Under the pieces are notes generated by a model. That model was not told the origin of the DNA, did no database searches, and saw only the letters and a list, made by a program, of their open reading frames with translations. The position numbers were made by a program, and so were the translations under genes. 64,000 nt of DNA, from NCBI RefSeq assembly GCF_000447795.1, contig NZ_AUNI01000011.1, forward strand, positions 62,001-126,000. Direction: 5' to 3'. This stretch comes from Bacteriovorax sp. Seq25_V (GTDB lineage Bacteria > Bdellovibrionota > Bacteriovoracia > Bacteriovoracales > Bacteriovoracaceae). Within the stretch, counting starts at the first letter, position 1. Each line of letters opens with the position of its first letter. Positions 1 to 64,000 of this stretch are shown here, in pieces.

Positions 1-395
1 TCATTTGTTTTAAATCCGAGGTGGTCTGTTAAAACTTTCTGCTTTCTTGTTCCCTCAAAGCATCTATTGTCAGGCTTAACCAAATCTATTGTCGCACCAT
101 AAGCATCGGCCATCAATTGGTGACCAAAGCAAATCCCTAGAACTGGAATTCCCGCTTCTATTTTCGCTTTCATTCTCTTTGAGAGGTCAATTTGCCAAGG
201 AAGTCTATCTGAGACATTTGAGTCGCTACCAAAAATGATATAGCCAGATGCCTCGTCAATAAAGTCTAGGGAGTCAGTTCCAAAAGTTGAAACCCAGTGG
301 TACGTAAAAGGGATGCCATGACTCTGGACTATCTTATTCATACAGTTATATGATGGGGATTCAATAGCGCAATCGATAATAGCAATAGGTTTCAT
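1..395 (-). CDS. class I glutamine amidotransferase-like protein (partial)
   Basis: The minus-strand frame opens with ATG at 395 and runs off the left edge, so only the first 131 residues are seen. It starts with a beta-strand typical of class I amidotransferases (MKPIAIIDC). The nucleophile elbow GICFGHQ has its cysteine near residue 89; the His/Glu part of the triad would lie outside the window. No synthetase domain is visible, so it looks like a stand-alone GMP-synthase-type amidotransferase whose substrate cannot be named. Its ATG touches the ATG of the divergent ogt gene with no base between them, so each promoter must lie inside the other gene. A weak TAGGA lies 12 nt upstream of this start. 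Confidence 0.75.
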   Translation of the reverse strand, partial: MKPIAIIDCAIESPSYNCMNKIVQSHGIPFTYHWVSTFGTDSLDFIDEASGYIIFGSDSNVSDRLPWQIDLSKRMKAKIEAGIPVLGICFGHQLMADAYGATIDLVKPDNRCFEGTRKQKVLTDHLGFKTN

Positions 396-854
396 ATGAA
401 AACAGTCCTAACGATAAATGAGTTTAAATTTCTAATTGAAGATGATGGAAGCTATATCAAAAAAATAGAGTTTCTTGAAGAAAATTCCTCATTAGAGCAA
501 ACTTCACTACTAACACCTTTGCAAGAAGCGCTTAAAAATGAGCTACAAGGTTATTTTAATGGTGAACTCAAAAAATTTTCAATTCCCTTTAAGGCCGAAG
601 GATCTGAGTTTCAACGTTTGGTCTGGAAGCAAATGGGAAATATTGAGTATGGCAAAATGATGAGTTATGGTGAATTAGCTCTTCATGTTGGCGGTTTAAA
701 CTACTCTCGTGCAGTAGGGGGAGCCTGTAATAAGAATCCTCTTCCTATTCTAATCCCGTGTCACCGTGTAAGTGCTAGTAATCATTTGGGTGGCTTTGCA
801 TTTGGCATGGAAATGAAGAAAAACCTCCTTAAACTGGAACGTGTGCAATTCTAA
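396..854 (+). CDS. ogt: methylated-DNA--protein-cysteine methyltransferase
   Basis: This suicide repair protein moves the methyl group of O6-methylguanine onto its own cysteine. The 152-residue frame is the normal Ogt/AdaC length. Residues 65-150 match the DNA-binding and catalytic domain: a FQRLVWKQM helix, YGELA, RAVGGACNKNP and the active-site motif IPCHRV with Cys122. The N-terminal 60 residues are a divergent ribonuclease-like domain. No other in-frame ATG precedes the conserved domain, so ATG 396 is used although the ribosome site is weak (AGG, 6 nt upstream). It is head-to-head with the amidotransferase gene at 395. Confidence 0.93.
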   Translation: MKTVLTINEFKFLIEDDGSYIKKIEFLEENSSLEQTSLLTPLQEALKNELQGYFNGELKKFSIPFKAEGSEFQRLVWKQMGNIEYGKMMSYGELALHVGGLNYSRAVGGACNKNPLPILIPCHRVSASNHLGGFAFGMEMKKNLLKLERVQF

Positions 855-941
855 GTACTTAAAATCATTTGTAATGAACCTTTTCAACATTAATTTTTTT
901 TAGTTATATGTCGATATGTTAAGCTGAGTAGGGCGTATAAA

Positions 942-1442
942 ATGACTGAAAAAAATAAAGACATTGACTCAGAAGCTTCAGCAGGAAAATCTGCAGAGGT
1001 TGAGCTGAGTGCTGTTAAAGAAGAAGCGACGACTTCTTCAGCAGAAGTTGCGCCTAAAAAATCAGATGATGACTCAACGCTTGTTAATGGGGTTCTTTTA
1101 GAGTTTACCGCACAAGCTCTTGTTGGAAGAAATGACAATAATTCTCTCGTGATTAAAAATCCTCAAGAAGAAGATCGTGAAAAAAATGGCGCAGATGTAA
1201 TTCCACTTGCAGCGAAAGCTGTTGCGCCTCCTTCAGATGCACAAATTCTTGAAGCTCAAATGAAACTTATCGCAGTCTTTATAAGTGAAGCAAAAGTTCT
1301 AGAAGTGGAAATGAATAAACTTATTAAAGTGATGTATGCTAAAAGTCCTGAATCAAAGCCCTACCTCTTAAAGATGAAGAAATTAATCCAAGACCATGCA
1401 AATATTGAAAAGGCCTTACAGGAAGCTAAGAAAGTTAGTTAA
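942..1442 (+). CDS. hypothetical protein with acidic Ala/Ser-rich N-terminus and C-terminal coiled coil
   Basis: I do not recognise this 166-residue protein. There is no signal peptide or membrane segment, so it is probably cytoplasmic. The first 100 residues are rich in Glu, Ala, Ser and Lys and look disordered. From about residue 105 to the end the sequence is helical with heptad-like spacing (ILEAQMKLIAVFI, LEVEMNKLIKVM), suggesting a coiled coil. A GTAGGGCG sequence about 8 nt upstream could act as ribosome site. The gene has long spacing from ogt and converges on a small secreted-protein gene whose stop lies 6 nt away. Confidence 0.6.
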   Translation: MTEKNKDIDSEASAGKSAEVELSAVKEEATTSSAEVAPKKSDDDSTLVNGVLLEFTAQALVGRNDNNSLVIKNPQEEDREKNGADVIPLAAKAVAPPSDAQILEAQMKLIAVFISEAKVLEVEMNKLIKVMYAKSPESKPYLLKMKKLIQDHANIEKALQEAKKVS

Positions 1443-1448
1443 GCTCTC

Positions 1449-1607
1449 TTATCCCTTCTTACCGCCCTTCGGTGGTGGTTTTGTTGGTCCATGATCATCA
1501 ATCGGTGAACTTTTATTAATACCAAAAAGCGCTTTCTTTGGAGTTGCCGTATGGTAAGAACAAAGCAAAGATACAACTAACGCTACTAGAGCTAAAGTAA
1601 ATTTCAT
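1449..1607 (-). CDS. small secreted protein, 52 aa
   Basis: The frame can be opened further upstream, but ATG 1607 is preferred. It is preceded by GAGGTG at good spacing and begins a clear signal peptide (MKFTLALVALVVSLLCSY). A cysteine at residue 16 could in principle be lipidated, but the context is not a good lipobox. The mature part is about 30 residues and ends in a Pro/Gly/Lys-rich tail (KPPPKGGKKG). Function unknown. It converges on the coding region ending at 1442. Confidence 0.5.
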   Translation of the reverse strand: MKFTLALVALVVSLLCSYHTATPKKALFGINKSSPIDDHGPTKPPPKGGKKG

Positions 1608-1761
1608 AAACACCTCATAAAAGTATTGATTAGGTGCATATTGTTCAATATTTTGAAGAGCGTCAAGAGAGTGTCGTCGCACCTGGCCACTTTTAGGATT
1701 ATTGTAAGATTATTTCAAAAACTTAAATGGTTTATATTTATTCTGTAAATAAACTAGTGTC

Positions 1762-1940
1762 AAAAAGTAACTTATTAACTGCTCCAGTTAAATGGGGACA
1801 ATTTTGGAAGATTCTCTACTATATTAAATATTTATTGTCTTATTATTCGAACAGCCAGAAATAGCTGTATCTATCGTGACGTAATCTTTGGGTAATCAAG
1901 AATTCTGTCCCCATTTAAATGGAGCAGTTTAAAAAGTAAC
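1762..1940. repeat. inverted-repeat element with flanking 10-bp direct repeats (REP/MITE-like)
   Basis: This accounts for most of the gene-free stretch 1608-1983. Arms at 1777-1800 and 1906-1929 are inverted copies, identical at 23 of 24 positions, carrying the core TTAAATGGGGACA. They enclose 105 bp of AT-rich DNA with a small ACAGC/GCTGT hairpin. The perfect 10-mer AAAAAGTAAC occurs directly repeated just outside the arms (1762-1771 and 1931-1940), as a target duplication would. There is no coding capacity. Next to it, 1944-1966 forms a GGCCAG/CTGGCC hairpin that may help end the M48 transcript. Confidence 0.6.
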
Positions 1941-1983
1941 AGTGGCCAGATCATTAAAAACTGGCCGCAGTATGAGAAATTAA

Positions 1984-3237
1984 CTATTTAAGAAAAGTTT
2001 CTAGGAACTTAACTCTGATCAGTGCAGGTGGGTGTGAGTGATAGAATGCACTGTAAGTTGGATCTGGAGTAAGAGTGCTGGCATTATCCTTGTACATCTT
2101 CACCAGGGCCGAAATCAAATCCTTCGCACTTGAGTTATTGGCCGCGAATTCATCTGCCTCAAATTCATATTTTCTTGAAGACCATGCTGAGATTGGTGTG
2201 ATGAAAAAAGTATAAACACCACTAACTAAAGTGAAGAGAATCAGTGTCATGTAATTAGCATTGGAATGTACACCATGCATTTCATAAAACCATTGAGTAT
2301 TCATTAATGCCCCAAGGATGTAAAAACCAATGAAGCTCATTGCGAAGGCCTTGATCATCATTTTTAAGATATGCTTACGCTTAAAGTGGCCAAGCTCGTG
2401 GGCAAGTACCGCCTCAACTTCAGATGCATCAAGTGTATTAATTAATGTGTCGAAAAAAACAATTCGTTTATTTTTTCCAAATCCAGTGAAGTAAGCATTC
2501 CCGTGCCCGCTTCTCTTACTTGCATCCATTACAAATAGACCGTTACTTTCAAAGCCAGTACGTTTTAAAAGATCTAAAATTTTGTCTTTAACTTCACCAT
2601 CTTCAAGCGCTGTGAACTTATTAAATAGTGGCGCAATAAAAGTAGGATAAATCCACATAAGTAGTAATTGGAAAGCACTTAGAAATGCCCAGGCGTATAG
2701 CCACCAATATGTTCCAAGCTTCTCCATAATATTCAAAATTCCAAAAAGAAGGGGAACTCCAATAATAAGACCAATAACTGTTCCTTTGATAAGATCTGAA
2801 ATAAAGGTCTTTACTGTCGTTTTATTAAATCCAAATCTATCTTCAATAACAAAAGTCGTATAAAGACTTTGTGGTAGTGAAATAATTGAATTGATAAAAA
2901 CAAAGGCAAGAATGAAAAGAACGCCAGTTGCAATTGGACCAAGTTGAAATTGAAGAACCCAATTATTTAAAAGATCAAGTCCGCCAAATAGTGTCCATGC
3001 AATTAGAATAATATAACCAATGAAGTTAAAAAAGTTTCCAACATTAATTTTTGTTACTGAGTAATCAGCTGCTTTTTGGTGGTCTTCGAGAGTAATATTC
3101 GCTGCGAATTTTTCAGGAACTTCATTTCTATGTTTTAAAATATGTAATTTATTTCTCTTATCTAGATATGACTCAGTGAGTCCCTTTAGACAGATACAAG
3201 CAAGAAAAATTTTAGATAAACTTGATAGCTCGACCAT
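1984..3237 (-). CDS. M48 family membrane metalloprotease (Ste24/CAAX protease 1-like)
   Basis: The 417-residue protein has the Ste24 layout: a hydrophobic N-terminal region with several transmembrane segments between residues 65 and 200, then the zinc site HELGH at 280-284, followed by more membrane helices and a downstream FEADEFAA motif that supplies the third (Glu) ligand. The family cleaves proteins in or near the inner membrane; bacterial members are linked to membrane-protein quality control, and prenyl substrates are not expected here. Start ATG 3237 has AAGGAAG at ideal spacing. It is divergent from the glyoxalase II-like gene. The substrate is unknown. Confidence 0.88.
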   Translation of the reverse strand: MVELSSLSKIFLACICLKGLTESYLDKRNKLHILKHRNEVPEKFAANITLEDHQKAADYSVTKINVGNFFNFIGYIILIAWTLFGGLDLLNNWVLQFQLGPIATGVLFILAFVFINSIISLPQSLYTTFVIEDRFGFNKTTVKTFISDLIKGTVIGLIIGVPLLFGILNIMEKLGTYWWLYAWAFLSAFQLLLMWIYPTFIAPLFNKFTALEDGEVKDKILDLLKRTGFESNGLFVMDASKRSGHGNAYFTGFGKNKRIVFFDTLINTLDASEVEAVLAHELGHFKRKHILKMMIKAFAMSFIGFYILGALMNTQWFYEMHGVHSNANYMTLILFTLVSGVYTFFITPISAWSSRKYEFEADEFAANNSSAKDLISALVKMYKDNASTLTPDPTYSAFYHSHPPALIRVKFLETFLK

Positions 3238-3304
3238 GTGCTTCCTTTTTGTTTCCTATTTATTTTAGTATGATTTGCTAAATCTTACATACTTTGGAAG
3301 CAAA

Positions 3305-4063
3305 ATGAAAGTTCATAAAATATACACGGAGAGTCCATTACGCAATTATAACTACTTCATCGAGGAAACATCGCAAAATGTAATCGTTGTTGACCCACTG
3401 ATACCTGCTCAAGTTGATGCTTGGTTACTTCAGAATGGAAAAAAACTGTCTGGGATTATTATTACACATAATCACCCAGACCATGTTGCAGGGTTTGAGA
3501 AGTTAATGAATGAACATGGTTGTAAGGTTTACGCGCACTCTGAGTTTTGGGGGAATCGCGATCTTGTGACTAATTTTATTGAGGATGGAGATTCGTTAAA
3601 GCTAGAAGTTGGTCAACTGGACTTTATCTATACTCCTGGACATACGAAGGATCATATTTGCTTACTTCTTCAAAAAAATGGAGTTCAAGAAAGTGTTATC
3701 ACAATGGATACAATTTTTAATGCTGGAGTTGGTAATTGTAAAAATGGTGGAGATCCCAAAACACTTTTTCAAAGTATTGAAAAATTACTAAACATTCTTC
3801 AAGATGATGTTGTTTTATATCCTGGACATGATTATATTCTTAACAACTTAAAATTCACTTTAAGTATCGAGCCAGAAAATGAAGTAGCAAAGAATTTAGT
3901 GGAAAATTTTCAAGGGCAATTTGATACAACAATTGGCCAGGAAAAAAATATCAATGTCTTTTTTAGACTCGATGAAAAAAATATTGTAGATCGATTTACT
4001 CGTTCTGCTGCGACGAGAGAAGAAAGATTTATCGAACTTAGAAAACTTAGAGATACTTGGTAA
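3305..4063 (+). CDS. metallo-beta-lactamase fold hydrolase, glyoxalase II-like
   Basis: This 252-residue protein carries the THNHPDHVAG metal motif near residue 54, then YTPGHTKDH, an aspartate in ITMDTIF, and YPGHDYILNNLKF, the last typical of hydroxyacylglutathione hydrolase. The C-terminal segment (RSAATREERFIELRKLRD) also resembles the substrate-binding end of glyoxalase II. It probably hydrolyses a thioester such as S-lactoylglutathione, but the thiol used is not shown. ATG 3305 is preferred over a TTG at 3275 because GGAAG sits just upstream. It leads a co-directional set with bcp and the secreted phosphatase-like gene. Confidence 0.82.
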   Translation: MKVHKIYTESPLRNYNYFIEETSQNVIVVDPLIPAQVDAWLLQNGKKLSGIIITHNHPDHVAGFEKLMNEHGCKVYAHSEFWGNRDLVTNFIEDGDSLKLEVGQLDFIYTPGHTKDHICLLLQKNGVQESVITMDTIFNAGVGNCKNGGDPKTLFQSIEKLLNILQDDVVLYPGHDYILNNLKFTLSIEPENEVAKNLVENFQGQFDTTIGQEKNINVFFRLDEKNIVDRFTRSAATREERFIELRKLRDTW

Positions 4064-4079
4064 ATAATAAGGAGATTAT

Positions 4080-4556
4080 ATGAGCTTACCTAAAATAGGA
4101 AACCTAGCACCTGCTTTCACACTAGTTGATCAGGATGGAAAGAAAGTTTCACTAAAAGACTTCAAAGGAAAGAGTAATGTTGTTCTATACTTCTATCCAA
4201 AGGCCATGACTCCTGGATGTACAGTTCAGGCATGTGGAATTAGAGATACAAAGAATGATTTTAAAAAACTCGATACAGTTGTATTTGGAGTGAGCCCAGA
4301 TGCACCAGAAAGGCTTCAAAGATTCATTGAAAAGCAAAAGTTAAATTTTACACTACTGTCAGATGAGGATCACTCAGTCACCGAGAAATATGGTTGCTGG
4401 GGACCAAAGAAGTTTATGGGAAAAGAGTATATCGGTGTTCACCGTATGACTTTTATCATTGGTAAAGATGGAAAGTTAAAGCACATTATTGAAAAAGTTA
4501 AAACAAAAACTCACCACGATGATGTCATCGCATGGATTAAAGAAAATAAATTATAG
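4080..4556 (+). CDS. bcp: thioredoxin-dependent peroxiredoxin, Bcp/PrxQ type
   Basis: The protein reduces peroxides with thioredoxin as electron donor. The 158 residues match the BCP family: AP..TLVDQDGK at the start, VVLYFYPKAMTPGCT with peroxidatic Cys47, and resolving Cys52 five residues later, the atypical 2-Cys PrxQ arrangement. No signal peptide is present, so it is cytoplasmic. AAGGAG lies 6 nt upstream of ATG 4080. It starts 16 nt after the glyoxalase II-like gene and is followed 8 nt later by the next gene, so the three probably share an mRNA. Confidence 0.94.
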   Translation: MSLPKIGNLAPAFTLVDQDGKKVSLKDFKGKSNVVLYFYPKAMTPGCTVQACGIRDTKNDFKKLDTVVFGVSPDAPERLQRFIEKQKLNFTLLSDEDHSVTEKYGCWGPKKFMGKEYIGVHRMTFIIGKDGKLKHIIEKVKTKTHHDDVIAWIKENKL

Positions 4557-4564
4557 GATAGCAG

Positions 4565-5677
4565 ATGAAATTAATTTTATTATTACTTATTTCGACAATT
4601 ACTTTTGGAAAGTCGATCGAGTTAATATCGTATAACGTTGAAAACCTTTTTGATACTGTTCATGATGAGGGAAAAGAAGATTGGACATTTCTTCCAAAGG
4701 ATACAAAAGGGAAGAAAGAAGCTTGTAAGAAGATTGGTTCTCACTATCGTCGTCAAGAATGTTTTGAGATCGACTGGACTGAAGAAAAGCTAAATATAAA
4801 ACTTTCTCAGATCAAAGACGTACTTCTTAAAGAAAGAAAAGTTCTCCCAAATATTCTTGGTCTTGTTGAGATTGAAAATGAGAATGTTATTTCTAAACTT
4901 TCCAAAGTTATTGGTTATGAAAAATTTGTAGTTTCAAATAGTCCTGATAAACGTGGGATTGACCTGGCCTTACTTTACAAAGAGGATGCCGATCTTAAGT
5001 TTGTAAAAAAACTAGAGCATGAAATTAAGGGTGAATACTTTGTTAAAAGACCAACGAGAAATATTCTTGAAGTTCAATTTCGTCTTGCAAATAAATATGA
5101 TCTTTTCGTATTCGTTAATCACTGGCCGAGTCTTGGTAATCCAGATATCGCTCGTGAGCTAGCTGCTACTACCTTGAAGGCGAGATTTATTGAAATAGAA
5201 AAAACAAATAAAGATGCTCTTATTCTCGCAATGGGAGATTTTAATACGATTCCTAAGTTAAAGAAGAAAGGAAATAAGCACCCTTTTACAGATGTTCTTC
5301 TGGTTGAATCTGGTATTAAAGATCTTGGAGAGGAATTTTATAACGTAAAGAAAAATGACAAGTCATTTGTTGATACAAATCCTAAAGGGTCTTATTTCTA
5401 TGCTAGGGAAGGTGAGTGGAATCATCTTGATAGAATTTTCTTCAACAAGAATTTAGGTAATGGTACTTTGCCAGATCTTGATATATCTTCTTACCATATC
5501 TATGCCCCAGAGTTTATTAATAAATATGATAATGATATTGAAGATGAAAACTCGATGAGAAGACATCCAAAGAAAAAAGCTGATGGTGTGCCTAATCGCT
5601 ATGATCATAAAGCAAGAGAAAAGAGTAAGGCCGGGTACTCTGACCATTACCCAGTCATTTTTAAAATTAATTATTAA
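4565..5677 (+). CDS. secreted endonuclease/exonuclease/phosphatase-family protein
   Basis: The 370-residue protein begins with a short signal peptide (MKLILLLLISTITFGKS). It then shows the fold's marks: LISYNVENLFD (metal-binding Asn), GLVEIENE (metal-binding Glu), VNHWPS, MGDFNT and the catalytic C-terminal YSDHYPV. Family members hydrolyse phosphodiesters in nucleic acids or inositol phosphates and sphingolipids. An exported form in a possible predator might digest prey DNA, but that is inference. AGGAT lies upstream of ATG 4565. A strong terminator follows directly after the gene. Confidence 0.85.
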   Translation: MKLILLLLISTITFGKSIELISYNVENLFDTVHDEGKEDWTFLPKDTKGKKEACKKIGSHYRRQECFEIDWTEEKLNIKLSQIKDVLLKERKVLPNILGLVEIENENVISKLSKVIGYEKFVVSNSPDKRGIDLALLYKEDADLKFVKKLEHEIKGEYFVKRPTRNILEVQFRLANKYDLFVFVNHWPSLGNPDIARELAATTLKARFIEIEKTNKDALILAMGDFNTIPKLKKKGNKHPFTDVLLVESGIKDLGEEFYNVKKNDKSFVDTNPKGSYFYAREGEWNHLDRIFFNKNLGNGTLPDLDISSYHIYAPEFINKYDNDIEDENSMRRHPKKKADGVPNRYDHKAREKSKAGYSDHYPVIFKINY

Positions 5678-5683
5678 TAGGAG

Positions 5684-5710
5684 GGGAGACAGCGTTCTCC
5701 CTTTTATTTT
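5684..5710 (+). terminator. intrinsic terminator abutting the next start codon
   Basis: GGGAGA (5684-5689), a 6-nt loop and TCTCCC (5696-5701) form a 6-bp stem followed by TTTTATTTT. It lies 6 nt after the stop of the secreted phosphatase-like gene. The last T of the tract is immediately followed by the ATG of the next gene at 5711. Confidence 0.75.
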
Positions 5711-6448
5711 ATGAATTTACTTATCATCGGTGTCGGACATCTTGCTAAAATACTGATTGCAGAAATTAGAAATGATAATCAATCAAAAATTAAAACTATC
5801 ACTGGAACAAGTCGTGACTTAACTAGAATTTCTAATCTTGGTCTTGATGAAGTTGTTGAGTTTTCCAAAATTGATGAACTTCTTAAAAAGAAAACTTTCG
5901 ATCATATCGTGTTTACTTTACCGCCGATTCCCGATTACCAGGCATTGATAGAAAGAATCCATGTCGAATGTCATTCTAAGTCAAAGTGGACGTTTGTAAG
6001 CTCAACTGGAGTTTATCACCAGGGAAGAAACTCTGCGGCATTAATTTCAAATGAGAATTTTCTAAGATCACTTTCACGTGAAGTTTATATAGTAAGACCA
6101 GGTGGACTTATTGATGAAAAAAGAAACCCTGTCTTCGTTCTGTCTCGGAAAGATGAAGTCGATGGATTTAATCAACCAGTAAATGTTGTTCACACTTTAG
6201 ATGTTGCAAGATTTATAAAGTTTTTAATTGAAAATGATATAAAAGTGGATGATTACGATCTCGTTAGTGATGACAGTATGACAAAGTCTGAATTCTACGG
6301 ACCTTTTTTTGGGCATTATAATTTGAAGATCCCAAAGATGAATGACTCAGAAAATAAGACTACTCATCTTTCAAATATCAAATCAAAAGATACTGGTTTT
6401 AAATATATCGCACCAGCAATCTTTGAGTATATTGCAAAGCGTGACTAA
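5711..6448 (+). CDS. NAD(P)-binding Rossmann-fold (extended SDR/epimerase-like) protein
   Basis: The 245-residue protein starts with a dinucleotide-binding turn (LLIIGVGHLAK), has an alternating beta/alpha pattern, and carries TFVSSTGVYHQGR near residue 97, which looks like the Ser/Tyr region of extended SDR proteins such as YeeZ. A classical YxxxK is not clear, so catalysis is uncertain. The binding motif sits at the very N-terminus, which fixes the start at or close to ATG 5711. That ATG has no ribosome-binding site and directly follows a terminator. It converges on a DUF4911-like gene with one base between them. Confidence 0.7.
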   Translation: MNLLIIGVGHLAKILIAEIRNDNQSKIKTITGTSRDLTRISNLGLDEVVEFSKIDELLKKKTFDHIVFTLPPIPDYQALIERIHVECHSKSKWTFVSSTGVYHQGRNSAALISNENFLRSLSREVYIVRPGGLIDEKRNPVFVLSRKDEVDGFNQPVNVVHTLDVARFIKFLIENDIKVDDYDLVSDDSMTKSEFYGPFFGHYNLKIPKMNDSENKTTHLSNIKSKDTGFKYIAPAIFEYIAKRD

Positions 6449-6449
6449 G

Positions 6450-6749
6450 TTAGTAGGAAATTTCTTCTTCTGAAAGAACTTCGATCTTCATATTCTTAGA
6501 GAGAAAATCTAAAAGTCTCAGTGTTTCATCTTTTGTTGAAATGTCGCAGCAAATTTTGATATCTCGAGTCTGATCACCTCTTTCAAATGGCAGAGTAGAG
6601 TAGAAACAAAGCCCCTCATTGGCCTCAAGCTTAAAATATAAAAATGCGGAGTCAGCTTTAGAGACTCTAATGACTGAGTGGTATGCTTTGTTATTGGCTT
6701 CCATTATATGATCCAGATTCAAATTTTGGTAGTTTCTCTGAAATTTCAT
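6450..6749 (-). CDS. DUF4911-like small protein, 99 aa
   Basis: This is a small soluble protein. The segment with a short strand, FLYFKLEANEGLCFYSTL, a basic/acidic loop and a final helix-strand resembles DUF4911, a short alpha/beta domain of unknown function common in deltaproteobacteria-like lineages. No catalytic residues are evident. The start lacks a Shine-Dalgarno sequence; a TATAAT box lies about 30 nt upstream on the same strand. It is divergent from the TPR lipoprotein gene at 6820. Confidence 0.55.
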   Translation of the reverse strand: MKFQRNYQNLNLDHIMEANNKAYHSVIRVSKADSAFLYFKLEANEGLCFYSTLPFERGDQTRDIKICCDISTKDETLRLLDFLSKNMKIEVLSEEEISY

Positions 6750-6819
6750 TGACTTAATTACAGTGTAAACTACAATAGTATTATAAGACTGAAGAATCTT
6801 AGGTCATGGAGGACGAAAA

Positions 6820-7593
6820 GTGAATTTTTTCAGGAAGAAAATTTCATTTTTAACTTTGATTGCTATTTCTGCTTCCCTTAGTTCATGTTCATGGATGAGT
6901 ACAAGGAAGGCCCTTTTCGACGAAGAGGTTGAAAATACGAATCCAAAAGTTGAAAATTCAAATCAATCAACAAATTCAGTACCAAAAGCACAATACGATC
7001 AATTGCTTTCAAAATATGAAAGTCTTCTTGATAAAATAAAAACTGCTGAGAACCAAGCTGCTGACCAAATCGAAAACTCACCTTCGGCTAAAGAAGGGGA
7101 GATGATGGAGAAGTTAAGTAAAATTACTCCACAAGCAGATCTTGCAGAGACTGTTGATGTGTTTGGAAAGAATGGTATTTCATCGCAAATTCCGGCCGAT
7201 ATTATGGAAGCTGCGGCGACCACAGCAGCTCCTTCAGGTAAGAAGCTTTCTGATTCTGAAATTCAAACACAGTTACAATCGCTACAAAAAGCTAATAAGT
7301 TTGTGATGGAAAATAAAATGGACTCAGCTCTTATTCTTTTAAAAGATCTTGAAGAGTCGAGTAACCCACAAATTAGAGTGCGTGCAAAATTCTACTTAGC
7401 AGAGATGTTATTCAGACAAAATGAATATGATCTATCAATGCAAATCTATGAAGAGATTATTCGTGGATATGCTTTTTCAGGACTGGTAATTAAGAGTCTA
7501 GGAAGATTAATTGTCTGTACTGAGAAATTAAAGATGGATAAGAAGAAAGAGCGTTATTACTCAATTCTTCATGATTTTTTTGAAGCTACTTAG
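6820..7593 (+). CDS. TPR-containing lipoprotein
   Basis: A 257-residue protein with GTG start preceded by GGAGGA. The N-terminus is a lipoprotein signal (lipobox LSSC, Cys near residue 23), followed by a disordered region, a coiled coil around residues 55-85 and a C-terminal helical repeat region (residues 150-250) that reads as two or three TPR units. It is probably anchored in the outer or inner membrane facing the periplasm and acts as a scaffold. The LysM gene starts 7 nt after its stop, so the two products likely work together at the cell wall. Confidence 0.75.
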   Translation: MNFFRKKISFLTLIAISASLSSCSWMSTRKALFDEEVENTNPKVENSNQSTNSVPKAQYDQLLSKYESLLDKIKTAENQAADQIENSPSAKEGEMMEKLSKITPQADLAETVDVFGKNGISSQIPADIMEAAATTAAPSGKKLSDSEIQTQLQSLQKANKFVMENKMDSALILLKDLEESSNPQIRVRAKFYLAEMLFRQNEYDLSMQIYEEIIRGYAFSGLVIKSLGRLIVCTEKLKMDKKKERYYSILHDFFEAT

Positions 7594-7600
7594 GAATTAA

Positions 7601-9763
7601 ATGAGACCAACTAAAGAAATTTGCAAATTACTTATTTTGTCGATGCTGCTTACAAATGTGAGTGGAGCAGACGATCTTAGTGATCTCGAACTTCTTGAAG
7701 ATTCAGATGTTAATTTATTATTAAACGACGGAAAAGTTGGTCAGGATCTTGATCTTTCAAGACTCGAAGAGATTGATGATCTTGAGGCCCTAAAAAATGA
7801 TGTTGGCGACTCTATTCCAGACGTTCAACTATCAAAAGAAAATCAAGATAAGCTTGATGCTATTAAAGATGAAAACTTTATCGAAGCTCCAAAAGTTGTC
7901 GAAAAAGTAGAGCCTTCTTTAGAAGGGCCAAAAGATAATGTCGCTGGAAACTCTGAGACAGGTGAAGTTAAGTCTACCTCGAAGCCTGAAATTTTTGACG
8001 TAGGGAAAGAAGAAAAAAGACTTCTTGAACTGGCTACATTTGTGGAAAAGAAAATTCCAAGTGATGAGTGGAACGAAATTGCAACAGCATCTAAAGTAGA
8101 AAGATATGTTGTACAAGAAGGTGACTGGCTTTGGAAGATTTCTCAAAGACTTTTTGGATCAGGGTTTTACTATTCTAAAATTTGGTCGATGAACCCGCAG
8201 ATCACAAACCCTCATGAAATTGAACCTGGACAGGTCCTTGTTTTCGACACTGGAAGTAGTTCTGATTTCCCAAAAATTCAAGTTGGAGACTACACAGAGA
8301 CTCCTGAGAACCCAACAGAAGCCCCTAAAGTAGCACAGAATAACTTTTCAAATTATGGCGATAATATTCAGCCAGATTGGCTAAGAGAGAGAAAGAGACT
8401 TCAGGATCAAGGGGCCTTCTTTCAATATATTACAGATGCAACTTACGACGATGTTCTTGAACTTAAAGCAATTGAGCTCAATGAAGACTATAAGAAGTAT
8501 GACCCGCCTTTATCTGAAATTACCATCGTTGAGCCTACTGATGCTTACGATGAGCACGGTGTTGATAAAACATCGAAACTTTCATTTGATGTTAAAGAAG
8601 GCTTCTATCTTAACACATTCTTAACGACTAACTTTGTTCAAGACCTTGGTGTTATTGAAAATAAACAAGATGAATCAATCTATATCAAGAACAGAGATAC
8701 AGTTTATGTGAAATTTGATAAATCCGTGAAACCAAGACCAGGTGATCTATTCTCAGTTTATTATCCAGAAGGAAAAGTTTCGCATCCAATCTCTGACCGT
8801 GAAGGTCTTAAGTACACAGTTGTTGCCCAAATTAAGACTATTCGCCAAATTGAAGATAAGTGGGAAGTTCTTGTGACAGACCTAACAGGTCTTGTTGAAA
8901 GAAACGCCAGAATTACAGTCTATACTCCGAAAATTGAAAAGGTTTTCAAGTCTTATAATAAGAGAAGTATCGAAGCTGCCATTATTGGAAGTTATAAAGA
9001 GACTACATCTGGTATAGCTCAAGGTGATGTAGTTTATATCGACCGTGGTCGCGTTGATGGTGTTGAACTTGGAAACGTTTTTGAAACTTATTCATTCCGC
9101 GATGAAGGAACAGGGAAGAAGATTTCGAATACACCGACTTATGTAACAGGAGAGCTAGTTGTTATTACGCTTAGTGATAACTTTGCGACTGCCCTAGTCA
9201 TGTCGAGTAATACAGACTTTAAGGTTGGTACAGTTGCATTAACTAAAACTGAAGAGAAGGCTTTACGCCAAGCACAGTTGAAAAATAATTTGAAAAACAA
9301 GGATGCTCTTGCTAAGGAGAAACTTGGTCTTGAAGAACTTGATGTTGAGCTAAACCTTGATGACTTGAGTCAAGACTTATTGAATAGAATAGATGATGTT
9401 CAAATTAGTGAAGACGAACTTGAAGAATTAGAGAGACAAGAGAGAGAGAAATCAATTATTAAAGATCATGAGAGGGACTTAAAAGAACTTGAAAGATTAG
9501 AAAAAGAATTGATTGATGCGGAAGGCAAGCTTCTTGAGAAGAAGATTGATGAAGATGCATATCTTGAAAAACAAGATCTCGACTCTATTGAGAATAATGC
9601 AAAGCCAAAAGATCCAAATGCTTTCGAATCAATGAATGAGATTGAATCAGAGATTGGTAAGAAGTATATGGATGAGGATATTAATTCAAAAGAGAATCCG
9701 TACGGATTAACCGAATTTGATCTTGAAGAAATAGATGAGTTGTTGAATACTGACTCTAATTAA
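7601..9763 (+). CDS. secreted LysM-domain protein with acidic coiled-coil tail
   Basis: The 720-residue product has a signal peptide (LLILSMLLTNVSGA), an acidic Asp/Glu/Leu-rich N-terminal stretch, one LysM module at about residues 167-213 (YVVQEGDWLWKISQRLFG to PGQVLVF), a beta-rich middle with a motif around IDRGRVDGVELGNVFE, and a strongly charged C-terminal coiled coil (residues 555-720). LysM binds the glycan backbone of peptidoglycan, so this is probably a periplasmic wall-associated scaffold. SD AGGA precedes ATG 7601. It forms an operon with the TPR lipoprotein. Catalytic domains were not seen. Confidence 0.8.
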   Translation: MRPTKEICKLLILSMLLTNVSGADDLSDLELLEDSDVNLLLNDGKVGQDLDLSRLEEIDDLEALKNDVGDSIPDVQLSKENQDKLDAIKDENFIEAPKVVEKVEPSLEGPKDNVAGNSETGEVKSTSKPEIFDVGKEEKRLLELATFVEKKIPSDEWNEIATASKVERYVVQEGDWLWKISQRLFGSGFYYSKIWSMNPQITNPHEIEPGQVLVFDTGSSSDFPKIQVGDYTETPENPTEAPKVAQNNFSNYGDNIQPDWLRERKRLQDQGAFFQYITDATYDDVLELKAIELNEDYKKYDPPLSEITIVEPTDAYDEHGVDKTSKLSFDVKEGFYLNTFLTTNFVQDLGVIENKQDESIYIKNRDTVYVKFDKSVKPRPGDLFSVYYPEGKVSHPISDREGLKYTVVAQIKTIRQIEDKWEVLVTDLTGLVERNARITVYTPKIEKVFKSYNKRSIEAAIIGSYKETTSGIAQGDVVYIDRGRVDGVELGNVFETYSFRDEGTGKKISNTPTYVTGELVVITLSDNFATALVMSSNTDFKVGTVALTKTEEKALRQAQLKNNLKNKDALAKEKLGLEELDVELNLDDLSQDLLNRIDDVQISEDELEELERQEREKSIIKDHERDLKELERLEKELIDAEGKLLEKKIDEDAYLEKQDLDSIENNAKPKDPNAFESMNEIESEIGKKYMDEDINSKENPYGLTEFDLEEIDELLNTDSN

Positions 9764-9799
9764 ACTATTCTAGTCGTCAATTACAGAATTTAAATTTTT

Positions 9800-9826
9800 C
9801 GCATCTTAAACTTACTTTAGGATGCG
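9800..9826 (+). promoter_or_regulatory. leader hairpin upstream of topA
   Basis: CGCATCTTAAA (9800-9810) pairs with TTTAGGATGCG (9816-9826) through 11 pairs including one U-G wobble, with a 5-nt loop. It lies just 5' of the topA ribosome site (GAGGAG). No T-run follows, so it is not an ordinary terminator; it could be an mRNA-stability or regulatory element. Confidence 0.45.
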
Positions 9827-9846
9827 AGCTGAGGAGTTAAATCACC

Positions 9847-12351
9847 ATGAGTGATGAAGTAACGGTACAAACTGAAACTGTAGAGAAAAAAACAGCAAAG
9901 AAAAAAGTAACTAAGAAAGCTGCCAAAAAGACTGCCAAAAAAACTACAAAGAAAGCGGCAAAAAAGACAGCTAAAAAAACGACTAAGAAAGTTACTAAAA
10001 AAGATGCTGAACCAAAACTTAAAGATGATGGTATTGTGATCAAGGGTAATTATAAACTTGTTATCGTTGAGTCTCCGTCAAAAGCAAAAACGATCAAAAA
10101 ATACCTTGGTAAGGGCTATCAAGTGGTTGCGAGTAATGGTCATATTAAAGACCTACCAAAGTCAAAGCTTGGTGTAGATATTAAAGAAGATTTTGAAATA
10201 GATCTTGTTCCTATCACAGGAAAGAAAGCCAAGATTGAAAGAATCCAAGAGCTAGCCGCTGGTGCCGATGAAATCTTTCTGGCTCCCGACCCTGACCGTG
10301 AAGGAGAGGCCATTGCTTTTCACTTAGCGGAAGAGATTGGTAAGAAAAAGAAAATTCATCGTGTAGTTTTCAACGCCGTTACTAAAACAGCCGTTGTTAA
10401 AGCTATCGAAAATCCAACAAAGTTAAATGTTGAGATGTATGATGCTCAAAAAACAAGACGCGTCCTTGACCGACTAGTGGGATATAAAATATCTCCAATT
10501 CTTTGGGATAAAGTACAAAGAGGGATATCTGCTGGCCGAGTGCAATCCGTAGCTCTTAGAATTATTGTTGAAAGAGAAGATGAGATTAAAGCATTTACTC
10601 CAGAGCAGTGGTTCTCAATTCATGGTGAGATGGAGAAGTCTTCGATTCCGTTTGAGATCAAGTACTATGGCTCTGATCCCAATAAGAAAAATGATCTAAC
10701 GGATGAAGCTGAAACTTTAAAAATTGTTTCTGATGTTAAAGGTAAAGACTTTAAAGTCGTTGATGTAAAGAAAAAAGAAAGAAAGCAAAACCCAACACCA
10801 CCATTTACAACTTCTAAGCTACAACAGGAAGCCGCTAATAAATTAGGTTTCACGGCCAAGAAGACAATGATGGTTGCACAGAAGCTTTATGAAGGGATTG
10901 CAACAACAGACTTTGGTACAGTGGGTTTAATTACCTATATGAGAACTGACTCTGTTAGAACAGAGCCAGAGGCAATGCAAAATTTGAGAAATTACGTTGC
11001 TGAAAAATACGGGAAAGAATATCTTTCAGAAACAGAGATTGTCTATAACAAAAAAGGTGGAGGAAAGGTACAAGATGCCCACGAGGCCATTAGACCAACT
11101 TCGCTTGAGTATACGCCACAAGCACTAAGAGGAGATCTTTCTGCTGATGAGCAGAAATTATATGAGCTTATTTGGAATAAATTCATTTCTTCTCAAATGA
11201 GCCAAGCTATTATTGATCAGACTTCTGTTGTTTATGAATGTGAAGGTCATATCTTCAAAGCAAATGGTTCCATTATTAAGTTTCCTGGTTTTAGAACAGT
11301 TTTCTTAGAAGCTGCAGCAGAGCGTGCTTCAAAGAAAGGTGGAAATGATGATGAGGATGAAGAAATTAAGCCATCTGGAGAGTTGCCGGTAATTGAAGTC
11401 GGCGAGACGATGAAGGCAAAGAAAGACCCTGAGCATCTTGAGCACTGGACTTCGCCACCTCCAAGGTATAACGAAGCTTCACTAGTTAAAACTCTTGAAG
11501 AGAAGGGGATTGGGCGTCCATCGACTTATGCATCAATTATTTCAAATATCCAAGATAGAGGATATGTAGAGAAAGTTGAAAATAGATTTATGTCCACGGA
11601 GCTTGGGACGGTAGTATGTAAGATGCTTATTGGAAGCTTCCCAGATGTCATGGATGTTCAATTTACTGCTAACGTTGAGAAACTCCTCGATAAGATCGAA
11701 GAAGGTGACGTTAAATATAAGAAAGTTCTCAAAGATTTCTGGCAAGGTTTTGAACAAACTTTAGAAAAAGCTAAAGAAGAAATGAAAAACCTTAAGAAGC
11801 AAGAAATCCCAACTGGTATCCACTGTAAGAAGTGCGAAGACGGTGAATACCATATTAAATGGGGACGTAACGGACAATTCCTTGCGTGTTCTAACTATCC
11901 AGACTGTACTTCAACTCATGACTTTAAAAAGCATCTTGATGGAACAATTGAGATTCTACCAAAGAATTGGTTTAGAGATCCATGTCCAACATGTAATGGA
12001 AAGCTAGAAGTAAAGAAAGGAAAGTATGGGCGCTTTGTTCGCTGTGAAGATTATCCAAAATGTGACACGACTCTTCCATATACAATTGATGTAAATTGTC
12101 CAAAGTGTAAGGTTGGAAAATTTGCTGAAAAGCAAAGTCGTTATGGGAAAATCTTTTATGGTTGTACAAGCTACCCAGACTGTGAAAATGCAATGTGGAC
12201 AGAACCTAAGAAATTCGATTGTCCTTCTTGTGGTTATGGTGTGATGGGTGTTAAAGAAACAAAGAGAGATGGAAAGCATCTTGAATGTCCACAGTGTAAA
12301 CACAAGGTTGATTGGGAACTAACACCATATTATAAGAAAGAAGAAGAGTAA
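9847..12351 (+). CDS. topA: DNA topoisomerase I (type IA) with lysine-rich N-terminal tail
   Basis: The enzyme relaxes negative supercoils by single-strand passage. After an unusual N-terminal extension of about 57 residues made mainly of Lys, Thr and Ala (histone-H1-like repeats), the Toprim domain starts near residue 69 (LVIVESPSKAKT) with the metal motif DPDREGE near 148. The active-site tyrosine is Tyr364 in LITYMRTDSV. Four C-terminal Cys4 zinc ribbons follow from about residue 660 to the end, the last one divergent. The 834-residue length fits the family plus the extension. GAGGAG lies upstream of ATG 9847. The PopT-like gene follows after 5 nt. Confidence 0.97.
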   Translation: MSDEVTVQTETVEKKTAKKKVTKKAAKKTAKKTTKKAAKKTAKKTTKKVTKKDAEPKLKDDGIVIKGNYKLVIVESPSKAKTIKKYLGKGYQVVASNGHIKDLPKSKLGVDIKEDFEIDLVPITGKKAKIERIQELAAGADEIFLAPDPDREGEAIAFHLAEEIGKKKKIHRVVFNAVTKTAVVKAIENPTKLNVEMYDAQKTRRVLDRLVGYKISPILWDKVQRGISAGRVQSVALRIIVEREDEIKAFTPEQWFSIHGEMEKSSIPFEIKYYGSDPNKKNDLTDEAETLKIVSDVKGKDFKVVDVKKKERKQNPTPPFTTSKLQQEAANKLGFTAKKTMMVAQKLYEGIATTDFGTVGLITYMRTDSVRTEPEAMQNLRNYVAEKYGKEYLSETEIVYNKKGGGKVQDAHEAIRPTSLEYTPQALRGDLSADEQKLYELIWNKFISSQMSQAIIDQTSVVYECEGHIFKANGSIIKFPGFRTVFLEAAAERASKKGGNDDEDEEIKPSGELPVIEVGETMKAKKDPEHLEHWTSPPPRYNEASLVKTLEEKGIGRPSTYASIISNIQDRGYVEKVENRFMSTELGTVVCKMLIGSFPDVMDVQFTANVEKLLDKIEEGDVKYKKVLKDFWQGFEQTLEKAKEEMKNLKKQEIPTGIHCKKCEDGEYHIKWGRNGQFLACSNYPDCTSTHDFKKHLDGTIEILPKNWFRDPCPTCNGKLEVKKGKYGRFVRCEDYPKCDTTLPYTIDVNCPKCKVGKFAEKQSRYGKIFYGCTSYPDCENAMWTEPKKFDCPSCGYGVMGVKETKRDGKHLECPQCKHKVDWELTPYYKKEEE

Positions 12352-12356
12352 AAATT

Positions 12357-13328
12357 ATGAAAGTAACATCATGGAGAGATGCTTGGCACGAAGGGCCGGG
12401 ACCAAAAACTCGTAGCGAATTCATTATTCTTTATATGAAAGGATTCTTAATGGGGATCGCTGACCTTATTCCAGGAGTCTCTGGCGGGACCATTGCTTTC
12501 ATCACTGGAATCTATTCTCTCTTCTTAGACTCGATTGCTAGCATCAATAAGGAGTTCTTTACACATCTATTAAAATTAGATTTTAAAAGTGCTCTTTCCG
12601 TAATTCATTTAAGATTTATTATTCCAGTCCTTTTTGGAATATTATCCGCAATGTTGACTCTTGCCAGATTAATGCACTATCTAATGAATGAACACCCAAT
12701 TCCAACTTGGGCGACATTCTTTGGACTTATTTGTGCATCAATTTTCATTATTTGGAAGCAACTTGATAAAGCCTTTTCTCCAAAAATGATGTTCGCTATT
12801 ATTGTGGGAACAGTTTTTGCGTATATAATGGTTAGCCTCATTCCTGTTGAGACACCTGAGAACTTCTGGTTTATTTACCTTTGTGGAATTATCGGAATTA
12901 CTGCGATGATTCTTCCGGGGCTATCTGGCTCATTTCTTCTTTTGATCCTAGGAAAATATGAGTATATCACTGGGATGCTTAAGAATCCTTTTGCTGATGG
13001 AGCGCTTGCTGTTATTCTTGTTTTTTCAATGGGAACGGTGACTGGACTTCTTGGGTTCTCAAAGATCTTAAACTTCTTTATGAGGGAGTACCGTCAAGTG
13101 ACAATGGCATTCTTGACGGGAGTCTTAATAGGCTCGATGAAAAAAGTATGGCCTTGGAAGGAAGTTCTAGAGTCTGTTGAGATCAGAGGGAAGGTAAAGG
13201 TTCTTAGAGAAATCAACATTGTTCCAGCATCTATGGATATGGAAAATGTCATTGCTTTTACTTTATTGGTTATTGGGTTTCTAGTCGTTATTGGTTTAGA
13301 GAAAAAAGCTAATAAAGTCATTGAATAA
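12357..13328 (+). CDS. DUF368 (PopT-type) polyprenyl-phosphate transporter
   Basis: A 323-residue inner-membrane protein with about eight hydrophobic segments. The N-terminal GIADLIPGVSGGTIAFITG and the internal repeat GITAMILPGLSGSF are the signature of DUF368, a family shown in other bacteria to return undecaprenyl phosphate across the inner membrane for re-use in peptidoglycan and LPS synthesis. The paired GxxG/PG-S-G motifs mark its inverted repeat structure. It starts 5 nt after topA and so is translated from the same mRNA. A tRNA gene follows. Confidence 0.88.
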   Translation: MKVTSWRDAWHEGPGPKTRSEFIILYMKGFLMGIADLIPGVSGGTIAFITGIYSLFLDSIASINKEFFTHLLKLDFKSALSVIHLRFIIPVLFGILSAMLTLARLMHYLMNEHPIPTWATFFGLICASIFIIWKQLDKAFSPKMMFAIIVGTVFAYIMVSLIPVETPENFWFIYLCGIIGITAMILPGLSGSFLLLILGKYEYITGMLKNPFADGALAVILVFSMGTVTGLLGFSKILNFFMREYRQVTMAFLTGVLIGSMKKVWPWKEVLESVEIRGKVKVLREINIVPASMDMENVIAFTLLVIGFLVVIGLEKKANKVIE

Positions 13329-13358
13329 TGATGAATCAGATTTTAAAATTTTATAAAT

Positions 13359-13435
13359 GCAGCCTTAGTTCAGTTGGATAGAACGTCAGACTTCGGATCT
13401 GAATGTCGGGGGTTCGAGTCCTCCAGGCTGCGCCA
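13359..13435 (+). tRNA. tRNA-Arg (anticodon UCG)
   Basis: A full cloverleaf can be drawn by eye: 7-bp acceptor stem GCAGCCT/AGGCTGC, D-arm GTTC/GAAC, anticodon stem TCAGA/TCTGA with a 7-nt loop whose anticodon is TCG at 13393-13395, a short variable loop, and a T-arm with TTCGAGT loop. The CCA end is encoded (13433-13435). It reads CGA and, with wobble, other CGN codons. Confidence 0.96.
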
Positions 13436-13543
13436 TATATTCTTCTTTCCATGCTTATTACATTTTATTGTGATCGCGTTCAATTTAAGGGTTAATAAAT
13501 CTTGATTTTGAGTTTGGTTTCTTTTTAGTTACTATCCTACGTG

Positions 13544-14062
13544 ATGCCTAAGTCAATCTTAATGTTCTATATTTATGGACTCATCTTTAACTTAGTATTA
13601 ATTATCTTGATGATTAGTATAAAGAATAAGAAGAATAGAAAAGTTTATCTGCTCAATATGAAGAAGATAGGACTTATGCACGACTTCAAATGGTATGAGA
13701 GGTCAGGGTTCTTTTATCCAATCGTTTCTCTTTATTATTTAGTAAACTTTCTATCTTCATGGGCTTCTGTACCATTTAATATCCTTATTGTGTTTGCAAA
13801 CGTATACCACTCAAGTATCAGTGAGATTAGGGGAGAGTTAGATTACTTGAAAGAATATCTCTTCGTAGATAAATCATTAGGAGAGTTAGAAGTTTTTATC
13901 ATTCATCACCTGACTGAAAAAAATATAATTCCATCAATTGTTGGGGAGGAGGAAGCAGTGAGAATTTTAGAGAGTCTTGCCAGAGACTATAAGCTAACTG
14001 CCGATGAAGAACAAATTCAAACAACTCTAAGAGTAATCCTAAGTCGTGCGGTTACTTCTTAG
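13544..14062 (+). CDS. hypothetical membrane protein, 172 aa
   Basis: Not recognised. It has one N-terminal hydrophobic segment (residues 5-22), a second around residues 60-85, and a soluble C-terminal half rich in Glu and Leu. Start is ATG 13544 (a GTG at 13541 is possible). No ribosome site is present, but a -10-like TACTAT (13530-13535) ends 8 nt before the ATG, so the mRNA may be leaderless. Its 3' end overlaps the convergent RND gene by 11 bp. Confidence 0.6.
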   Translation: MPKSILMFYIYGLIFNLVLIILMISIKNKKNRKVYLLNMKKIGLMHDFKWYERSGFFYPIVSLYYLVNFLSSWASVPFNILIVFANVYHSSISEIRGELDYLKEYLFVDKSLGELEVFIIHHLTEKNIIPSIVGEEEAVRILESLARDYKLTADEEQIQTTLRVILSRAVTS

Positions 14063-16331
14063 TTCGATAGATGTAATAAAGAATTGCTGGTAACAAAATT
14101 ACATCAGAAATGAGCGCTAGAATCAGTATCATTGCACAGTAAATTCCAAACTTCTGATTTGGAACAAAATCTCCGAAAGCAAAAAGGCCAAAGCCAAAGA
14201 AGAGTAATACTGTTGTTAGTATTAAGGCCTTCCCGGTTTGAATCAAAGTTTCTTTTAGTGCTTGATCAGTTGAATGACCTTTGAGGATTTTAATCTTATA
14301 ATTTGCGATAAAATGGATCGTGTCATCAACAGCAATTCCGAGGCAGACTGCAAAAACAATAACATTTCCAATATTAATTTCATCACCGTTTAGGTACATA
14401 ATCCCACTTGCTACCATTAAAGGAAAAACATTAGGAATAAGAGATAAAATCGCTAGTTTTAAATCTTTAAAAGTTAGAAACATAATGAGAAAGATTAGTG
14501 GAAGAGTGAGTCCCATTGAGTAAAAAAACGTATTAACAACAAGATCATTTACTCTATTGTAGATTGGTGATTGACCACCTTCGTAAACATTTAGTCCAAT
14601 TTCTTTCGCCTTTGCTAGAATGATTTCTGATTTTTCAATCGCGGTCATAGTGTCGTTCACATGCCAAAGGACGAGGACTCTAAATTTTCTGTTATCAATT
14701 GAAATCTGATTTTTTAAATCCATGCCACTTGGAAGTCCAAGTGTGTAGAGGAATAGTTGATCTGCAACTTCACGACGAGTCTCTGGGATTTTATAAAAAT
14801 TAGGATCATCACCGTGAAGAGTTTGATTCATCTTTTTTAAAATAGTTTCAATAGAAGTAACTCTTTTAACCTCTGGAAGTTGCTCAATCCAATTAATCAT
14901 TAATTCTGATTTTTTTAGAAACTCAACATCCTTAATCCCTTCTGGAATCCCACTGTCGAAAACGAGTTCAATTGCACGAGAGGCACCAAATTCACGTTCA
15001 ACTAGATTAAATGTCTTTTTGATTGGAGTAGACTCAGAGAAATACTCAACAGGATCAGCATTGATTATATTCTTACTACCAAGATAGGCCATAAATAGAG
15101 CCAAAAGTGGAAATGTTATGACAATAAGTAGTCGATACTTATGCGAGAAATTACCAATATGTTCAATAAAGTGCAGGTCTTCTTTTGCCTTTCTTTGAGG
15201 AAAGTTAATATACTTTAAAAATGCACCAAGAAGAAAATAAGTGAAAAACCATGCGAAAATACATCCAATTCCTGATAGCATTCCAAGATCATGGATTGGT
15301 CTAATATCAGCTGTAAGAAGACTGAGAAAGCCGATCGATGTCGTAATTGTTGTTAAAATGGTTGGAATAAAGTTCTTTGACAACGCCCTTGTTGCTGCAT
15401 CTTCATTTGTTAATCCCTCATAGGTCGTTCCATGACGATAGCTAATTAGAATATGAACTGAGTCGGCAAGGCCAATCGCAATTAAGACTGCTGGAACTGC
15501 CGCAAGGATATTGTTAAATTCAATCCCAAGAAAACCTTCAACCCCAAATGTCGAAGCGATAGTAAGTAGAATAATCACAAAAGGGGAGATAACACCAAAT
15601 AGATTTCTAAAGAATGCGAAGAGAATAATTACTAGGGCAATAAACACGAGTGGAAATACTACAACCATATCGCGATCGGAGGCTCTTTTCAGCGATTCAT
15701 TAATAAAGGTTATTCCACTTAACTGAATGTGAATTTCATCATGATTATATTTTTTAATAAGTGACTCTACTTGGGTGACAATTTCTTCGTATGGAGGTGT
15801 TCCATTTGTTACTTGGAGGAATGACCTAATATAGGCAAGTTTTCCTGAGGGGGAAATTAAATTGTTAACGAGGTGTTTGTCACCTAAGGCTTGGTTTTTC
15901 TTTTTGTTAAGAAATTCTTCCGTGAGTATATCGTCCTCTGCGATAAAAGGAGTAATTGAGATATCATCATCTATACTTTCAATCCAATTATAATTTGTAA
16001 GAGATTCAACTCTCACGATATCTTTTACCTTCCACATCTCTTCGGAAATTTCCTGAATAGTAGAAATTGTATGGGGATTAAAAATACCTCGATCATTATA
16101 GATAATCACATCCATGGTGTCAGAGCTACCAAAAGTCTTCTCATGAAGATTGAGATCATTGATACGATGGTCGTTCTTGTTCAACCAAACTTTCACAGAG
16201 AAATTAGATTTAATTAAAAAAATTCCTGAAGTAAGAAGGATAAAAGCAATAAGGCTCAGAGAAATATAAAGTTTACTTTTCCTAACAATATTAGAAGAAA
16301 GTTTTTGTGCAACATTCTCAATTTTTTCCAT
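14052..16331 (-). CDS. RND superfamily exporter (MMPL/HAE3-type)
   Basis: A 759-residue inner-membrane transporter. It has an N-terminal membrane anchor, a large periplasmic domain (residues 40-215), a first membrane bundle with LIAIGLADSVHILISY, a second periplasmic domain (405-600) and a second bundle with CLGIAVDDTIHFIANY. The two repeated (A)D-x-(I)H motifs are the proton-relay marks of the MMPL-like RND branch, which moves lipids and other hydrophobic molecules. At about 760 residues it is the size of HAE3 transporters, smaller than drug-efflux AcrB. AAGGA precedes ATG 16331. No membrane-fusion partner lies beside it; a divergent predicted barrel gene (16407) may be related. Confidence 0.88.
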   Translation of the reverse strand: MEKIENVAQKLSSNIVRKSKLYISLSLIAFILLTSGIFLIKSNFSVKVWLNKNDHRINDLNLHEKTFGSSDTMDVIIYNDRGIFNPHTISTIQEISEEMWKVKDIVRVESLTNYNWIESIDDDISITPFIAEDDILTEEFLNKKKNQALGDKHLVNNLISPSGKLAYIRSFLQVTNGTPPYEEIVTQVESLIKKYNHDEIHIQLSGITFINESLKRASDRDMVVVFPLVFIALVIILFAFFRNLFGVISPFVIILLTIASTFGVEGFLGIEFNNILAAVPAVLIAIGLADSVHILISYRHGTTYEGLTNEDAATRALSKNFIPTILTTITTSIGFLSLLTADIRPIHDLGMLSGIGCIFAWFFTYFLLGAFLKYINFPQRKAKEDLHFIEHIGNFSHKYRLLIVITFPLLALFMAYLGSKNIINADPVEYFSESTPIKKTFNLVEREFGASRAIELVFDSGIPEGIKDVEFLKKSELMINWIEQLPEVKRVTSIETILKKMNQTLHGDDPNFYKIPETRREVADQLFLYTLGLPSGMDLKNQISIDNRKFRVLVLWHVNDTMTAIEKSEIILAKAKEIGLNVYEGGQSPIYNRVNDLVVNTFFYSMGLTLPLIFLIMFLTFKDLKLAILSLIPNVFPLMVASGIMYLNGDEINIGNVIVFAVCLGIAVDDTIHFIANYKIKILKGHSTDQALKETLIQTGKALILTTVLLFFGFGLFAFGDFVPNQKFGIYCAMILILALISDVILLPAILYYIYRTKK

Positions 16332-16370
16332 ATAAAGTCCTTTAAATTATCTTATCTTCTTCAATATATG

Positions 16371-16400
16371 CAGACAAATACAAAAAAAAGAAAATATAAT
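16371..16400 (+). promoter_or_regulatory. candidate promoter giving a leaderless mRNA
   Basis: A perfect -10 box TATAAT (16395-16400) ends exactly 6 nt before ATG 16407. CAGACA at 16371-16376 is a -35 candidate with 18-nt spacing. The expected transcription start is at or next to the A of the ATG. Confidence 0.5.
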
Positions 16401-16406
16401 AGTAGA

Positions 16407-17333
16407 ATGTATCGTAAATGTTTAACTTCGTTATTTTTTTTCTTACTTGTTTTTAGTAACCGTGTAAGTGCTGAGGTCGTAGACGACTCTTTATTTGAAA
16501 AGGACACTGTTGAAACAACCCATGATTACTTGTCTCGTCAGGTTGTAAGTTTTGCTGAATATATTGATTCATTTTTTGGGCGATACACGAGAACCGATAA
16601 AAAGAATAGAACTAGGATAACAATACTCAATACAACATCATTACAAGAGGGGCAGTATCTAAAGTCTTCGACTGAATTAAAAGCACGTCTCAATCTTCCT
16701 CATCTTGAGGAACTTCTAAAATTTAAAGTAAAAAAAGAGGGACGTGTTGAAACAGGTGTACCTGGAGATAATCTTAAAGAACAAATTAATAATACTCCGG
16801 AAGAATCGCATTATTTTTTCATGGACTGGAAGCTTACAACTCAGGTTGGGGTGGACGTGGACTTATCACCAGATGTTTTTATTCGTAACGAACAAAAATT
16901 TGAAATTGGTGGTCGTCGAAATGTGACCCGTCTTATCAATAGTGTCTACTGGTTTGGGCGCTCTGGGTTGGGAGATACCCTTACTCTTGAAAATGATACG
17001 CAGATTAGCAAAAATTTATTATTCAGACTTTCTAATACTGGTACTTGGGCCTCGAAGTCAGGTGATATTAATTACTCTCATGGACCTGAGCTTTATTACA
17101 CACTTAGCGATAATTCGAATATAAGTTATGATATTAAGGCTAATGCATTGAAATCTAATGAGAGCACGTGGATTATTGATAGCTATTCAAGCTCAATTGT
17201 CTATAATATGAGGCTAAAACCGAGTTGGATACTCATGACGACTGGCCCAAGGGTGGAGTATCCAAGGTCGCAGAACTTTAAATCACATTTCAGCTATTTT
17301 ATTCAGTTTCAGGTATTTATAGGTTCTTTTTAA
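16407..17333 (+). CDS. predicted outer-membrane protein
   Basis: I do not recognise the family. Starting at ATG 16407 gives a clear signal peptide (CLTSLFFFLLVFSNRVSA) and about 285 mature residues. From residue 150 on, the sequence alternates polar and hydrophobic residues in many short strands (VGVDVDLSPDVFIRNEQKFEIG and onward) and ends with aromatic Phe, as outer-membrane beta-barrels do. Upstream in-frame starts at 16305 and 16368 lack a ribosome site and spoil the signal peptide. The -10 box 6 nt upstream supports 16407. It is divergent from the RND exporter and might be its outer-membrane partner (inference). Confidence 0.55.
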   Translation: MYRKCLTSLFFFLLVFSNRVSAEVVDDSLFEKDTVETTHDYLSRQVVSFAEYIDSFFGRYTRTDKKNRTRITILNTTSLQEGQYLKSSTELKARLNLPHLEELLKFKVKKEGRVETGVPGDNLKEQINNTPEESHYFFMDWKLTTQVGVDVDLSPDVFIRNEQKFEIGGRRNVTRLINSVYWFGRSGLGDTLTLENDTQISKNLLFRLSNTGTWASKSGDINYSHGPELYYTLSDNSNISYDIKANALKSNESTWIIDSYSSSIVYNMRLKPSWILMTTGPRVEYPRSQNFKSHFSYFIQFQVFIGSF

Positions 17334-17397
17334 CCTTTCTTTACTATACCTCAGTTTTATTTATGTCAAAATAAGTGAACAGCGAGGAATTATAATC

Positions 17398-18726
17398 ATG
17401 CTTAATATTTTATTGGTTGATGACGAGGTAGAAATCGTCGAAATTCTAAAGACTCTTGTGCAATCGGAATTTGATTGTAATATCAAGACTGCGTCTTCTG
17501 GAAATGAGGCAATTGCTCTCTGTGATGAAACTAAATTTGATTTGATTATTTCAGACTACTCAATGCCCGATGGTAATGGAGCTGTCTTATTTAATTATAA
17601 TAAGAAAAACTCCAACCTCCCTTTTGTTTTTGTAAGTGGTGGATACCTTGAAGATTACCATGATGTTGTTGACTTTTTTGAGACCAATGCTTTGAATACG
17701 TACATTCACAAGCCACTTGATATAGATGATCTCGTTACAAGTATTTCTAGAATTGTGGATAATGGGAATAAGCATTTAGGTTATTGTCATATTTCTGATT
17801 TTCTTCTTATGACTTACGATTCAACAGATCTTGATATATTTTTGAAAATTAGTGATCGTAAGTTTGTGAAAATTAAAAAAGAAGGTGATTCATCAAAAGA
17901 TGAACTTCAGCGTTATCGTCAAAAAAGTAGTGAGAGCTTCTATTGTGAAAAGCATCAACTTACAAATTTCTTAAAAGGAATTATCGGGAACCAAGTAAAA
18001 GAAATGATGGAGAAGAAGGAGAGTTCAAAGGTTGTAGATCTTTGTGGTTACTCAATAGAGGTTATGTCGAGTTCTCTAGAGTTTTTAGAGCTTACTGAAC
18101 AGAACGAATTGTTAATCACCACAACGACAGAAGCCGCTTTAGATTATTTTATGAGGCAAGATACTCTCAAGCCTAAAATTGAAGCACTACTAAAAACTAA
18201 GGGATATCGAATTTCTCATTCTATAACAATGGCGAAAATTTGTTTTGCTATAGCTTCGAAAACAGGACTAGGGCAGGAAGCAATTATTGCAAAACTTATC
18301 AATGCGTCACTGCTTCATGATGTTTTCATTCCTGAAGAATTCAGTCATATCATGTTCCTTGATGTGAATTTGAATAGATCTGGAAGCCTGAAAAAAGTAA
18401 AAGATCATACTATTGTTGCAACAGAAGTTCTTTCAAGTTACCCATTTATATCATCTGACACACTAAATATAATTCGAGATCATCATGAGTTTCCTTCTGG
18501 GGGTGGTTTTCCTCGTGGAGTAAATGAGAATGGGTTGTCTGGTTTAAGTTTAGTATTTAATCTCTGTTTAAATATTGCTGACTTTTTGTATTACCAGAAT
18601 TTAGACCGAGATAATGCTCACCATCTCATGAACTATCTTCAAGATAGGGGATTTAATCAGGGACACAGCCAGAAATATTATTTGGAATTTGTGACGCTAA
18701 TGAAAAAAGCGGCCCTAATAGGATAG
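17398..18726 (+). CDS. response regulator with C-terminal HD-GYP-like domain
   Basis: Residues 1-125 are a receiver domain: acidic pair D8-D9, phosphoacceptor Asp53 in SDYSMPDG, Ser80 and Lys105 (HKPLD). After a 120-residue middle region of unknown type, residues 250-440 resemble HD-GYP phosphodiesterases: HSITMAK, LLHD (His307-Asp308), a later His in HTIVATE, and DHHE at 361-364. The signature GYP is changed to GFP (GGFPRG). If active it would hydrolyse cyclic di-GMP under control of a histidine kinase; none is adjacent. GAGGA precedes ATG 17398. Its last bases carry a terminator for the convergent pentapeptide gene. Confidence 0.75.
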   Translation: MLNILLVDDEVEIVEILKTLVQSEFDCNIKTASSGNEAIALCDETKFDLIISDYSMPDGNGAVLFNYNKKNSNLPFVFVSGGYLEDYHDVVDFFETNALNTYIHKPLDIDDLVTSISRIVDNGNKHLGYCHISDFLLMTYDSTDLDIFLKISDRKFVKIKKEGDSSKDELQRYRQKSSESFYCEKHQLTNFLKGIIGNQVKEMMEKKESSKVVDLCGYSIEVMSSSLEFLELTEQNELLITTTTEAALDYFMRQDTLKPKIEALLKTKGYRISHSITMAKICFAIASKTGLGQEAIIAKLINASLLHDVFIPEEFSHIMFLDVNLNRSGSLKKVKDHTIVATEVLSSYPFISSDTLNIIRDHHEFPSGGGFPRGVNENGLSGLSLVFNLCLNIADFLYYQNLDRDNAHHLMNYLQDRGFNQGHSQKYYLEFVTLMKKAALIG

Positions 18727-18730
18727 GGCC
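18703..18730 (-). terminator. terminator of the pentapeptide gene, inside the 3' end of the regulator gene
   Basis: GGCCCTA (18711-18717) and TAGGGCC (18724-18730) form a 7-bp stem with a 6-nt loop. Read on the minus strand it is followed by GC and six T (A-run at 18703-18708). It may also work, more weakly, on the plus strand, where GTTTTAT follows. Confidence 0.7.
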
Positions 18731-18744
18731 AGCGTTTTATAGAT

Positions 18745-19299
18745 TTACTGTAGACCGATAAAATTCATGCCAAGTTTAAGGGCAACATCTTTCCTAAATG
18801 GTAGTTTAGTATTGATGTTAAATTTTGCACCTTTAAGCTTGCAGTTTTCAAACTTCGTTGTTGAAATATCTGCATTTGAAAAGTCCGCACCTCTCAAATC
18901 TGAGTTTGTGAATTTTGCACCCTTAAGCTTTCCGTATCTCATATTCGATCTCTTTAGAAGACAACCTTCAAAAGAAGTTTCATTGAGATTAACGAACTCT
19001 AAACTTGCATCGCTTAGATTTGATCGTAGAAAGCTATCATTATGCATGTTTGACCATGTAAAGTCGGCACTCGTAAAGTTTGAGTTCTTGAAATTTGCAT
19101 GACGAATATTACACTTTCTAAAGTTCGAGCTTGAAAGATTTGAGTTTTTAATCAGAATTCTGTTTAATTTTGAATTATCAAATGATGAATCAGAAAGGTT
19201 AGAAGCGCTGATTAGTCTCAATCTTGTGTTGTTTTGTAAGTCGATATTCGTCTCATCTTTTTGACGAATTGCAGTAAAGTTTTGATTTTCAATGTTCAT
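18745..19299 (-). CDS. pentapeptide-repeat protein
   Basis: The 184-residue protein, from ATG 19299 (AGGAAG upstream), consists of tandem five-residue repeats of the A(D/N)LXX type from residue 35 to about 165, for example ANFKN, ADFTW, ASLEF, ADFSN. This folds as a right-handed quadrilateral beta-helix. Some family members mimic DNA and protect gyrase; most have no known role. No signal peptide is seen, so it is probably cytoplasmic. A longer frame to 19446 would run into the lysR promoter and is rejected. It is divergent from the LysR gene, 99 bp away, and may be its target. Confidence 0.85.
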   Translation of the reverse strand: MNIENQNFTAIRQKDETNIDLQNNTRLRLISASNLSDSSFDNSKLNRILIKNSNLSSSNFRKCNIRHANFKNSNFTSADFTWSNMHNDSFLRSNLSDASLEFVNLNETSFEGCLLKRSNMRYGKLKGAKFTNSDLRGADFSNADISTTKFENCKLKGAKFNINTKLPFRKDVALKLGMNFIGLQ

Positions 19300-19363
19300 A
19301 AGTTCTTCCTGTTTTAAACAAAAATATGTTATACATTTTATCAAGTTTTTGTAAGTCAAATGT

Positions 19364-19398
19364 TTGCAAATTCGGAAAAACCGAACTAAAAGATACTT
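19364..19398 (+). promoter_or_regulatory. lysR promoter with LysR-type dyad operator
   Basis: TTGCAA (19364-19369) and TAAAAG (19387-19392) are separated by 17 nt, and the -10 ends 6 nt before ATG 19399. The spacer holds the dyad TTCGGAAAAACCGAA (19371-19385), which contains the T-N11-A core typical of LysR-family operators. Binding there would block the promoter, consistent with autorepression and perhaps control of the divergent pentapeptide gene. Confidence 0.55.
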
Positions 19399-20343
19399 AT
19401 GAATTGGAATCATCTCTATTGTTTTTATGAAGTCGCAAGGCGTCACTCGCTTAAAAAAGCCGCTAAGTCCTTAGGGAATGCATCTTCTACTTTATCTGAA
19501 CAAATCAAAAAACTTGAAGAATCTCTTGATGTTAGATTATTTGATCGCATTGGCCGTGAACTAATTTTAACAGATGAGGGCGAAGAGGTTTATAGTTATG
19601 CAAAAGACATTTTCGAAAAAGGTAAACGTCTCATCGATTCGGTATCTCACAACGATACAGCTGGTTATAGTGTCAAAGTAGGTGTCGAAAACCACCTTGA
19701 GACATCAAGTGTATACTCATTTCTGGAAGAATACTGGTCTACGTACGCAGATTTTGGGGTCGTTGAAACAAGACGTTCGAAAAATCTTTCTCAATCATTA
19801 TACTTTCTAGAACACTCTGTTGTGGACTGGCTTATTAGTTCGACTTCACTTAATGATGATCGCTTTACTTCAGTGAAGATCTTTGATTTGGAGTATAATT
19901 TCTACTGCAGCTCTGATCTGCTTCGTGACAATTTAGATCCACACTCGCTAATCGGAGATCTTCCTCTGGCCAAGTTTGGTACTAATGAAAATGATGCAAA
20001 GAATATAAAAAATCTCTTACTTGAAGAAGGGATTTATATTAAGGAAGAGTTAAATTCAGATCATCCAGAATTTCTTATCCAATTATGTCGCACTGGCAAG
20101 GTCGTCTTGATGGCACCCAGTTTAAAGGAAGAAGGACTAGAGGGTCTCTCAAAGATCACACTGCAAAAGAAGCTAAGCTTTCCAATTTATGTTCTCTTTA
20201 AGAGAAGAGACGAACAGCTTCTCTTCATAAGAAAGCTGAAGGAGCTTATTACACTTAAGAATGGTAATCCGCTTGGTTCTAGTCATCTTGTGACGCAATT
20301 TTTATCTGCCAACTGGAAAACTCACGCAGAGAGACTCAATTAA
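19399..20343 (+). CDS. LysR-family transcriptional regulator (NhaR-like HTH)
   Basis: Residues 1-60 are the winged helix: MNWNHLYCFYEVARRHSLKK, AAKSLG, SSTLSEQIKKLE and LFDRIGRELILTDEG. The opening resembles NhaR more than other LysR proteins. Residues 90-290 form the effector-binding domain, here divergent; the ligand is not known. The length of 314 is normal. There is no ribosome site, but a -10-like box lies 6 nt upstream, so it may be leaderless. It is divergently arranged with the pentapeptide gene. Confidence 0.85.
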   Translation: MNWNHLYCFYEVARRHSLKKAAKSLGNASSTLSEQIKKLEESLDVRLFDRIGRELILTDEGEEVYSYAKDIFEKGKRLIDSVSHNDTAGYSVKVGVENHLETSSVYSFLEEYWSTYADFGVVETRRSKNLSQSLYFLEHSVVDWLISSTSLNDDRFTSVKIFDLEYNFYCSSDLLRDNLDPHSLIGDLPLAKFGTNENDAKNIKNLLLEEGIYIKEELNSDHPEFLIQLCRTGKVVLMAPSLKEEGLEGLSKITLQKKLSFPIYVLFKRRDEQLLFIRKLKELITLKNGNPLGSSHLVTQFLSANWKTHAERLN

Positions 20344-20350
20344 AATAATA

Positions 20351-20379
20351 TTGCTCAAGTATTACCAGCTGTGTATCAT
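20351..20379 (+). promoter_or_regulatory. candidate promoter of the secreted 632-aa protein gene
   Basis: TTGCTC (20351-20356), a 17-nt spacer and TATCAT (20374-20379) resemble a housekeeping promoter. The start would lie about 25 nt upstream of ATG 20409. Confidence 0.45.
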
Positions 20380-20408
20380 TTTACTTTCACCCTGACATGG
20401 AAAGTCAA

Positions 20409-22304
20409 ATGTTATACAGATTTATTATTACAATAATGATCGCAAGTAGTGCGCTATCACTTAATCTCGAAAATAATTTTATCTATAAAGATATCTCTAC
20501 TCGAATTATCAAAGAGCTTAAGAACTTAAAAGTTTCAACAGGTATTGATCTTTATGATGGCAGTATTGTTCCTGGTGTTTCAAGTAAGATTACTTATGAA
20601 TACAAAATGGAACCTTCGTTCTTTCCCAATAAATATCTTCGCTTAGATCAATGGATAATTAAGAATGAAATTAGGGTCGGGGATATACTCGATGATTTGT
20701 CACCCTTTCGCCTAAATATCGCAAAGGATTCAAGTGTATACTTCATTAGAAATTTTGACTCTCAGAAAGAAGCTCTAACAGCATTACCTTATTCTATTAA
20801 TAAAATCCCTTATGATAGTAAATCAACTCTTGAGCGTTTAAATGTTGGTGACTTTTTTAGTTACCCAGCAACCCTTAGTGTGAATACAGGAACTGGCGCT
20901 GGTTTAGTTGTTGCTCCTTATACTCTCACTGCGAATATCTCGGCCCTGATGAGCGGAAAGTTTACAATTAATATTTTCAAAGTGAGTCAAACAGAAGTTC
21001 GTTTAAAGTTAGTCGCACAAACAGAGCAAACAATAGAAGGAAGAATTGAGACTGAATCAGATTTTAATTTAACAGGGATTGCATTTATCGATGATAGAAT
21101 TGATAAGGTTCTAGCTGTCGATCTCATTGAAGTTTTTGCGCAAAAAAGTCACGGAGAACAGTATATCCTTGATTACCTTTTTGACCTCTCTAAGGCTGAT
21201 GCGGCAAAGGCCTTTGATGAAATTATTTCTCCAAGAAAGAGACTTGATTTGAGGGACCTCATTACAAAGTATTCAGGTATTGAGTATTTTGAAAATAAGC
21301 TAATATCAGACTTTTCTCTTGCTGAAAAATTACATTACGATGGAGAGCATGGAGTAAAGAGAATTTTTAAAGGTTTTAACAAGTTTAAACTAAAGAAGAA
21401 TGGTTCCAAGATTAATTTACTTGTTAGTAAAATTAACACGGGGAAAGCATATTTTAAGAACAATATAACAATTGAAGATGATCTTGGAGAAATTCAATCT
21501 TATTTCTTTCCTAATCGAATTCACTTCTATGACGAAGAGTTAAATCTTTTAGTAACCAAGAGAAAAGATGAGATCGAAACCAGTTACTATGGTCTTGTTC
21601 CTCTAAACAGAGCCTTTGAGGATAATCGCTTCTCTGATGTAGGTTTAACACACTGGCGTGATGATGATTTTTTAACAAAGAACGAATGGAGATTTGTTAA
21701 ACAAGAAATTTATGACTTCCTACCGTCAAAACTAGTGAGAAAGTTAGATCTTTCTCAGTATGAGTCACCAACGACAAAACTCAATACACGTCTTCGTATT
21801 AACTTTGTCTTTAAGGAAGAAGCATTTAATCAATTACAAAATACAAGCTATGAAGATGTTCATCGTATAATGAAGAAACTTGTTAGGCACCGAATAGTAT
21901 TTAAAAAGACGAAGATAGGCTCCGTAATTTCAAAGACTATTAAGGTCGCAAGAAATTTCTTGGGGCTCGATTCTATTTCCATCGCAGGCTTTACTAAAGC
22001 AGTACATGAGGTTTTAACGGAACCAAATTTAACGGCTCAAAAGAGAGTTGAAAAACTTTTACAACTTCCAGATTCATTCCTCTTTAAAAGATATGGAATT
22101 AAACTCTTACTAACTCTTCTCCCTCAAAAGTACTGGGAAGAGTATGTATATTTTGATTTTGAGCTGATGGGAAATGATCTCGCTCCAGTGAACTATACAC
22201 TTGGTGTGTTAGAATTTTCTGAGGTTTTTAAGCAGATTCTGCAAATAAATAAGGAATTCTACGCTCCATCAAATGATATGAGAATCATGGTACAAAGAAA
22301 TTAA
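20409..22304 (+). CDS. hypothetical secreted protein, 631 aa
   Basis: Not recognised. ATG 20409 follows GGAAAG at good spacing and gives a signal peptide (MLYRFIITIMIASSALSLN); an ATG at 20397 is also in frame but lacks a ribosome site. The mature protein is about 610 residues, with a beta-rich first half (for example SYPATLSVNTGTGAGLVVAP) and a mixed second half with charged helices (residues 480-560). It has no repeats, lipobox or recognised motif. It stands as a single transcription unit between lysR and pdxH. Confidence 0.6.
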   Translation: MLYRFIITIMIASSALSLNLENNFIYKDISTRIIKELKNLKVSTGIDLYDGSIVPGVSSKITYEYKMEPSFFPNKYLRLDQWIIKNEIRVGDILDDLSPFRLNIAKDSSVYFIRNFDSQKEALTALPYSINKIPYDSKSTLERLNVGDFFSYPATLSVNTGTGAGLVVAPYTLTANISALMSGKFTINIFKVSQTEVRLKLVAQTEQTIEGRIETESDFNLTGIAFIDDRIDKVLAVDLIEVFAQKSHGEQYILDYLFDLSKADAAKAFDEIISPRKRLDLRDLITKYSGIEYFENKLISDFSLAEKLHYDGEHGVKRIFKGFNKFKLKKNGSKINLLVSKINTGKAYFKNNITIEDDLGEIQSYFFPNRIHFYDEELNLLVTKRKDEIETSYYGLVPLNRAFEDNRFSDVGLTHWRDDDFLTKNEWRFVKQEIYDFLPSKLVRKLDLSQYESPTTKLNTRLRINFVFKEEAFNQLQNTSYEDVHRIMKKLVRHRIVFKKTKIGSVISKTIKVARNFLGLDSISIAGFTKAVHEVLTEPNLTAQKRVEKLLQLPDSFLFKRYGIKLLLTLLPQKYWEEYVYFDFELMGNDLAPVNYTLGVLEFSEVFKQILQINKEFYAPSNDMRIMVQRN

Positions 22305-22357
22305 AATCAGTATTTGATTTGTTGTAAGCTTCATCTTTTTATGGCACTCTATAATCT

Positions 22358-22957
22358 ATGAGTGACTATAAAAAGTATTTACAAAGTGATAATCCGTTAA
22401 CGAATTTAATTTCATGGTTTGAAGAGGCCAAAGAGAAGGAAGAAAATCCGACGGCCTTCACGCTTTCGACTATTGGTCTTGATGGTTATCCTAACTCTCG
22501 AACTCTTCTTGTTAAAGATATAACTCAAGATGGATTAACTTTTTTTACAAATTATAATTCTTTAAAAGGTAAGGAGATTGAAGCGAATGAAAATGTTTCA
22601 ATGACCTTTTATTGGCACCGTTGTGGTCGTCAAGTCCGCATCAAAGGAAGAATAAAGAAAGTAGATCAAGAAATATCAAAGAATTATTTTCAATCACGCC
22701 CTTTTGAAAGCCAGGTGGCAAGCTTCATCTCAAAACAATCAGAAGTTGTTGATTCACGAGAAGAACTGGTGAGTCTTTATAAAAATGGTTTAAAAGAGTA
22801 TAAAGAAACAGGTGTTCCTTACCCAGAAAATTGGGGAGGGTATCTTGTCGAACCGTGTGAAGTGACTTTCTTTGTTTATGGTGAATTTCGATTGAACGAT
22901 AGATTTCAGTTTAAAAAAGAGAGTGGCCAGTGGTTAGAAAATCGACTTTATCCTTAG
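22358..22957 (+). CDS. pdxH: pyridoxamine/pyridoxine 5'-phosphate oxidase
   Basis: The FMN enzyme makes pyridoxal 5'-phosphate. The 199 residues follow the family closely: TAFTLSTIGLDGYPNSRTLLVKD, the FFTNYNSLKGKEI FMN-binding stretch, FYWHRCGRQVRIKGR, SRPFESQVASFISKQS, and the C-terminal dimer motif ENWGGYLVEP, FRLNDRFQF, ENRLYP. ATG 22358 fits the family start; no ribosome site is evident and TATAAT lies 2 nt upstream, too close to serve this start. The next gene begins inside its last 28 bp. Confidence 0.95.
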   Translation: MSDYKKYLQSDNPLTNLISWFEEAKEKEENPTAFTLSTIGLDGYPNSRTLLVKDITQDGLTFFTNYNSLKGKEIEANENVSMTFYWHRCGRQVRIKGRIKKVDQEISKNYFQSRPFESQVASFISKQSEVVDSREELVSLYKNGLKEYKETGVPYPENWGGYLVEPCEVTFFVYGEFRLNDRFQFKKESGQWLENRLYP

Positions 22958-23487
22958 TTTTACTCTTATCGTTATTTTGTCTTATTACGAATGCAGGAAG
23001 TTTTTACTCTGGACTAAGTTATAGCTTTTCTGGTGTTGTTGCTGAAGATGATATTTACAATGGCGCTTATCATTGGGATCCTGGAATTGTATTTGGAGCT
23101 CAGTTTGGTCGTCTTTCAATTGACTCTCAAATTAAAAACTTAAAGATGAAGAAGGAGTATGAGAGTAATGGAGATAAGTTTGATATCGAGATACACTCAC
23201 TTCTTCTCACAATGGGCCTACGATTAGAAGTAATGCCTTTCATTTCATTTAATATTGGAACCAACTATCAAAACGTAGACTCAAGTTATAAAGCGATTAA
23301 TTCAAATAAATTTATCAATGGATTGCCTGATAAGCATTATATGAGTTATTACGTTGGAGGAGGAGTCTTTGGGGAAGTTTTTACTAATGTGATTGGTAGG
23401 CTAGATCTAAACTATTATCGCGGGGACCAGAATTTTGGGCTTTTGGCCGTGGACTTGGCCCTCGCGTATCGAGTACTTACTTTTTAG
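22930..23487 (+). CDS. small predicted outer-membrane beta-barrel protein
   Basis: A 185-residue protein with GTG start and signal peptide (LSLVLLLSLFCLITNAGS). The mature part shows alternating strands with glycine and aromatic residues and ends in LALAYRVLTF, a terminal Phe typical of barrels folded by BamA. The start overlaps pdxH by 28 bp in another frame, suggesting coupled translation. Its stop overlaps the convergent gene at 23477 by 11 bp. It resembles small 8-strand porin-like proteins; function unknown. Confidence 0.6.
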   Translation: MVRKSTLSLVLLLSLFCLITNAGSFYSGLSYSFSGVVAEDDIYNGAYHWDPGIVFGAQFGRLSIDSQIKNLKMKKEYESNGDKFDIEIHSLLLTMGLRLEVMPFISFNIGTNYQNVDSSYKAINSNKFINGLPDKHYMSYYVGGGVFGEVFTNVIGRLDLNYYRGDQNFGLLAVDLALAYRVLTF

Positions 23488-23857
23488 ATTTATTGTCTTG
23501 CACGCTAGCGGGCATTCTATTAGTACTTGGCTGATATTTTTCAGCAAGCTCTTGTGTAAAATTCCCATTCTTTTTAATCGTTTCGATAAGTGCATTATTT
23601 TGTAGTTTTAAAAACTGATTTTGCGTGATTGCCGCTCTGTAGTCTGAAGCGAGTTTATCATTATCTTGCAATAGAGTTTGAATCTTTTTATTTGCGAGTT
23701 TATTCATATCCATTTCATAAGCTAGTCTACTTTCAAATTTTCTCGCCATTGCTTGATCTTTCGCGACTGCATTGATTTTTGCAACGTTTTGAAGACCTTC
23801 TAAGGCAAATACACTTGAACTGATTAAAATGATTGATAGTAATAATTTAGTTTTCAT
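23477..23857 (-). CDS. small secreted coiled-coil protein
   Basis: A 126-residue protein with signal peptide (KLLLSIILISSSVFA) after SD AGGAG. The mature part from residue 25 to 105 is one long charged helix with heptad spacing (KIQTLLQDNDKLASDYRAAI, FLKLQNNALIETIKK), then a short basic tail. It is probably a periplasmic coiled-coil protein; no function can be assigned. It overlaps the convergent barrel gene by 11 bp and lies downstream of the sodB terminator on the same strand. Confidence 0.6.
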   Translation of the reverse strand: MKTKLLLSIILISSSVFALEGLQNVAKINAVAKDQAMARKFESRLAYEMDMNKLANKKIQTLLQDNDKLASDYRAAITQNQFLKLQNNALIETIKKNGNFTQELAEKYQPSTNRMPASVQDNKSKK

Positions 23858-23913
23858 AGATAACTCCTAACTTCTTAGTCTGCTTATCGGATAAATGAGG
23901 GAGGAGCTTTAGC

Positions 23914-23948
23914 AAAAAAAAACCCTCTTCTTTCATGAAAGAAGAGGG
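23914..23948 (-). terminator. strong intrinsic terminator of sodB
   Basis: CCCTCTTCTTTC and GAAAGAAGAGGG (23923-23948) form a perfect 12-bp stem with a 2-nt centre. On the minus strand it is followed by nine T (23922-23914). It lies 15 nt after the sodB stop. Confidence 0.92.
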
Positions 23949-23963
23949 CCAAGTATTGAAAAA

Positions 23964-24539
23964 TTATAGATTCGAGTTAACAAAGTTCCAGTTAACAAGT
24001 GACCAGAAAGCTGTCAGATAATTTGGACGAGCATTTCTATAATCTACATAGTAAGCGTGTTCCCAAACATCTACTGTAAGAAGAGCAGTTTTTCCATCTG
24101 TCATTGGAGTTGCAGCATTTGAAGTGTTAACGATTTCAAGATCTCCACTTGCTGTTTTTACTAACCAAGTCCAACCTGAACCAAAGTTAGTCGCAGCAGA
24201 CTTTGTGAATTCTTCTTTGAATTTTTCAAATGATCCCCATTTAGCATTGATTTTGTCAGCAACGGCACCAGTAGCATCTCCACCAGCATTTGGAGCTAAA
24301 CAGTTCCAATAAAAAGTGTGGTTCCAAACTTGAGCAGCATTATTAAATAGACCACCATTTGATTTCATGATGATTTCTTCTAATGAAAGGTTTTCAAACT
24401 CTGTTCCTTTGATTAGGCCATTTAAGTTTGTAACATATGCATTGTGGTGTTTTCCGTAGTGGTAATCAATTGTTTCTGGTGAGATGTGTGGCATTAGCGC
24501 ATCTTTTGACCATGGTAGTTCAGGTAATTTGTGTTCCAT
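23964..24539 (-). CDS. sodB: superoxide dismutase, iron type
   Basis: The enzyme dismutates superoxide in the cytoplasm. At 191 residues it matches Fe-SOD; metal ligands are His27, His74, Asp157 and His161 ([11 protein letters not shown]). The stretch [15 protein letters not shown] is characteristic of the iron form. AAGGAG lies upstream of ATG 24539, with TATAAT further up and a palindrome over the -35 region. It ends in a strong terminator and is monocistronic. Confidence 0.96.
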
Positions 24540-24562
24540 TATTTTCTCCTTGTATACGAAAT

Positions 24563-24601
24563 ATTATAACTCTGCAGCCATAATAAACTGATATCTATCA
24601 G
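24563..24601 (-). promoter_or_regulatory. sodB promoter with 14-bp palindrome
   Basis: On the minus strand TATAAT (24568-24563) lies about 24 nt before the start codon. The perfect palindrome CTGATATCTATCAG-type dyad (24588-24601, arms CTGATA/TATCAG) covers the expected -35 position, where no good -35 hexamer is seen. That fits an activator or repressor site; the regulator is not known. Confidence 0.45.
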
Positions 24602-24693
24602 CTTGCAAATGCGATTAAACCAAATTTGCTAGTCAAGTTTTCCTATAGCATTATTTTGTAAAGTATTGACTCATCTGGACGACAAGAAGAGTC

Positions 24694-25635
24694 ATGAGTA
24701 GAGCATTAATTTTGACATTTTCAGTTTTCTTTTTAACAAAATTTGTTTTTGCTGGTTGGCGTGACCGAGGTGGTGTGATTACATCTAGTTCAGAAAGCAT
24801 TTCAAAAAAGTCATGGTTGAAACTAGGAAAATCAGAACGTGATTCAATTACTCAGCTATTAGAAATCATTAAATCGACAAAGTCAGGTCGCGCAGTTCTA
24901 GCAAAGGCCGTTGAGAAAAGTAAATTGTCAGGTAATACCATTCACGACTTTATACAAAGCGGTGATGTTTCTGTTACTGACACAACATTAATCCGAAAGT
25001 TCTCTGCAACGGATCCTTTTGCAGTATCCTATCAATCAAAAAGTAAAATATATCTAGATAAGAAGCATGACGTTAAAAATGCTGTTTTAGATCTTGTCCA
25101 CGAATTGACACATTTTGCCTATAAAGAGCCTTTCAACCCTTATAAAGAGAATTTCTCTCTTTCTGGCTTTATTGAGGAGACGATTGAATCAAAAGGTGGA
25201 GAAGTTGATGCCTTCCTTGTTGAGTGTGAAGTAGGGAGAACTATTTTTGGTAAGTCTTCAATGTCTTCTCAATGTTCTTCTATTCTTGACGTTGAAGATA
25301 AGTTTTCTAGGTCTTTGGCAACTAAGGAGTTTTATAAACTTGGAAACTTCTATGATCGTTATATGAAGTTCGCTAAAGACTTAAATCTCGATGTTACAAA
25401 ATCTAAGCATATTTCTAGTGATGAAGGTCTACTTATCTCTTCCGCTTGGGGGAGCCCATATCCAATGGCCATTATTGAGGAATACAAAACAATCATGACT
25501 AAGGTATGTGAAAACGATCTCAAAAGGTTGTCATATTATTCTGGCACTTCAGGTCGTATGCCTGCGTCAGAAGAGAAATCATTTAATAAGATGAAAAACA
25601 ATATTATTACTCGATGCGCAAATATTGACCTTTAA
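24694..25635 (+). CDS. secreted putative zinc metalloprotease (HExxH)
   Basis: A 313-residue protein with signal peptide (LILTFSVFFLTKFVFA). HELTH at 136-140 within VLDLVHELTHFAY is an HExxH zinc site, and EETIESKGGEVDAF about 28 residues on could give the third ligand (Glu), the gluzincin pattern. The rest is not recognised. An exported protease would fit degradation of wall or prey proteins, but no substrate can be inferred. The upstream ribosome site is weak (AAGAAG). The gene is divergent from sodB. Confidence 0.55.
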   Translation: MSRALILTFSVFFLTKFVFAGWRDRGGVITSSSESISKKSWLKLGKSERDSITQLLEIIKSTKSGRAVLAKAVEKSKLSGNTIHDFIQSGDVSVTDTTLIRKFSATDPFAVSYQSKSKIYLDKKHDVKNAVLDLVHELTHFAYKEPFNPYKENFSLSGFIEETIESKGGEVDAFLVECEVGRTIFGKSSMSSQCSSILDVEDKFSRSLATKEFYKLGNFYDRYMKFAKDLNLDVTKSKHISSDEGLLISSAWGSPYPMAIIEEYKTIMTKVCENDLKRLSYYSGTSGRMPASEEKSFNKMKNNIITRCANIDL

Positions 25636-25698
25636 CCCGATAAATCCAACAATTGTCTAATCGCACAAAATAAAATCTAATTTTTTCAAGGGGTTTCA

Positions 25699-25727
25699 TT
25701 GACTAAAAACTCCACACTAGGTAAAAA
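25699..25727 (+). promoter_or_regulatory. candidate promoter of the nuo operon
   Basis: TTGACT (25699-25704), 17-nt spacer, TAAAAA (25722-25727). The start would be about 45 nt upstream of nuoB. The same -35/-10 type occurs before the small basic gene at 44955. Confidence 0.55.
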
Positions 25728-25777
25728 ATAGGGTAAAATCTTATCATAATATTTTTTGTTACAAGGGATTGCTAGAC

Positions 25778-26260
25778 ATGCAAGATAGTGTTGTTTTAAT
25801 GAAACTAGATGACTTCCTCAATTGGGGAAGAAAGAATTCACTGTGGCCGATGACATTTGGTCTAGCTTGTTGTGCTATTGAAATGATGGCAACAGGTGGT
25901 GCGAAATACGATCTGGAAAGATTTGGTTGTGGGGCATTCATGGCCACTCCACGTCGTGCAGATTTAATGATCGTTGCCGGTACTGTTACTTTAAAAATGG
26001 CATCAAGAATTAAAGTTCTTTACGAGCAGATGCCAGAACCAAAGTACGTTATCTCAATGGGATCTTGTGCAAACAAAGGTGGTCCTTACTGGCAACACGG
26101 TTATCACGTTTTAAAAGGTGTTGATGAAATCATTCCTGTCGACGTTTATGTTCCAGGCTGTCCACCAAGACCTGAGGCTCTTATTGAAGGTCTAATGACA
26201 CTACAAAAGAAAATCGCAAACGAAAGATTACTTAGAAATAAGTGGGTGAAGCATGCATAA
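25778..26260 (+). CDS. nuoB: NADH-quinone oxidoreductase subunit B
   Basis: NuoB holds the N2 [4Fe-4S] cluster that passes electrons to quinone in complex I. The 160-residue product has the four ligands: the adjacent pair Cys31-Cys32 (GLACCAIEM), Cys97 (GSCANKGG) and Cys128 (PGCPPRPEA). ATG 25778 is preferred over a TTG at 25769 because AAGGGA lies 9 nt upstream of the ATG. First gene of a four-gene operon; it overlaps nuoC by 8 bp. No nuoA precedes it. Confidence 0.95.
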
Positions 26261-26903
26261 GGAAATCGTAGAGTTTTTAAATAAAGAAGTTTCTGGATGT
26301 AATGCAACTCTAATTGAAGCAACAGCTGGTGATACGCCAATCTTAGTTGATGCAGCTTCAATTAAGAAAGTTTGTTTCGCTCTTAGAGATAGTTCAGAGT
26401 TCGCATTCAATGTTCTTGAAGTTGTTTCAGGTGTTGATTACGAAGATAGAATTGAAGTAAATTATATGCTTTGTTCATTCATCAAGAGTCTAGATCTGAT
26501 CGTGAAAGTTAAATTACCAAAGGCTTCAAAAGTAGATACTGTAAAAATTGATTCAGTTTGTGACGTTTGGAAATCTGCTAACTTCCAAGAAAGAGAAACG
26601 TATGACATGCTAGGTGTGGAATTCGTCGGACACCCAGATCTTAGAAGAATTCTTTGTCCAGAAGACTGGGAAGGTTTTCCACTACGTAAGGACTATGTTG
26701 TACAAGAAGTTTATAACGGAATGGAAGTTAATCCGGCCCATAAAATCAATCAAGGTGATTTTGATTTCTTAACGAAAGCAAAACTTGAAGCAGCTAATCC
26801 AAAATTAGTTTCTGGTTCATGGGATGGTAATGTAACGAAAGAACTTTCTGAAGCTCTTAATAGAAAAATGGAAAGTTTACAGTCGACTAGTTCAGAAGAG
26901 TAA
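26253..26903 (+). CDS. nuoC: NADH-quinone oxidoreductase subunit C
   Basis: The 30-kDa peripheral-arm subunit that supports NuoD. The family signature is clear near residues 110-150: [34 protein letters not shown]. The N-terminal 60 residues are divergent. It has 216 residues, the usual size for a separate NuoC (not fused to NuoD). It overlaps nuoB by 8 bp and is followed by nuoD after 12 nt. Confidence 0.92.
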
Positions 26904-26915
26904 GGGATAGAACAA

Positions 26916-28049
26916 ATGGAAAACGTAAATATTGAGAAACTCCATAGCGACCTTTTAACTGTAAATATGGGGCCACAGCACCCTGCTACACACGGGGTTC
27001 TAAGAGTTGAGATTAAAACTGATTCAGAAATCGTCGCTGAAGCTACACCATATATTGGTTACCTTCACCGTTGTATGGAAAAGCATGCGGAGAACTTAGA
27101 TTACCGTGGTGTTATTCCTTTTGTCGATAGAATGGATTACCTAGGAGCAATGTCAATGGAGTGGGGATACGCTCTGGCCATTGAAAAAATGCTTGGTACT
27201 GAAGTTCCAAAAAGAGCAGAGTATATTAGAGTTATCGTAGCTGAGCTACAGAGAGTTGCTTCTCACTTAATGTATTTTGGAACTTATGCAATTGACCTTG
27301 GGGCATTTACTCCATTCTTATATGCATTCCAGGATAGAGAAGAAATTCTAAGACTATTTGAAGAATTATCGGGAGCAAGACTTCTTTATAATTATATTTG
27401 GATCGGTGGTGTTTGGAATGATATTACTGATGAACAACTAAGAAGAATTGAAAAATTCTGTGACAAGATGGATGAGAATCTTGATAAGTACCACGCACTT
27501 GTTGGTATGAACAAGATCTTCCGTGACAGAACTGCAAACGTAGGTGTGATTACACCTGAGCAAGCATATGAATTTGGAGCAACTGGACCAGTTCTAAGAG
27601 GTTCTGGAGTTAACTGGGATTTAAGAAAGAATAAAACTTACGGTATCTATGACCAATTCGATTTCGACGTGATCGTTGGAAAAGGGGAAATGGGAACTGT
27701 TGGAGACTGTTGGGATAGATACTACGTTAGAATGTTTGAGATGAAAGAATCTCTAAAAATTCTACGTCAAGCTGTTGCTGGAATTGAGGAAGGTCCAGTA
27801 ATGGGGAAAGTTCCAAAGATTATTAAAGTTCCAGAAGGAGAAATCTACGTAAAGACTGAATGTCCTCGTGGAGAGCTTGGTTACCACATCGTTTCGGATG
27901 GAGGAAAAACTCCTTATAGACTTAAAGTTAAGTCATCATGCTTTACACACGTTTCAATGTTACCGGAACTTGGTAAAGGGCAAATGATTGCAGACTTTGT
28001 TGCAACGATTGGAAGTATTGATATTGTACTAGGTGAGGTGGACCGATGA
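26916..28049 (+). CDS. nuoD: NADH-quinone oxidoreductase subunit D
   Basis: The 49-kDa subunit forms the quinone site with NuoB. The 377 residues show the family's marks: NMGPQHPATHGVLR, YLHRCMEKHAE, the FVDRMDYLGAM loop, RVASHLMYFG, and the C-terminal SDGGKTPYRLKVKS, GSIDIVLGEVDR. The hydrogenase nickel cysteines are absent, as expected. It overlaps nuoI by 4 bp (ATGA), so the two are translationally coupled. Confidence 0.96.
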   Translation: MENVNIEKLHSDLLTVNMGPQHPATHGVLRVEIKTDSEIVAEATPYIGYLHRCMEKHAENLDYRGVIPFVDRMDYLGAMSMEWGYALAIEKMLGTEVPKRAEYIRVIVAELQRVASHLMYFGTYAIDLGAFTPFLYAFQDREEILRLFEELSGARLLYNYIWIGGVWNDITDEQLRRIEKFCDKMDENLDKYHALVGMNKIFRDRTANVGVITPEQAYEFGATGPVLRGSGVNWDLRKNKTYGIYDQFDFDVIVGKGEMGTVGDCWDRYYVRMFEMKESLKILRQAVAGIEEGPVMGKVPKIIKVPEGEIYVKTECPRGELGYHIVSDGGKTPYRLKVKSSCFTHVSMLPELGKGQMIADFVATIGSIDIVLGEVDR

Positions 28050-28582
28050 GTTCAAAAGTAACAGCAGAATTAACGTCTGCATATGATGTAAGCGAGCAAC
28101 TAACAATTGGAAAGTGGTTTAGAAATATTTGGACAACAGTATCAACTGTTACTAAAGGGATGATGATCACTTTTAAATATGTTTATGGTGTTAAGCCAGT
28201 AACAATTGAGTACCCAGAAGTTCGTGAGGAGCTACCTGCAAACTCTCGTTCTCGTCTCTTTAACGACGCTGAAAACTGTATTTCTTGTTACCAGTGTGCA
28301 ACTGCTTGTCCTGTCGATTGTATCTATATTACTGCTGTAAGAAGAGACAAGGATGCTCCAGCTCTTAAAACAAAAGATGGAACACCAATCAAGTTAGATC
28401 TTATGCAATATACAATCGATACAGCGCTTTGTTGCTACTGTGGACTTTGTACAACTGTATGTCCAACTGAGTGTTTAACTCACACAACAGACTACGAATT
28501 TGCACAATATACGCTTGATGAAATGAAGTATGACTACCTTGCTCCTGATATCAGAGCTTGGCGTGATAGAATCGTAAAATAA
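28046..28582 (+). CDS. nuoI: NADH-quinone oxidoreductase subunit I (2x[4Fe-4S] ferredoxin)
   Basis: This subunit carries the two [4Fe-4S] clusters N6a/N6b linking the NADH arm to NuoB. The cluster motifs are CISCYQCATACP (Cys78, 81, 84, 88) and CCYCGLCTTVCP (Cys129/130, 132, 135, 139). An N-terminal amphipathic segment (residues 20-50) would sit on the membrane. It directly follows nuoD, where many operons have nuoH; no membrane-arm gene is present in the window. A terminator follows 3 nt after the stop. Confidence 0.93.
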   Translation: MSSKVTAELTSAYDVSEQLTIGKWFRNIWTTVSTVTKGMMITFKYVYGVKPVTIEYPEVREELPANSRSRLFNDAENCISCYQCATACPVDCIYITAVRRDKDAPALKTKDGTPIKLDLMQYTIDTALCCYCGLCTTVCPTECLTHTTDYEFAQYTLDEMKYDYLAPDIRAWRDRIVK

Positions 28583-28585
28583 CTA

Positions 28586-28611
28586 AAAGCTCCGAAAGGA
28601 GCTTTTTTTTT
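28586..28611 (+). terminator. terminator of the nuo operon
   Basis: AAAGCTCC (28586-28593), GAAA loop, GGAGCTTT (28598-28605), then a T-run to 28611. Confidence 0.93.
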
Positions 28612-28713
28612 GTCCGATAAGTTCTCTCAAATAATCGATATTCTTGCTTTTCGCCATTTAAAAAAATATCACTAAAATTTATTTTTATTCGTATAAATTT
28701 AGTCGTTTCTATG

Positions 28714-28719
28714 TATAAT
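28714..28719 (+). promoter_or_regulatory. candidate -10 box of the envelope operon
   Basis: A perfect TATAAT lies 25 nt upstream of GTG 28744 in a very AT-rich gap. No convincing -35 hexamer is seen at 17 nt. It would drive the seven-gene FecR/LPP20/LpoB unit. Confidence 0.4.
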
Positions 28720-28743
28720 TCCTAAAACGAAAAAGGATTTTCA

Positions 28744-29478
28744 GTGCTTTTTAAAGTTAGTATTTCTATCTTATGTTTATCTATGACATTCGCTAATGAA
28801 GTTTACTCAGTTCTCTACTTTAAAGGCGATGTGACAGCTTATACTCTTAATGAAAAGAAAGGTTTTGTTCCGTCAAAAGTGAGGGAAAAGCAAACTCTCG
28901 CAACACCTTTTCGAATTGAAACTGGGTCAAATTCATTAATTGTTATCAAATCAAAATCAAAAACAAATAAAATAGATAGCAAGTCTAAGATAGACTTTAT
29001 GGAGACTGGTAAAGATGCCGTGGTCGATGTGAAGTACGGATCAATTCTCACACGTTTTATCAACAAGAGAAAGCTAAAGGGCTACGAAATGAAAATTAAG
29101 TCTCGCACTGCTGCAATGGGTGTAAGGGGGACTACTTTCATCTATTATAGTGAACCAAGGACGGGAAAAAACTTCTTGGCCGTAGATGAGGGAGCAGTTT
29201 CTTATAAAGGAAAAAATTCAAATAACGAAGTGGGAGTGAATAAAAAGCAATCAATAATATCAAACTCTGACTTTAAGAATTTAGCTCCAAAAGACTATGC
29301 ATTTCAACGTCATATAAATTGGGAACTAGAGGTTGGGAGAAACACCCTTTCTCAGCCGGAAGCACTCTATGAAAGCTTTAATAGAGTCTGGGAAGAACAT
29401 AAGAAAGATCAAGAATTTACATGGCAAAAAAGAAATAAAGATATGGAAAATAAATGGAAGTCAATGTCTAAGAACTAA
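28744..29478 (+). CDS. FecR-domain secreted protein
   Basis: The 244-residue protein has a signal peptide (FKVSISILCLSMTFA) and a FecR-type beta domain at residues 20-160, with the core motif KSRTAAMGVRGTTF followed by the AVDEGAVSYKGK strand. The C-terminal 60 residues are helical and charged. Classical FecR proteins work with a FecI sigma factor and a TonB receptor; neither is here, so this is the stand-alone periplasmic form of unknown role. GTG start with AAGGA upstream. First gene of the envelope operon; the next begins 24 nt after its stop. Confidence 0.78.
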   Translation: MLFKVSISILCLSMTFANEVYSVLYFKGDVTAYTLNEKKGFVPSKVREKQTLATPFRIETGSNSLIVIKSKSKTNKIDSKSKIDFMETGKDAVVDVKYGSILTRFINKRKLKGYEMKIKSRTAAMGVRGTTFIYYSEPRTGKNFLAVDEGAVSYKGKNSNNEVGVNKKQSIISNSDFKNLAPKDYAFQRHINWELEVGRNTLSQPEALYESFNRVWEEHKKDQEFTWQKRNKDMENKWKSMSKN

Positions 29479-29502
29479 TAGACTAATTTTAGGAGGATTA
29501 AC

Positions 29503-30165
29503 ATGAAAAAGTTACTTTTAATTACGACAGCGTTCGCACTTGTTAGTTGTGGAAGTAGTGAGAAAAAAGCTGAAGAGCCAACACCACGTCAGTTTGCAAA
29601 AGATTACACGTTACTTGATGCATCTTCTGGACTTGTTCCTGAGTGGATCGAGAACCCAACAAAGGGAGATAAGTCATCTGAAATAAAGAAGAATAGATAC
29701 TTCGTTAACGAATCTTCAAATGTTCAAAAAAGACTTTGCGTGCGTTCTGCTGAAGCAAGAGCAACAGCAAGAATTGCTCAAGAGATCGCTCAGTTCATGA
29801 AAAACTCATATGCTGAAGCAACTCAAAATGGAGATGATGAAGTAAATGAATATATGCAAGAACAACTTGCAACTGAAGCTCAAGCGTTTGTTGTCGGCTC
29901 ATCAGTGCTAAAAACTTACTGGGAAAAAAGAGCATATAAAGAAGCTTTAGGTGCTGAAGAAGACAAAACAGAATATAACTGTTTTGCGCTAGTAAAAATG
30001 TCAAAGAAAAATCTTGAGAAAGCAGTTATTAGCGCAAGAAAAAAACTAGTAGAAGGAATTGAGAGTCCTGAAGTTAAAAAGAAAACTGATGTGGCATTAG
30101 CTGATGTAGCAGCAAAATTTACTGAATTAGATAAGAAAGTTGAAGTTGAATCAAGCGAGGAATAA
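29503..30165 (+). CDS. LPP20-like lipoprotein
   Basis: A 220-residue lipoprotein (lipobox LVSC, Cys17) with AGGAGG upstream. The pattern LVPEWIENP, a short ordered stretch, then RSAEARATARIAQEIAQFM and a late FALVKMSKKNLEKA matches the LPP20 fold, seen in outer-membrane lipoproteins such as Helicobacter LPP20 and Vibrio FlgP. It ends in an acidic coiled-coil tail. Role unknown; placement with LpoB and another LPP20-like protein suggests a shared outer-membrane assembly. The next gene starts 3 nt later. Confidence 0.7.
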   Translation: MKKLLLITTAFALVSCGSSEKKAEEPTPRQFAKDYTLLDASSGLVPEWIENPTKGDKSSEIKKNRYFVNESSNVQKRLCVRSAEARATARIAQEIAQFMKNSYAEATQNGDDEVNEYMQEQLATEAQAFVVGSSVLKTYWEKRAYKEALGAEEDKTEYNCFALVKMSKKNLEKAVISARKKLVEGIESPEVKKKTDVALADVAAKFTELDKKVEVESSEE

Positions 30166-30168
30166 TAG

Positions 30169-30645
30169 ATGATTAAATGTCTATTTTTAGCTCTTGTTCT
30201 CACGGGTAACTTAAGTGCCCGTGAGTATAAAGACCCAAGTAAAAAAATAAAAAAAGGACTACTTGAGAATGCAGAAGTTATGGCACCTCAAGAAAAGGAT
30301 TCTGAAACTATTACAGCATCTTCTGATGGTGCAAAAGACGTAAATACTGGAAAAGTTCAGTACTGCGGATGTGTTAACCTTTCAAAGCTTTTAAAAGAAA
30401 AAGAGAATATGACTAGAAAGCTAATATCTCACGAAGTTATTGAGGATAGGGATTGGAGTATCAGAAGAAAACTAGATCAGGATACTGACAGAGCTGAAGC
30501 AGCAGTTAAAAAGGCCGCTTATATGCATGAACTTGATCGTACCGAAGTGATTTGTGATGCGATTAAATTACAGTATAAAAAAGTATCAGCAATGAAGGGA
30601 GATATCCAAGATGCTGCCCGTAAGTGCAATTTAGTCGATATTTAG
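30169..30645 (+). CDS. secreted protein with CxC motif
   Basis: I do not recognise this 158-residue protein. It has a signal peptide (MIKCLFLALVLTGNLSA), a charged middle, a YCGCVNLSKLL motif around residue 64, and a helical C-terminal half with two further cysteines (VICDAI and RKCNLVDI). The cysteines could form disulfides or bind a metal in the periplasm. It sits in the middle of the envelope operon (3 nt after the LPP20-like gene, 8 nt before the next). Confidence 0.6.
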   Translation: MIKCLFLALVLTGNLSAREYKDPSKKIKKGLLENAEVMAPQEKDSETITASSDGAKDVNTGKVQYCGCVNLSKLLKEKENMTRKLISHEVIEDRDWSIRRKLDQDTDRAEAAVKKAAYMHELDRTEVICDAIKLQYKKVSAMKGDIQDAARKCNLVDI

Positions 30646-30653
30646 GAGTTGTG

Positions 30654-31574
30654 ATGAAGTTTTTATTTTTAAGTTTATTCCTTCTTAATGCATATGCTGA
30701 TTTACCAAATTGGGTTAGTGACTCTAAGAAAGGTTGTAAAAAGTCGGAGCTATGTGCAGTAGGAGAAGGGGAGTCTTCGTCTGGAGCTGCTCGTAATGCA
30801 CGTGTCGCACTTTCTAAGATTTTTGAAAACCAAGTTTCGTCAAAGTTTAGCTCAAATCTTTCAAGTAGTAATGGGAAGGTTGACGACTCTGCAAGTGAAC
30901 AGATTGAAGAAATTACAGAAACTGCTTTAGAAGGTGTACAAATTACTAAAACGGCAGAATCTAAAACTAGCTACTTTGCTCTCGCATCAATCAATAAGAT
31001 GAAAGCTGCAAGTGGCTTTGAGCGTGAAATAAAAAAACTTGATGAGAAAATGGAGATTTTATATGAAGAAAAAGATCCATCTCTTGCAGTTAAGATTGAG
31101 CAGCTGTTTCTGCAACGTGAAGTACTAAATAAACGTTTTGCTTTTTTAACTGGCCGTGAAGTCCAGAGTAAAATTGATTTCTCTAAAGTGTTTAAAAATA
31201 AACGTGAGGCAATGGCAAATATTATACTTCATGTTTATTTAGATGAGGAAGAGCCTAAGTATGTGGAGGCGGCAGTTGCTCAAGAGCTTTCTTCTGCTGG
31301 ATATAAAGTAACTACTGGGAGAGTAAGAAATAAGTCTTCAACAAATATCATTACAGGAGAAGTTACTTCTGAAAAAATGCATATGAATGTTGAGGGATTT
31401 GAGAAGTTCAAATTTACATTAAAGCTTACATCGTCTGATCTAAAAAATGTTCAAAAGGGGAGACTCACTTTTGACACTGAGGAAACAGGTAGAAGTTACG
31501 ACCAGGCGGTACAAAAAGCTGTTGAGAAAATTAAAGAGTACATTAAAACAAATATTAAAGAATTAACAATTTAG
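30654..31574 (+). CDS. secreted LPP20-like protein
   Basis: From ATG 30654 (TAGGAG upstream) the 306-residue product has a signal peptide ending in NAYA and no lipobox. DLPNWVSDSKKG, CAVGEGESSSGAARNARVALSKIFENQV and SYFALASINK match the LPP20-like domain (residues 17-130). The C-terminal half has a coiled coil (residues 120-150) and a second alpha/beta domain. An upstream in-frame start at 30624 has no ribosome site. It is the non-lipidated partner of the LPP20-like lipoprotein two genes upstream. Confidence 0.65.
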   Translation: MKFLFLSLFLLNAYADLPNWVSDSKKGCKKSELCAVGEGESSSGAARNARVALSKIFENQVSSKFSSNLSSSNGKVDDSASEQIEEITETALEGVQITKTAESKTSYFALASINKMKAASGFEREIKKLDEKMEILYEEKDPSLAVKIEQLFLQREVLNKRFAFLTGREVQSKIDFSKVFKNKREAMANIILHVYLDEEEPKYVEAAVAQELSSAGYKVTTGRVRNKSSTNIITGEVTSEKMHMNVEGFEKFKFTLKLTSSDLKNVQKGRLTFDTEETGRSYDQAVQKAVEKIKEYIKTNIKELTI

Positions 31575-31582
31575 GAGTAACA

Positions 31583-32194
31583 ATGAGAAAAACATTTTTA
31601 AGTTTATTAACACTAACTTTTTTATTATCAAGCTGTGGTGGATTCAAAGCGAAAAGAGTAAGCGCTGACGAGTCTGATGAATTGGCAATGGAAATCACTG
31701 ATAAGTGGGTAGCTAGAGATACTGAAATGGTAATTAAGGACGTTTTAAAGCAAATTGAAAAACATAAAGGATTTCAAAGGTACTTAGCAAAGAGATCAAC
31801 TTCTCCAAAGCTCTTTATTGCTGAAGTTCAAAATGAAACATCTGAGCCTTATTTTCCAATTGCTGACATGAATGATGAATTATTAAATGAGTTCTCAGCA
31901 GCAGGTGACTTTATTCTAATAGACGCGTCTGCGAGAGAGAGGTTATTAAAAGAAATTCAATACCAAAATGATGGGATGGTTGATCCAAGACAAGTTAAAT
32001 CAATTGGTAAACAAGCTGGCGCTGACCTCTTAATCTTTGGTGCAATCAGAATGAATCCTAAGACTAGAGATGGTAAAACAATTAAGGAATACTCTGTAAA
32101 CTTAAGAATGACTGAAATTGAAACAGGCGTAGAAGTTTTAAGAACAAGAGCGAAAACACAGAAATACTCTGAGCAAAGTAGTAGTGGATGGTAG
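31583..32194 (+). CDS. penicillin-binding protein activator LpoB-family lipoprotein
   Basis: A 203-residue outer-membrane lipoprotein (lipobox LSSC, Cys18). The conserved core fits the LpoB family: KLFIAEVQNETSEPYFP, DELLNEFSAAGDFILIDASAR, QVKSIGKQAGADLLIFGAI and LRMTEIETGVEV. In enterobacteria LpoB reaches through the peptidoglycan to activate the synthase PBP1b; here the flexible Pro-rich linker of E. coli LpoB is much shorter. SD AGGAG lies upstream. It is followed within 2 nt by a COG3014-like gene, a pairing also seen in other Gram-negatives. Confidence 0.85.
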   Translation: MRKTFLSLLTLTFLLSSCGGFKAKRVSADESDELAMEITDKWVARDTEMVIKDVLKQIEKHKGFQRYLAKRSTSPKLFIAEVQNETSEPYFPIADMNDELLNEFSAAGDFILIDASARERLLKEIQYQNDGMVDPRQVKSIGKQAGADLLIFGAIRMNPKTRDGKTIKEYSVNLRMTEIETGVEVLRTRAKTQKYSEQSSSGW

Positions 32195-32196
32195 GA

Positions 32197-33789
32197 ATGA
32201 AAGCACTGTCTAGTAAGGGAAAATTTCTTTCATTATTACTTGGCCTATCTTTTGTATTTACTGGTTGTTCTACTGCAAATAAACAAAAACACCAAGAGTT
32301 GCAAAAGTATGTACGTGAAGGAAAGTTTGATAAAGGCCTTGCTCTGGTTCAGAGTAAGGACTTCTACGCAGAAGAAAATTCAAAGCTCTTAAAGCTTCTT
32401 GAGCTAGGTATGATGCATTACTATAATGCTAATTACTATCAAGCTCTAAAGTCATTTGATGCTGCAAAAGAGTTAAGTGATAAGCTTTTTACTGTTAGTA
32501 TCAGTAAAAAAATCACCGCAGCGGTATCAAATGACAATGAAGATAATTACTATGGTGAAAAATATGAGAGATCACTAATTCGTCTTTATCAAGTCTTCTC
32601 TCATTTAGCTCTTAATGATGCAGCCAAGTATGAAGCTTATAGTGTAGAAGAGATGGGAGCTGATAAGAAGCCTGTAGTTAAACTAGTTCCAGAGAAAAGT
32701 CTATCTGAGAAAGAAAGAAGATTTCATTTGGTTGCTGCTAGAGCTGTACTTCTTGAATGGAACTCAATTCTTGATAGCTATAAAGCTACCTCTGGAGGAA
32801 AGCCAACGTATAAAGATGATATGATGGCAAAAGTCTTTGGTGCTTTTGTTCACGAAAGATTAGGTTCAAGCAATGATCTTCAAATTGCAAAGGGTCTTTA
32901 TGTTGAAGCGAAGAAAATTCTTCTTAAAAACTTTTCAATTTATAAAACATATAATTTGAAAAATGAAGATTTTATCAAAGAGTACTCAAAGCTTCATTTA
33001 ATGAATGAGAAGGATGTTAAGGCAAAATTCTTAAAAGAGTCTGACTATTACAACACTTTAAATAAGTATCTTGATCAAAGGATTGCAAATTTAAAGAGAA
33101 AGAAAAAAGACAATGTTTACTTCATGATTTCACATGGGTTTATCGCAAGTAAAGAGGCAAAAAAAATTGATTTTCCACTTCCTGTCGCAACAATTCCATC
33201 TGGAATTAGTGACAAGGGAGGATTTATTGGTTTTTCTGGGAAGGTATTGAATGCTGCTGCAGGGACAATTCCAAAAATCTATTTTGAGCTTCCATCGATT
33301 CCGTACAGGCCAGTGACAACAAAATTGTTCACTGTTGTTAAAGATGAAGCGGGGAAAGTTATTTCAAAAGATGAAACAGCTCTCGTAGATCCTTTGTCTG
33401 AAATTGCTTACCACACGCTAGATGAGCAATCGATTAGCAATATGGCTAAAGTAGGGGCAAGAGTTGCTGGGAAGCATCTTGCAGCACTAGGAGCAGCATA
33501 CTTGATCTATGAAAAGCAAAAAGGTTCTCTTGGTGAATTTGGAGCGATGATGCTTGCGTCAGGCAGTTACAGTGCTGCGAATAAAGGAATTGAATATTCA
33601 GAAAAAGCAGACCTACGTTTTTGGGCAACTTTACCTTCTGATTATAGGCTAAATTCGATAAGTCTTCCTCCTGGTAAATATACAGTTGCTGTAGTTGCTG
33701 AAGTTCCTGGTGGTGAGAATTTACTTAGTCAAAAGAGTTTTGTTATTGAAAAAGGAAAAACGAAGCTTGTCTCTTTAATAGCACTTTAG
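32197..33789 (+). CDS. COG3014-like lipoprotein
   Basis: A 530-residue lipoprotein (lipobox FTGC). Residues 25-270 are helical and TPR-like (LLELGMMHYYNANYYQALKSF, LIRLYQVFSHLALND), and the C-terminal half is a mixed domain ending in LPPGKYTVAVVAEVPGG, a beta-sandwich-like segment. The order and length match COG3014 proteins of unknown function found next to LpoB. ATG 32197 has GGATGG at good spacing; ATG 32188, overlapping the lpoB stop, is an alternative. It may scaffold the LpoB/LPP20 proteins at the outer membrane (inference). Confidence 0.7.
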   Translation: MKALSSKGKFLSLLLGLSFVFTGCSTANKQKHQELQKYVREGKFDKGLALVQSKDFYAEENSKLLKLLELGMMHYYNANYYQALKSFDAAKELSDKLFTVSISKKITAAVSNDNEDNYYGEKYERSLIRLYQVFSHLALNDAAKYEAYSVEEMGADKKPVVKLVPEKSLSEKERRFHLVAARAVLLEWNSILDSYKATSGGKPTYKDDMMAKVFGAFVHERLGSSNDLQIAKGLYVEAKKILLKNFSIYKTYNLKNEDFIKEYSKLHLMNEKDVKAKFLKESDYYNTLNKYLDQRIANLKRKKKDNVYFMISHGFIASKEAKKIDFPLPVATIPSGISDKGGFIGFSGKVLNAAAGTIPKIYFELPSIPYRPVTTKLFTVVKDEAGKVISKDETALVDPLSEIAYHTLDEQSISNMAKVGARVAGKHLAALGAAYLIYEKQKGSLGEFGAMMLASGSYSAANKGIEYSEKADLRFWATLPSDYRLNSISLPPGKYTVAVVAEVPGGENLLSQKSFVIEKGKTKLVSLIAL

Positions 33790-33797
33790 GGAATGTG

Positions 33798-33920
33798 ATG
33801 ATTAAGGTGATAATTTTTGTTTTGGGTTTTGTGGTAGGGGTTTTTACGATGAAACTCTTTCCTAGTGAGACAAATATTGTGATTGAAAACGTAAAAGAAG
33901 TGCCAAAAAATTTAAAATAA
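33798..33920 (+). CDS. small single-pass membrane protein, 40 aa
   Basis: A short frame with AGGGA 6 nt upstream of ATG 33798, 8 nt after the COG3014-like stop and just before the operon terminator. It encodes one transmembrane helix (VIIFVLGFVVGVFTMKLF) and a 20-residue soluble tail with mixed charge. Position, spacing and ribosome site support translation as the last gene of the operon. It could be a membrane anchor or regulator of the complex; function unknown. Confidence 0.6.
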   Translation: MIKVIIFVLGFVVGVFTMKLFPSETNIVIENVKEVPKNLK

Positions 33921-33929
33921 TTTAAAGCT

Positions 33930-33957
33930 AGGCCAGGGAAACCTGGCCTTTTTTATT
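33930..33957 (+). terminator. terminator of the envelope operon
   Basis: AGGCCAGG (33930-33937), GAAA tetraloop, CCTGGCCT (33942-33949), then TTTTT and ATTT. Confidence 0.93.
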
Positions 33958-33963
33958 TCAAAT

Positions 33964-35091
33964 TTATTTCTTATAGTATTTGTCATATGTGTCTTCATCT
34001 TCTATTTCTAAATCTTTTATTGACGGCTTTTGAGGCTCTTTAGCAACTTTAGTAATGTCTTCATTAATCTGTGATATTGCTTGTGCCACTTCCACGGAGG
34101 CACTTGTTGTAGCAATTAGCCCCTTTCTATCATCAACTTTAACCCCTGTTGGAGGCTCGTATAATCCAGATTCTAGGATATTTCCAATAACTGGTCTGGC
34201 GGTATAGATGTTGAGTTCTTTGTTGAGGTTTTCGGCCTTATTAACTGGAGGGACATAGATTCCTGATTTGATATCAACATAACCACCGCTTATCGGCTTC
34301 TTGAGCTCATTGTCTACATTTACGATTTTGTTTGCAGTGATCTTCTCTGTTTTTTCTTTTATTGATAATTCTTTATAAGTTTCAATTGTGAGTTTTAGCT
34401 CTTTCTTAAATTCCTCATCGCTGACTTCGAGTTTGTCTTCTGATAATTCTTGGTTAACTTTAAGTCTGGTGTATTGTTCTGGTGCAATCTTGATTGGGAC
34501 AGTTGCTTCTTTTAAGTTCTCCGAGACTGTTGAGAATTGGGCCTTCTCTACTAGTGTAACATCATCTTGTTGTAGCTCTTTTGATACTGTTTCCTTTGAA
34601 TCAAGCTCATTGACCTTTGTAAGGGCTACAGTTCCTTTGAATGTAATTAGATTTGTAATGTTATTGTTAGGATTGAACGTCGTTTGAAAGTCTGTACCTC
34701 TAACACCAAGTGCTGCAGTTCTTGTTTTGATGTAGAGTTTTTCCTTATTGTTCTCATTTTTTTCGACCTGTGAACGAATATTTCCCTTCAGCAGTGTTAT
34801 GAAGCCGGCACTTGTAGTATCTACTTTGTCGATATTCATTTTCGTACTGGCCCCGACATTAATTTTTGATTTATCGAATAATTCAATTTGAACAAAGCTT
34901 CTCGTCTCTGTGAGTATGGAACTATCTTTTCTAACTTGCATACCTTTTTCTACTTTATGTGCTTCTCTTTCTCCAACAAATAAAATCGAAGCATTTCCTT
35001 TTATCTTTGTCACTTTTCCAATAACCGGAGTCAAAGAGTAGGTATTCGTAGCTAATAGGATGAGAGTAATTATTTTTTTTGAAAAGAACAT
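33964..35091 (-). CDS. FecR-domain secreted protein
   Basis: A 375-residue protein from ATG 35091 (AAGGTG upstream; a longer in-frame start at 35112 lacks a site). The signal peptide ends near YSL, and residues 20-150 form a FecR domain with motif IKTRTAALGVRGTDF, nearly the same as in the FecR protein at 28744. The rest (150-375) is low-complexity, Lys/Glu-rich, with two similar blocks (GGYVDIKSGIYVPP and ESGLYEPPTG), and is probably extended. It lies just beyond the envelope operon's terminator on the other strand. Confidence 0.75.
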   Translation of the reverse strand: MFFSKKIITLILLATNTYSLTPVIGKVTKIKGNASILFVGEREAHKVEKGMQVRKDSSILTETRSFVQIELFDKSKINVGASTKMNIDKVDTTSAGFITLLKGNIRSQVEKNENNKEKLYIKTRTAALGVRGTDFQTTFNPNNNITNLITFKGTVALTKVNELDSKETVSKELQQDDVTLVEKAQFSTVSENLKEATVPIKIAPEQYTRLKVNQELSEDKLEVSDEEFKKELKLTIETYKELSIKEKTEKITANKIVNVDNELKKPISGGYVDIKSGIYVPPVNKAENLNKELNIYTARPVIGNILESGLYEPPTGVKVDDRKGLIATTSASVEVAQAISQINEDITKVAKEPQKPSIKDLEIEDEDTYDKYYKK

Positions 35092-35196
35092 CGTTAACAC
35101 CTTTATGGGCAAATTAATTTCTATTTATATATTTTTCTATTAATGATTTAATTAAAAATATTTTAAATGAAAGTTGAATAAAAGAAAGGAAGAAAA

Positions 35197-35907
35197 ATGT
35201 TTAAATTGTGTAAAAAAATTACGATTTGTACGCTACTTCTTGGTCAAGTAGGAACTTGGGCGCAAGACTTAAGCTATCCAGAATTACAAGTAACTCCTAA
35301 AGCTAGTGAACGTTTAAAAATGTTAGCTGCTGATGAAAATGAGACCGGTCTTATATTTCAAATGCCATTCCAAGTATCAGCTGCTTCTACTCTTGTTGCA
35401 GGACTTATGCAGTTTAGTAATGTTGATGAGCAAGATGATCCCGATAAGAAATCACCGCTGGCCGGTGTTGTTGTCGGTGGTGCATGGTTAGGAATTAACT
35501 ATTATCTTGGACATCACTACAATATTTATCAAAGAACTTTAAAGGACGTAAATAGAGTTACAGGGAACTCTCAGCGTGATCAATTAACTCGTGAAAGATA
35601 TGCAGAAGAGGGGATGAACTCAGCAGCAAGACTTGCTAAAAAACTTAAGTGGATGTCTGCCATCACAAATCTTGCCGCAAATACTTATATGCTTACAAAT
35701 GTTAAGAAGGATTCTACATCTGAAATTATTGACGGAGTAGCTATATTGGCAGCACTGGGGCCCTTGTTTTTTGAGACAACATGGGAGCAGGTTTGGAGAG
35801 ATCAGAAAAGTTACAAAAAGAAAATCTATGGTCCTATTGTTTCTACATCTGTTTTTAGTGTAGAAGATACATTTGTTCCAGGTCTCTCACTTTCTCTAAA
35901 GTTTTAA
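35197..35907 (+). CDS. hypothetical secreted/membrane protein
   Basis: A 236-residue protein with signal peptide (ITICTLLLGQVGTWA) and AAGGAAG upstream. The middle holds three moderately hydrophobic stretches (residues 50-70, 85-105, 165-195), which could be membrane helices or a barrel-like region, and the chain ends in SLSLKF with a terminal Phe as in outer-membrane proteins. I do not recognise a family. It is divergent from the FecR gene and converges on the gene ending at 35920. Confidence 0.55.
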   Translation: MFKLCKKITICTLLLGQVGTWAQDLSYPELQVTPKASERLKMLAADENETGLIFQMPFQVSAASTLVAGLMQFSNVDEQDDPDKKSPLAGVVVGGAWLGINYYLGHHYNIYQRTLKDVNRVTGNSQRDQLTRERYAEEGMNSAARLAKKLKWMSAITNLAANTYMLTNVKKDSTSEIIDGVAILAALGPLFFETTWEQVWRDQKSYKKKIYGPIVSTSVFSVEDTFVPGLSLSLKF

Positions 35908-35910
35908 TGA

Positions 35911-35935
35911 AAAAGGGCCTTACGGCCCTTCTTTT
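35911..35935. terminator. bidirectional terminator between convergent genes
   Basis: AAGGGCC (35913-35919), TTAC loop, GGCCCTT (35924-35930), with an A-run on the left and a CTTTT run on the right, so it can stop transcription from both sides. It overlaps the stop codon of the minus-strand gene. Confidence 0.85.
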
Positions 35936-36708
35936 GTTGAATTCATCGTTACTTCTAAAGCACTATCTAATAAATACTTTCTATCCTTACTGTACAATTC
36001 TTTCTTATTTAAAAATTGATAAGTCTCTTTAAAGTTTTCAAAAGCCTTTGGTCCATAGCTCGAAATTTTTTTGGCAATGTCTATAGCTTGATAGGATGGA
36101 AGATTTACTGTAGTTTGATTTGTTAGAAATTTAAAAGAGTCTTCGAAAACCTTGTAGATTGAAGTTTTGTATTTAACGGAGGAGTTTAGAACTTCTAGTG
36201 CAAGTTCTGAACATTTCTTTCCATTAAGTTCTAATCCACTAGATTTTTTACAAAATTTTACTATCTGTTGAAAGTCCTCTTTTGTTGTTTTGATGTTTTT
36301 GTCATCGTCAGTAGTGATTTTATCTGCAAGAGAGAGACTTGTTTTAATATCAAGATCCAAAAAATCTTTTAAAAAAGTTTCTTTAAAGATTGTAAGAAAG
36401 GCCTCTGTTGAATTATCACTCATATTTGAATATTTTTTTGCATATTCAAGAGATGAGCGTGAATCTACTTCAGCTCTAGTTAATGTCTCAAATACTTTCA
36501 AAAATCTTTTAGCTGAATTTGTGCAGCCTGCTGAGACTTTAAGTGCAATCGAGTGTATTTTTTTGTCCTCTAGCTTTAATTCAGTTTTTGACTTTAAGAA
36601 ATTATATGCTGTAATAAACTCTTTACTTGAATGACATGATAGAATTTTTGGCTTGGTTTGAGCCGCATGGGTACTTGTAACTAGCGATAAAAGTAGTAGG
36701 TACTTCAT
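35920..36708 (-). CDS. hypothetical secreted helical protein
   Basis: A 262-residue protein with signal peptide (MKYLLLLSLVTSTHAA) and AGGAG upstream. The mature part is helical with short repeated units of about 35-40 residues ending in AL.V or A.KI (ALKVSAGCTNSAKRFLKVF, ALEVLNSSVKYKTSIYKVF, AKKISSYGPKAFENFKETY), suggesting a helical repeat solenoid. Five cysteines may pair in the periplasm. No family recognised. Its leader contains the competing hairpins at 36727-36787. Confidence 0.55.
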   Translation of the reverse strand: MKYLLLLSLVTSTHAAQTKPKILSCHSSKEFITAYNFLKSKTELKLEDKKIHSIALKVSAGCTNSAKRFLKVFETLTRAEVDSRSSLEYAKKYSNMSDNSTEAFLTIFKETFLKDFLDLDIKTSLSLADKITTDDDKNIKTTKEDFQQIVKFCKKSSGLELNGKKCSELALEVLNSSVKYKTSIYKVFEDSFKFLTNQTTVNLPSYQAIDIAKKISSYGPKAFENFKETYQFLNKKELYSKDRKYLLDSALEVTMNSTKEGP

Positions 36709-36726
36709 TGATTCTCCTAATATACA

Positions 36727-36787
36727 GAGGTCTGAAATACTGACTAAGACCTCATAAAATATGTTATGCTATTTTATGATGGTCTTA
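36727..36787 (-). promoter_or_regulatory. mutually exclusive hairpins in the leader of the 36708 gene
   Basis: A long inverted repeat pairs 36745-36760 with 36771-36787 (TAAGACC-TCATAAAAT type arms, 16 pairs with a single bulge, 10-nt loop). Within it AGACCTC (36747-36753) can pair instead with GAGGTCT (36727-36733). The two structures cannot coexist. No T-run follows on either strand, so it is not a simple terminator; it could be a leader switch or an operator with three GGTCT half-sites. Confidence 0.5.
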
Positions 36788-36817
36788 GACTATTATCACT
36801 GAAAATTTTTTTCCTGA

Positions 36818-37258
36818 CTAAAATAGTGTGATCATTACTACTGACAGTAATGCGAAAACAATCCCAAGTCCTTTGGTTGCGTTGATTGTAATACCTTCAA
36901 CAAAAACATCCCAAAGAACACTTGTTGTCATCTGAGCGGCGATTAAACCTACAGTTGTCTTAACTGCACCGACTTTATAGATTGCAAATGGGAGACCAGC
37001 GACAAACATGAAACCCATTATTCCAGGGAAAATATACCACCACTTAAAAGTGAGGTCTTTTAGTCTGATAAACTCAGGAAAGATATGAGGAAAATTTTTA
37101 ACAACGAAGTAGAAGATGACACATGTGATTAACGTGATTATATTTCCAATAATGCACATCCATGTCAGACCAATTGTTGTACTCATTGAACGATTAATTG
37201 CTCCTTGAAGAATACCGATTGCCCCGAGGATTAGTGGTAGAATAATTGCTGAATTCAT
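36818..37258 (-). CDS. DMT-superfamily membrane protein, YdcZ (DUF606) type
   Basis: A 146-residue inner-membrane protein with five hydrophobic helices. The pattern LGAIGILQGAINRSM, the glycine-rich helix GIMGFMFVAGLPFAIYKVGAV and IAAQMTTSVLWDVF are typical of the short YdcZ/DUF606 branch of drug/metabolite transporters, which may work as dimers. The substrate is unknown. It follows the RlmI-like gene after 13 nt on the same strand. Confidence 0.8.
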   Translation of the reverse strand: MNSAIILPLILGAIGILQGAINRSMSTTIGLTWMCIIGNIITLITCVIFYFVVKNFPHIFPEFIRLKDLTFKWWYIFPGIMGFMFVAGLPFAIYKVGAVKTTVGLIAAQMTTSVLWDVFVEGITINATKGLGIVFALLSVVMITLF

Positions 37259-37271
37259 ATTGTCTCTCTTT

Positions 37272-38453
37272 TTATTTTTTTAGTAATGTAAGGCCTTTTA
37301 AGTAATCACCTTCCACAAATCCCTTTAAAGAAGGACAGTCTCCAGTTAATTTCAGTGCACCTGTGATTGCTAGTTTTTCTGTTCCTATATAATTTTTAAT
37401 TTTTTCTTCAAAACTTCTTCTTGTAATCGAATGAGTGTTTAGGAATACCACCGCTTTTCCACCTTTATTTAGAAGTTTCGAAAGCTTTGGAACTATTTCT
37501 TTGTAACTATCTATTGCACTTGTCTTTTTCTTTCCATCTGAAGATGCACTTGGAGGGTCACAAATAATCAGATCAAAAGTTTTTCCTTCTTTGATTAGTG
37601 TGTCCAGTGCTTTCAACGTTGGTGCTTCAATTCTGGTATGCTTGTCTTTAATCGCTTCGAGATCTTGGTTTAATGAAATATTCTTATCAAGCCAGTCAAG
37701 ATACTTTGCAGAGAGATCCACACTTGTAACTGACTTCGCGCCATGTTTCATCGCACACAAAGAATAAGCACCAGTATAACAATATAAGTTTAGGACATTT
37801 TTTTCATCAAACTCAGGAATAAGTTTTGCTCTGATTGCCGACATGTCAGTATAAATTCCTGTGTCGTAGAATTTGTTAAGTTCAATACTATATTCAACAC
37901 CAAACTCACGAAGAGTAAAGCTATGTTCTTTTAAGCCTTTATTTGTTGCACAGTAAAATTCTTTTTCTTGTGACTTATTTCTCTTTTGTACCCAAATATT
38001 ATTCTTCTGATACTTTCTTTGTAATGACTTGATAATATCCTTTTCAAAGTTGTGCCAAAAGTCTGCATAGAATTGAACCAGGATTTCACTACCTAGCTTC
38101 TGAATGAAAAGCCCTGGTAAAAAATCAGCTTCACCAAAAACGAGGTAGTAGTTATCTCGTTCAAAGTCTTGCGCCTCTCTAATTTCTAAGGACTGGTTGA
38201 GTCTTCCAACCATTTCATATGTAAAATCTTTCTTTTCGATTGAAGACTTTGGATCAATCTTCCAAACACGTGCCTTAACAGTTGGGTGAGTTGGATCATT
38301 AATCATTACAACAAAATTCACATCATCGAGACGGCAAGCAACAAAGAATGAATTTTTAGGAAACTTGTCACTGAATCGATCAGATGTAATCCAAGGGTGA
38401 CCTTTTTTGATATGCTTAATACTTGCAGGATGCAGTTCTACTCTTGGTGTCAT
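37272..38453 (-). CDS. class I SAM-dependent rRNA methyltransferase (RlmI-like)
   Basis: A 393-residue protein with an N-terminal PUA-like domain (LHPASIKHIKKGHPWI), a middle segment including FYDTGIYTDM, and a C-terminal Rossmann methyltransferase: NLYCYTGAYSLCAMKHGAKSV (SAM-binding) and DLIICDPPSAS. RlmI makes 5-methylcytosine in 23S rRNA with a DPPxF motif region; the homologue's target here is not proven. Length is typical for the YccW/RlmI family. It is followed by the YdcZ-type gene and preceded by a small hypothetical gene. Confidence 0.85.
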   Translation of the reverse strand: MTPRVELHPASIKHIKKGHPWITSDRFSDKFPKNSFFVACRLDDVNFVVMINDPTHPTVKARVWKIDPKSSIEKKDFTYEMVGRLNQSLEIREAQDFERDNYYLVFGEADFLPGLFIQKLGSEILVQFYADFWHNFEKDIIKSLQRKYQKNNIWVQKRNKSQEKEFYCATNKGLKEHSFTLREFGVEYSIELNKFYDTGIYTDMSAIRAKLIPEFDEKNVLNLYCYTGAYSLCAMKHGAKSVTSVDLSAKYLDWLDKNISLNQDLEAIKDKHTRIEAPTLKALDTLIKEGKTFDLIICDPPSASSDGKKKTSAIDSYKEIVPKLSKLLNKGGKAVVFLNTHSITRRSFEEKIKNYIGTEKLAITGALKLTGDCPSLKGFVEGDYLKGLTLLKK

Positions 38454-38472
38454 GATTGGTTATTCCGGTTTC

Positions 38473-38760
38473 TTAGTTTTTTAGACTTTCTCTATATTGA
38501 ATATTTTCTTCGAGAATGAATAATAATTGATTGGTAATATAAAAGGGATTTGAAAAATCTGTGATTCCAAATTCTTGAAGTCTTAATTTTTCTTCAAGAC
38601 TCAGCTCTTCGTAAGGATTGATTGTCTCACACAATTTTCGAAGCTCAGCAAGCTGTTCGTCCACAATATAGTTATTTGGTCGAACGACTTCGATCGATGA
38701 ATTATCACTGATCCCGTGTTCCGTATTTCGGTTTTGAAAAATTGTTTCTTTTTGTTCCAT
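38473..38760 (-). CDS. hypothetical small protein, 95 aa
   Basis: Not recognised. A soluble, acidic 95-residue protein without signal peptide; residues 30-95 look helical (EQLAELRKLCETI, EELSLEEKLRLQEFG). There is no ribosome site; a TTGACG -35-like sequence on its strand lies about 32 nt upstream. It ends 19 nt before the RlmI-like start and is probably co-transcribed with it. Confidence 0.5.
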   Translation of the reverse strand: MEQKETIFQNRNTEHGISDNSSIEVVRPNNYIVDEQLAELRKLCETINPYEELSLEEKLRLQEFGITDFSNPFYITNQLLFILEENIQYRESLKN

Positions 38761-38761
38761 A

Positions 38762-38790
38762 AGCTTTTGTTATTTCAAAAATAACAAGCT
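38762..38790. promoter_or_regulatory. dyad in a divergent promoter region
   Basis: AGCTT..GTTATTT (38762-38775) is inverted as AAATAAC.AAGCT (38779-38790), with a 2-nt bulge and 3-nt centre. It lies between the divergent starts at 38760 and 38813 and could bind a regulator acting on both. Confidence 0.4.
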
Positions 38791-38812
38791 ACGTCAAGTA
38801 TAAGGAGTGTCT

Positions 38813-39658
38813 ATGATTTTTCTTTATTATGTCATTATCGTGGTTTTTATTTTCTCAATTAATAGCACAAAATTAAACTTTAAGTTGAAGCTTCCTGATA
38901 ATATTGACGCGGGAAATCAACTGTTTAATAAATTACTATCACTCAATCAGACTCGTGTGCTTCCTAAATGTGCTGAGTACAAGTTTTATAATGGCGTGAT
39001 TTTACAAGTTATTGAAAGTTCTAAAACAATGGGAACTCCGTTGATACCCATCGTCAACAAACTTAAAAAGGCCTTACTAAATGATATTAAGATAGAAAAG
39101 GAGATTAGAAAGCTTAAGTCGGGAGCAATTCTCTCGTTCATATTTTCAATGGTTATTACATGGCTCTTTATTTTTTATTGTGTGGAAATGCTAAACCTTA
39201 AAACTGATATGACCACAATTGTTTTGCTTTTTATTTGGCAAATATTTGGATTAGTAACATTTGGAGGTGCCTATAAGATTCTCCTGAGAAAAACCTTAAG
39301 TTGTTATGAGAGCTTCTTTTCAAAGATCTATCTCTTTGATCTCTCCCATATGGCCGGCCTCAGTGTGAGTGAGCTTATCAAGAAAGTTAATTTCCAGTCT
39401 TTAAATATTCAAAAAGGGCACAAGCTTTCTGTTTACCTTGAGCGCCTTTCGCTCTTAATTGACTCAAAACAAAGACTTGGGATTAAAATTGGTGATGATA
39501 TTGAGCTTTTAGTTGATGAGTTATGGGGGAGTTATCAGCATGAGTGCGAGGCGTTAAAGACGAAAGTCACAATTATGAAATTTATTTGGCTTTGTATCTT
39601 CTTTTTGTCGACATATCTCATCTCGCTCTACACTGTTTTAGGGAAAATGATTAATTAG
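38813..39658 (+). CDS. TadB/GspF-like inner-membrane protein
   Basis: A 281-residue protein with an N-terminal helix, a cytoplasmic domain (residues 40-105: LLSLNQTRVLPKCAEYKF, GTPLIPIVNKLKKALL), a pair of helices (about 108-160), another soluble part and a C-terminal helix. That topology and the region around GTPL-IVNKL fit the T2SSF domain of TadB/TadC. AAGGAG lies 5 nt before ATG 38813. A CpaF ATPase, CpaC secretin and Flp pilin lie 4-8 kb away, so it may be their platform protein even though it is not in that operon. Moderate confidence. Confidence 0.5.
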   Translation: MIFLYYVIIVVFIFSINSTKLNFKLKLPDNIDAGNQLFNKLLSLNQTRVLPKCAEYKFYNGVILQVIESSKTMGTPLIPIVNKLKKALLNDIKIEKEIRKLKSGAILSFIFSMVITWLFIFYCVEMLNLKTDMTTIVLLFIWQIFGLVTFGGAYKILLRKTLSCYESFFSKIYLFDLSHMAGLSVSELIKKVNFQSLNIQKGHKLSVYLERLSLLIDSKQRLGIKIGDDIELLVDELWGSYQHECEALKTKVTIMKFIWLCIFFLSTYLISLYTVLGKMIN

Positions 39659-39664
39659 AACTTG

Positions 39665-39693
39665 TTGAAAATTCGATGATATCTAGGTATTTT
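39665..39693 (+). promoter_or_regulatory. candidate ettA promoter
   Basis: TTGAAA (39665-39670), 17-nt spacer, TATTTT (39688-39693), 34 nt upstream of ATG 39728. Confidence 0.5.
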
Positions 39694-39727
39694 AGACCCA
39701 CTAATTACTTATATATCGGAGAACTTC

Positions 39728-41413
39728 ATGAGTTACCAAAATGACAAACAAATTATTTACTCGATGAATCGAGTTGGAAAGGTTTACAAGAGTAAGCACG
39801 TTCTAAAAAATATCTCGCTCTCGTATTTCTACGGAGCAAAAATTGGTGTTCTTGGTCTTAACGGATCAGGGAAATCAACTCTTCTTAAAATTATGGCAGG
39901 TCTTGATAATGACCACCTAGGTGAAGTGACGCTTGCAAAGAACTATAGCGTTGGTTACCTAGAGCAGGAGCCAACACTTGATCCTGATAAAACGGTTAAA
40001 GAAATCGTTCAGGAAGGATGCCAGGAAGTTGTCGACAATCTTAGAGAATTCGATGAAATCAGCGCAAAGTTCTGTGAGCCACTGAGCGATGAAGAAATGA
40101 ATAAGCTTCTTGATAAGCAAGCAAAACTTCAAGATAAGCTTGATGCTTCAAATGCTTGGGATCTTGACTCTCGTCTTGAACTTGCAATGGACGCACTTAA
40201 CTGTCCACCTTCAGATCAAAAATGTGGAGTTCTTTCAGGTGGGGAAAAGAGAAGGGTTGCTCTTTGTCGTCTACTACTTCAAGAACCAGATATTCTACTT
40301 CTCGATGAGCCTACCAACCACCTTGATGCTGAAACGGTATGGTGGTTAGAGAGACACTTACAACAATACAAAGGTACAGTAATTGCTGTTACCCACGATA
40401 GGTACTTCCTTGATAACGTAGCCGGCTGGATTCTAGAGCTTGACCGTGGAGAAGGTATTCCATTTGAAGGAAACTATACGGACTGGTTAGATACAAAAGC
40501 GAAGCGTCTTGAGAAAGAAGAAAAGACTGAGTCTAAAAGACAAAAAGCAATGAAAGAAGAGCTTGAGTGGATTAGATCAAGTCCTAAAGCGCGTCAGGCA
40601 AAGTCTAAAGCTCGTATCCGTGAATATGAAGAAAGAGCGAAGCATCAGTCTGAAAAGCGTAATGAAACAAATGAACTTTTCATTCCACCAGGACCACGTC
40701 TTGGGAATAAAGTTATTGAGGCTGAAGGTGTATCAAAAGCATTTGGTGAGAATCTTCTTTATGAAAACCTTGAATTCAAACTTCCAGCTGGTGGTATTGT
40801 AGGAATTATCGGGCCAAACGGGGCTGGTAAGACAACGCTATTTAAAATGATCACAGGGCAAGAGCAGCCAACTTCTGGAACATTCTCAGTTGGTGAAACT
40901 GTGAAGCTTGCATACGTTGATCAAGGTCGTGAGTTAGATCCAAACCAAACTATTTATGATGTTGTGGCCGAAGGACATGAGATTATCAAACTTGGTGAAA
41001 ATGAAGTTAACTCTCGTGCTTATATTGCAAAATTTAACTTCTCTGGTGAAGAGCAAAAGAAAAAAGTTTCTGAGCTTTCAGGGGGAGAGAGAAATAGAGT
41101 ACACCTTGCAAAAGTCTTAAAAGAAGGTGGAAACGTTCTTCTTCTGGATGAGCCAACAAACGATCTTGACGTAAACACACTTCAAGCGCTTGAGAAAGCA
41201 CTTGTGGATTACGCTGGATGTGCGGTTATCATTTCCCACGATCGTTTCTTCCTCGATAGACTTGCAACACATATTCTTGCATTTGAAGGTGAAGGAAATG
41301 TTGTATGGTTTGAAGGTAACTTCAATGATTACGAAGAAGATAAGAAGAGACGTCTAGGAGAGAATGCAATCAATCCACGTCGTCATACATACAAAAAACT
41401 TACAAGAGCGTAG
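39728..41413 (+). CDS. ettA: energy-dependent translational throttle protein, ABC-F ATPase
   Basis: EttA binds the ribosomal E site and tunes translation to ATP level. The 561-residue protein has two ABC domains in tandem: Walker A GLNGSGKST with signature LSGGEKRR, and GPNGAGKT with signature LSGGERNR, joined by the charged P-site tRNA-interaction linker (ETESKRQKAMKEELEWIRSSP, residues 258-280) and with the EttA arm in domain 1. No membrane domain is present. The C-terminus (NPRRHTYKKLTR) matches EttA. The aspartokinase gene starts 3 nt after its stop. Confidence 0.95.
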   Translation: MSYQNDKQIIYSMNRVGKVYKSKHVLKNISLSYFYGAKIGVLGLNGSGKSTLLKIMAGLDNDHLGEVTLAKNYSVGYLEQEPTLDPDKTVKEIVQEGCQEVVDNLREFDEISAKFCEPLSDEEMNKLLDKQAKLQDKLDASNAWDLDSRLELAMDALNCPPSDQKCGVLSGGEKRRVALCRLLLQEPDILLLDEPTNHLDAETVWWLERHLQQYKGTVIAVTHDRYFLDNVAGWILELDRGEGIPFEGNYTDWLDTKAKRLEKEEKTESKRQKAMKEELEWIRSSPKARQAKSKARIREYEERAKHQSEKRNETNELFIPPGPRLGNKVIEAEGVSKAFGENLLYENLEFKLPAGGIVGIIGPNGAGKTTLFKMITGQEQPTSGTFSVGETVKLAYVDQGRELDPNQTIYDVVAEGHEIIKLGENEVNSRAYIAKFNFSGEEQKKKVSELSGGERNRVHLAKVLKEGGNVLLLDEPTNDLDVNTLQALEKALVDYAGCAVIISHDRFFLDRLATHILAFEGEGNVVWFEGNFNDYEEDKKRRLGENAINPRRHTYKKLTRA

Positions 41414-41416
41414 TGT

Positions 41417-42523
41417 TTGAGCTTAGTTTATAAATTTGGTGGAAGTACCATACGAAGTGCATCAGCACTTCGTATGATTGCTGACATCATCGTCAATTCT
41501 CTTGATCTACGTTTTGTGGTTGTTTCAGCAACTTACAATTCAACAAATGAGCTTGAAGAAATTGCCAATGCAGCTACGAAGAGTACATGCCATAGCAAGG
41601 ATCTTATAGCTTCATTTCTTTTTAAGCACGAGTCTCTTGCCAGAGAGCTTGAAGTCCTAAACTTTTGTCAGGCCAGTTTTGAACAATTTAAACTTGAAGC
41701 GATTAATTATTGTGATCAAATCCATGAAAGCCTTGAAGTAAGTTCGGAGTTGATGGATGCCCTTTACTCTCTTGGCGAAAGATTTTCTTCGGTGATTCTC
41801 TATTCATTTCTCAAAGAAAAGCTACATCACGAAGTTGAGCATCTTGATGCGAGAAATGTCATCACTACAAACACTCGTTTTCGTGATGCAACACCATTAT
41901 TTGGTATCATTGAAAGAAATTTAACCAATCTTGATAAGACAAAGGTTTATATCACCCAAGGGTTTATTGGAAAAACTATAGACGGTAGAACGACGACTCT
42001 TGGAAGAGAGGGTTCTGATTACACTGCTTCTATTCTTGCTTGGGCCATTAAGGCAACTCGCTTAATTATCTGGAAGGATGTCGGTGGGATTTTATCATGG
42101 GACCCTAAGATTCATGATGGAGCTTACAAGCTTTCTGAAATCTCATATGATGAAGCCACTCTTTTAACTGAAGCCGGAGCTAAGGTTCTTTTTCATCGTA
42201 CGATGAACCCTCTTAAAGAGCGCTCTATCCCTCTTGAAGTTAAAGGGGTTTATGCACCAACGGAGCATGGAAGTGTGATTTCAAATAAGCCACACGGTAA
42301 AATTCTAGGTCTGGTTGAAACTAAGAAGCAAGACTATTCTCTGCTTTCTATTTGTGGGAATAAATTAATCTCAAATGCCTCAATCAATCAGTTGATCGAG
42401 ACGGAGATTAATAATCTGCATGAGTATAATGACAACTTAGCCACTTTCAAGATTAACTCGCAAAGAAGAGATTCTCTACTGGAGAAAATTGTTCAGATTG
42501 TAACTCATTCATTTGATTCGTAA
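41417..42523 (+). CDS. aspartate kinase with shortened regulatory domain
   Basis: This enzyme phosphorylates aspartate at the start of the Lys/Met/Thr pathway. The catalytic domain is complete: KFGGSTIRSA at residues 6-15, the REGSDYTAS substrate motif, WKDVGGILSWDPK and GAKVLFHRTM. The KFGGS position demands the TTG start at 41417; no ATG is usable. Only about 70 residues follow the catalytic part, enough for one incomplete ACT domain instead of two, so feedback control may be altered. It is coupled to ettA (3-nt gap). Its 3' end overlaps the convergent cpaF gene by 71 bp. Confidence 0.85.
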   Translation: MSLVYKFGGSTIRSASALRMIADIIVNSLDLRFVVVSATYNSTNELEEIANAATKSTCHSKDLIASFLFKHESLARELEVLNFCQASFEQFKLEAINYCDQIHESLEVSSELMDALYSLGERFSSVILYSFLKEKLHHEVEHLDARNVITTNTRFRDATPLFGIIERNLTNLDKTKVYITQGFIGKTIDGRTTTLGREGSDYTASILAWAIKATRLIIWKDVGGILSWDPKIHDGAYKLSEISYDEATLLTEAGAKVLFHRTMNPLKERSIPLEVKGVYAPTEHGSVISNKPHGKILGLVETKKQDYSLLSICGNKLISNASINQLIETEINNLHEYNDNLATFKINSQRRDSLLEKIVQIVTHSFDS

Positions 42524-43592
42524 TTGGGTGCATACCTTCTGCGCCCTTTACCTCGATAATCTCCTTCACTTTCTTATTTTCTAAAAAAACGACATTATCT
42601 ATATTTTTACATATAAGCTGTAGAATTTGTTCATAACTAATGGCCTGGCCTGAGTTTGAAAAAATACTAAATAGCATAGCTAGTCGTGAGAGAGTATCGT
42701 TGGCACTATTGGCGTGAATTGTTGAAAGTAGACCTGTGTGCCCTGTATTCATTGCAAGAGTGAAGGGGACAACTTCTTCGGCCCTGATTTCCCCAAGAAT
42801 AATTCTTTCCGGTGACATACGCAGTGAATACTTACAAAAATCTGTCATCGTCTTATTTTTTTCGCCAGTGGCAAGCATATTAGTGAAATTCTTATCCGGG
42901 CAAGATATTTCATGGGTATCTTCGATAACAACAACATGCTCCTGGCCCTCAATATATTTAAGGCATGACTTGAGAAAACTAGTTTTTCCCGAACCTGTTG
43001 AGCCTGCAATAATAATATTTTTCTTTTCTTTTATTAACTGCGCAACAACAGTTGCATCTTCTCCATACTGTGCTAGATCAAATATTTGAGTGGCAAGTTT
43101 CCTTAAGAATATTGTCGGTGAGTTGAACGCACTGATGCAGCTATGAGTTAGTGTGCAACGATAATTTTCGCCATTAAGTTCTAAAAGGAAAGAGCAGAAA
43201 GGATTTTGAAAATTCCAGTTTTGATTATTCTTAAGTCCCAAGACATTGAGACATGTTTCAAGGTCATCATTTTCAATGGCGAGTCCTTCAAAAATTTCCT
43301 TTCCTTTTTTACTTATAACTTCGATAGAAGTATTCCCGTGAATAATGACTTCAAAAAGATCTTCTTGATCGACAATTGAACTTAGAAAACAGTGGTCAAA
43401 GTAAATATCAAAAATATCCTTCAGTTCAGTCATTTGAGTAATCGTCTCAAGATCAAGACTGTTTTCGTAAGCAATGCGTGCGCAGATAGATTCATGAGTG
43501 AAATCAATACTTCTTTGTAGTTCTTCTTTGAAGAATCTCTTATAACTCTTAATTAAAAAATTGATTGCCTTTTGGTTTTCGCTGTTAGTCAT
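42453..43592 (-). CDS. CpaF/TadA-type secretion ATPase
   Basis: The 379-residue cytoplasmic ATPase powers Tad/Flp pilus assembly. It belongs to the VirB11/CpaF family: Walker A AGSTGSGKTSFLKS near residue 194, the Asp box VVVIEDTHEI, Walker B-like RIILGEIRAEE, and the His box TGLLSTIHANS. The N-terminal domain (1-150) is divergent from classical TadA. It begins at the secretin stop (TAATG overlap) and ends 71 bp inside the convergent aspartokinase gene. Confidence 0.88.
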   Translation of the reverse strand: MTNSENQKAINFLIKSYKRFFKEELQRSIDFTHESICARIAYENSLDLETITQMTELKDIFDIYFDHCFLSSIVDQEDLFEVIIHGNTSIEVISKKGKEIFEGLAIENDDLETCLNVLGLKNNQNWNFQNPFCSFLLELNGENYRCTLTHSCISAFNSPTIFLRKLATQIFDLAQYGEDATVVAQLIKEKKNIIIAGSTGSGKTSFLKSCLKYIEGQEHVVVIEDTHEISCPDKNFTNMLATGEKNKTMTDFCKYSLRMSPERIILGEIRAEEVVPFTLAMNTGHTGLLSTIHANSANDTLSRLAMLFSIFSNSGQAISYEQILQLICKNIDNVVFLENKKVKEIIEVKGAEGMHPITNQMNELQSEQFSPVENLFFAS

Positions 43593-44956
43593 TACAGTTC
43601 CTTTTTTACGACACGTACAATCGCAACAATTTTCTTATAAGTATTCATTGAGCTTTTTGATGAAAAGATATTTTTCAATACTGGAATCTTGCCAATTACA
43701 GGGATTGAAGATTCAATTTGATCATCAGTTTTAATATCAATTTCAAAAATTTGTATTGGTCTATCTAGTGAAATTGAGAACGCAGACTTTTGTTTATTCC
43801 CTGAGATTGATGTTACAGCATCTTCACTTCCTGATATTGGTCTTGAAAGATTTGTTTCATATTGAATTTGGAATTGATTATTTTCTTTTTTCATCAATAT
43901 ATTGATGCCAAGTCCTACGAACTTCCACTTTGTTTCACTTACAACATTACTTCCTCCTGTTCCCTGGAAAGGTATTTCACTTCCAATTTTGATATCGAGT
44001 GGAGTATCTAATTTTAAAATTGCTTTTGGAGTTGCGAGTGTTGAGAGATCGTACTGTGACTCTTTAAGTTTGATATTATTGTTACCTGCAAGTGCTGCCA
44101 GTCCTTGCGAAAATACATCTGAGAGATTGACATCAATTTGATCAAGTCCAAAGTTGATTTCTGAACCGTCGAGCTTTTCAATTTGAAATAGCTTAATATC
44201 AATTTGATAATTTTCTAGTTTCCCAAAAGTCATAGATGGATAAAATTTCAATCCGTGCTTTTCTTCCATTGTCTTGATGAATTGTTTATTTTTAAGAATT
44301 GTTTGAGTTGTAGCGCAAGTAATGATGGCCTTTGATTCTTCACAAAGAATTTCATCAAGATAGTTTTGGAAGAAATCATAGTACACAGAACTAATAATTT
44401 CTTTTCTAAGATCTTTTGTAATTTGAAGGTTATTAATAATCTCATTCTTATGATTCTTTACAATTTCAAGAGTTGAAAGGTACTGGTCTTGATTTGTAAT
44501 TGCGCCCCCAAGAATAAGCTTTGGTCCAAAAACCTCGGTTTCATTGAGGCCAATGGCGGCCAGGGAATTTTGGATCTCTAAAAGCTTTAGTTGCTGGTTC
44601 TTACTAAGGACATAAATCTTCAGGGTCTTCTTATCCTTACCAAGTAGTTTTAGTTCACTGTAGCCTTGCATGAGGCCTGTTAAGTAAAATTTGTTTGTGT
44701 TTTTGTCAAAGCGAACACTGATGATGTCTTTGTTACCAATAGCGTACTTTGAGATACCATTTGCATTAATTTCAAATACTTGGCCTTTAGAAAGGCTGAG
44801 TTGAGAGTTGAGCTCCTGTGACGCATAGGTATGGCCAAAAGAAAAAACGATGGCAAATGAGGTAAAGACTTTGACAAAACACTGAAATTTAGATAAAAAT
44901 TCTGTTCTAGTTAAAGACTTTAATTTTTTTAGTTTTATATTTAGGAGAATAATCAT
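43592..44956 (-). CDS. CpaC/RcpA-like secretin of the Tad pilus
   Basis: From ATG 44956 the product has 454 residues: an N-terminal signal (CFVKVFTSFAIVFSFGHTYA), a pilus-assembly N-domain (LSKGQVFEINANGISKYAIG), a BON-like middle, and a C-terminal secretin domain (ILKLDTPLDIKIGSEIPFQG, IQYETNLSRPISG, KIPVLKNIFSS). It would form the outer-membrane channel. No ribosome site is visible. The ATG overlaps by 2 bp the ATG of the opposite-strand basic gene (CATG). The upstream extension to 45043 lies antisense to that gene and is rejected. Confidence 0.78.
   Translation of the reverse strand: MIILLNIKLKKLKSLTRTEFLSKFQCFVKVFTSFAIVFSFGHTYASQELNSQLSLSKGQVFEINANGISKYAIGNKDIISVRFDKNTNKFYLTGLMQGYSELKLLGKDKKTLKIYVLSKNQQLKLLEIQNSLAAIGLNETEVFGPKLILGGAITNQDQYLSTLEIVKNHKNEIINNLQITKDLRKEIISSVYYDFFQNYLDEILCEESKAIITCATTQTILKNKQFIKTMEEKHGLKFYPSMTFGKLENYQIDIKLFQIEKLDGSEINFGLDQIDVNLSDVFSQGLAALAGNNNIKLKESQYDLSTLATPKAILKLDTPLDIKIGSEIPFQGTGGSNVVSETKWKFVGLGINILMKKENNQFQIQYETNLSRPISGSEDAVTSISGNKQKSAFSISLDRPIQIFEIDIKTDDQIESSIPVIGKIPVLKNIFSSKSSMNTYKKIVAIVRVVKKEL
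44871..44899 (+). promoter_or_regulatory. candidate promoter of the small basic gene, inside the secretin gene
   Basis: A consensus -35 TTGACA (44871-44876), 17-nt spacer and TAAAAA (44894-44899) on the plus strand. It lies antisense to the secretin signal-peptide codons and about 55 nt upstream of ATG 44955. Confidence 0.6.
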
Positions 44957-45080
44957 GGTTTCTAGAACTCGTGTAACTGAAAACAGACGTACAATCAGAA
45001 AAAAGAAAATGGGTGTTAAGAGAAAAGCAGCTAATAAGAACAAGGGAACAACTCCTAAGTTTAAAGTTCATCTCGATTAA
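44955..45080 (+). CDS. small highly basic protein, 41 aa
   Basis: This frame is short but well marked: promoter TTGACA-N17-TAAAAA upstream, AGGAG 8 nt before the ATG, and a terminator 28 nt after the stop. The product has 15 Lys/Arg and two acidic residues (net about +13), with no hydrophobic segment: NRRTIRKKKMGVKRKAANKN, then GTTPKF. Such composition suits a nucleic-acid or ribosome-associated protein. It points against the surrounding tad operon and its ATG shares two bases with the secretin ATG. I do not recognise a named family. Confidence 0.7.
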   Translation: MVSRTRVTENRRTIRKKKMGVKRKAANKNKGTTPKFKVHLD

Positions 45081-45108
45081 TTAATATTTTTATATTTTTC
45101 GAATTAAG

Positions 45109-45133
45109 AGGCCTTCGTAGAAAGGCCTTTTAT
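45109..45133 (+). terminator. terminator after the small basic gene
   Basis: AGGCCTT (45109-45115), 6-nt loop, AAGGCCT (45122-45128), then TTTTAT. It overlaps the stop of the convergent small secreted-protein gene by a few bases. Confidence 0.82.
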
Positions 45134-45420
45134 AGTTTAGATATAGTCTTTTGAAGAATATCTGTATTCTGTCTTACAAGATTTAAATTATCATCCTGGT
45201 CAAAGCAGATATGTAAGACCACTTCTTTATAAATATCCTCGCAGGGCTTATCGGATTGCACAGCTGTAACTAACTTGGCGGTAACTTCTTCTTTCATTTG
45301 AGAGAGAAAAAATTCTACAGATTGGCTTTTGCTTACGTAGCTAATGACGATTATCTCCCTTGCTAGGACTTGTGTTGAAAGAAGAGTCGAAAATAGTAAT
45401 GATTTAAAAACGAATTTCAT
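45130..45420 (-). CDS. small secreted protein of the tad locus, 96 aa
   Basis: From ATG 45420 (AGGAGC 6 nt upstream) the product has a signal peptide (SLLFSTLLSTQVLA) and about 73 mature residues with two cysteines (KPCEDIY and LHICFD) that could pair. Family not recognised. It overlaps the preceding CpaB-like gene by 17 bp. A small exported protein beside tad genes recalls the position of Bd0108 in the Bdellovibrio hit locus, but sequence similarity was not judged. Confidence 0.55.
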   Translation of the reverse strand: MKFVFKSLLFSTLLSTQVLAREIIVISYVSKSQSVEFFLSQMKEEVTAKLVTAVQSDKPCEDIYKEVVLHICFDQDDNLNLVRQNTDILQKTISKL

Positions 45421-45925
45421 GTGGTGCTCCTGTTGCATTTCTCTTACGTGTTAGAACTGTCATAGGGTAGGCCCTAATTAACTTATTTCTGTAGTTTAAA
45501 AACTTTGAGGCATCCTGATCTTTAACTGTGACGACGTAAACTGGAACTTCTTGATCTTCGACGTCGACGACTTCTTCTGTTAGATTTTCAATAATGACTT
45601 CCTCTGCAATCATTTCATTAGATGGACCAACTAGTTTTACTTTTGGAATTCTCCCTCCTTTAGGAATATAGCTTTGAATTGGTAGGCTAAGACTTGTCAT
45701 ACCTTTTTCAATTTCAGCTTCAACTGTCGGAGTGACTTGATTGCTACTAAGAGCTGTATAAGTCATCATATTAGTCAGGAAGATGCAAATGAGAGACTTA
45801 ATAGTAATGGTCTTCTTAAATTGCTGCTCCTTTGCTTTATTAAAGAACAAGTCATCTTCTTTTTTAGTGTCAGTTATTTTTGAGCCAGCTTTCTTTAAAA
45901 TTTTGAAATTCTTTAAGTCTTGCAC
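45404..45925 (-). CDS. CpaB/RcpC-like Tad pilus protein
   Basis: A 173-residue protein with GTG start and AAGGAC 7 nt upstream. It has a basic cytoplasmic N-terminus, one membrane segment (ITIKSLICIFLTNMMTYTAL), and a periplasmic domain where SLPIQSYIPKGGRIPKVKL and VYVVTVKDQDASKFLNYRNK resemble the second half of CpaB/RcpC, the secretin-associated subunit. The SAF domain of classical CpaB is missing, so the identification is tentative. It overlaps both neighbours (56 bp and 17 bp). Confidence 0.5.
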   Translation of the reverse strand: MQDLKNFKILKKAGSKITDTKKEDDLFFNKAKEQQFKKTITIKSLICIFLTNMMTYTALSSNQVTPTVEAEIEKGMTSLSLPIQSYIPKGGRIPKVKLVGPSNEMIAEEVIIENLTEEVVDVEDQEVPVYVVTVKDQDASKFLNYRNKLIRAYPMTVLTRKRNATGAPHEIRF

Positions 45926-46154
45926 TTTCGATGTCCTTTTGTAGGTTGATATAGTTCATGAGTAAAGTCGTTATAATTAAAGTCCAACCAAGCGCTTCAA
46001 TTTCCACAAAGCCTCGCTGTTTATTTCTTTTGAGCTGAGTGTAAAAGAGTGAGTGATGACTCCTTTGATGAGGCTGAACTCTGTTTCGATTGCGAAAGAA
46101 TCCCGGGCCATAGTCATTGGCCCGTTGGCCGTAAATACGAGATAGTTTTTCCAT
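45870..46154 (-). CDS. TadE-like prepilin with GF-type cleavage motif
   Basis: A 94-residue protein whose ATG has AGGA 5 nt upstream. After 48 basic residues comes QRG/FVEIEALGWTLIITTLLM: Gly at -1, Phe +1 and Glu +5 followed by a hydrophobic helix, the class III prepilin-peptidase signal. The mature protein would be about 46 residues with a charged tail. Its first 178 bp overlap the end of the preceding TadG-like gene in another frame. The leader is unusually long, and no better start codon is found nearer the motif. Confidence 0.6.
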   Translation of the reverse strand: MEKLSRIYGQRANDYGPGFFRNRNRVQPHQRSHHSLFYTQLKRNKQRGFVEIEALGWTLIITTLLMNYINLQKDIESARLKEFQNFKESWLKNN

Positions 46155-46606
46155 TTTTTCCTAAAAAATAGTGTGCCATCGAAATCTCTTTTCAAGAATG
46201 TTGAGGCGACAAGTTCAACTGGGGTACTTATTGCAAAATGTCCGGTATTTTTCCAGTTACAGTATTTCGATTTTGCAACATTTTTCAGATATGAAAGATG
46301 GTATACCTGCTGCGCAAACATTAGTGCTCGATGGGCCGCTACTGCAGCAGCATACACGGCCGGAATTTTGATTACGGTTTTTGTCCAATATGCTGCCTGG
46401 ACGGCGCGATTAAGGCGTGATTGGACAGTGTAGTAGCGCTCGACAAGTCTTACGGTGTCTTGAGTACATAGGTAGCCTTTGTTTCGAAATTGAAGTTTTC
46501 GATAAGCAATGAGGCTTTTGGCGATATTTGCTGTGGCGAAGGCGAGAACAAGGAGAGTGAGAAGAAATGCGACTGGAAGAATGGTACCTTTGTTATTTCT
46601 AATCAT
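45977..46606 (-). CDS. TadG/TadE-like pseudopilin-type membrane protein
   Basis: A 209-residue protein with an N-terminal RNNKGTILPVAFLLTLLVLAF segment like the membrane anchors of TadE/TadG minor pilins, but without the Glu5. The remaining periplasmic part has two cysteines (GYLCTQD, SKYCNWK) and an alanine-rich helix. It starts 1 nt after the preceding gene, so translation is probably coupled. Codon use in the alanine-rich part is more GC-rich than around it. The exact family is uncertain. Confidence 0.55.
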   Translation of the reverse strand: MIRNNKGTILPVAFLLTLLVLAFATANIAKSLIAYRKLQFRNKGYLCTQDTVRLVERYYTVQSRLNRAVQAAYWTKTVIKIPAVYAAAVAAHRALMFAQQVYHLSYLKNVAKSKYCNWKNTGHFAISTPVELVASTFLKRDFDGTLFFRKKWKNYLVFTANGPMTMARDSFAIETEFSLIKGVITHSFTLSSKEINSEALWKLKRLVGL

Positions 46607-46607
46607 T

Positions 46608-46928
46608 TCATTGTCCTTTACTCTTTGTTATTCGATTTTTAGGAACTAGTTTTTGTCGAAAGTCATATTTATATCTTGAACTTCGATAATCAATTTTGTA
46701 GTGAGCATCTTCTTGCTTGATGCTGACCTTGCGTTGAAGGAAGCCTTGATATTCGCAAGAAATAGACTTCTTTAAAGGTCTGGTTGTGGAGTTAAGTCCA
46801 CGTTGAAGCTGAAAGTAGGTGAGGTAGCTTTTTTCCTCGATACATCCATTTTCGTTGATTACTTGAATGGAGAGGAAAGAGACCACTACAAGAATTGTAA
46901 TGGCCAGTATATGAGAGAGAATTTGCAT
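46608..46928 (-). CDS. small TadE-like membrane-anchored protein, 106 aa
   Basis: The N-terminal helix (ILSHILAITILVVVSFLSIQVI) anchors a basic periplasmic domain with two cysteines (NGCIEEK and ISCEYQG). Its place after the Flp pilin and before the TadG-like gene suggests a minor pilin or pseudopilin, although a prepilin cleavage motif is not present. The ATG shares its A with the flp stop (TAATG), so it is translationally coupled. Confidence 0.5.
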   Translation of the reverse strand: MQILSHILAITILVVVSFLSIQVINENGCIEEKSYLTYFQLQRGLNSTTRPLKKSISCEYQGFLQRKVSIKQEDAHYKIDYRSSRYKYDFRQKLVPKNRITKSKGQ

Positions 46929-47098
46929 TAGATCTTGATAGATTTAGTGATTTTTTCTTTTGATTGCTTGAGGCGAGTTTCGATTGAGTCACCAAAACTC
47001 TTCATGACGCCAATGCAAAGAATACCAACGAGGCTTGTGATAATCATATACTCCATCACGCCTTGACCTTTTTGATTTCTTAAAATTTTCTTCTTCAT
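46928..47098 (-). CDS. flp: Flp-type pilin subunit (type IVb prepilin), 56 aa
   Basis: The short frame has AAGGAG 5 nt before ATG 47098. The product has a short basic leader KKKILRNQKG, then the cleavage and assembly motif G/QGVMEYMIITSLVGILCIG, with Glu5-Tyr6 as in Flp pilins, a hydrophobic helix, and a charged C-terminal helix (SIETRLKQSKEKITK). Length is typical of Flp (50-75 residues). It is the first gene of the tad-like operon. A prepilin peptidase is not in the window. Confidence 0.85.
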   Translation of the reverse strand: MKKKILRNQKGQGVMEYMIITSLVGILCIGVMKSFGDSIETRLKQSKEKITKSIKI

Positions 47099-47227
47099 AA
47101 GTTCTCCTTGTTAATGCTGGAGGGAATGTAGGTGAGGTTGGGATGAAAGTCGACGAGTTGAAACGAATTGATCAGTCTTTTTTCAAAGATGAAAATATTT
47201 CCCTTTTTGACCAGTACTTTCAACAAC

Positions 47228-47256
47228 TTGCTTGAATTTTTAGAGGAAAGTAAAAT
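47228..47256 (+). promoter_or_regulatory. candidate promoter giving a leaderless SPOR-gene mRNA
   Basis: TTGCTT (47228-47233), 17-nt spacer, TAAAAT (47251-47256), ending 6 nt before ATG 47263. Confidence 0.5.
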
Positions 47257-47262
47257 AGGTGT

Positions 47263-47982
47263 ATGAACGAGAAAAGTAATTTTTATGTATTTGAACGAAA
47301 AGAGATTTTTTTAGTAATCCTATTTGTGATTCTAGTATCGATCACATCTTTTCTATTTGGGCTGAAGATGGGCTCTGGGTATTCTTTTGAGAAGTCTGGG
47401 CACAATGAAGCTGATATGGAAATGATCTCGACACCGGCGAAGAAGATTGATTTTTCTTCGACTGAAGAAGAGAGCGTGAAGAAGATGATTGATCAGCAGA
47501 AGGCGATGCCGGAGACTAATAAAGAGGATATTAACAAGACTGTTGAAGAGTCATTAAAGAAGAAAATGATCGAAGAGTTTAACTCTGAAAATTCAAAGAA
47601 ATTCAATAATGAAGCAGAGCCAGTGAAGGTTAATGAAGTCGCTCCAGAGACTTCACCAATTGTGACTGAGGAAGTTATGGCGGAAGCACCGGCAACTGAG
47701 ACGGTACAGGAAAATGGTGTTTCCTCGAGTGATAAATTTGCAGGGAAGTATACAATTCAACTTGGTTCATATCAGACAGTTAAGGAAGCAACTGACTTTG
47801 CTGAGGGTTTTAAAGTTTTAGGTTACAATCCGATTATTAATGAAGTGCAAATACCAAATCGTGGGAATTGGTTTAGAGTGAGTCTTGGGGTTTTTGATTC
47901 GCTTGTTGACGCAAAGAATTATCTTCTAAAGAATAAGAGTCTTTTTTCAGATAGAGACTACGTTTTGATTCAGTTTGATTAA
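47263..47982 (+). CDS. SPOR-domain membrane protein
   Basis: A 239-residue bitopic protein: short cytoplasmic tail, one membrane helix (IFLVILFVILVSITSFLFG), a disordered acidic region (50-155), and a C-terminal SPOR domain (160-239: KYTIQLGSYQTVKEATDFAE, NWFRVSLGVFDSLVDAKNYL). SPOR domains bind denuded glycan strands at the division septum, so this is a division or wall-associated protein, similar in layout to FtsN/DedD. There is no strong ribosome site; the promoter suggests a leaderless mRNA. It is divergent from flp. Confidence 0.82.
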   Translation: MNEKSNFYVFERKEIFLVILFVILVSITSFLFGLKMGSGYSFEKSGHNEADMEMISTPAKKIDFSSTEEESVKKMIDQQKAMPETNKEDINKTVEESLKKKMIEEFNSENSKKFNNEAEPVKVNEVAPETSPIVTEEVMAEAPATETVQENGVSSSDKFAGKYTIQLGSYQTVKEATDFAEGFKVLGYNPIINEVQIPNRGNWFRVSLGVFDSLVDAKNYLLKNKSLFSDRDYVLIQFD

Positions 47983-48033
47983 TGACTATTTCCTAAGTCC
48001 GTGTTAATATTTTAATATTAATTCGGAGCACTA

Positions 48034-49107
48034 ATGAAAAATTCTAAAATATTTTGTTTAGTAATGGCCGGTGGTCGAGGAACTCGACTTTGGCCAGAAT
48101 CGACTGAGAAAAAGCCGAAGCAGTATCTTTCACTTGTTGGTGAGGGGACGCTTCTTGAGCAGACACTTAATCGATTTGATTCAATTATTAATCCAGAAGC
48201 GCGCTTTATTGTGACGACTGAAGATCAAAGAGAGCTGGCGCTTTCTTCATCGAATGGAAAAGTGAATCACGACGGATTGATTCTTGAGCCGGCAGGAAGA
48301 AATACGGCGCCTTGTATTCTTTTGTCGTTGGCAAGTCTTGAAGCCGCGGGGGCAACTGATGATGCAGTGGTCGCGGTGATGCCATCGGATCATGTTATTT
48401 TAGATACGCAGGGTTTTAAGAAGACTTTTCTTGAGGCCGTTGAGCTTTGTTCTTCGACTGATACGATTACGACAATTGGAATTAGGCCACACTTTCCACA
48501 TACTGGTTATGGGTATATTAGAAAAGGAAAGGCCGTTGGTGCGGGGGCTGAGGTTTTAGAGTTTAGAGAGAAACCTGATTTTGAAACAGCGAAGACTTAT
48601 CTTGCGACTGGAGAGTTTCTTTGGAATGCGGGAATGTTCATGGGAAAACTTGGAACATTCAAGAGAGAGTTTGCGAAGCACTCGCCAGATATGTTTGCTT
48701 TTTATGACAAGCTTCTTGCTGTGATTCAAGATCACGACGCGCTAGCGGCATTGTATTCCCAGATCCCTGAGGATTCAATTGACTACGCGATTATGGAAAA
48801 GTCAGACGCAATCACGACGATTCCTGCAAGCTTTGATTGGAATGATCTTGGCTCGTGGGAAGCACTTGAGGCGGTTGTTGATAAGGTTGATGGTAACACT
48901 GTTGTGAAGGCAGCATCATTCTTTGCCAAGGATTCTGTTGGAAACGTTGTGTATGCTCCAGATAAGTTTGTATCACTGATTAATGTTAATGATCTTGTTG
49001 TTGTATCAAATGAAAGGGCAGTGATGATTATGCCAAAGCATGATGCTCAACGAGTGAAAGAAGTTGTTCAGCATCTGAAAGCTGATAAACTTGATAATCT
49101 CTTATAA
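48034..49107 (+). CDS. manC: mannose-1-phosphate guanylyltransferase
   Basis: The enzyme makes GDP-mannose for cell-surface glycans. The 357-residue protein begins with the nucleotidyltransferase motif VMAGGRGTRLWPES and has LEPAGRNTAPC, AVMPSDHVI, FREKPDFETA and ASFDWNDLGSWEAL, all typical of ManC. The C-terminal isomerase cupin of bifunctional AlgA-type enzymes is absent. GGAG lies upstream of ATG 48034. A terminator follows. Confidence 0.93.
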   Translation: MKNSKIFCLVMAGGRGTRLWPESTEKKPKQYLSLVGEGTLLEQTLNRFDSIINPEARFIVTTEDQRELALSSSNGKVNHDGLILEPAGRNTAPCILLSLASLEAAGATDDAVVAVMPSDHVILDTQGFKKTFLEAVELCSSTDTITTIGIRPHFPHTGYGYIRKGKAVGAGAEVLEFREKPDFETAKTYLATGEFLWNAGMFMGKLGTFKREFAKHSPDMFAFYDKLLAVIQDHDALAALYSQIPEDSIDYAIMEKSDAITTIPASFDWNDLGSWEALEAVVDKVDGNTVVKAASFFAKDSVGNVVYAPDKFVSLINVNDLVVVSNERAVMIMPKHDAQRVKEVVQHLKADKLDNLL

Positions 49108-49110
49108 TTG

Positions 49111-49138
49111 AAGGCCCTAGATTGGGCCTTTTTTATTT
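49111..49138 (+). terminator. terminator of manC
   Basis: AAGGCCC (49111-49117), 6-nt loop, GGGCCTT (49124-49130), then TTTTTATTT. It overlaps the last codons of the convergent msrA. Confidence 0.88.
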
Positions 49139-49741
49139 CTTCCAAACCGATTGTAGATACTGATCTCTTCCCGAGTTATAGCGGTAGAATTTATAGCGAA
49201 TTGGATTCGTCTTATAGTAGTCCTGGTGATATTCTTCGGCCGGATAGAACTTTTCTAACTTATAGGCGTCTGTGACAATGGGTTTATCAAAGAATTTTTG
49301 ATGTTCCTTTTTACTTTCATAAAAGACTTTCTTTTCTTCTTCATCTTGATAGAAAAATCCTGTGGCATATTGAGGACCACGGTCAACAAATTGTCCTCCA
49401 GCATCTGTTGGATTGATATTTCTCCAAAATGTCTCAAGAATTTTTTTGAGAGTAATTTTATCAGAATCGTAAGTGACTTCGACGACTTCGAGGTGCCCTG
49501 AGGTTCCACTGGAAACGTCTTGGTAGGTTGGGGACTTGAGTTTACCACCAGCATAGCCTGAAATTGTTTTAAGAACACCAGGGAGCTTATCAAAAGGTGG
49601 CTCCATACACCAGAAGCACCCTCCTGCTACAACAATGGTTTTTGTTGCAGCAAAAGCAAAGAGGGTAATATTAGATACGATCAAAAACTTTAGAAGTGTG
49701 TTTACCGTAGATTTCAATTGGAGAAAGTTTTTCAATTTCAT
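49133..49741 (-). CDS. msrA: exported peptide methionine sulfoxide reductase A
   Basis: MsrA reduces S-methionine sulfoxide in proteins. The catalytic motif GGCFWCMEPPFD is present near residue 40, with SGYAGG, PTYQDVSSGTSGHLE, DAGGQFVDRGPQY and EEYHQDYY. A 32-residue N-terminal signal (LKFLIVSNITLFAFA) predicts export, unlike the usual cytoplasmic enzyme. ATG 49741 has AGGAG 8 nt upstream. Its first 71 bp lie inside the end of purB on the same strand. Confidence 0.92.
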   Translation of the reverse strand: MKLKNFLQLKSTVNTLLKFLIVSNITLFAFAATKTIVVAGGCFWCMEPPFDKLPGVLKTISGYAGGKLKSPTYQDVSSGTSGHLEVVEVTYDSDKITLKKILETFWRNINPTDAGGQFVDRGPQYATGFFYQDEEEKKVFYESKKEHQKFFDKPIVTDAYKLEKFYPAEEYHQDYYKTNPIRYKFYRYNSGRDQYLQSVWKK

Positions 49742-50957
49742 TTAGTAACTCCTGTTCACTCTGATTAGTGAATAAAGTTCTCAAAACGTTATAAAATTCT
49801 TGTTTATTTTTTGCTTTAAAAGATGCTTCTTGCACATACTTGTAACAGTCTTCACGTGTTTTATCAGTGATTTCAATAAGTTTGTGAAGAACAAAGCTTG
49901 AAAGATAAATGAAGTTTTCGTTAACTTTTTTCTCCATATTCTCTTTATTCACAACTAGGTCGCGCACCGTTGAAGTTAGGCGACGAAGACTGTAGCTCAT
50001 AAGGCCCAGTGCATCTGGGAGATAGAGTCTTTCGGCACTTGAATGGCTAATGTCACGCTCATGCCAAAGAAGAGTATTATCCATTGCCAGTGAGGCATGA
50101 GAGCGAAGTACGCGTGCCATTCCTGTGAGGTTTTCACTTGAGATTGGATTTTTTTTATGAGGCATTGTTGAAGAACCTTTTTGTCCTTTCGAAAATCCCT
50201 CGAAAACTTCTGCGACATCACTGTGTTGTAGGTGACGAATTTCAATTGCCAGTCTTTCAAGCGCACAGCCATAAAGAGCAAAGATCGAAATCAACTTTGC
50301 GATACGATCTCTAGGAATAATTTGAGTAGAAACTTCTTCAACTTCAAGATCAAGTTCTGTGAGAACTTCTTTTTCAATTTCAGGATCAATGATTGTGTAG
50401 TTTCCTACGGCCCCAGAAATCTGACCCGTTAATTCGTTATTGTAGTATTCTTGTAGCTCGACAAAGCGGCGATTAAATTCGCTATAGTGACCAAGTATTT
50501 TTTGGCCAAAGCTCATTGGTTCGGCCCAGATCCCATGACTTCTACCAATACAAACTTGATCTTTATTTCTTAGCGCCAGGGCATAGAGTTCATCGAGAAG
50601 GCCTTTGTAGTCAGAGATAATAATATCAAGTGATTCTTTTAGTTGTAGAGTAAGTGCCGTGTCGATGATGTCACTAGAAGTTACACCAAAGTGAAAGAAC
50701 TTAGAAAACTCTTTTGGCATCTGTTCTGTGATTGAAGAGCAAAAAGCAATGACATCGTGGCGAGTTTCTTTTTCAATTTCATAAATCCTTTCGCAGTTGA
50801 CTTTGGCTTCGCTTGCTTTCTTTGCAACTTCGTCAGAGATTAATCCGCGTGAGCAAAGGGCATTTAAAAGGGCAACTTCAACATCGAGAAATTTTTGAAA
50901 CTTAAAATCATCAGTCCAAATATTTGCAATTTCTTTTACTTCATATCTTTCAATCAT
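49671..50957 (-). CDS. purB: adenylosuccinate lyase
   Basis: PurB acts twice in purine synthesis, releasing fumarate from SAICAR and adenylosuccinate. The 428-residue protein has the superfamily signature GSSTMPHKKNP near residue 260, with RHDVIAF, FHFGVTSSDI and GRSHGIWAEPMSFGQK. Length and order match the short PurB type. AGGAAA precedes ATG 50957. The 3' end overlaps the exported msrA by 71 bp. It follows the barrel gene after 9 nt and may belong to the same transcript. Confidence 0.95.
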   Translation of the reverse strand: MIERYEVKEIANIWTDDFKFQKFLDVEVALLNALCSRGLISDEVAKKASEAKVNCERIYEIEKETRHDVIAFCSSITEQMPKEFSKFFHFGVTSSDIIDTALTLQLKESLDIIISDYKGLLDELYALALRNKDQVCIGRSHGIWAEPMSFGQKILGHYSEFNRRFVELQEYYNNELTGQISGAVGNYTIIDPEIEKEVLTELDLEVEEVSTQIIPRDRIAKLISIFALYGCALERLAIEIRHLQHSDVAEVFEGFSKGQKGSSTMPHKKNPISSENLTGMARVLRSHASLAMDNTLLWHERDISHSSAERLYLPDALGLMSYSLRRLTSTVRDLVVNKENMEKKVNENFIYLSSFVLHKLIEITDKTREDCYKYVQEASFKAKNKQEFYNVLRTLFTNQSEQELLNEIEKLSPIEIYGKHTSKVFDRI

Positions 50958-50966
50958 AATTATTTC

Positions 50967-51620
50967 CTAAAAGTAGAATCCCATTCCAAGACCTACTGTG
51001 AACCACGTGGCGATAAAATCAACGTCAAGCTGAGTATCTTCTTTTGTGTAAGCAAGAGAGTTTAAATGGTAATCTGCTCGCAGTGCCCAGTGAAATGATT
51101 TTGAAGTACGGTAGAAAAGACCATAGCCCGCAGTCATTCCAAAACCTCTAATTGATTCTTCAATAATTGTTGATGTCGCAGTTACTAAGTTAACGGCAAA
51201 TAAAGATTCATCGTAGATATGAGCATTATCCCAAAATGTATTAATCAGAGTTGATCGTCGTGACAGACCAATACCAGCTTCGATAAGATCAAGTGTCTCT
51301 GTCGTTTCGTCATAATTTCCAGTGAGACTAGTCGCTGCTTTTAAAGTTGTTGAAGTTTTTGAGGCTAATAAAACATATGAGTATGGATTTTTAAACCAAG
51401 TCATTTGACCTCTAAAGCCTGAGATTGAACCACTATCCATAAGATTAGGGTTAGTCACATAACTAAGGTCAAGCGAGTAAGAATCATTTGAAATATCATA
51501 GTCGTAATCTTTGATACCTGTTTCAGAATTTCTTACGGTGATTTCACTATTTATTTGTCCCTGATTAGAGAATGACTTAAATCCATAAACAAGTGCGACA
51601 AGTAATATTATCTTTTTCAT
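50967..51620 (-). CDS. predicted outer-membrane beta-barrel protein
   Basis: A 217-residue protein with signal peptide (KIILLVALVYGFKSFS). The mature sequence is a series of short amphipathic strands (YSLDLSYVTNP, FRGQMTWFKNPYSYVLLA, HWALRADYHLN) and ends GLGMGFYF with terminal Phe. It resembles small outer-membrane barrel proteins of unknown role. Its ATG overlaps the tolC-like stop by 4 bp, so the two are made together. Confidence 0.6.
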   Translation of the reverse strand: MKKIILLVALVYGFKSFSNQGQINSEITVRNSETGIKDYDYDISNDSYSLDLSYVTNPNLMDSGSISGFRGQMTWFKNPYSYVLLASKTSTTLKAATSLTGNYDETTETLDLIEAGIGLSRRSTLINTFWDNAHIYDESLFAVNLVTATSTIIEESIRGFGMTAGYGLFYRTSKSFHWALRADYHLNSLAYTKEDTQLDVDFIATWFTVGLGMGFYF

Positions 51621-53047
51621 TTAGCATCCTCATTTTTTACAATGATATTATCGAATGATTCACCTGGAAGATCTTCAAGTCCAACAAGTTGAGCGAGAAG
51701 GATTTTATTTCGAAGGTATTCCCATTTTAATTTTTCATAATCAATTTGAGCGTCAAAGTATTCAACTAGTGAGATATGAAAATCTGTGTAACGACCTTTT
51801 CCTTCAATATAGCGATTGTTAGCAAGCTCCATCGTTTTCTTTAGAGATGGTACACGAGCTTCAAGAATTTTAATTTTGTCGTGCGAGTTTGAAAATTCTT
51901 GAAAGATTTTCGTGATATAAGCTTCAACCTTACGTTTTGCAGATCTTGCATTCCAGGTAGAGTTTTCTTTTGAAAGTCTTGCGTTGGCAAGTTTTCTACG
52001 GTTGAAAACCCCTCCGTCTCCAAAAATTGTCCAAGAAGCTTTCACTGTTGCCACAACTTCAAGGTTTGAATTTCCTTCATCGACTTCGTACAATGTTCTT
52101 GTTCCTTCTGGAGAGAAGTGGTGCTTGTATGTTCCAAGGTCGAGAGTGATTTTTGGAAGAGGCATATTATCTTTAATTGCAATTTCGTACTCACGCTTTT
52201 TGATATTCTCATTTGTCACACCATCTTTAATAAAAGGTGCATTCTTTGCTGCAAGCTCTAGAGCTCCTCTGAGCGTGAGCTTTACTTTTTGATGACGGAA
52301 GTTTTGAGCGATCTGATACTTCGTTCCTGGTTCATCATCGATTAGTTTTGCCATTTCTTCATGAGCATTTTCATAAGTTAATTTAGTTTCAAAGTATTCT
52401 TGTTGTGCTCTTAAGTACTCAGAGCGTGCTTGGTAGTACTCATGTTTTGAAACTTTCTTTTGAATAACTCTTTCGCGGTTGAGACGATAGATAAAAGACG
52501 CGGTTCTCAGTTGTTCTTTCTTGATACGAACTGTTTGATCAAGGTAGATGAGGTTAGTGAAGGCGATGATAATATCTTGTCTAAATTCTCTTGATTCTTC
52601 ATTAGTACGATCTTTACTTCTTTCAAGTTCTTCTTTGGTGTTGAGGTAACTTAAGTAGTCTTTTCCCCAATTGAAGATTGAATACTCGCCAAACTCTAGT
52701 CCAAATGATCCTGTTGGAATCTTACTTTTGGAGTCTGTCGTCGAATTAGAGCCTTTTACTGTACCGACACGTTGGCTACTGGCATCAAGAGTCAGGTTAA
52801 TATTTGGATAATAGAATTTTTCTTTATTGTCCTGAATTTTGTTGAGATAGATTTCTTTGTCATTCTTTCTAATATTTTCACTGAAATTCTTGCGCATCCC
52901 TTGTTCGATAGCAATATTCAGAGAGAGAGGTTTTAGGATTTGATTAAGATCACTGTAGTCATCAGAAATTTCTTGAACGTAGAGATCTTGGCCAAATACA
53001 GAAAGAGAGAGAAAGAGAAATGAGAATAATTCTTTTTTTCTAATCAT
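51617..53047 (-). CDS. TolC-family outer-membrane efflux protein
   Basis: A 476-residue protein with signal peptide (ELFSFLFLSLSVFG) and the double repeat of TolC proteins: long coiled helices (residues 130-230 and 340-440) alternating with short strands. TolC trimers form an exit duct for RND, ABC or MFS pumps. No membrane-fusion or pump gene lies beside it; the only RND protein in the window is 35 kb away. It is coupled to the downstream barrel gene. Confidence 0.82.
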   Translation of the reverse strand: MIRKKELFSFLFLSLSVFGQDLYVQEISDDYSDLNQILKPLSLNIAIEQGMRKNFSENIRKNDKEIYLNKIQDNKEKFYYPNINLTLDASSQRVGTVKGSNSTTDSKSKIPTGSFGLEFGEYSIFNWGKDYLSYLNTKEELERSKDRTNEESREFRQDIIIAFTNLIYLDQTVRIKKEQLRTASFIYRLNRERVIQKKVSKHEYYQARSEYLRAQQEYFETKLTYENAHEEMAKLIDDEPGTKYQIAQNFRHQKVKLTLRGALELAAKNAPFIKDGVTNENIKKREYEIAIKDNMPLPKITLDLGTYKHHFSPEGTRTLYEVDEGNSNLEVVATVKASWTIFGDGGVFNRRKLANARLSKENSTWNARSAKRKVEAYITKIFQEFSNSHDKIKILEARVPSLKKTMELANNRYIEGKGRYTDFHISLVEYFDAQIDYEKLKWEYLRNKILLAQLVGLEDLPGESFDNIIVKNEDAK

Positions 53048-53121
53048 GTTAAGTCATCATCCGTGAGTTGTGTGTTTAGTAGACTTAAATGATAGAATTT
53101 TTATTTTATAATGTGAAGTTT

Positions 53122-53484
53122 TTAAAGGGAAATACCCGGACAGCCGCGGCGAATAATATTCTCTTCAAGATCGGCAATTCTTAAGTTGGTAAGCTTTAGT
53201 TCTTTGATAATTCCAAGCATTGTTTCAGTGAGTTTTTCTTTAATACTTACTTTTGGTTCGGGAGTGTCTTTTCTAAGCTTCTTGGAGCGTTCAAGTATGT
53301 AGGTAAGACGCATTCGATGATTGATTTTTTGTTTACGCTTTTCAATTAATTCGTCACAACGGCGAGAAATACTCGGATCTGTGATAATCTTGTCCTGAAT
53401 ATTGCCCGGTTCGGCCATAATTTCGCTCGCCGTTAATATTTGGATGAAGATAATGATATGTAGCATAACTTTATAAAATTTCAT
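53122..53484 (-). CDS. hypothetical small secreted protein
   Basis: From ATG 53484 the product has 120 residues with a signal-like segment (VMLHIIIFIQILTASEIMA). The mature part is basic and helical (RRCDELIEKRKQKINHRMRL, EKLTETMLGIIKEL), with two cysteines that may pair. Not recognised. A TTG at 53511 would extend it, but neither start has a clear ribosome site; a TATGAT box lies 12 nt upstream of the ATG. Confidence 0.5.
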   Translation of the reverse strand: MKFYKVMLHIIIFIQILTASEIMAEPGNIQDKIITDPSISRRCDELIEKRKQKINHRMRLTYILERSKKLRKDTPEPKVSIKEKLTETMLGIIKELKLTNLRIADLEENIIRRGCPGISL

Positions 53485-53565
53485 TGATTTAAGCTTATCA
53501 TACTTTGCCAAAAAATAGAGTGAGTGATAATATTTCCAGAATAAGTATAAGGGAGATTAGTTGAG

Positions 53566-54321
53566 ATGAAAGCTCTAGTATTGATACCTTCGCGCTATGC
53601 CTCGACGAGGTTTCCCGGCAAACCACTTGCTAAAATTTCTGGCCTCTCGATGGTAGAGAGAGTTTACCGCGGATGCGAAAAAATTTTAGATTTCTATCCT
53701 GACTCAGTTGTTGCGGTAGTAACTGATAATAATGAAATTGAAAATGAAGTTAAATCATTTGGCGGCACAGCTGTCAGAGTTGATGATGATGTTCCAAGTG
53801 GTTCTGAGCGAATCAATTTAGCTTATCAAAGACACTTTAAAAATCGTGGATTCGATTTTGTGATAAATGTTCAAGGTGATGAACCTCTTATTGAAGCTGA
53901 TCTTCTAAAGAAGTTAATTGAATTTCACAGTACATCGAATAGAGATGCCACGACAGTTGTAAAAAAGATTTCTCAAGCTGATGAAAATTTTAAAGATCCA
54001 AATAAGGTTAAGGCCATCTTCAATGAAGATAATGGAATTTGCCATTACTTCTCTCGCGCCCAGGTTCCGTTTAATCGCAATCAGGCCGATGGAGTGAATT
54101 GGTTCTTACATATTGGAATATATTCATTTAGACCAAATGTTCTCGAGGAGTTTTGTAAGCTTCCTCAATCGAAGAATGAACAGATCGAATGCCTTGAGCA
54201 GCTTCGATTATTAGATAACGGTTTTACAATGGGAGCCGTACAAACTGAAATGACTCTTTGTGGAGTTGATTCACCAGAAGATATAAAAGTAGTAGAAAGG
54301 ATTATAAATGAAAAAAAATAG
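53566..54321 (+). CDS. kdsB: 3-deoxy-manno-octulosonate cytidylyltransferase
   Basis: KdsB activates KDO to CMP-KDO for the inner core of LPS, using CTP. The 251 residues carry ALVLIPSRYASTRFPGKPLA, VPSGSERI, VINVQGDEPLIE and HIGIYSFR, the family's substrate motifs. It is the first gene of a KDO operon and its 3' end overlaps pyrG, the CTP producer, by 14 bp. Confidence 0.95.
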   Translation: MKALVLIPSRYASTRFPGKPLAKISGLSMVERVYRGCEKILDFYPDSVVAVVTDNNEIENEVKSFGGTAVRVDDDVPSGSERINLAYQRHFKNRGFDFVINVQGDEPLIEADLLKKLIEFHSTSNRDATTVVKKISQADENFKDPNKVKAIFNEDNGICHYFSRAQVPFNRNQADGVNWFLHIGIYSFRPNVLEEFCKLPQSKNEQIECLEQLRLLDNGFTMGAVQTEMTLCGVDSPEDIKVVERIINEKK

Positions 54322-55915
54322 TACGAAGAAATACATTTTCATCACAGGGGGAGTTTCAAGCTCCCTTGGTAAGGGGTTAGCAGCTGCGAGTATTGCTTCT
54401 CTTCTTGAGCGTCGTGGAATTAAAATCAACATGCTAAAGATGGACCCGTATATTAATGTTGACCCAGGAACAATGAGTCCAACTCAACACGGTGAAGTTT
54501 TTGTTACGGATGATGGTGCGGAAACGGATCTGGACCTTGGCCACTACGAGAGATTTACTTCTTTGACTTTAAATAAGAAGAGTAACTTTACGACGGGCCA
54601 GGTTTATCTTCAGGTTATTGAAAACGAAAGAGAAGGTAAGTACTTAGGAAAAACTGTTCAGGTTGTTCCTCATATTACAAACGAAATCAAAAGAAGAATA
54701 GACCTTGCAGCAACTGATGCAGATATTTTAATTGGAGAGATTGGTGGAACGGTTGGCGATATTGAATCTCTGCCATTTGTTGAATCAATTAGACAATTTG
54801 CTCATGATGTTGGTCATGAGAATGTTCTCTTTATTCATCTTGTTCTTATCCCATATCTTTCTGCTGCGGGAGAGCTAAAGAGCAAGCCAGCTCAACACTC
54901 CGTAAAGGAATTAAGGTCTGCAGGTCTTTTTCCAAACGTAATTATCTGTCGTTCTGATAGGGAAGTTGATGCTTCTATTTTAGATAAAATTTCTCTTTTT
55001 TGTAACGTTCCACGTGACAATGTTTTTCAGTCAATTGACTTAGATTCAATTTATAAAGTGCCACTTAACTTCCATGAGCAGGGACTTGATCAGAAGATTG
55101 CTTCTCTTCTTGGCATTTGGGCCGCAAGTCCAAATGTCGAAGATATGAAAAATGTTGTTCATAACTTTGATCATCCGCTGCGTGAAGTAAGAATTGGTAT
55201 TGTTGGAAAATATACTGAACTTGTTGAATCTTATAAGTCTCTTGATGAGGCCTTAAATCATGCGGCTATTTCACAGCAACTAAAACTTAAACCTGTTTAT
55301 ATTGATGCTGAAGATATTGAGTCAAAAGGTGCAAAAGCCCTACTTGAAGGTGTGCAAGGAATTCTTGTTCCAGGTGGATTCGGTGAAAGAGGAACAGAAG
55401 GAAAGATTGCTGCGATTGAGTATGCACGGAAAAATAATCTACCATTTTTTGGAATTTGTCTTGGGATGCAACTTGCGATTATTGAATTTGCAAGAAATGT
55501 ATGTGGGATAAAGGAAGCTACGTCTGAAGAATTTACTTCTGGTGGTGAGCATTTAATTCACTATATGGAAGGGCAGACAAGAGAGGGGTCTAAAGGTGGA
55601 AGTATGCGTCTTGGTGCTTATGACTGTGCTTTAGCAAAAGGCTCTCGCGCTTTTGATATTTATAAGGAAGAGAATATTTCTGAAAGACATAGACATCGTC
55701 TTGAAGTTAATAATTTCTACGCAAAAAAACTTGAAGACGCTGGACTAACAATCAGTGGTAGAAATAAGGAGCTTGATTTAGTTGAGGTGATTGAGATTAC
55801 TAATCATCCACACTTTGTAGCTTGTCAGTATCACCCTGAGTTTAAGTCTCGTCCGACAGACCCACACCCATTATTTAATTCATTTATTGAAAAGGCAGAT
55901 AGTTATGGAAAATAA
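54308..55915 (+). CDS. pyrG: CTP synthase
   Basis: PyrG aminates UTP to CTP with glutamine. The 535 residues are full length: N-terminal synthetase domain (FITGGVSSSLGKGLAAASIA, DPYINVDPGTMSPTQHGEV) and C-terminal class I amidotransferase (nucleophile in GICLGMQ, closing HPEFKSRP). Placement between kdsB and kdsA links CTP supply to CMP-KDO synthesis, an order seen in many Gram-negatives. It overlaps kdsB by 14 bp and kdsA by 11 bp. Confidence 0.97.
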   Translation: MKKNSTKKYIFITGGVSSSLGKGLAAASIASLLERRGIKINMLKMDPYINVDPGTMSPTQHGEVFVTDDGAETDLDLGHYERFTSLTLNKKSNFTTGQVYLQVIENEREGKYLGKTVQVVPHITNEIKRRIDLAATDADILIGEIGGTVGDIESLPFVESIRQFAHDVGHENVLFIHLVLIPYLSAAGELKSKPAQHSVKELRSAGLFPNVIICRSDREVDASILDKISLFCNVPRDNVFQSIDLDSIYKVPLNFHEQGLDQKIASLLGIWAASPNVEDMKNVVHNFDHPLREVRIGIVGKYTELVESYKSLDEALNHAAISQQLKLKPVYIDAEDIESKGAKALLEGVQGILVPGGFGERGTEGKIAAIEYARKNNLPFFGICLGMQLAIIEFARNVCGIKEATSEEFTSGGEHLIHYMEGQTREGSKGGSMRLGAYDCALAKGSRAFDIYKEENISERHRHRLEVNNFYAKKLEDAGLTISGRNKELDLVEVIEITNHPHFVACQYHPEFKSRPTDPHPLFNSFIEKADSYGK

Positions 55916-56714
55916 AAAATTTGATTTCTTCGTTGGTACATGTGTAATTGAAAGTGAACAAATGTGTATGGACGTTGCTGGAAGGCTGACAGAAATTTTT
56001 GCAAAATATAAGGATGAGGTAAACTTCTCTTATAAAGGAAGTTTTGATAAGGCGAACCGTTCATCAAAAGATTCTTTTAGAGGACCAGGTCTAGAAAAAG
56101 GTCTTGAGATTCTTGCTAAAGTAAAAAAGGCCTATGGTGTTCCACTTATTACTGATTTTCATACTGCTGAACAAGCTATGAAGGTCGCCGAAGTTGTCGA
56201 CACTCTTCAGGTTCCAGCATTCCTTTGTCGTCAAACAGATATGATTATCGCCGGAGCGGAAGCTTGTAAGAAGTTTGGTGGACAATTAAAAATTAAAAAA
56301 GGACAGTTTCTTTCTCCTGAAGAAACTGGAAATATCGTCGAAAAAGCAAATGAGTACCTTCCAAAAGAGAGAATCCTTCTAACTGAAAGAGGAACAAGTT
56401 TTGGATATAATAACCTTGTTGTTGATATGGCAAGTTTTCAAATTATGAAGAGCTTTGGTGTAAGAGCAATTCATGATGCTACTCACTGTGTACAAAGACC
56501 TGGTGGTCTTGGGAAAATCACAGGTGGGAAAAGAGAACAAATCCTCACTCTTGCAAGAGCTGCTGTTGCTGCTGGAGCTGATGGGATCTTTATGGAAGTT
56601 CATCCAAAGCCGGAGGAAGCTAAGTCTGATTCAGCAACAAGTCTACCACTTGATAAGGCTCCAGAGATTATTGAAAAACTTCTTGAGCTTCACCGTGTAG
56701 TGAGGAATGGTTAA
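55905..56714 (+). CDS. kdsA: 3-deoxy-8-phosphooctulonate synthase
   Basis: KdsA condenses arabinose 5-phosphate with phosphoenolpyruvate to KDO 8-phosphate. From ATG 55905 it has 269 residues with FFVGTCVIES, KGSFDKANRSS, RGPGLEKGL, LLTERGTSFGYNNLVVDM and HDATHCVQRPGG, all conserved. A TTG at 55887 is possible but less likely. It lies after pyrG (11-bp overlap) and directly before kdsC, whose ATG shares bases with its stop. Confidence 0.95.
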   Translation: MENKKFDFFVGTCVIESEQMCMDVAGRLTEIFAKYKDEVNFSYKGSFDKANRSSKDSFRGPGLEKGLEILAKVKKAYGVPLITDFHTAEQAMKVAEVVDTLQVPAFLCRQTDMIIAGAEACKKFGGQLKIKKGQFLSPEETGNIVEKANEYLPKERILLTERGTSFGYNNLVVDMASFQIMKSFGVRAIHDATHCVQRPGGLGKITGGKREQILTLARAAVAAGADGIFMEVHPKPEEAKSDSATSLPLDKAPEIIEKLLELHRVVRNG

Positions 56715-57292
56715 TGAATTTGTTTGAGATTGCAAAGAAATTTGAATCAAAACTTTCAAAAATAAAAGTTGCCGCTTTTGATATTGATGGTGTTTTAACA
56801 AATGGTCACGTGTGGTGGGATGATGAGGCTTTAGGTTTTAATCGTTTAACTCATACAAGTGATGGTTATGGGTTGAAGCTCCTTATGGAGGCCGGGATCA
56901 AAACTGGAGTTATCTCTGGTGGAAATAGCGTCAGTGTCCAAAAACGTTTCGAAGAAAATTTAAAATTAGATTTCGCTTTTCTTGGAAATGAAGATAAGAG
57001 AGAGGCCTATAAGAAGATTCTCGAGATGGGTTATAAAGCAGAAGAAATTCTTTTTATGGGTGATGAACTTTTTGATATTCCTCTTTTAAAAGCTTCTGGT
57101 TTTGCTGCGACTGTGACGGATGCTCCACATGAAGTTAAGGCTTTTTGTGATTATGTGTCCGTAAGAGAGGGTGGTAAGGCCGCGGTCAGAGAGGTCATTG
57201 ATATCGTTAGATATGCACAAGGATTTTCACCTGAAATTCTAGATTTTGACGGAAGTCCGATTGATTTAAAAAATACTTGGCCTAAGCTTTAG
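56714..57292 (+). CDS. kdsC: KDO 8-phosphate phosphatase (HAD family)
   Basis: KdsC removes phosphate from KDO 8-phosphate, completing KDO. The 192 residues show HAD motif I AFDIDGVLTNG with both catalytic Asp, motif II VISGGNS, and MGDELFDIPLLK as motif IV, and no cap domain, as in the C0 KdsC enzymes. The last gene of the KDO operon; its stop overlaps the convergent kinase-like gene by 11 bp inside a terminator hairpin. Confidence 0.93.
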   Translation: MNLFEIAKKFESKLSKIKVAAFDIDGVLTNGHVWWDDEALGFNRLTHTSDGYGLKLLMEAGIKTGVISGGNSVSVQKRFEENLKLDFAFLGNEDKREAYKKILEMGYKAEEILFMGDELFDIPLLKASGFAATVTDAPHEVKAFCDYVSVREGGKAAVREVIDIVRYAQGFSPEILDFDGSPIDLKNTWPKL

Positions 57293-57298
57293 GCCAAG
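57268..57298 (-). terminator. terminator carrying both convergent stop codons
   Basis: CTTGGCCTAA (57276-57285), a 3-nt loop and TTAGGCCAAG (57289-57298) form a perfect 10-bp hairpin. The minus strand continues into TATTTTTT (A-run 57268-57273), so it ends the kinase-like transcript, inside kdsC. Both TAG stop codons lie in the stem. Confidence 0.82.
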
Positions 57299-57998
57299 AT
57301 AATTTCGCTGTCACTTCCTTGGCAGAAGTGTTTTCGATTGAATAATGAGAAATTAATTTTGTTGCAAGTGAGTCTAGTTTTTCACATAGAAGTGAGAACT
57401 GATCATTATTTTCAATTTTTTTCAGTCTTACTTCCGCATCACTTACTGAAACTGCAGTAAAGATGAAGCTATCATCTGCAAATGAAGCCTTTAATGTCAT
57501 ATGTGTTTCAGACTCAATAGACTCACTAATAAATTTAAGAAAGTGAATGAGAAGAAGAGCATGGCTTCTAATGTTAAAATTTTTGATAAGATCTAAATCA
57601 AGACAGTTTTCTGTACTTATTTTTGCACGCTTGAAGCTAGGCTTTGCATAAATAGAGAAAGACTCAAAGAAGTTATGAATTTTCATTTCTTTCTTCTCAT
57701 CAGACAAGCTATTGGATCGAATAAGCATCGTATTCTCAAGTATTTCTTGTGATCTCTCAATACCGATACTAATATTTTTAAAAAAATTTTTGATCTTTGC
57801 AGCTTGAGCTTCTTCAATATTTTCAAGTAGTGGCTCGATTCGATCTTCTAATAGTCCAAGCGATAATTCAATAATTCCAAGTGGATTCTTAACATCGTGA
57901 GAGACTGCATTTAGAATATCACTGCTTTCTTGTTGAAAGTATGTATCCAAAGTGTTGATTATTTCTATGCTTGATTTATTTTTTAAAAATGTTTCCAT
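57282..57998 (-). CDS. degenerate sensor-histidine-kinase-like protein
   Basis: The 238-residue cytoplasmic protein has a DHp-type helix with the phosphoacceptor box NAVSHDVKNPLGIIELSL (His near residue 35), followed by a second helix. The C-terminal half lines up with the position of an ATPase domain, but the N, G1 and G2 boxes are not seen. It may be a histidine phosphotransferase or dimerising partner rather than a kinase. No ribosome site; TATACT lies 6 nt before the ATG. Confidence 0.6.
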   Translation of the reverse strand: METFLKNKSSIEIINTLDTYFQQESSDILNAVSHDVKNPLGIIELSLGLLEDRIEPLLENIEEAQAAKIKNFFKNISIGIERSQEILENTMLIRSNSLSDEKKEMKIHNFFESFSIYAKPSFKRAKISTENCLDLDLIKNFNIRSHALLLIHFLKFISESIESETHMTLKASFADDSFIFTAVSVSDAEVRLKKIENNDQFSLLCEKLDSLATKLISHYSIENTSAKEVTAKLSWPKA

Positions 57999-58004
57999 GT
58001 ACTT

Positions 58005-58033
58005 AGTATAGCAAACCTTAAGATTGTGACTAA
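58005..58033 (-). promoter_or_regulatory. candidate leaderless promoter of the kinase-like gene
   Basis: On the minus strand TTAGTC (58033-58028), 17-nt spacer, TATACT (58010-58005), then 6 nt to ATG 57998. The -35 match is weak, the -10 is good. Confidence 0.5.
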
Positions 58034-58058
58034 ATAAAAAATAGAGGGAATAAAAGTC

Positions 58059-58088
58059 TTGACTCGCTAAGTCTTTTTTTGGTAATTT
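58059..58088 (+). promoter_or_regulatory. candidate leaderless promoter of the DUF493 gene
   Basis: TTGACT (58059-58064), 18-nt spacer, TAATTT (58083-58088), then 6 nt to ATG 58095. No ribosome site lies in between. Confidence 0.5.
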
Positions 58089-58094
58089 TGGCCT

Positions 58095-58349
58095 ATGAAT
58101 TTAGATAAATTACATTCTTTATTAGACGATCAATATAACTGGCCAGATCATTATACGTTCAAATTTGTCGGAAAAGATGAGCATCGTGATCAGTTAACAG
58201 AGGTTATTGGACTTGCTCCAACGAATGAGCGTCCTTCTTCTTCTGGTAAATATATCAGTTATTCTTTTCAGATTAAAATCAATGCTTCTCACGAAGTCAT
58301 CGAAATTTATAAAAAAGTTTCAGTAATTTCTGGTATCATTACTCTATAA
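58095..58349 (+). CDS. DUF493 (YbeD-like) protein
   Basis: An 84-residue cytoplasmic protein with the ferredoxin-like alpha/beta pattern of DUF493: YTFKFVGKDEHRDQLTEVIG, then PSSSGKYISYSFQIKINASHEVIEIYKKV. The family resembles ACT/regulatory domains and has no firm function. No ribosome site; a promoter predicts a leaderless mRNA. gpsA starts 15 nt after its stop and is probably co-transcribed. Confidence 0.82.
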   Translation: MNLDKLHSLLDDQYNWPDHYTFKFVGKDEHRDQLTEVIGLAPTNERPSSSGKYISYSFQIKINASHEVIEIYKKVSVISGIITL

Positions 58350-58364
58350 ATTAGGAGTAATGAT

Positions 58365-59402
58365 ATGAGAAAGGAATACAAAACAGCGCTCGTTGTTGGT
58401 GCTGGTGCGTTCGGAACGTCTCTTGCCTCGATTTTGGCGAATAAATTTGAACATGTTATTTTAAAAGTACGTAGTGAAGATGTTTGCACTGCTATTAATA
58501 AAGATCGCGAGAACTCAGTTTACCTTCCAGGGATTAAGCTTGCTTCAAATATTCAGGCGATAATTGATTGGGATGAATTTGATGCTAACTATGAAAATAC
58601 TCTTGAGCTCATCGTTTCAGGCCTTCCAACTGTTGGGATCGCACCATTTTTTGAGGAAAACTATGACCGTTTTTTAAAGTATTTTGAGAGGCAAATTCCA
58701 TTGATCTCACTTTCGAAGGGGATTGATCCTAAAACATTAGAGCTTAGTGATGATTTACTTTTTGATTTCTATCCACAACATAAAGAATTTATCACTTTCT
58801 TGTCGGGACCAAGTTTTGCCAAAGAAATTATGGAGGAGCAGATAACACTTGTTACAGTTGCTGGTCGTTCTAGAAAGGTCCTTGGGCAAATCTCTTCGAT
58901 GCTTGATACAGAGTATTTTAAGGCCCTGCCAAATTATGACGTCAAAGGCGTACTACTTGGTGGAGCTTTGAAGAATGTTCTTGCTATTGCTGGTGGAATT
59001 ATTGAAGGTCTTGGTTATAACCATAATACACGAGCAGCAATGATTACTCGTGGTATCGTTGAGATGTTACGCTTTGGAAAAGTATTCAATGCTCGTCCAG
59101 AAACCTTCTACGGACTTAGTGGAATGGGAGATCTTATTTTAACTACAACGGGTGGTCTTTCTCGTAATAAACAATTTGGTCTTGAAATCGCCGCAGGCAG
59201 AAGCCCTCTTGAAATTATCAATTCACAACGTACTGTAGTTGAAGGATATAAGACAACAATGGCGGCGCACTTAATTTCTGAAAAATATGAAATTCGCGCA
59301 AGAATTTTCAATGGGCTTTACGAAGTTCTTTATAATGAGCATGATCCTAAAGATGTGGTGAGCTTACTAATGAAGACTCCAGCAAAATTTGAAATTGAGT
59401 AG
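58365..59402 (+). CDS. gpsA: glycerol-3-phosphate dehydrogenase [NAD(P)+]
   Basis: GpsA makes glycerol 3-phosphate for phospholipid synthesis. The 345-residue protein has the dinucleotide turn VVGAGAFGTSLA, SLSKGID, FLSGPSFAKEI, GALKNVLAIAGGI with the catalytic Lys, NTRAAMITRG and GLSGMGDLILT. TTAGGAG lies upstream of ATG 58365. It is followed by a terminator. Confidence 0.95.
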   Translation: MRKEYKTALVVGAGAFGTSLASILANKFEHVILKVRSEDVCTAINKDRENSVYLPGIKLASNIQAIIDWDEFDANYENTLELIVSGLPTVGIAPFFEENYDRFLKYFERQIPLISLSKGIDPKTLELSDDLLFDFYPQHKEFITFLSGPSFAKEIMEEQITLVTVAGRSRKVLGQISSMLDTEYFKALPNYDVKGVLLGGALKNVLAIAGGIIEGLGYNHNTRAAMITRGIVEMLRFGKVFNARPETFYGLSGMGDLILTTTGGLSRNKQFGLEIAAGRSPLEIINSQRTVVEGYKTTMAAHLISEKYEIRARIFNGLYEVLYNEHDPKDVVSLLMKTPAKFEIE

Positions 59403-59436
59403 GTTTAAGAAAATCCAGAAAGTAAGATAGAAATAG

Positions 59437-59464
59437 AAAGAGGGGATTATTCCCCTCTTTTTTT
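59437..59464. terminator. terminator between convergent gpsA and dsbD
   Basis: AAAGAGGGG (59437-59445), 6-nt loop, CCCCTCTTT (59452-59460), then TTTT. It can also serve the minus strand, where TTTCTATTTC follows. Confidence 0.9.
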
Positions 59465-61637
59465 ATAGGCTATTTTTAATTTCTGCGACGGTGATTGTTT
59501 CTCCGAGTTTGATAAGCTCCCCCTTGCTATTAATGACAAAGTAAGCTGGTACACCAACAAATCCTTGAGACTTTAGCCAAGCCCCAATCTGTGGATCTCG
59601 TTTCGTCCAATCTCCAAGCATAAGCTCAACATTCTTTTCTTTTACAAGATCTCTAAAAGCTTTGGTATCAATAACGAGTCTCTCGTTAACTTTACAAGTG
59701 ATACACCACTTGGCAGTAAAGTCGATAAAGGTAAGTTTATTGATCCTCATATTGTCATTCATTTTTTCTTCGGACCATTTTTGCCAAGTGATTTCTGCGT
59801 CACGATTCTTATCGTTAAGCATATTTGAACCACTTTCCCCATATGAGATAACTGTCCCTTGGGCCTGATAAATTAGCACAATAGTTGGTATCAAGAAGAT
59901 TATTGACCAAATAATTTTCTTCGTCATCTTAGCACGCATGTAGAAAATAAAGAAAATCAAAACAAGGCCTGTATTGATTTTCATTACAGCAAGGCTAGAG
60001 TCTGTTAGAGCTGAAAATACATCAAGAAGCCAAATCGTCGTGAGGATAAGTGTTAAACCTAATATTTTTTTTACGTGATTCATCCACATACCAGGCTTCG
60101 GTAAAAATTTAATAAGCGATGGAAAAAAGGCCGTTAAAAGGAATGGAAATGATAATCCAAGTCCAATTGCGAAGAAAATTCCAAAAATGGTTGCAGTTGA
60201 TTCACTAAAAGCAAAAGTAAGTGCTGTCCCAAGAAATGGTGCAGAACAAGGAGTTGAAAGAATTGTTGCCAGCACTCCTCCAATGAAGTCACCGCTAAAT
60301 GTATCTTTAAGTTCAACTGATCCAAGCTTAGACCCACCTGGCGTTCTAAATTCAAAGAGACCAAACATATTAAGCGCCATAACAAAGATGATAACTATCA
60401 TTAGTGCTACAAAGCTTGGTGATTGAAGCTGGAATCCCCAGCCAATTTGCTCACCTGTATTTTTTAAGAGAGTTATAACCCCTGCAAGTGCGAAGAAAGT
60501 TGCAATAACACCAGCTGAGTAGGCGAGATTATGTCTGAAAATTGACTTCTTACTCTCATTACTATGTCCAATTAGGCTAAACAGTTTTAAAGAGATAACT
60601 GGAAGTACGCAAGGCATAATATTTAATATTAGACCACCAAGGAATGCCATTACTAAGTAGTAGAGCATATTTGGGCCCGTACTTGCTTCAGCAGGAACAT
60701 CTTCATGACTTTTAACTTCATTTGTTTCAATTACTGGTTTTAGTATTTTAAAGAAAGATTCGAATTGTCCATTGTTATCAAAACTATAAGAACTAAAAGA
60801 TTTTTTAATAACATATGTTTCTTTAGTGATTGGGTCATTTAGAAGAAATTTGAAATCAAATGGTTTTTCAAACTTTCCGTCAGCTGGCAGTGGCATTTCT
60901 GGTTCCATGTAAACGCCATCCCAGTCCATAGTATATTTACCATAAAGTGACTTTTTTGAATCTGTAAAAAGTGACTCTCTTTTAAAAGAGAATGGGAGCA
61001 TTGGATAAATAGAAAGGACATTGTTCTTGGTTGGGATATCCATCACTGGCTTAGAAATGCTGTAAATGAAAACTAGATTTTCACCTTGTTTCACCAAGCT
61101 TATGTCGAAATATACTGGAAGCTCTTTTTCTTTTGGAAGTTTAGAAAAACGAGTTTTCATTTCATCCATTGAAACTTGAAAGTCATTATCAGCAGTAATG
61201 AATGCTGAGTCTTTTACTTCTCCATTGATATGTTTTTCACCTGGGATACAGATATTTTTACAGATTAGCCATTTGAAGTGAGCCTCTATCTTTTGATCTT
61301 TAAGATCTCCTGGATATTCAAAGAAGAGAGTATACTCATCTTCATATCCAAAAGTCATAATATCTCCATCTTCTTTGAAACGCTTTGGAATTGGCCACTC
61401 TTTAACGGTAAGGTTTTTTTCTTCACCATTGATTTTAAATGTTGCCTCTATTGGAAGTCCCGCATCTCCTGGATTGATCCAGTATGTATGCCAGTGGGAA
61501 AAATTTTTAAAGTTAGCAGCAAGGAAAGTCTGACCGTCAATATTGATTGGAGACATACTCATTTGCATAACATTTTTAGGTACTTCCTCTGCAAAGATAG
61601 AGAGAGCAAGTAGTAGCAAGAATACTATTTTTTTCAC
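59463..61637 (-). CDS. DsbD/ScsB-family thiol:disulfide interchange protein
   Basis: This inner-membrane protein carries electrons from cytoplasmic thioredoxin to periplasmic thiol proteins. The 724 residues contain a signal peptide (IVFLLLLALSIFA), a periplasmic alpha domain with the CKNICIPGE motif (near residue 125), about eight membrane helices with the redox cysteines in NIMPCVLPVISLK and TPCSAPFLG, and a C-terminal thioredoxin domain with TAKWCITCK. AAGGGAAA lies upstream of ATG 61637. The layout is close to ScsB/DsbD; partners are not in the window. Confidence 0.9.
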   Translation of the reverse strand: MKKIVFLLLLALSIFAEEVPKNVMQMSMSPINIDGQTFLAANFKNFSHWHTYWINPGDAGLPIEATFKINGEEKNLTVKEWPIPKRFKEDGDIMTFGYEDEYTLFFEYPGDLKDQKIEAHFKWLICKNICIPGEKHINGEVKDSAFITADNDFQVSMDEMKTRFSKLPKEKELPVYFDISLVKQGENLVFIYSISKPVMDIPTKNNVLSIYPMLPFSFKRESLFTDSKKSLYGKYTMDWDGVYMEPEMPLPADGKFEKPFDFKFLLNDPITKETYVIKKSFSSYSFDNNGQFESFFKILKPVIETNEVKSHEDVPAEASTGPNMLYYLVMAFLGGLILNIMPCVLPVISLKLFSLIGHSNESKKSIFRHNLAYSAGVIATFFALAGVITLLKNTGEQIGWGFQLQSPSFVALMIVIIFVMALNMFGLFEFRTPGGSKLGSVELKDTFSGDFIGGVLATILSTPCSAPFLGTALTFAFSESTATIFGIFFAIGLGLSFPFLLTAFFPSLIKFLPKPGMWMNHVKKILGLTLILTTIWLLDVFSALTDSSLAVMKINTGLVLIFFIFYMRAKMTKKIIWSIIFLIPTIVLIYQAQGTVISYGESGSNMLNDKNRDAEITWQKWSEEKMNDNMRINKLTFIDFTAKWCITCKVNERLVIDTKAFRDLVKEKNVELMLGDWTKRDPQIGAWLKSQGFVGVPAYFVINSKGELIKLGETITVAEIKNSL

Positions 61638-61775
61638 GTGAATTTCCCTTTTGTTTCACCTTCTATATCGTCAAATATTAACAGATATATTAGTCTTAGT
61701 ATTTGATTATCATCAGTTTTGACGAAATTTTGACTTTAAGATAACCTCAGATAATCTTAAATTATAGGAGTCTAG

Positions 61776-62570
61776 GTGAGAAGCTTTCCACAAAGAATTG
61801 TTTGCTTGACTGAGGAATCAGTAGAATTTCTTTATGCCCTTGGTGAAGAAGAGAAAATTGTTGGTGTCTCAGCTTATGCCAAGAGGCCTGTAGAAGTTTC
61901 TTCCAAACCAATTGTTACGGCCTTTGTTAACGGGAGCGTCAAGAAGATTAAAGATTTGAAACCTGATCTCGTCATTGGTTACTCTGATATTCAAAAAGAT
62001 TTAGCCCGAGAGCTGATTGGAGAAGGACTGAATGTCTATATTTCTAATCATCGAAGCATTGAAGAAATTCTTGATTACCTACTTTTTCTTGGACGTCTGG
62101 TTGGTAGAGAAGCTAAAGCAAGTGAGCTGATAGCAAAGGTCGAAGCAAAAATTTTAGAGGCCAAAAAATTTGGAGATTCTTTAAGCTATCGTCCAAAAGT
62201 TTATATTGAAGAGTGGGATGAACCTATTATCAGTGGTATTCAATGGTTTTGTGAGATAGTTCAACTATGTGGAGCAGATATTGTCTTTATGGATAAATCG
62301 ACAATGAAGCTTGCTAAAGATCGTATCGTAAATATAGACGACTTTAAAGATCAGGAAATTGATATTATTTTTGGTTGCTGGTGCGGTAAACCAGTTGATA
62401 TTCACTCAATTCTTAAGCGCCCATATCTGGCCCATACTGAAGCTATTAGAAGGAAACAGATTTATGAACTGGAGCCAGAAATTTTCCTCCAACCTGGCAT
62501 TGCGCCTATTTCTACGGGAATTGATATCATCATTGATTATTTAAGAAACTACCAGAAATTAGGTGGTTGA
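61776..62570 (+). CDS. cytoplasmic BtuF-like helical-backbone metal-receptor protein
   Basis: The 264-residue protein matches the periplasmic cobalamin/iron-binding fold: RIVCLTEESVEFLYALGEEEKIVGVS, KIKDLKPDLVIGYSDIQ, and the long backbone helix IEEILDYLLFLGRLVGREAKA. It has no signal peptide or lipobox and starts with GTG preceded by AGGAG at 5 nt, so it appears cytoplasmic. No ABC transporter genes are adjacent. Ligand unknown. Confidence 0.75.
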   Translation: MRSFPQRIVCLTEESVEFLYALGEEEKIVGVSAYAKRPVEVSSKPIVTAFVNGSVKKIKDLKPDLVIGYSDIQKDLARELIGEGLNVYISNHRSIEEILDYLLFLGRLVGREAKASELIAKVEAKILEAKKFGDSLSYRPKVYIEEWDEPIISGIQWFCEIVQLCGADIVFMDKSTMKLAKDRIVNIDDFKDQEIDIIFGCWCGKPVDIHSILKRPYLAHTEAIRRKQIYELEPEIFLQPGIAPISTGIDIIIDYLRNYQKLGG

Positions 62571-62636
62571 GTGGAAGAATCTTCCATTCCTAGGCGTTGG
62601 AATATAAAAAGCTAAATTATTTTCATCCATTACCGA

Positions 62637-62672
62637 TTAGTCCTACGAAGAAGTTTAAGGAGCTAGGACTAA
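62637..62672 (+). promoter_or_regulatory. hairpin sequestering the ribosome site of the next gene
   Basis: TTAGTCCTA (62637-62645) and TAGGACTAA (62664-62672) form a perfect 9-bp stem. AAGGAG lies in the loop (62657-62662) and AGGA in the 3' arm, just before ATG 62677, so folding could limit translation. A short TGGAAG/CTTCCA hairpin at 62572-62586 precedes it. Confidence 0.5.
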
Positions 62673-62676
62673 GTTC

Positions 62677-63414
62677 ATGAAAAAACTATTACAAATTACG
62701 ACAGGATCACTAATTTTGGCATCACTATCATCATGTGGCTTTATGGAACATGTTGAGCAACGTGCTGCTGTACTTAATTCTCTTGAGGATAAAGTTCTAT
62801 CTCTAAACGAGGAGAACCAGTATCTAAGAAATGATATCAGAGAATTAAAATACAAAATTAAGACTCTTGAAAATAAAAACTTCTATCTTGAAACTCAATT
62901 GAAAGAAAAGCCTACGATGCCAGCAATGGCCAAAGCGGCGAGTTCTACGAGTCGATCGATTGCAAGCGTTGCTCCAATGAATACAAATGATCTTGTAAAG
63001 TTTGACGTTTACAAGTGGAAGCCTGAACAAATGTTGACCATCGCTCAAAAAGAATTTGATTCGAAGAATTATGAAAAGAGTGCTCAATTCTTTTCCGAGT
63101 TCTCAAATAAGTACCCATCGGATTCTAATCTAAATGATAAGTTTCTTTTTCAGGCGGGTATTGCTTCGTTTGAATCAGGAAAGCACTATGAGTGGAGTGA
63201 GAAGTATCTTTCTCAACTTGTAGAGAGATATCCAACGTCTGAATACTACCTAGGTTCGAAGCTATGGCTAGGACTAACTTATCTTAAGCAAGGTAGAGAG
63301 AAAGAGTTTTTTGCTGTTGTAGAAGAATTTAGAAAGAAATATAGAAACACTCCGGAATGGAATATTTTAAGTGGTCACTATGAAAAGATTGTTCAAAAAT
63401 ATAAGTCAAATTAG
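62677..63414 (+). CDS. CpoB/YbgF-like coiled-coil TPR lipoprotein
   Basis: A 245-residue lipoprotein (lipobox LSSC, Cys20). Residues 30-75 form a coiled coil (LEDKVLSLNEENQYLRNDIR), then a linker and a TPR domain from 110 to 240 (AQKEFDSKNYEKSAQFFSEF, KYLSQLVERYPTSEYYLGSK). The order coiled coil plus TPR is that of CpoB of the Tol-Pal system, although CpoB is not lipidated and no tol or pal genes are seen here. It overlaps the FecR-like gene by 35 bp. Confidence 0.72.
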   Translation: MKKLLQITTGSLILASLSSCGFMEHVEQRAAVLNSLEDKVLSLNEENQYLRNDIRELKYKIKTLENKNFYLETQLKEKPTMPAMAKAASSTSRSIASVAPMNTNDLVKFDVYKWKPEQMLTIAQKEFDSKNYEKSAQFFSEFSNKYPSDSNLNDKFLFQAGIASFESGKHYEWSEKYLSQLVERYPTSEYYLGSKLWLGLTYLKQGREKEFFAVVEEFRKKYRNTPEWNILSGHYEKIVQKYKSN

Positions 63415-64000
63415 TATTGTTCTTTCCCTGTGTGGAACTGTCATGGCGGCATCGCCTAAAGCAGTTATTGAAGCAGTGAAAGGAAATGCATTTGTAACTA
63501 GAGAGGGGAGAACAGAGAAATTATCTGCTGGTGATTACCTATATGATTTTGATGAGGTTTTCTCAGAAGTTGGTTCTCAAGTAACGTTCGCTGATTACTA
63601 TGATCATAAATATCACATGTCTGGATCAGGATATGTATCAATTTTAAATAAGATTATTGAGCTTAAAGGTGGATACCTTTGGGTACAAACACAGCAACCA
63701 TCAGCTTCTCATTTTCATATTCAAACAGTAAATGCGACAGCGGCTTACTCTCGAGGTGAGTTTATTATTTCCTATGATCAGGATTCTGGTAAAACTCAAT
63801 TACTAAGTATTGATGGAACACATCTATTTTCAAATAACGAAAATAACTTTCTTAAAGAAGAAGTTTCTGCTGGAAAATTTTCTTTTGTAAGTGAAAAGTA
63901 TGAAAATGGTGCTCCAAGAGTACCAACTCCAATTGGTGCGTCTACTTATTCGTCTGTCGTTTCTCTGTATGATGGGATTAAACCTCTAGATAAGCAATCT
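63380..64000 (+). CDS. FecR-domain secreted protein (partial)
   Basis: The frame opens at ATG 63380 inside the end of the CpoB-like gene and reads through to the right edge (207 residues seen). A signal peptide (ISIVLSLCGTVMAA) is followed by a FecR-type beta domain: AVKGNAFVTREGRTEKLSAG, DYLYDFDEVFSEVGSQVTF, then TAAYSRGEFIISY, the counterpart of the RTAAxGVRGTxF motif but with changed residues. It is the third FecR-like protein in the window, again without sigma factor or receptor. The C-terminus is unknown. Confidence 0.7.
   Translation, partial: MKRLFKNISQISIVLSLCGTVMAASPKAVIEAVKGNAFVTREGRTEKLSAGDYLYDFDEVFSEVGSQVTFADYYDHKYHMSGSGYVSILNKIIELKGGYLWVQTQQPSASHFHIQTVNATAAYSRGEFIISYDQDSGKTQLLSIDGTHLFSNNENNFLKEEVSAGKFSFVSEKYENGAPRVPTPIGASTYSSVVSLYDGIKPLDKQS

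Follow-up and report, generated by a model that had tools for sequence, protein, structure and literature searches.

A second, reduced Tad-like pilus cassette in Bacteriovoracaceae, distinct from the hit locus and probably the counterpart of Bdellovibrio flp3

The 64,000-nucleotide stretch of Bacteriovorax sp. Seq25_V analyzed here (the window) carries a pilus cassette that is a second system, distinct from the hit locus of the same genome. By type it is a Tad (type IVb/c) pilus machine, the second of the genome and a reduced one. We think it probable, with moderate confidence, that this cassette is the Bacteriovoracaceae counterpart of the flp3 locus of Bdellovibrio and a conditional Tad machine that uses the hit platform in trans.

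Gene content of the cassette

All eight open reading frames of the cassette were confirmed on the minus strand between positions 42453 and 47098, in the order proposed in the first-pass annotation. The gene flp (46928 to 47098) encodes a Flp-type major pilin of 56 amino acids with the prepilin motif KGQGVMEY; its Pfam match to Flp_Fap (6e-4) lies under the curated cut-off, and the motif G-x4-E-Y is kept in 74/74 homologues. Three genes for small membrane proteins follow, namely a tadE-like gene (46608 to 46928) for a bitopic protein of 106 amino acids, mostly with two periplasmic Cys; a gene for a tadG-like or GspK-like minor pilin of 209 amino acids (45977 to 46606), whose prepilin-like N terminus lacks Glu5; and a GF-type small prepilin gene (QRG-FVEIE; 45870 to 46154), which overlaps tadG and has its true start inside the open reading frame. 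Under a strict pattern, the Glu5 form of this last prepilin occurs in 24 of 68 loci. None of the three has a Pfam match, and their assignments come from transmembrane or prepilin features together with position and synteny.

The cpaB/rcpC-like gene (45404 to 45925) encodes a putative alignment-complex protein consisting of a transmembrane helix and one domain. As there was no meaningful Pfam match in 48 homologues and a profile comparison of canonical with flp3-type RcpC gave nothing significant, its identity as RcpC rests on the predicted fold. With the AlphaFold model (pLDDT 82), RcpC (9gzr) is the sole outstanding match, with a Z of 7.5 over 82 residues, slightly under the guide value of 8, the next match being at 3.6. 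RcpC has a transmembrane helix and two domains (PMC12307814); the aligned range covers only the helix and the second domain, the first domain being absent.

The open reading frame of the cpaC/rcpA secretin spans 43592 to 45043, the true start being uncertain because its 5' end overlaps an antisense gene at 44955 to 45080. The protein matches Pfam Secretin at 1.2e-6 and, used as a profile against solved structures, T2/T3 secretin at 3e-15 and RcpA at 1e-8; it is an RcpA/CpaC secretin with a pilus N-domain. The cpaF/tadA gene (42453 to 43592) encodes an unfused motor ATPase of 379 amino acids with intact Walker A (GSTGSGKTS), Asp box, and Walker B (ILGEIRAEE), matching Pfam T2SSE at 3.6e-33 and aligning over residues 45 to 359 to solved CpaF chains (7e-25). 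Walker A and B are retained in 71/71 CpaFs.

The claim of a Tad/Flp pilus locus is supported in the form of a Tad-like one. In the Pfam searches, matches were obtained for CpaF, the secretin, and (below threshold) Flp, and none for the CpaB-like, TadE/G-like, and GF-type proteins. On these sequence grounds, the eight genes are a Tad-type cassette, which we file as a reduced, Tad-like variant because the TadB/TadC platform is missing from the locus. With the canonical Tad pilus (Caulobacter cpa, Pseudomonas rcp-tad) it shares Flp, RcpC/CpaB, the secretin, and CpaF, whereas it is without TadB, TadC, TadV, and TadZ, and its RcpC has one of the two periplasmic domains. Local absence of TadV, TadZ, and TadC had been correctly reported earlier, in a list to which TadB must be added.

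Between the CpaB-like gene and cpaC lies the gene for a small secreted protein of 96 amino acids (45130 to 45420), and such a gene precedes the secretin gene in every case. The protein has a signal peptide, no evident lipobox, and conserved cysteines C60 and C72; among 58 sequences, one Cys is invariant and the other is present in at least 90%. It is confidently predicted to form a compact alpha/beta domain (pLDDT 88), whose best structural match (Z 5.7), to the anticodon domains of tRNA synthetases, reflects a common arrangement and is uninformative, and Foldseek gave no match at E 0.001. We suggest reading the protein rather as an accessory that serves the secretin in the periplasm.

The constant place of this protein ahead of the secretin also fits a secretion pseudopilus, in which the minor pilins and short Flp would act as a periplasmic piston exporting through the secretin and the 96-residue protein would be cargo, chaperone, or secretin helper. 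Conservation of the three small minor pilin-like proteins, the secretin, and the ATPase agrees with such a device as well. However, G-x4-EY in every homologue marks the major pilin as a true Flp, and the cassette also encodes an alignment protein of the RcpC type, which is specific to Tad pili, so that we judge a pseudopilus unlikely.

The hit locus elsewhere in the genome

The first-pass annotation had read the cassette as an equivalent of the hit locus of Bdellovibrio, with the 96-residue protein where a Bd0108-like factor might lie. Genes of Tad type are indeed present, as is one for a small secreted protein, and the Bdellovibrio hit/TAD locus (bd0108-bd0119) shares with the cassette Flp, TadE/G types, RcpC, the secretin, and CpaF; it differs in having TadB, a TadZ-TadA fusion, the Rhs protein Bd0109, and, in Bacteriovoracaceae, TadV. 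However, a complete hit-type locus is found on another contig of the genome (C21, about 357.6 to 367.9 kb; L017 5659 to 15857), the genome being 99.97% complete. Its order is flp-flp-TadV-flp-TadE/G-TadE/G-RcpC-RcpA-(TadZ-TadA fusion)-TadB-Rhs protein, followed by two short signal peptide ORFs, and the Bd0109-like Rhs gene lies at L017 13494 to 15122. In genome G102 (3,782,950 bp), which we take to be Bdellovibrio bacteriovorus HD100, TadB, the TadZ-TadA fusion, RcpA, RcpC, and flp are found at about 98.9 to 106.3 kb. The published layout of TAD/hit loci in Bdellovibrio and like organisms (BALOs), including TadV in Bacteriovoracaceae, fits the C21 locus (PMC5430801). In Halobacteriovorax marinus, the Bd0109 homologue has two small neighbors without homology to Bd0108, and C21 is similar (PMC4267844); here, two secreted products of 65 and 61 amino acids beside the Rhs gene (L017 15226 to 15423 and 15672 to 15857) are candidates by position for Bd0108.

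In a tree of 30 CpaF-type proteins, a constraint joining the cassette CpaFs with the hit CpaFs was rejected (p-AU 0.003), and the cassette ATPase is not a TadZ-TadA fusion of the hit clade. No Rhs/YD-repeat partner like Bd0109 adjoins the cassette. The 96-residue protein is predicted to be folded (pLDDT 88), in contrast to Bd0108, which is described as intrinsically disordered and has a CxxC (PMC4267844). With a full hit locus on C21, the CpaF grouping rejected, and a gene order of the flp3 type, equivalence of the cassette to the hit locus has become highly improbable, and a role of the 96-residue protein as a Bd0108-like switch factor falls with it.

A separate observation concerns an orphan CpaF-type ATPase of 378 amino acids (contig C19; L018 7599 to 10783), which clusters with hit-type CpaFs and is adjoined by a 648-residue secreted protein.

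Conservation, the flp3 locus, and an antisense gene

To follow the cassette among relatives, 80 named loci were taken with the 41-residue product of the antisense gene as query, and 68 of them, having flp, the small secreted gene, cpaC, and cpaF, were scorable. Those four genes are in identical order in 68/68 scorable Bacteriovoracaceae loci, with the antisense gene in mid-cassette in every one. Eight of the 12 unscored loci are on pieces of <12 kb; in L085 the secreted-protein gene was not detected, and in L138, L146, and L151 cpaC-cpaF stand alone beside the small gene. Among the records that carry the cassette are those of Bacteriovorax stolpii, Halobacteriovorax marinus, and Bacteriovorax sp. 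BSW11_IV. As a rule, it is bordered by a SPOR-domain gene and manC at one end and by genes for an amino-acid kinase and an ABC-F protein at the other. A search for the secretin across 58 relatives found a single copy in almost all genomes of the family, and by hand count it is present in 24/25 of those with a completeness of at least 90%. The exception, G011 (93% complete), is without both the cassette secretin and the 41-residue protein gene, through loss or an assembly gap.

The cassette diverges quickly: within the genus, identity is 41 to 45% for cpaF and 21 to 26% for tadE, compared with 87 to 90% for the neighboring ABC-F gene and 70 to 73% for the hit TadB. Such divergence could reflect relaxed use. 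Together with the silence of flp3 in laboratory Bdellovibrio (PMC5430801), it might even suggest a decaying relic that is little used, but eight intact genes are kept in fixed order in dozens of genera, the Walker and prepilin motifs are without exception, and the retention of Walker A/B in all 71 CpaFs argues against decay. We therefore regard a relic as very unlikely.

Synteny with relatives does exist, and it is with the flp3-type locus of Bdellovibrionaceae rather than with the hit locus. In G102, in G040 (2,657,893 bp; presumably B. exovorus JSS), and in genomes of families f11 and f23, flp, the tadE-like and tadG-like genes, the small prepilin gene, the RcpC-like gene, the secreted-protein gene, and, farther on, cpaC-cpaF follow each other in cassette order (in L175, flp is at or past the edge of the listed stretch). 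By interpolation of gene numbers, the G102 pilin, at 3.216 Mb of 3,782,950 bp, would be at the site of bd3297 (flp3). The presumed flp3 locus of B. bacteriovorus (bd3297) and its presumed B. exovorus equivalent (a11q_630), placed by position and genome length, share the cassette order, and no platform, TadV, or TadZ was seen in them. They differ in being split into halves, with about 4 to 5 kb of unrelated genes between the secreted-protein gene and cpaC in the flp3-type loci of other families, and in a larger secreted protein with no recognizable homology to the 96-residue protein. In L171 (5871 to 10675) and L175 (4711 to 9277), the insert encodes an amidohydrolase, a large coiled-coil protein that is secreted, and, immediately 5' of cpaC, a response regulator/histidine kinase.

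Profiles of cassette and flp3-type RcpC-like proteins align collinearly (E 2e-4). In the best CpaF tree, cassette and flp3 CpaFs are joined weakly (support 58/52), and a grouping of the cassette with cpaC-cpaF modules found beside metK in other families was not rejected (p 0.42). Since tree support is only 58/52, the case for orthology to flp3 is chiefly one of gene order. Rotem et al. classed flp3 as "non-TAD associated" and found it to be silent in all phases tested, deletable with predation unaffected, and not FliA responsive (PMC5430801). In the promoter region of the cassette flp, the best match to a FliA-type site scores 8/12, the same as in most relatives, and both hit promoters score 10/12; this is weak evidence.

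The antisense gene, which the first-pass annotation had missed while listing the eight ORFs correctly, is on the plus strand (44955 to 45080) over the start of cpaC and encodes a basic protein of 41 amino acids (MVSRTRVTENRR...KGTTPKFKVHLD) behind an AGGAG ribosome site. Its putative promoter (44871 to 44898, plus strand), within the 5' coding region of cpaC, has a conserved TTGACA -35 element, perfect in 65/78 loci, and an A/T-rich -10 element. A hairpin, GGCCTT...AAGGCC, followed by TTTT (45108 to 45129, plus strand) is its likely terminator, and several relatives have hairpins at the equivalent site 3' of the gene. The gene is found in single copy in 160/192 Bdellovibrionota genomes; its product, with 54 to 73% identity to the window copy and 15 invariant columns, is more conserved than any cassette protein. 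In several other families the gene is located by metK and cpaC-cpaF, and in Bdellovibrionaceae it is apart from the cassette. No relatives of the protein were found in Pfam, NCBIfam, or the PDB, and it is possibly ribosome associated or nucleic acid binding.

The conserved block before cpaC was considered as a tRNA or other known RNA and discarded, as there was no tRNA and Rfam matches were at chance level; the block is the protein gene on the opposite strand. Likewise rejected was a conserved transmembrane segment in an N-terminal extension of CpaC: in an alignment inspected by hand, TGA closes that frame in about six of 19 relatives, which makes the antisense gene the more likely cause of the conservation. 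The invariant V-K pair of the cpaC leader falls at the same place as the antisense -35 element. In the lineage of L051 and L084, the 41-residue protein's counterpart has a long, histone H1-like, Lys/Ala/Pro-rich (KAPK) tail, which is encoded antisense to the cpaC leader.

The platform and a possible mode of action

No TadB/TadC platform, TadV, or TadZ gene was found near the cassette in about 90 loci, in a search that did detect the platform of locus L138 as a control, and no PilD homologue is near the Bacteriovoracaceae cassettes. The six T2SSF domains of the genome comprise two pairs by PilB/GspE-type ATPases, the hit TadB on C21, and one gene on contig C10; within the sensitivity of the profiles, there is no third TadB/C-type platform gene. 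Across the genomes of the family, too, the hit TadB and the C10 TadC were the only TadB/C-type genes found. TadV and TadZ are in the C21 hit locus. As there is no local platform and no third one in the genome, the cassette most likely borrows the hit platform and peptidase.

The C10 gene (L021 5550 to 13833) encodes a TadC-like T2SSF protein, extended at its N terminus by a secreted segment, and is followed by DUF192 and FHA-domain genes, a PP2C-type phosphatase gene, and a response-regulator gene. It was considered as a private platform of the cassette and discarded: both it and the hit TadB are near universal in the phylum and, in other families, often 12 to 15 kb apart, so that the two seem to be the TadC and TadB of a single system, and the C10 region resembles a second half of the hit Tad system that has come apart from the first.

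In other families, the modules beside metK (L160, L153, L161, L164, L167, L168, and L138) consist of the small gene, a divergent cpaC-cpaF pair, and, in convergent orientation, a gene for a two-domain TadB-TadC-like protein, largely unrecognized by Pfam. A protein of this kind was sought in Bacteriovoracaceae with profile A5 and dismissed, since in this genome the profile returns only the hit TadB and the C10 TadC.

The cassette might instead form a Tad-type machine that needs no TadB/TadC platform or that has a platform protein of unrecognized type. The dearth of platform genes in and around some 90 loci and of a third one in the genome would agree with this, as would the dedicated TadB-TadC-like gene of the related metK-side modules in other families. 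Against it stand the two compatible platform proteins of the genome, and we know of no type IV filament machine that dispenses with a platform; we consider it decidedly unlikely. A broader reading, possible but clearly less probable than the one we prefer, is that of an ancient platform-less Bdellovibrionota machine, either plugged into the hit platform or platform free, which would make the pilus type switchable, and whose secretin gene is interlocked with the phylum-wide gene of the 41-residue protein.

On our preferred reading, that of an flp3 counterpart served by the hit platform, Flp would form the pilus shaft, the three small membrane proteins would be minor pilins or tip, an RcpC-like ring would join the secretin to the inner membrane, and CpaF would power assembly, with TadV of the hit locus and the TadB/TadC pair (C21 and C10) acting in trans. 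If so, pilin, exit pore, and motor would be swappable on a shared inner-membrane platform. A precedent for split loci is the Kil system of Myxococcus, a Tad-like machine of a predator with parts from two separate clusters (PMC8460266), which differs in that its own platform genes, KilG/KilH, are inside those clusters. The cassette probably has a conditional role (tied to surfaces, aggregation, or a prey state outside the laboratory) rather than that of the core prey-entry pilus.

The search for Bd0108-like factors in this group is redirected to the real hit locus. The gene flp3, published as an orphan, silent pilin gene, here appears to head a conserved cassette that brings a secretin, an alignment protein, and a motor of its own, and the purpose of flp3 thereby becomes a testable question. 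Borrowing of the hit platform, if true, would mean modular pilus exchange in predators.
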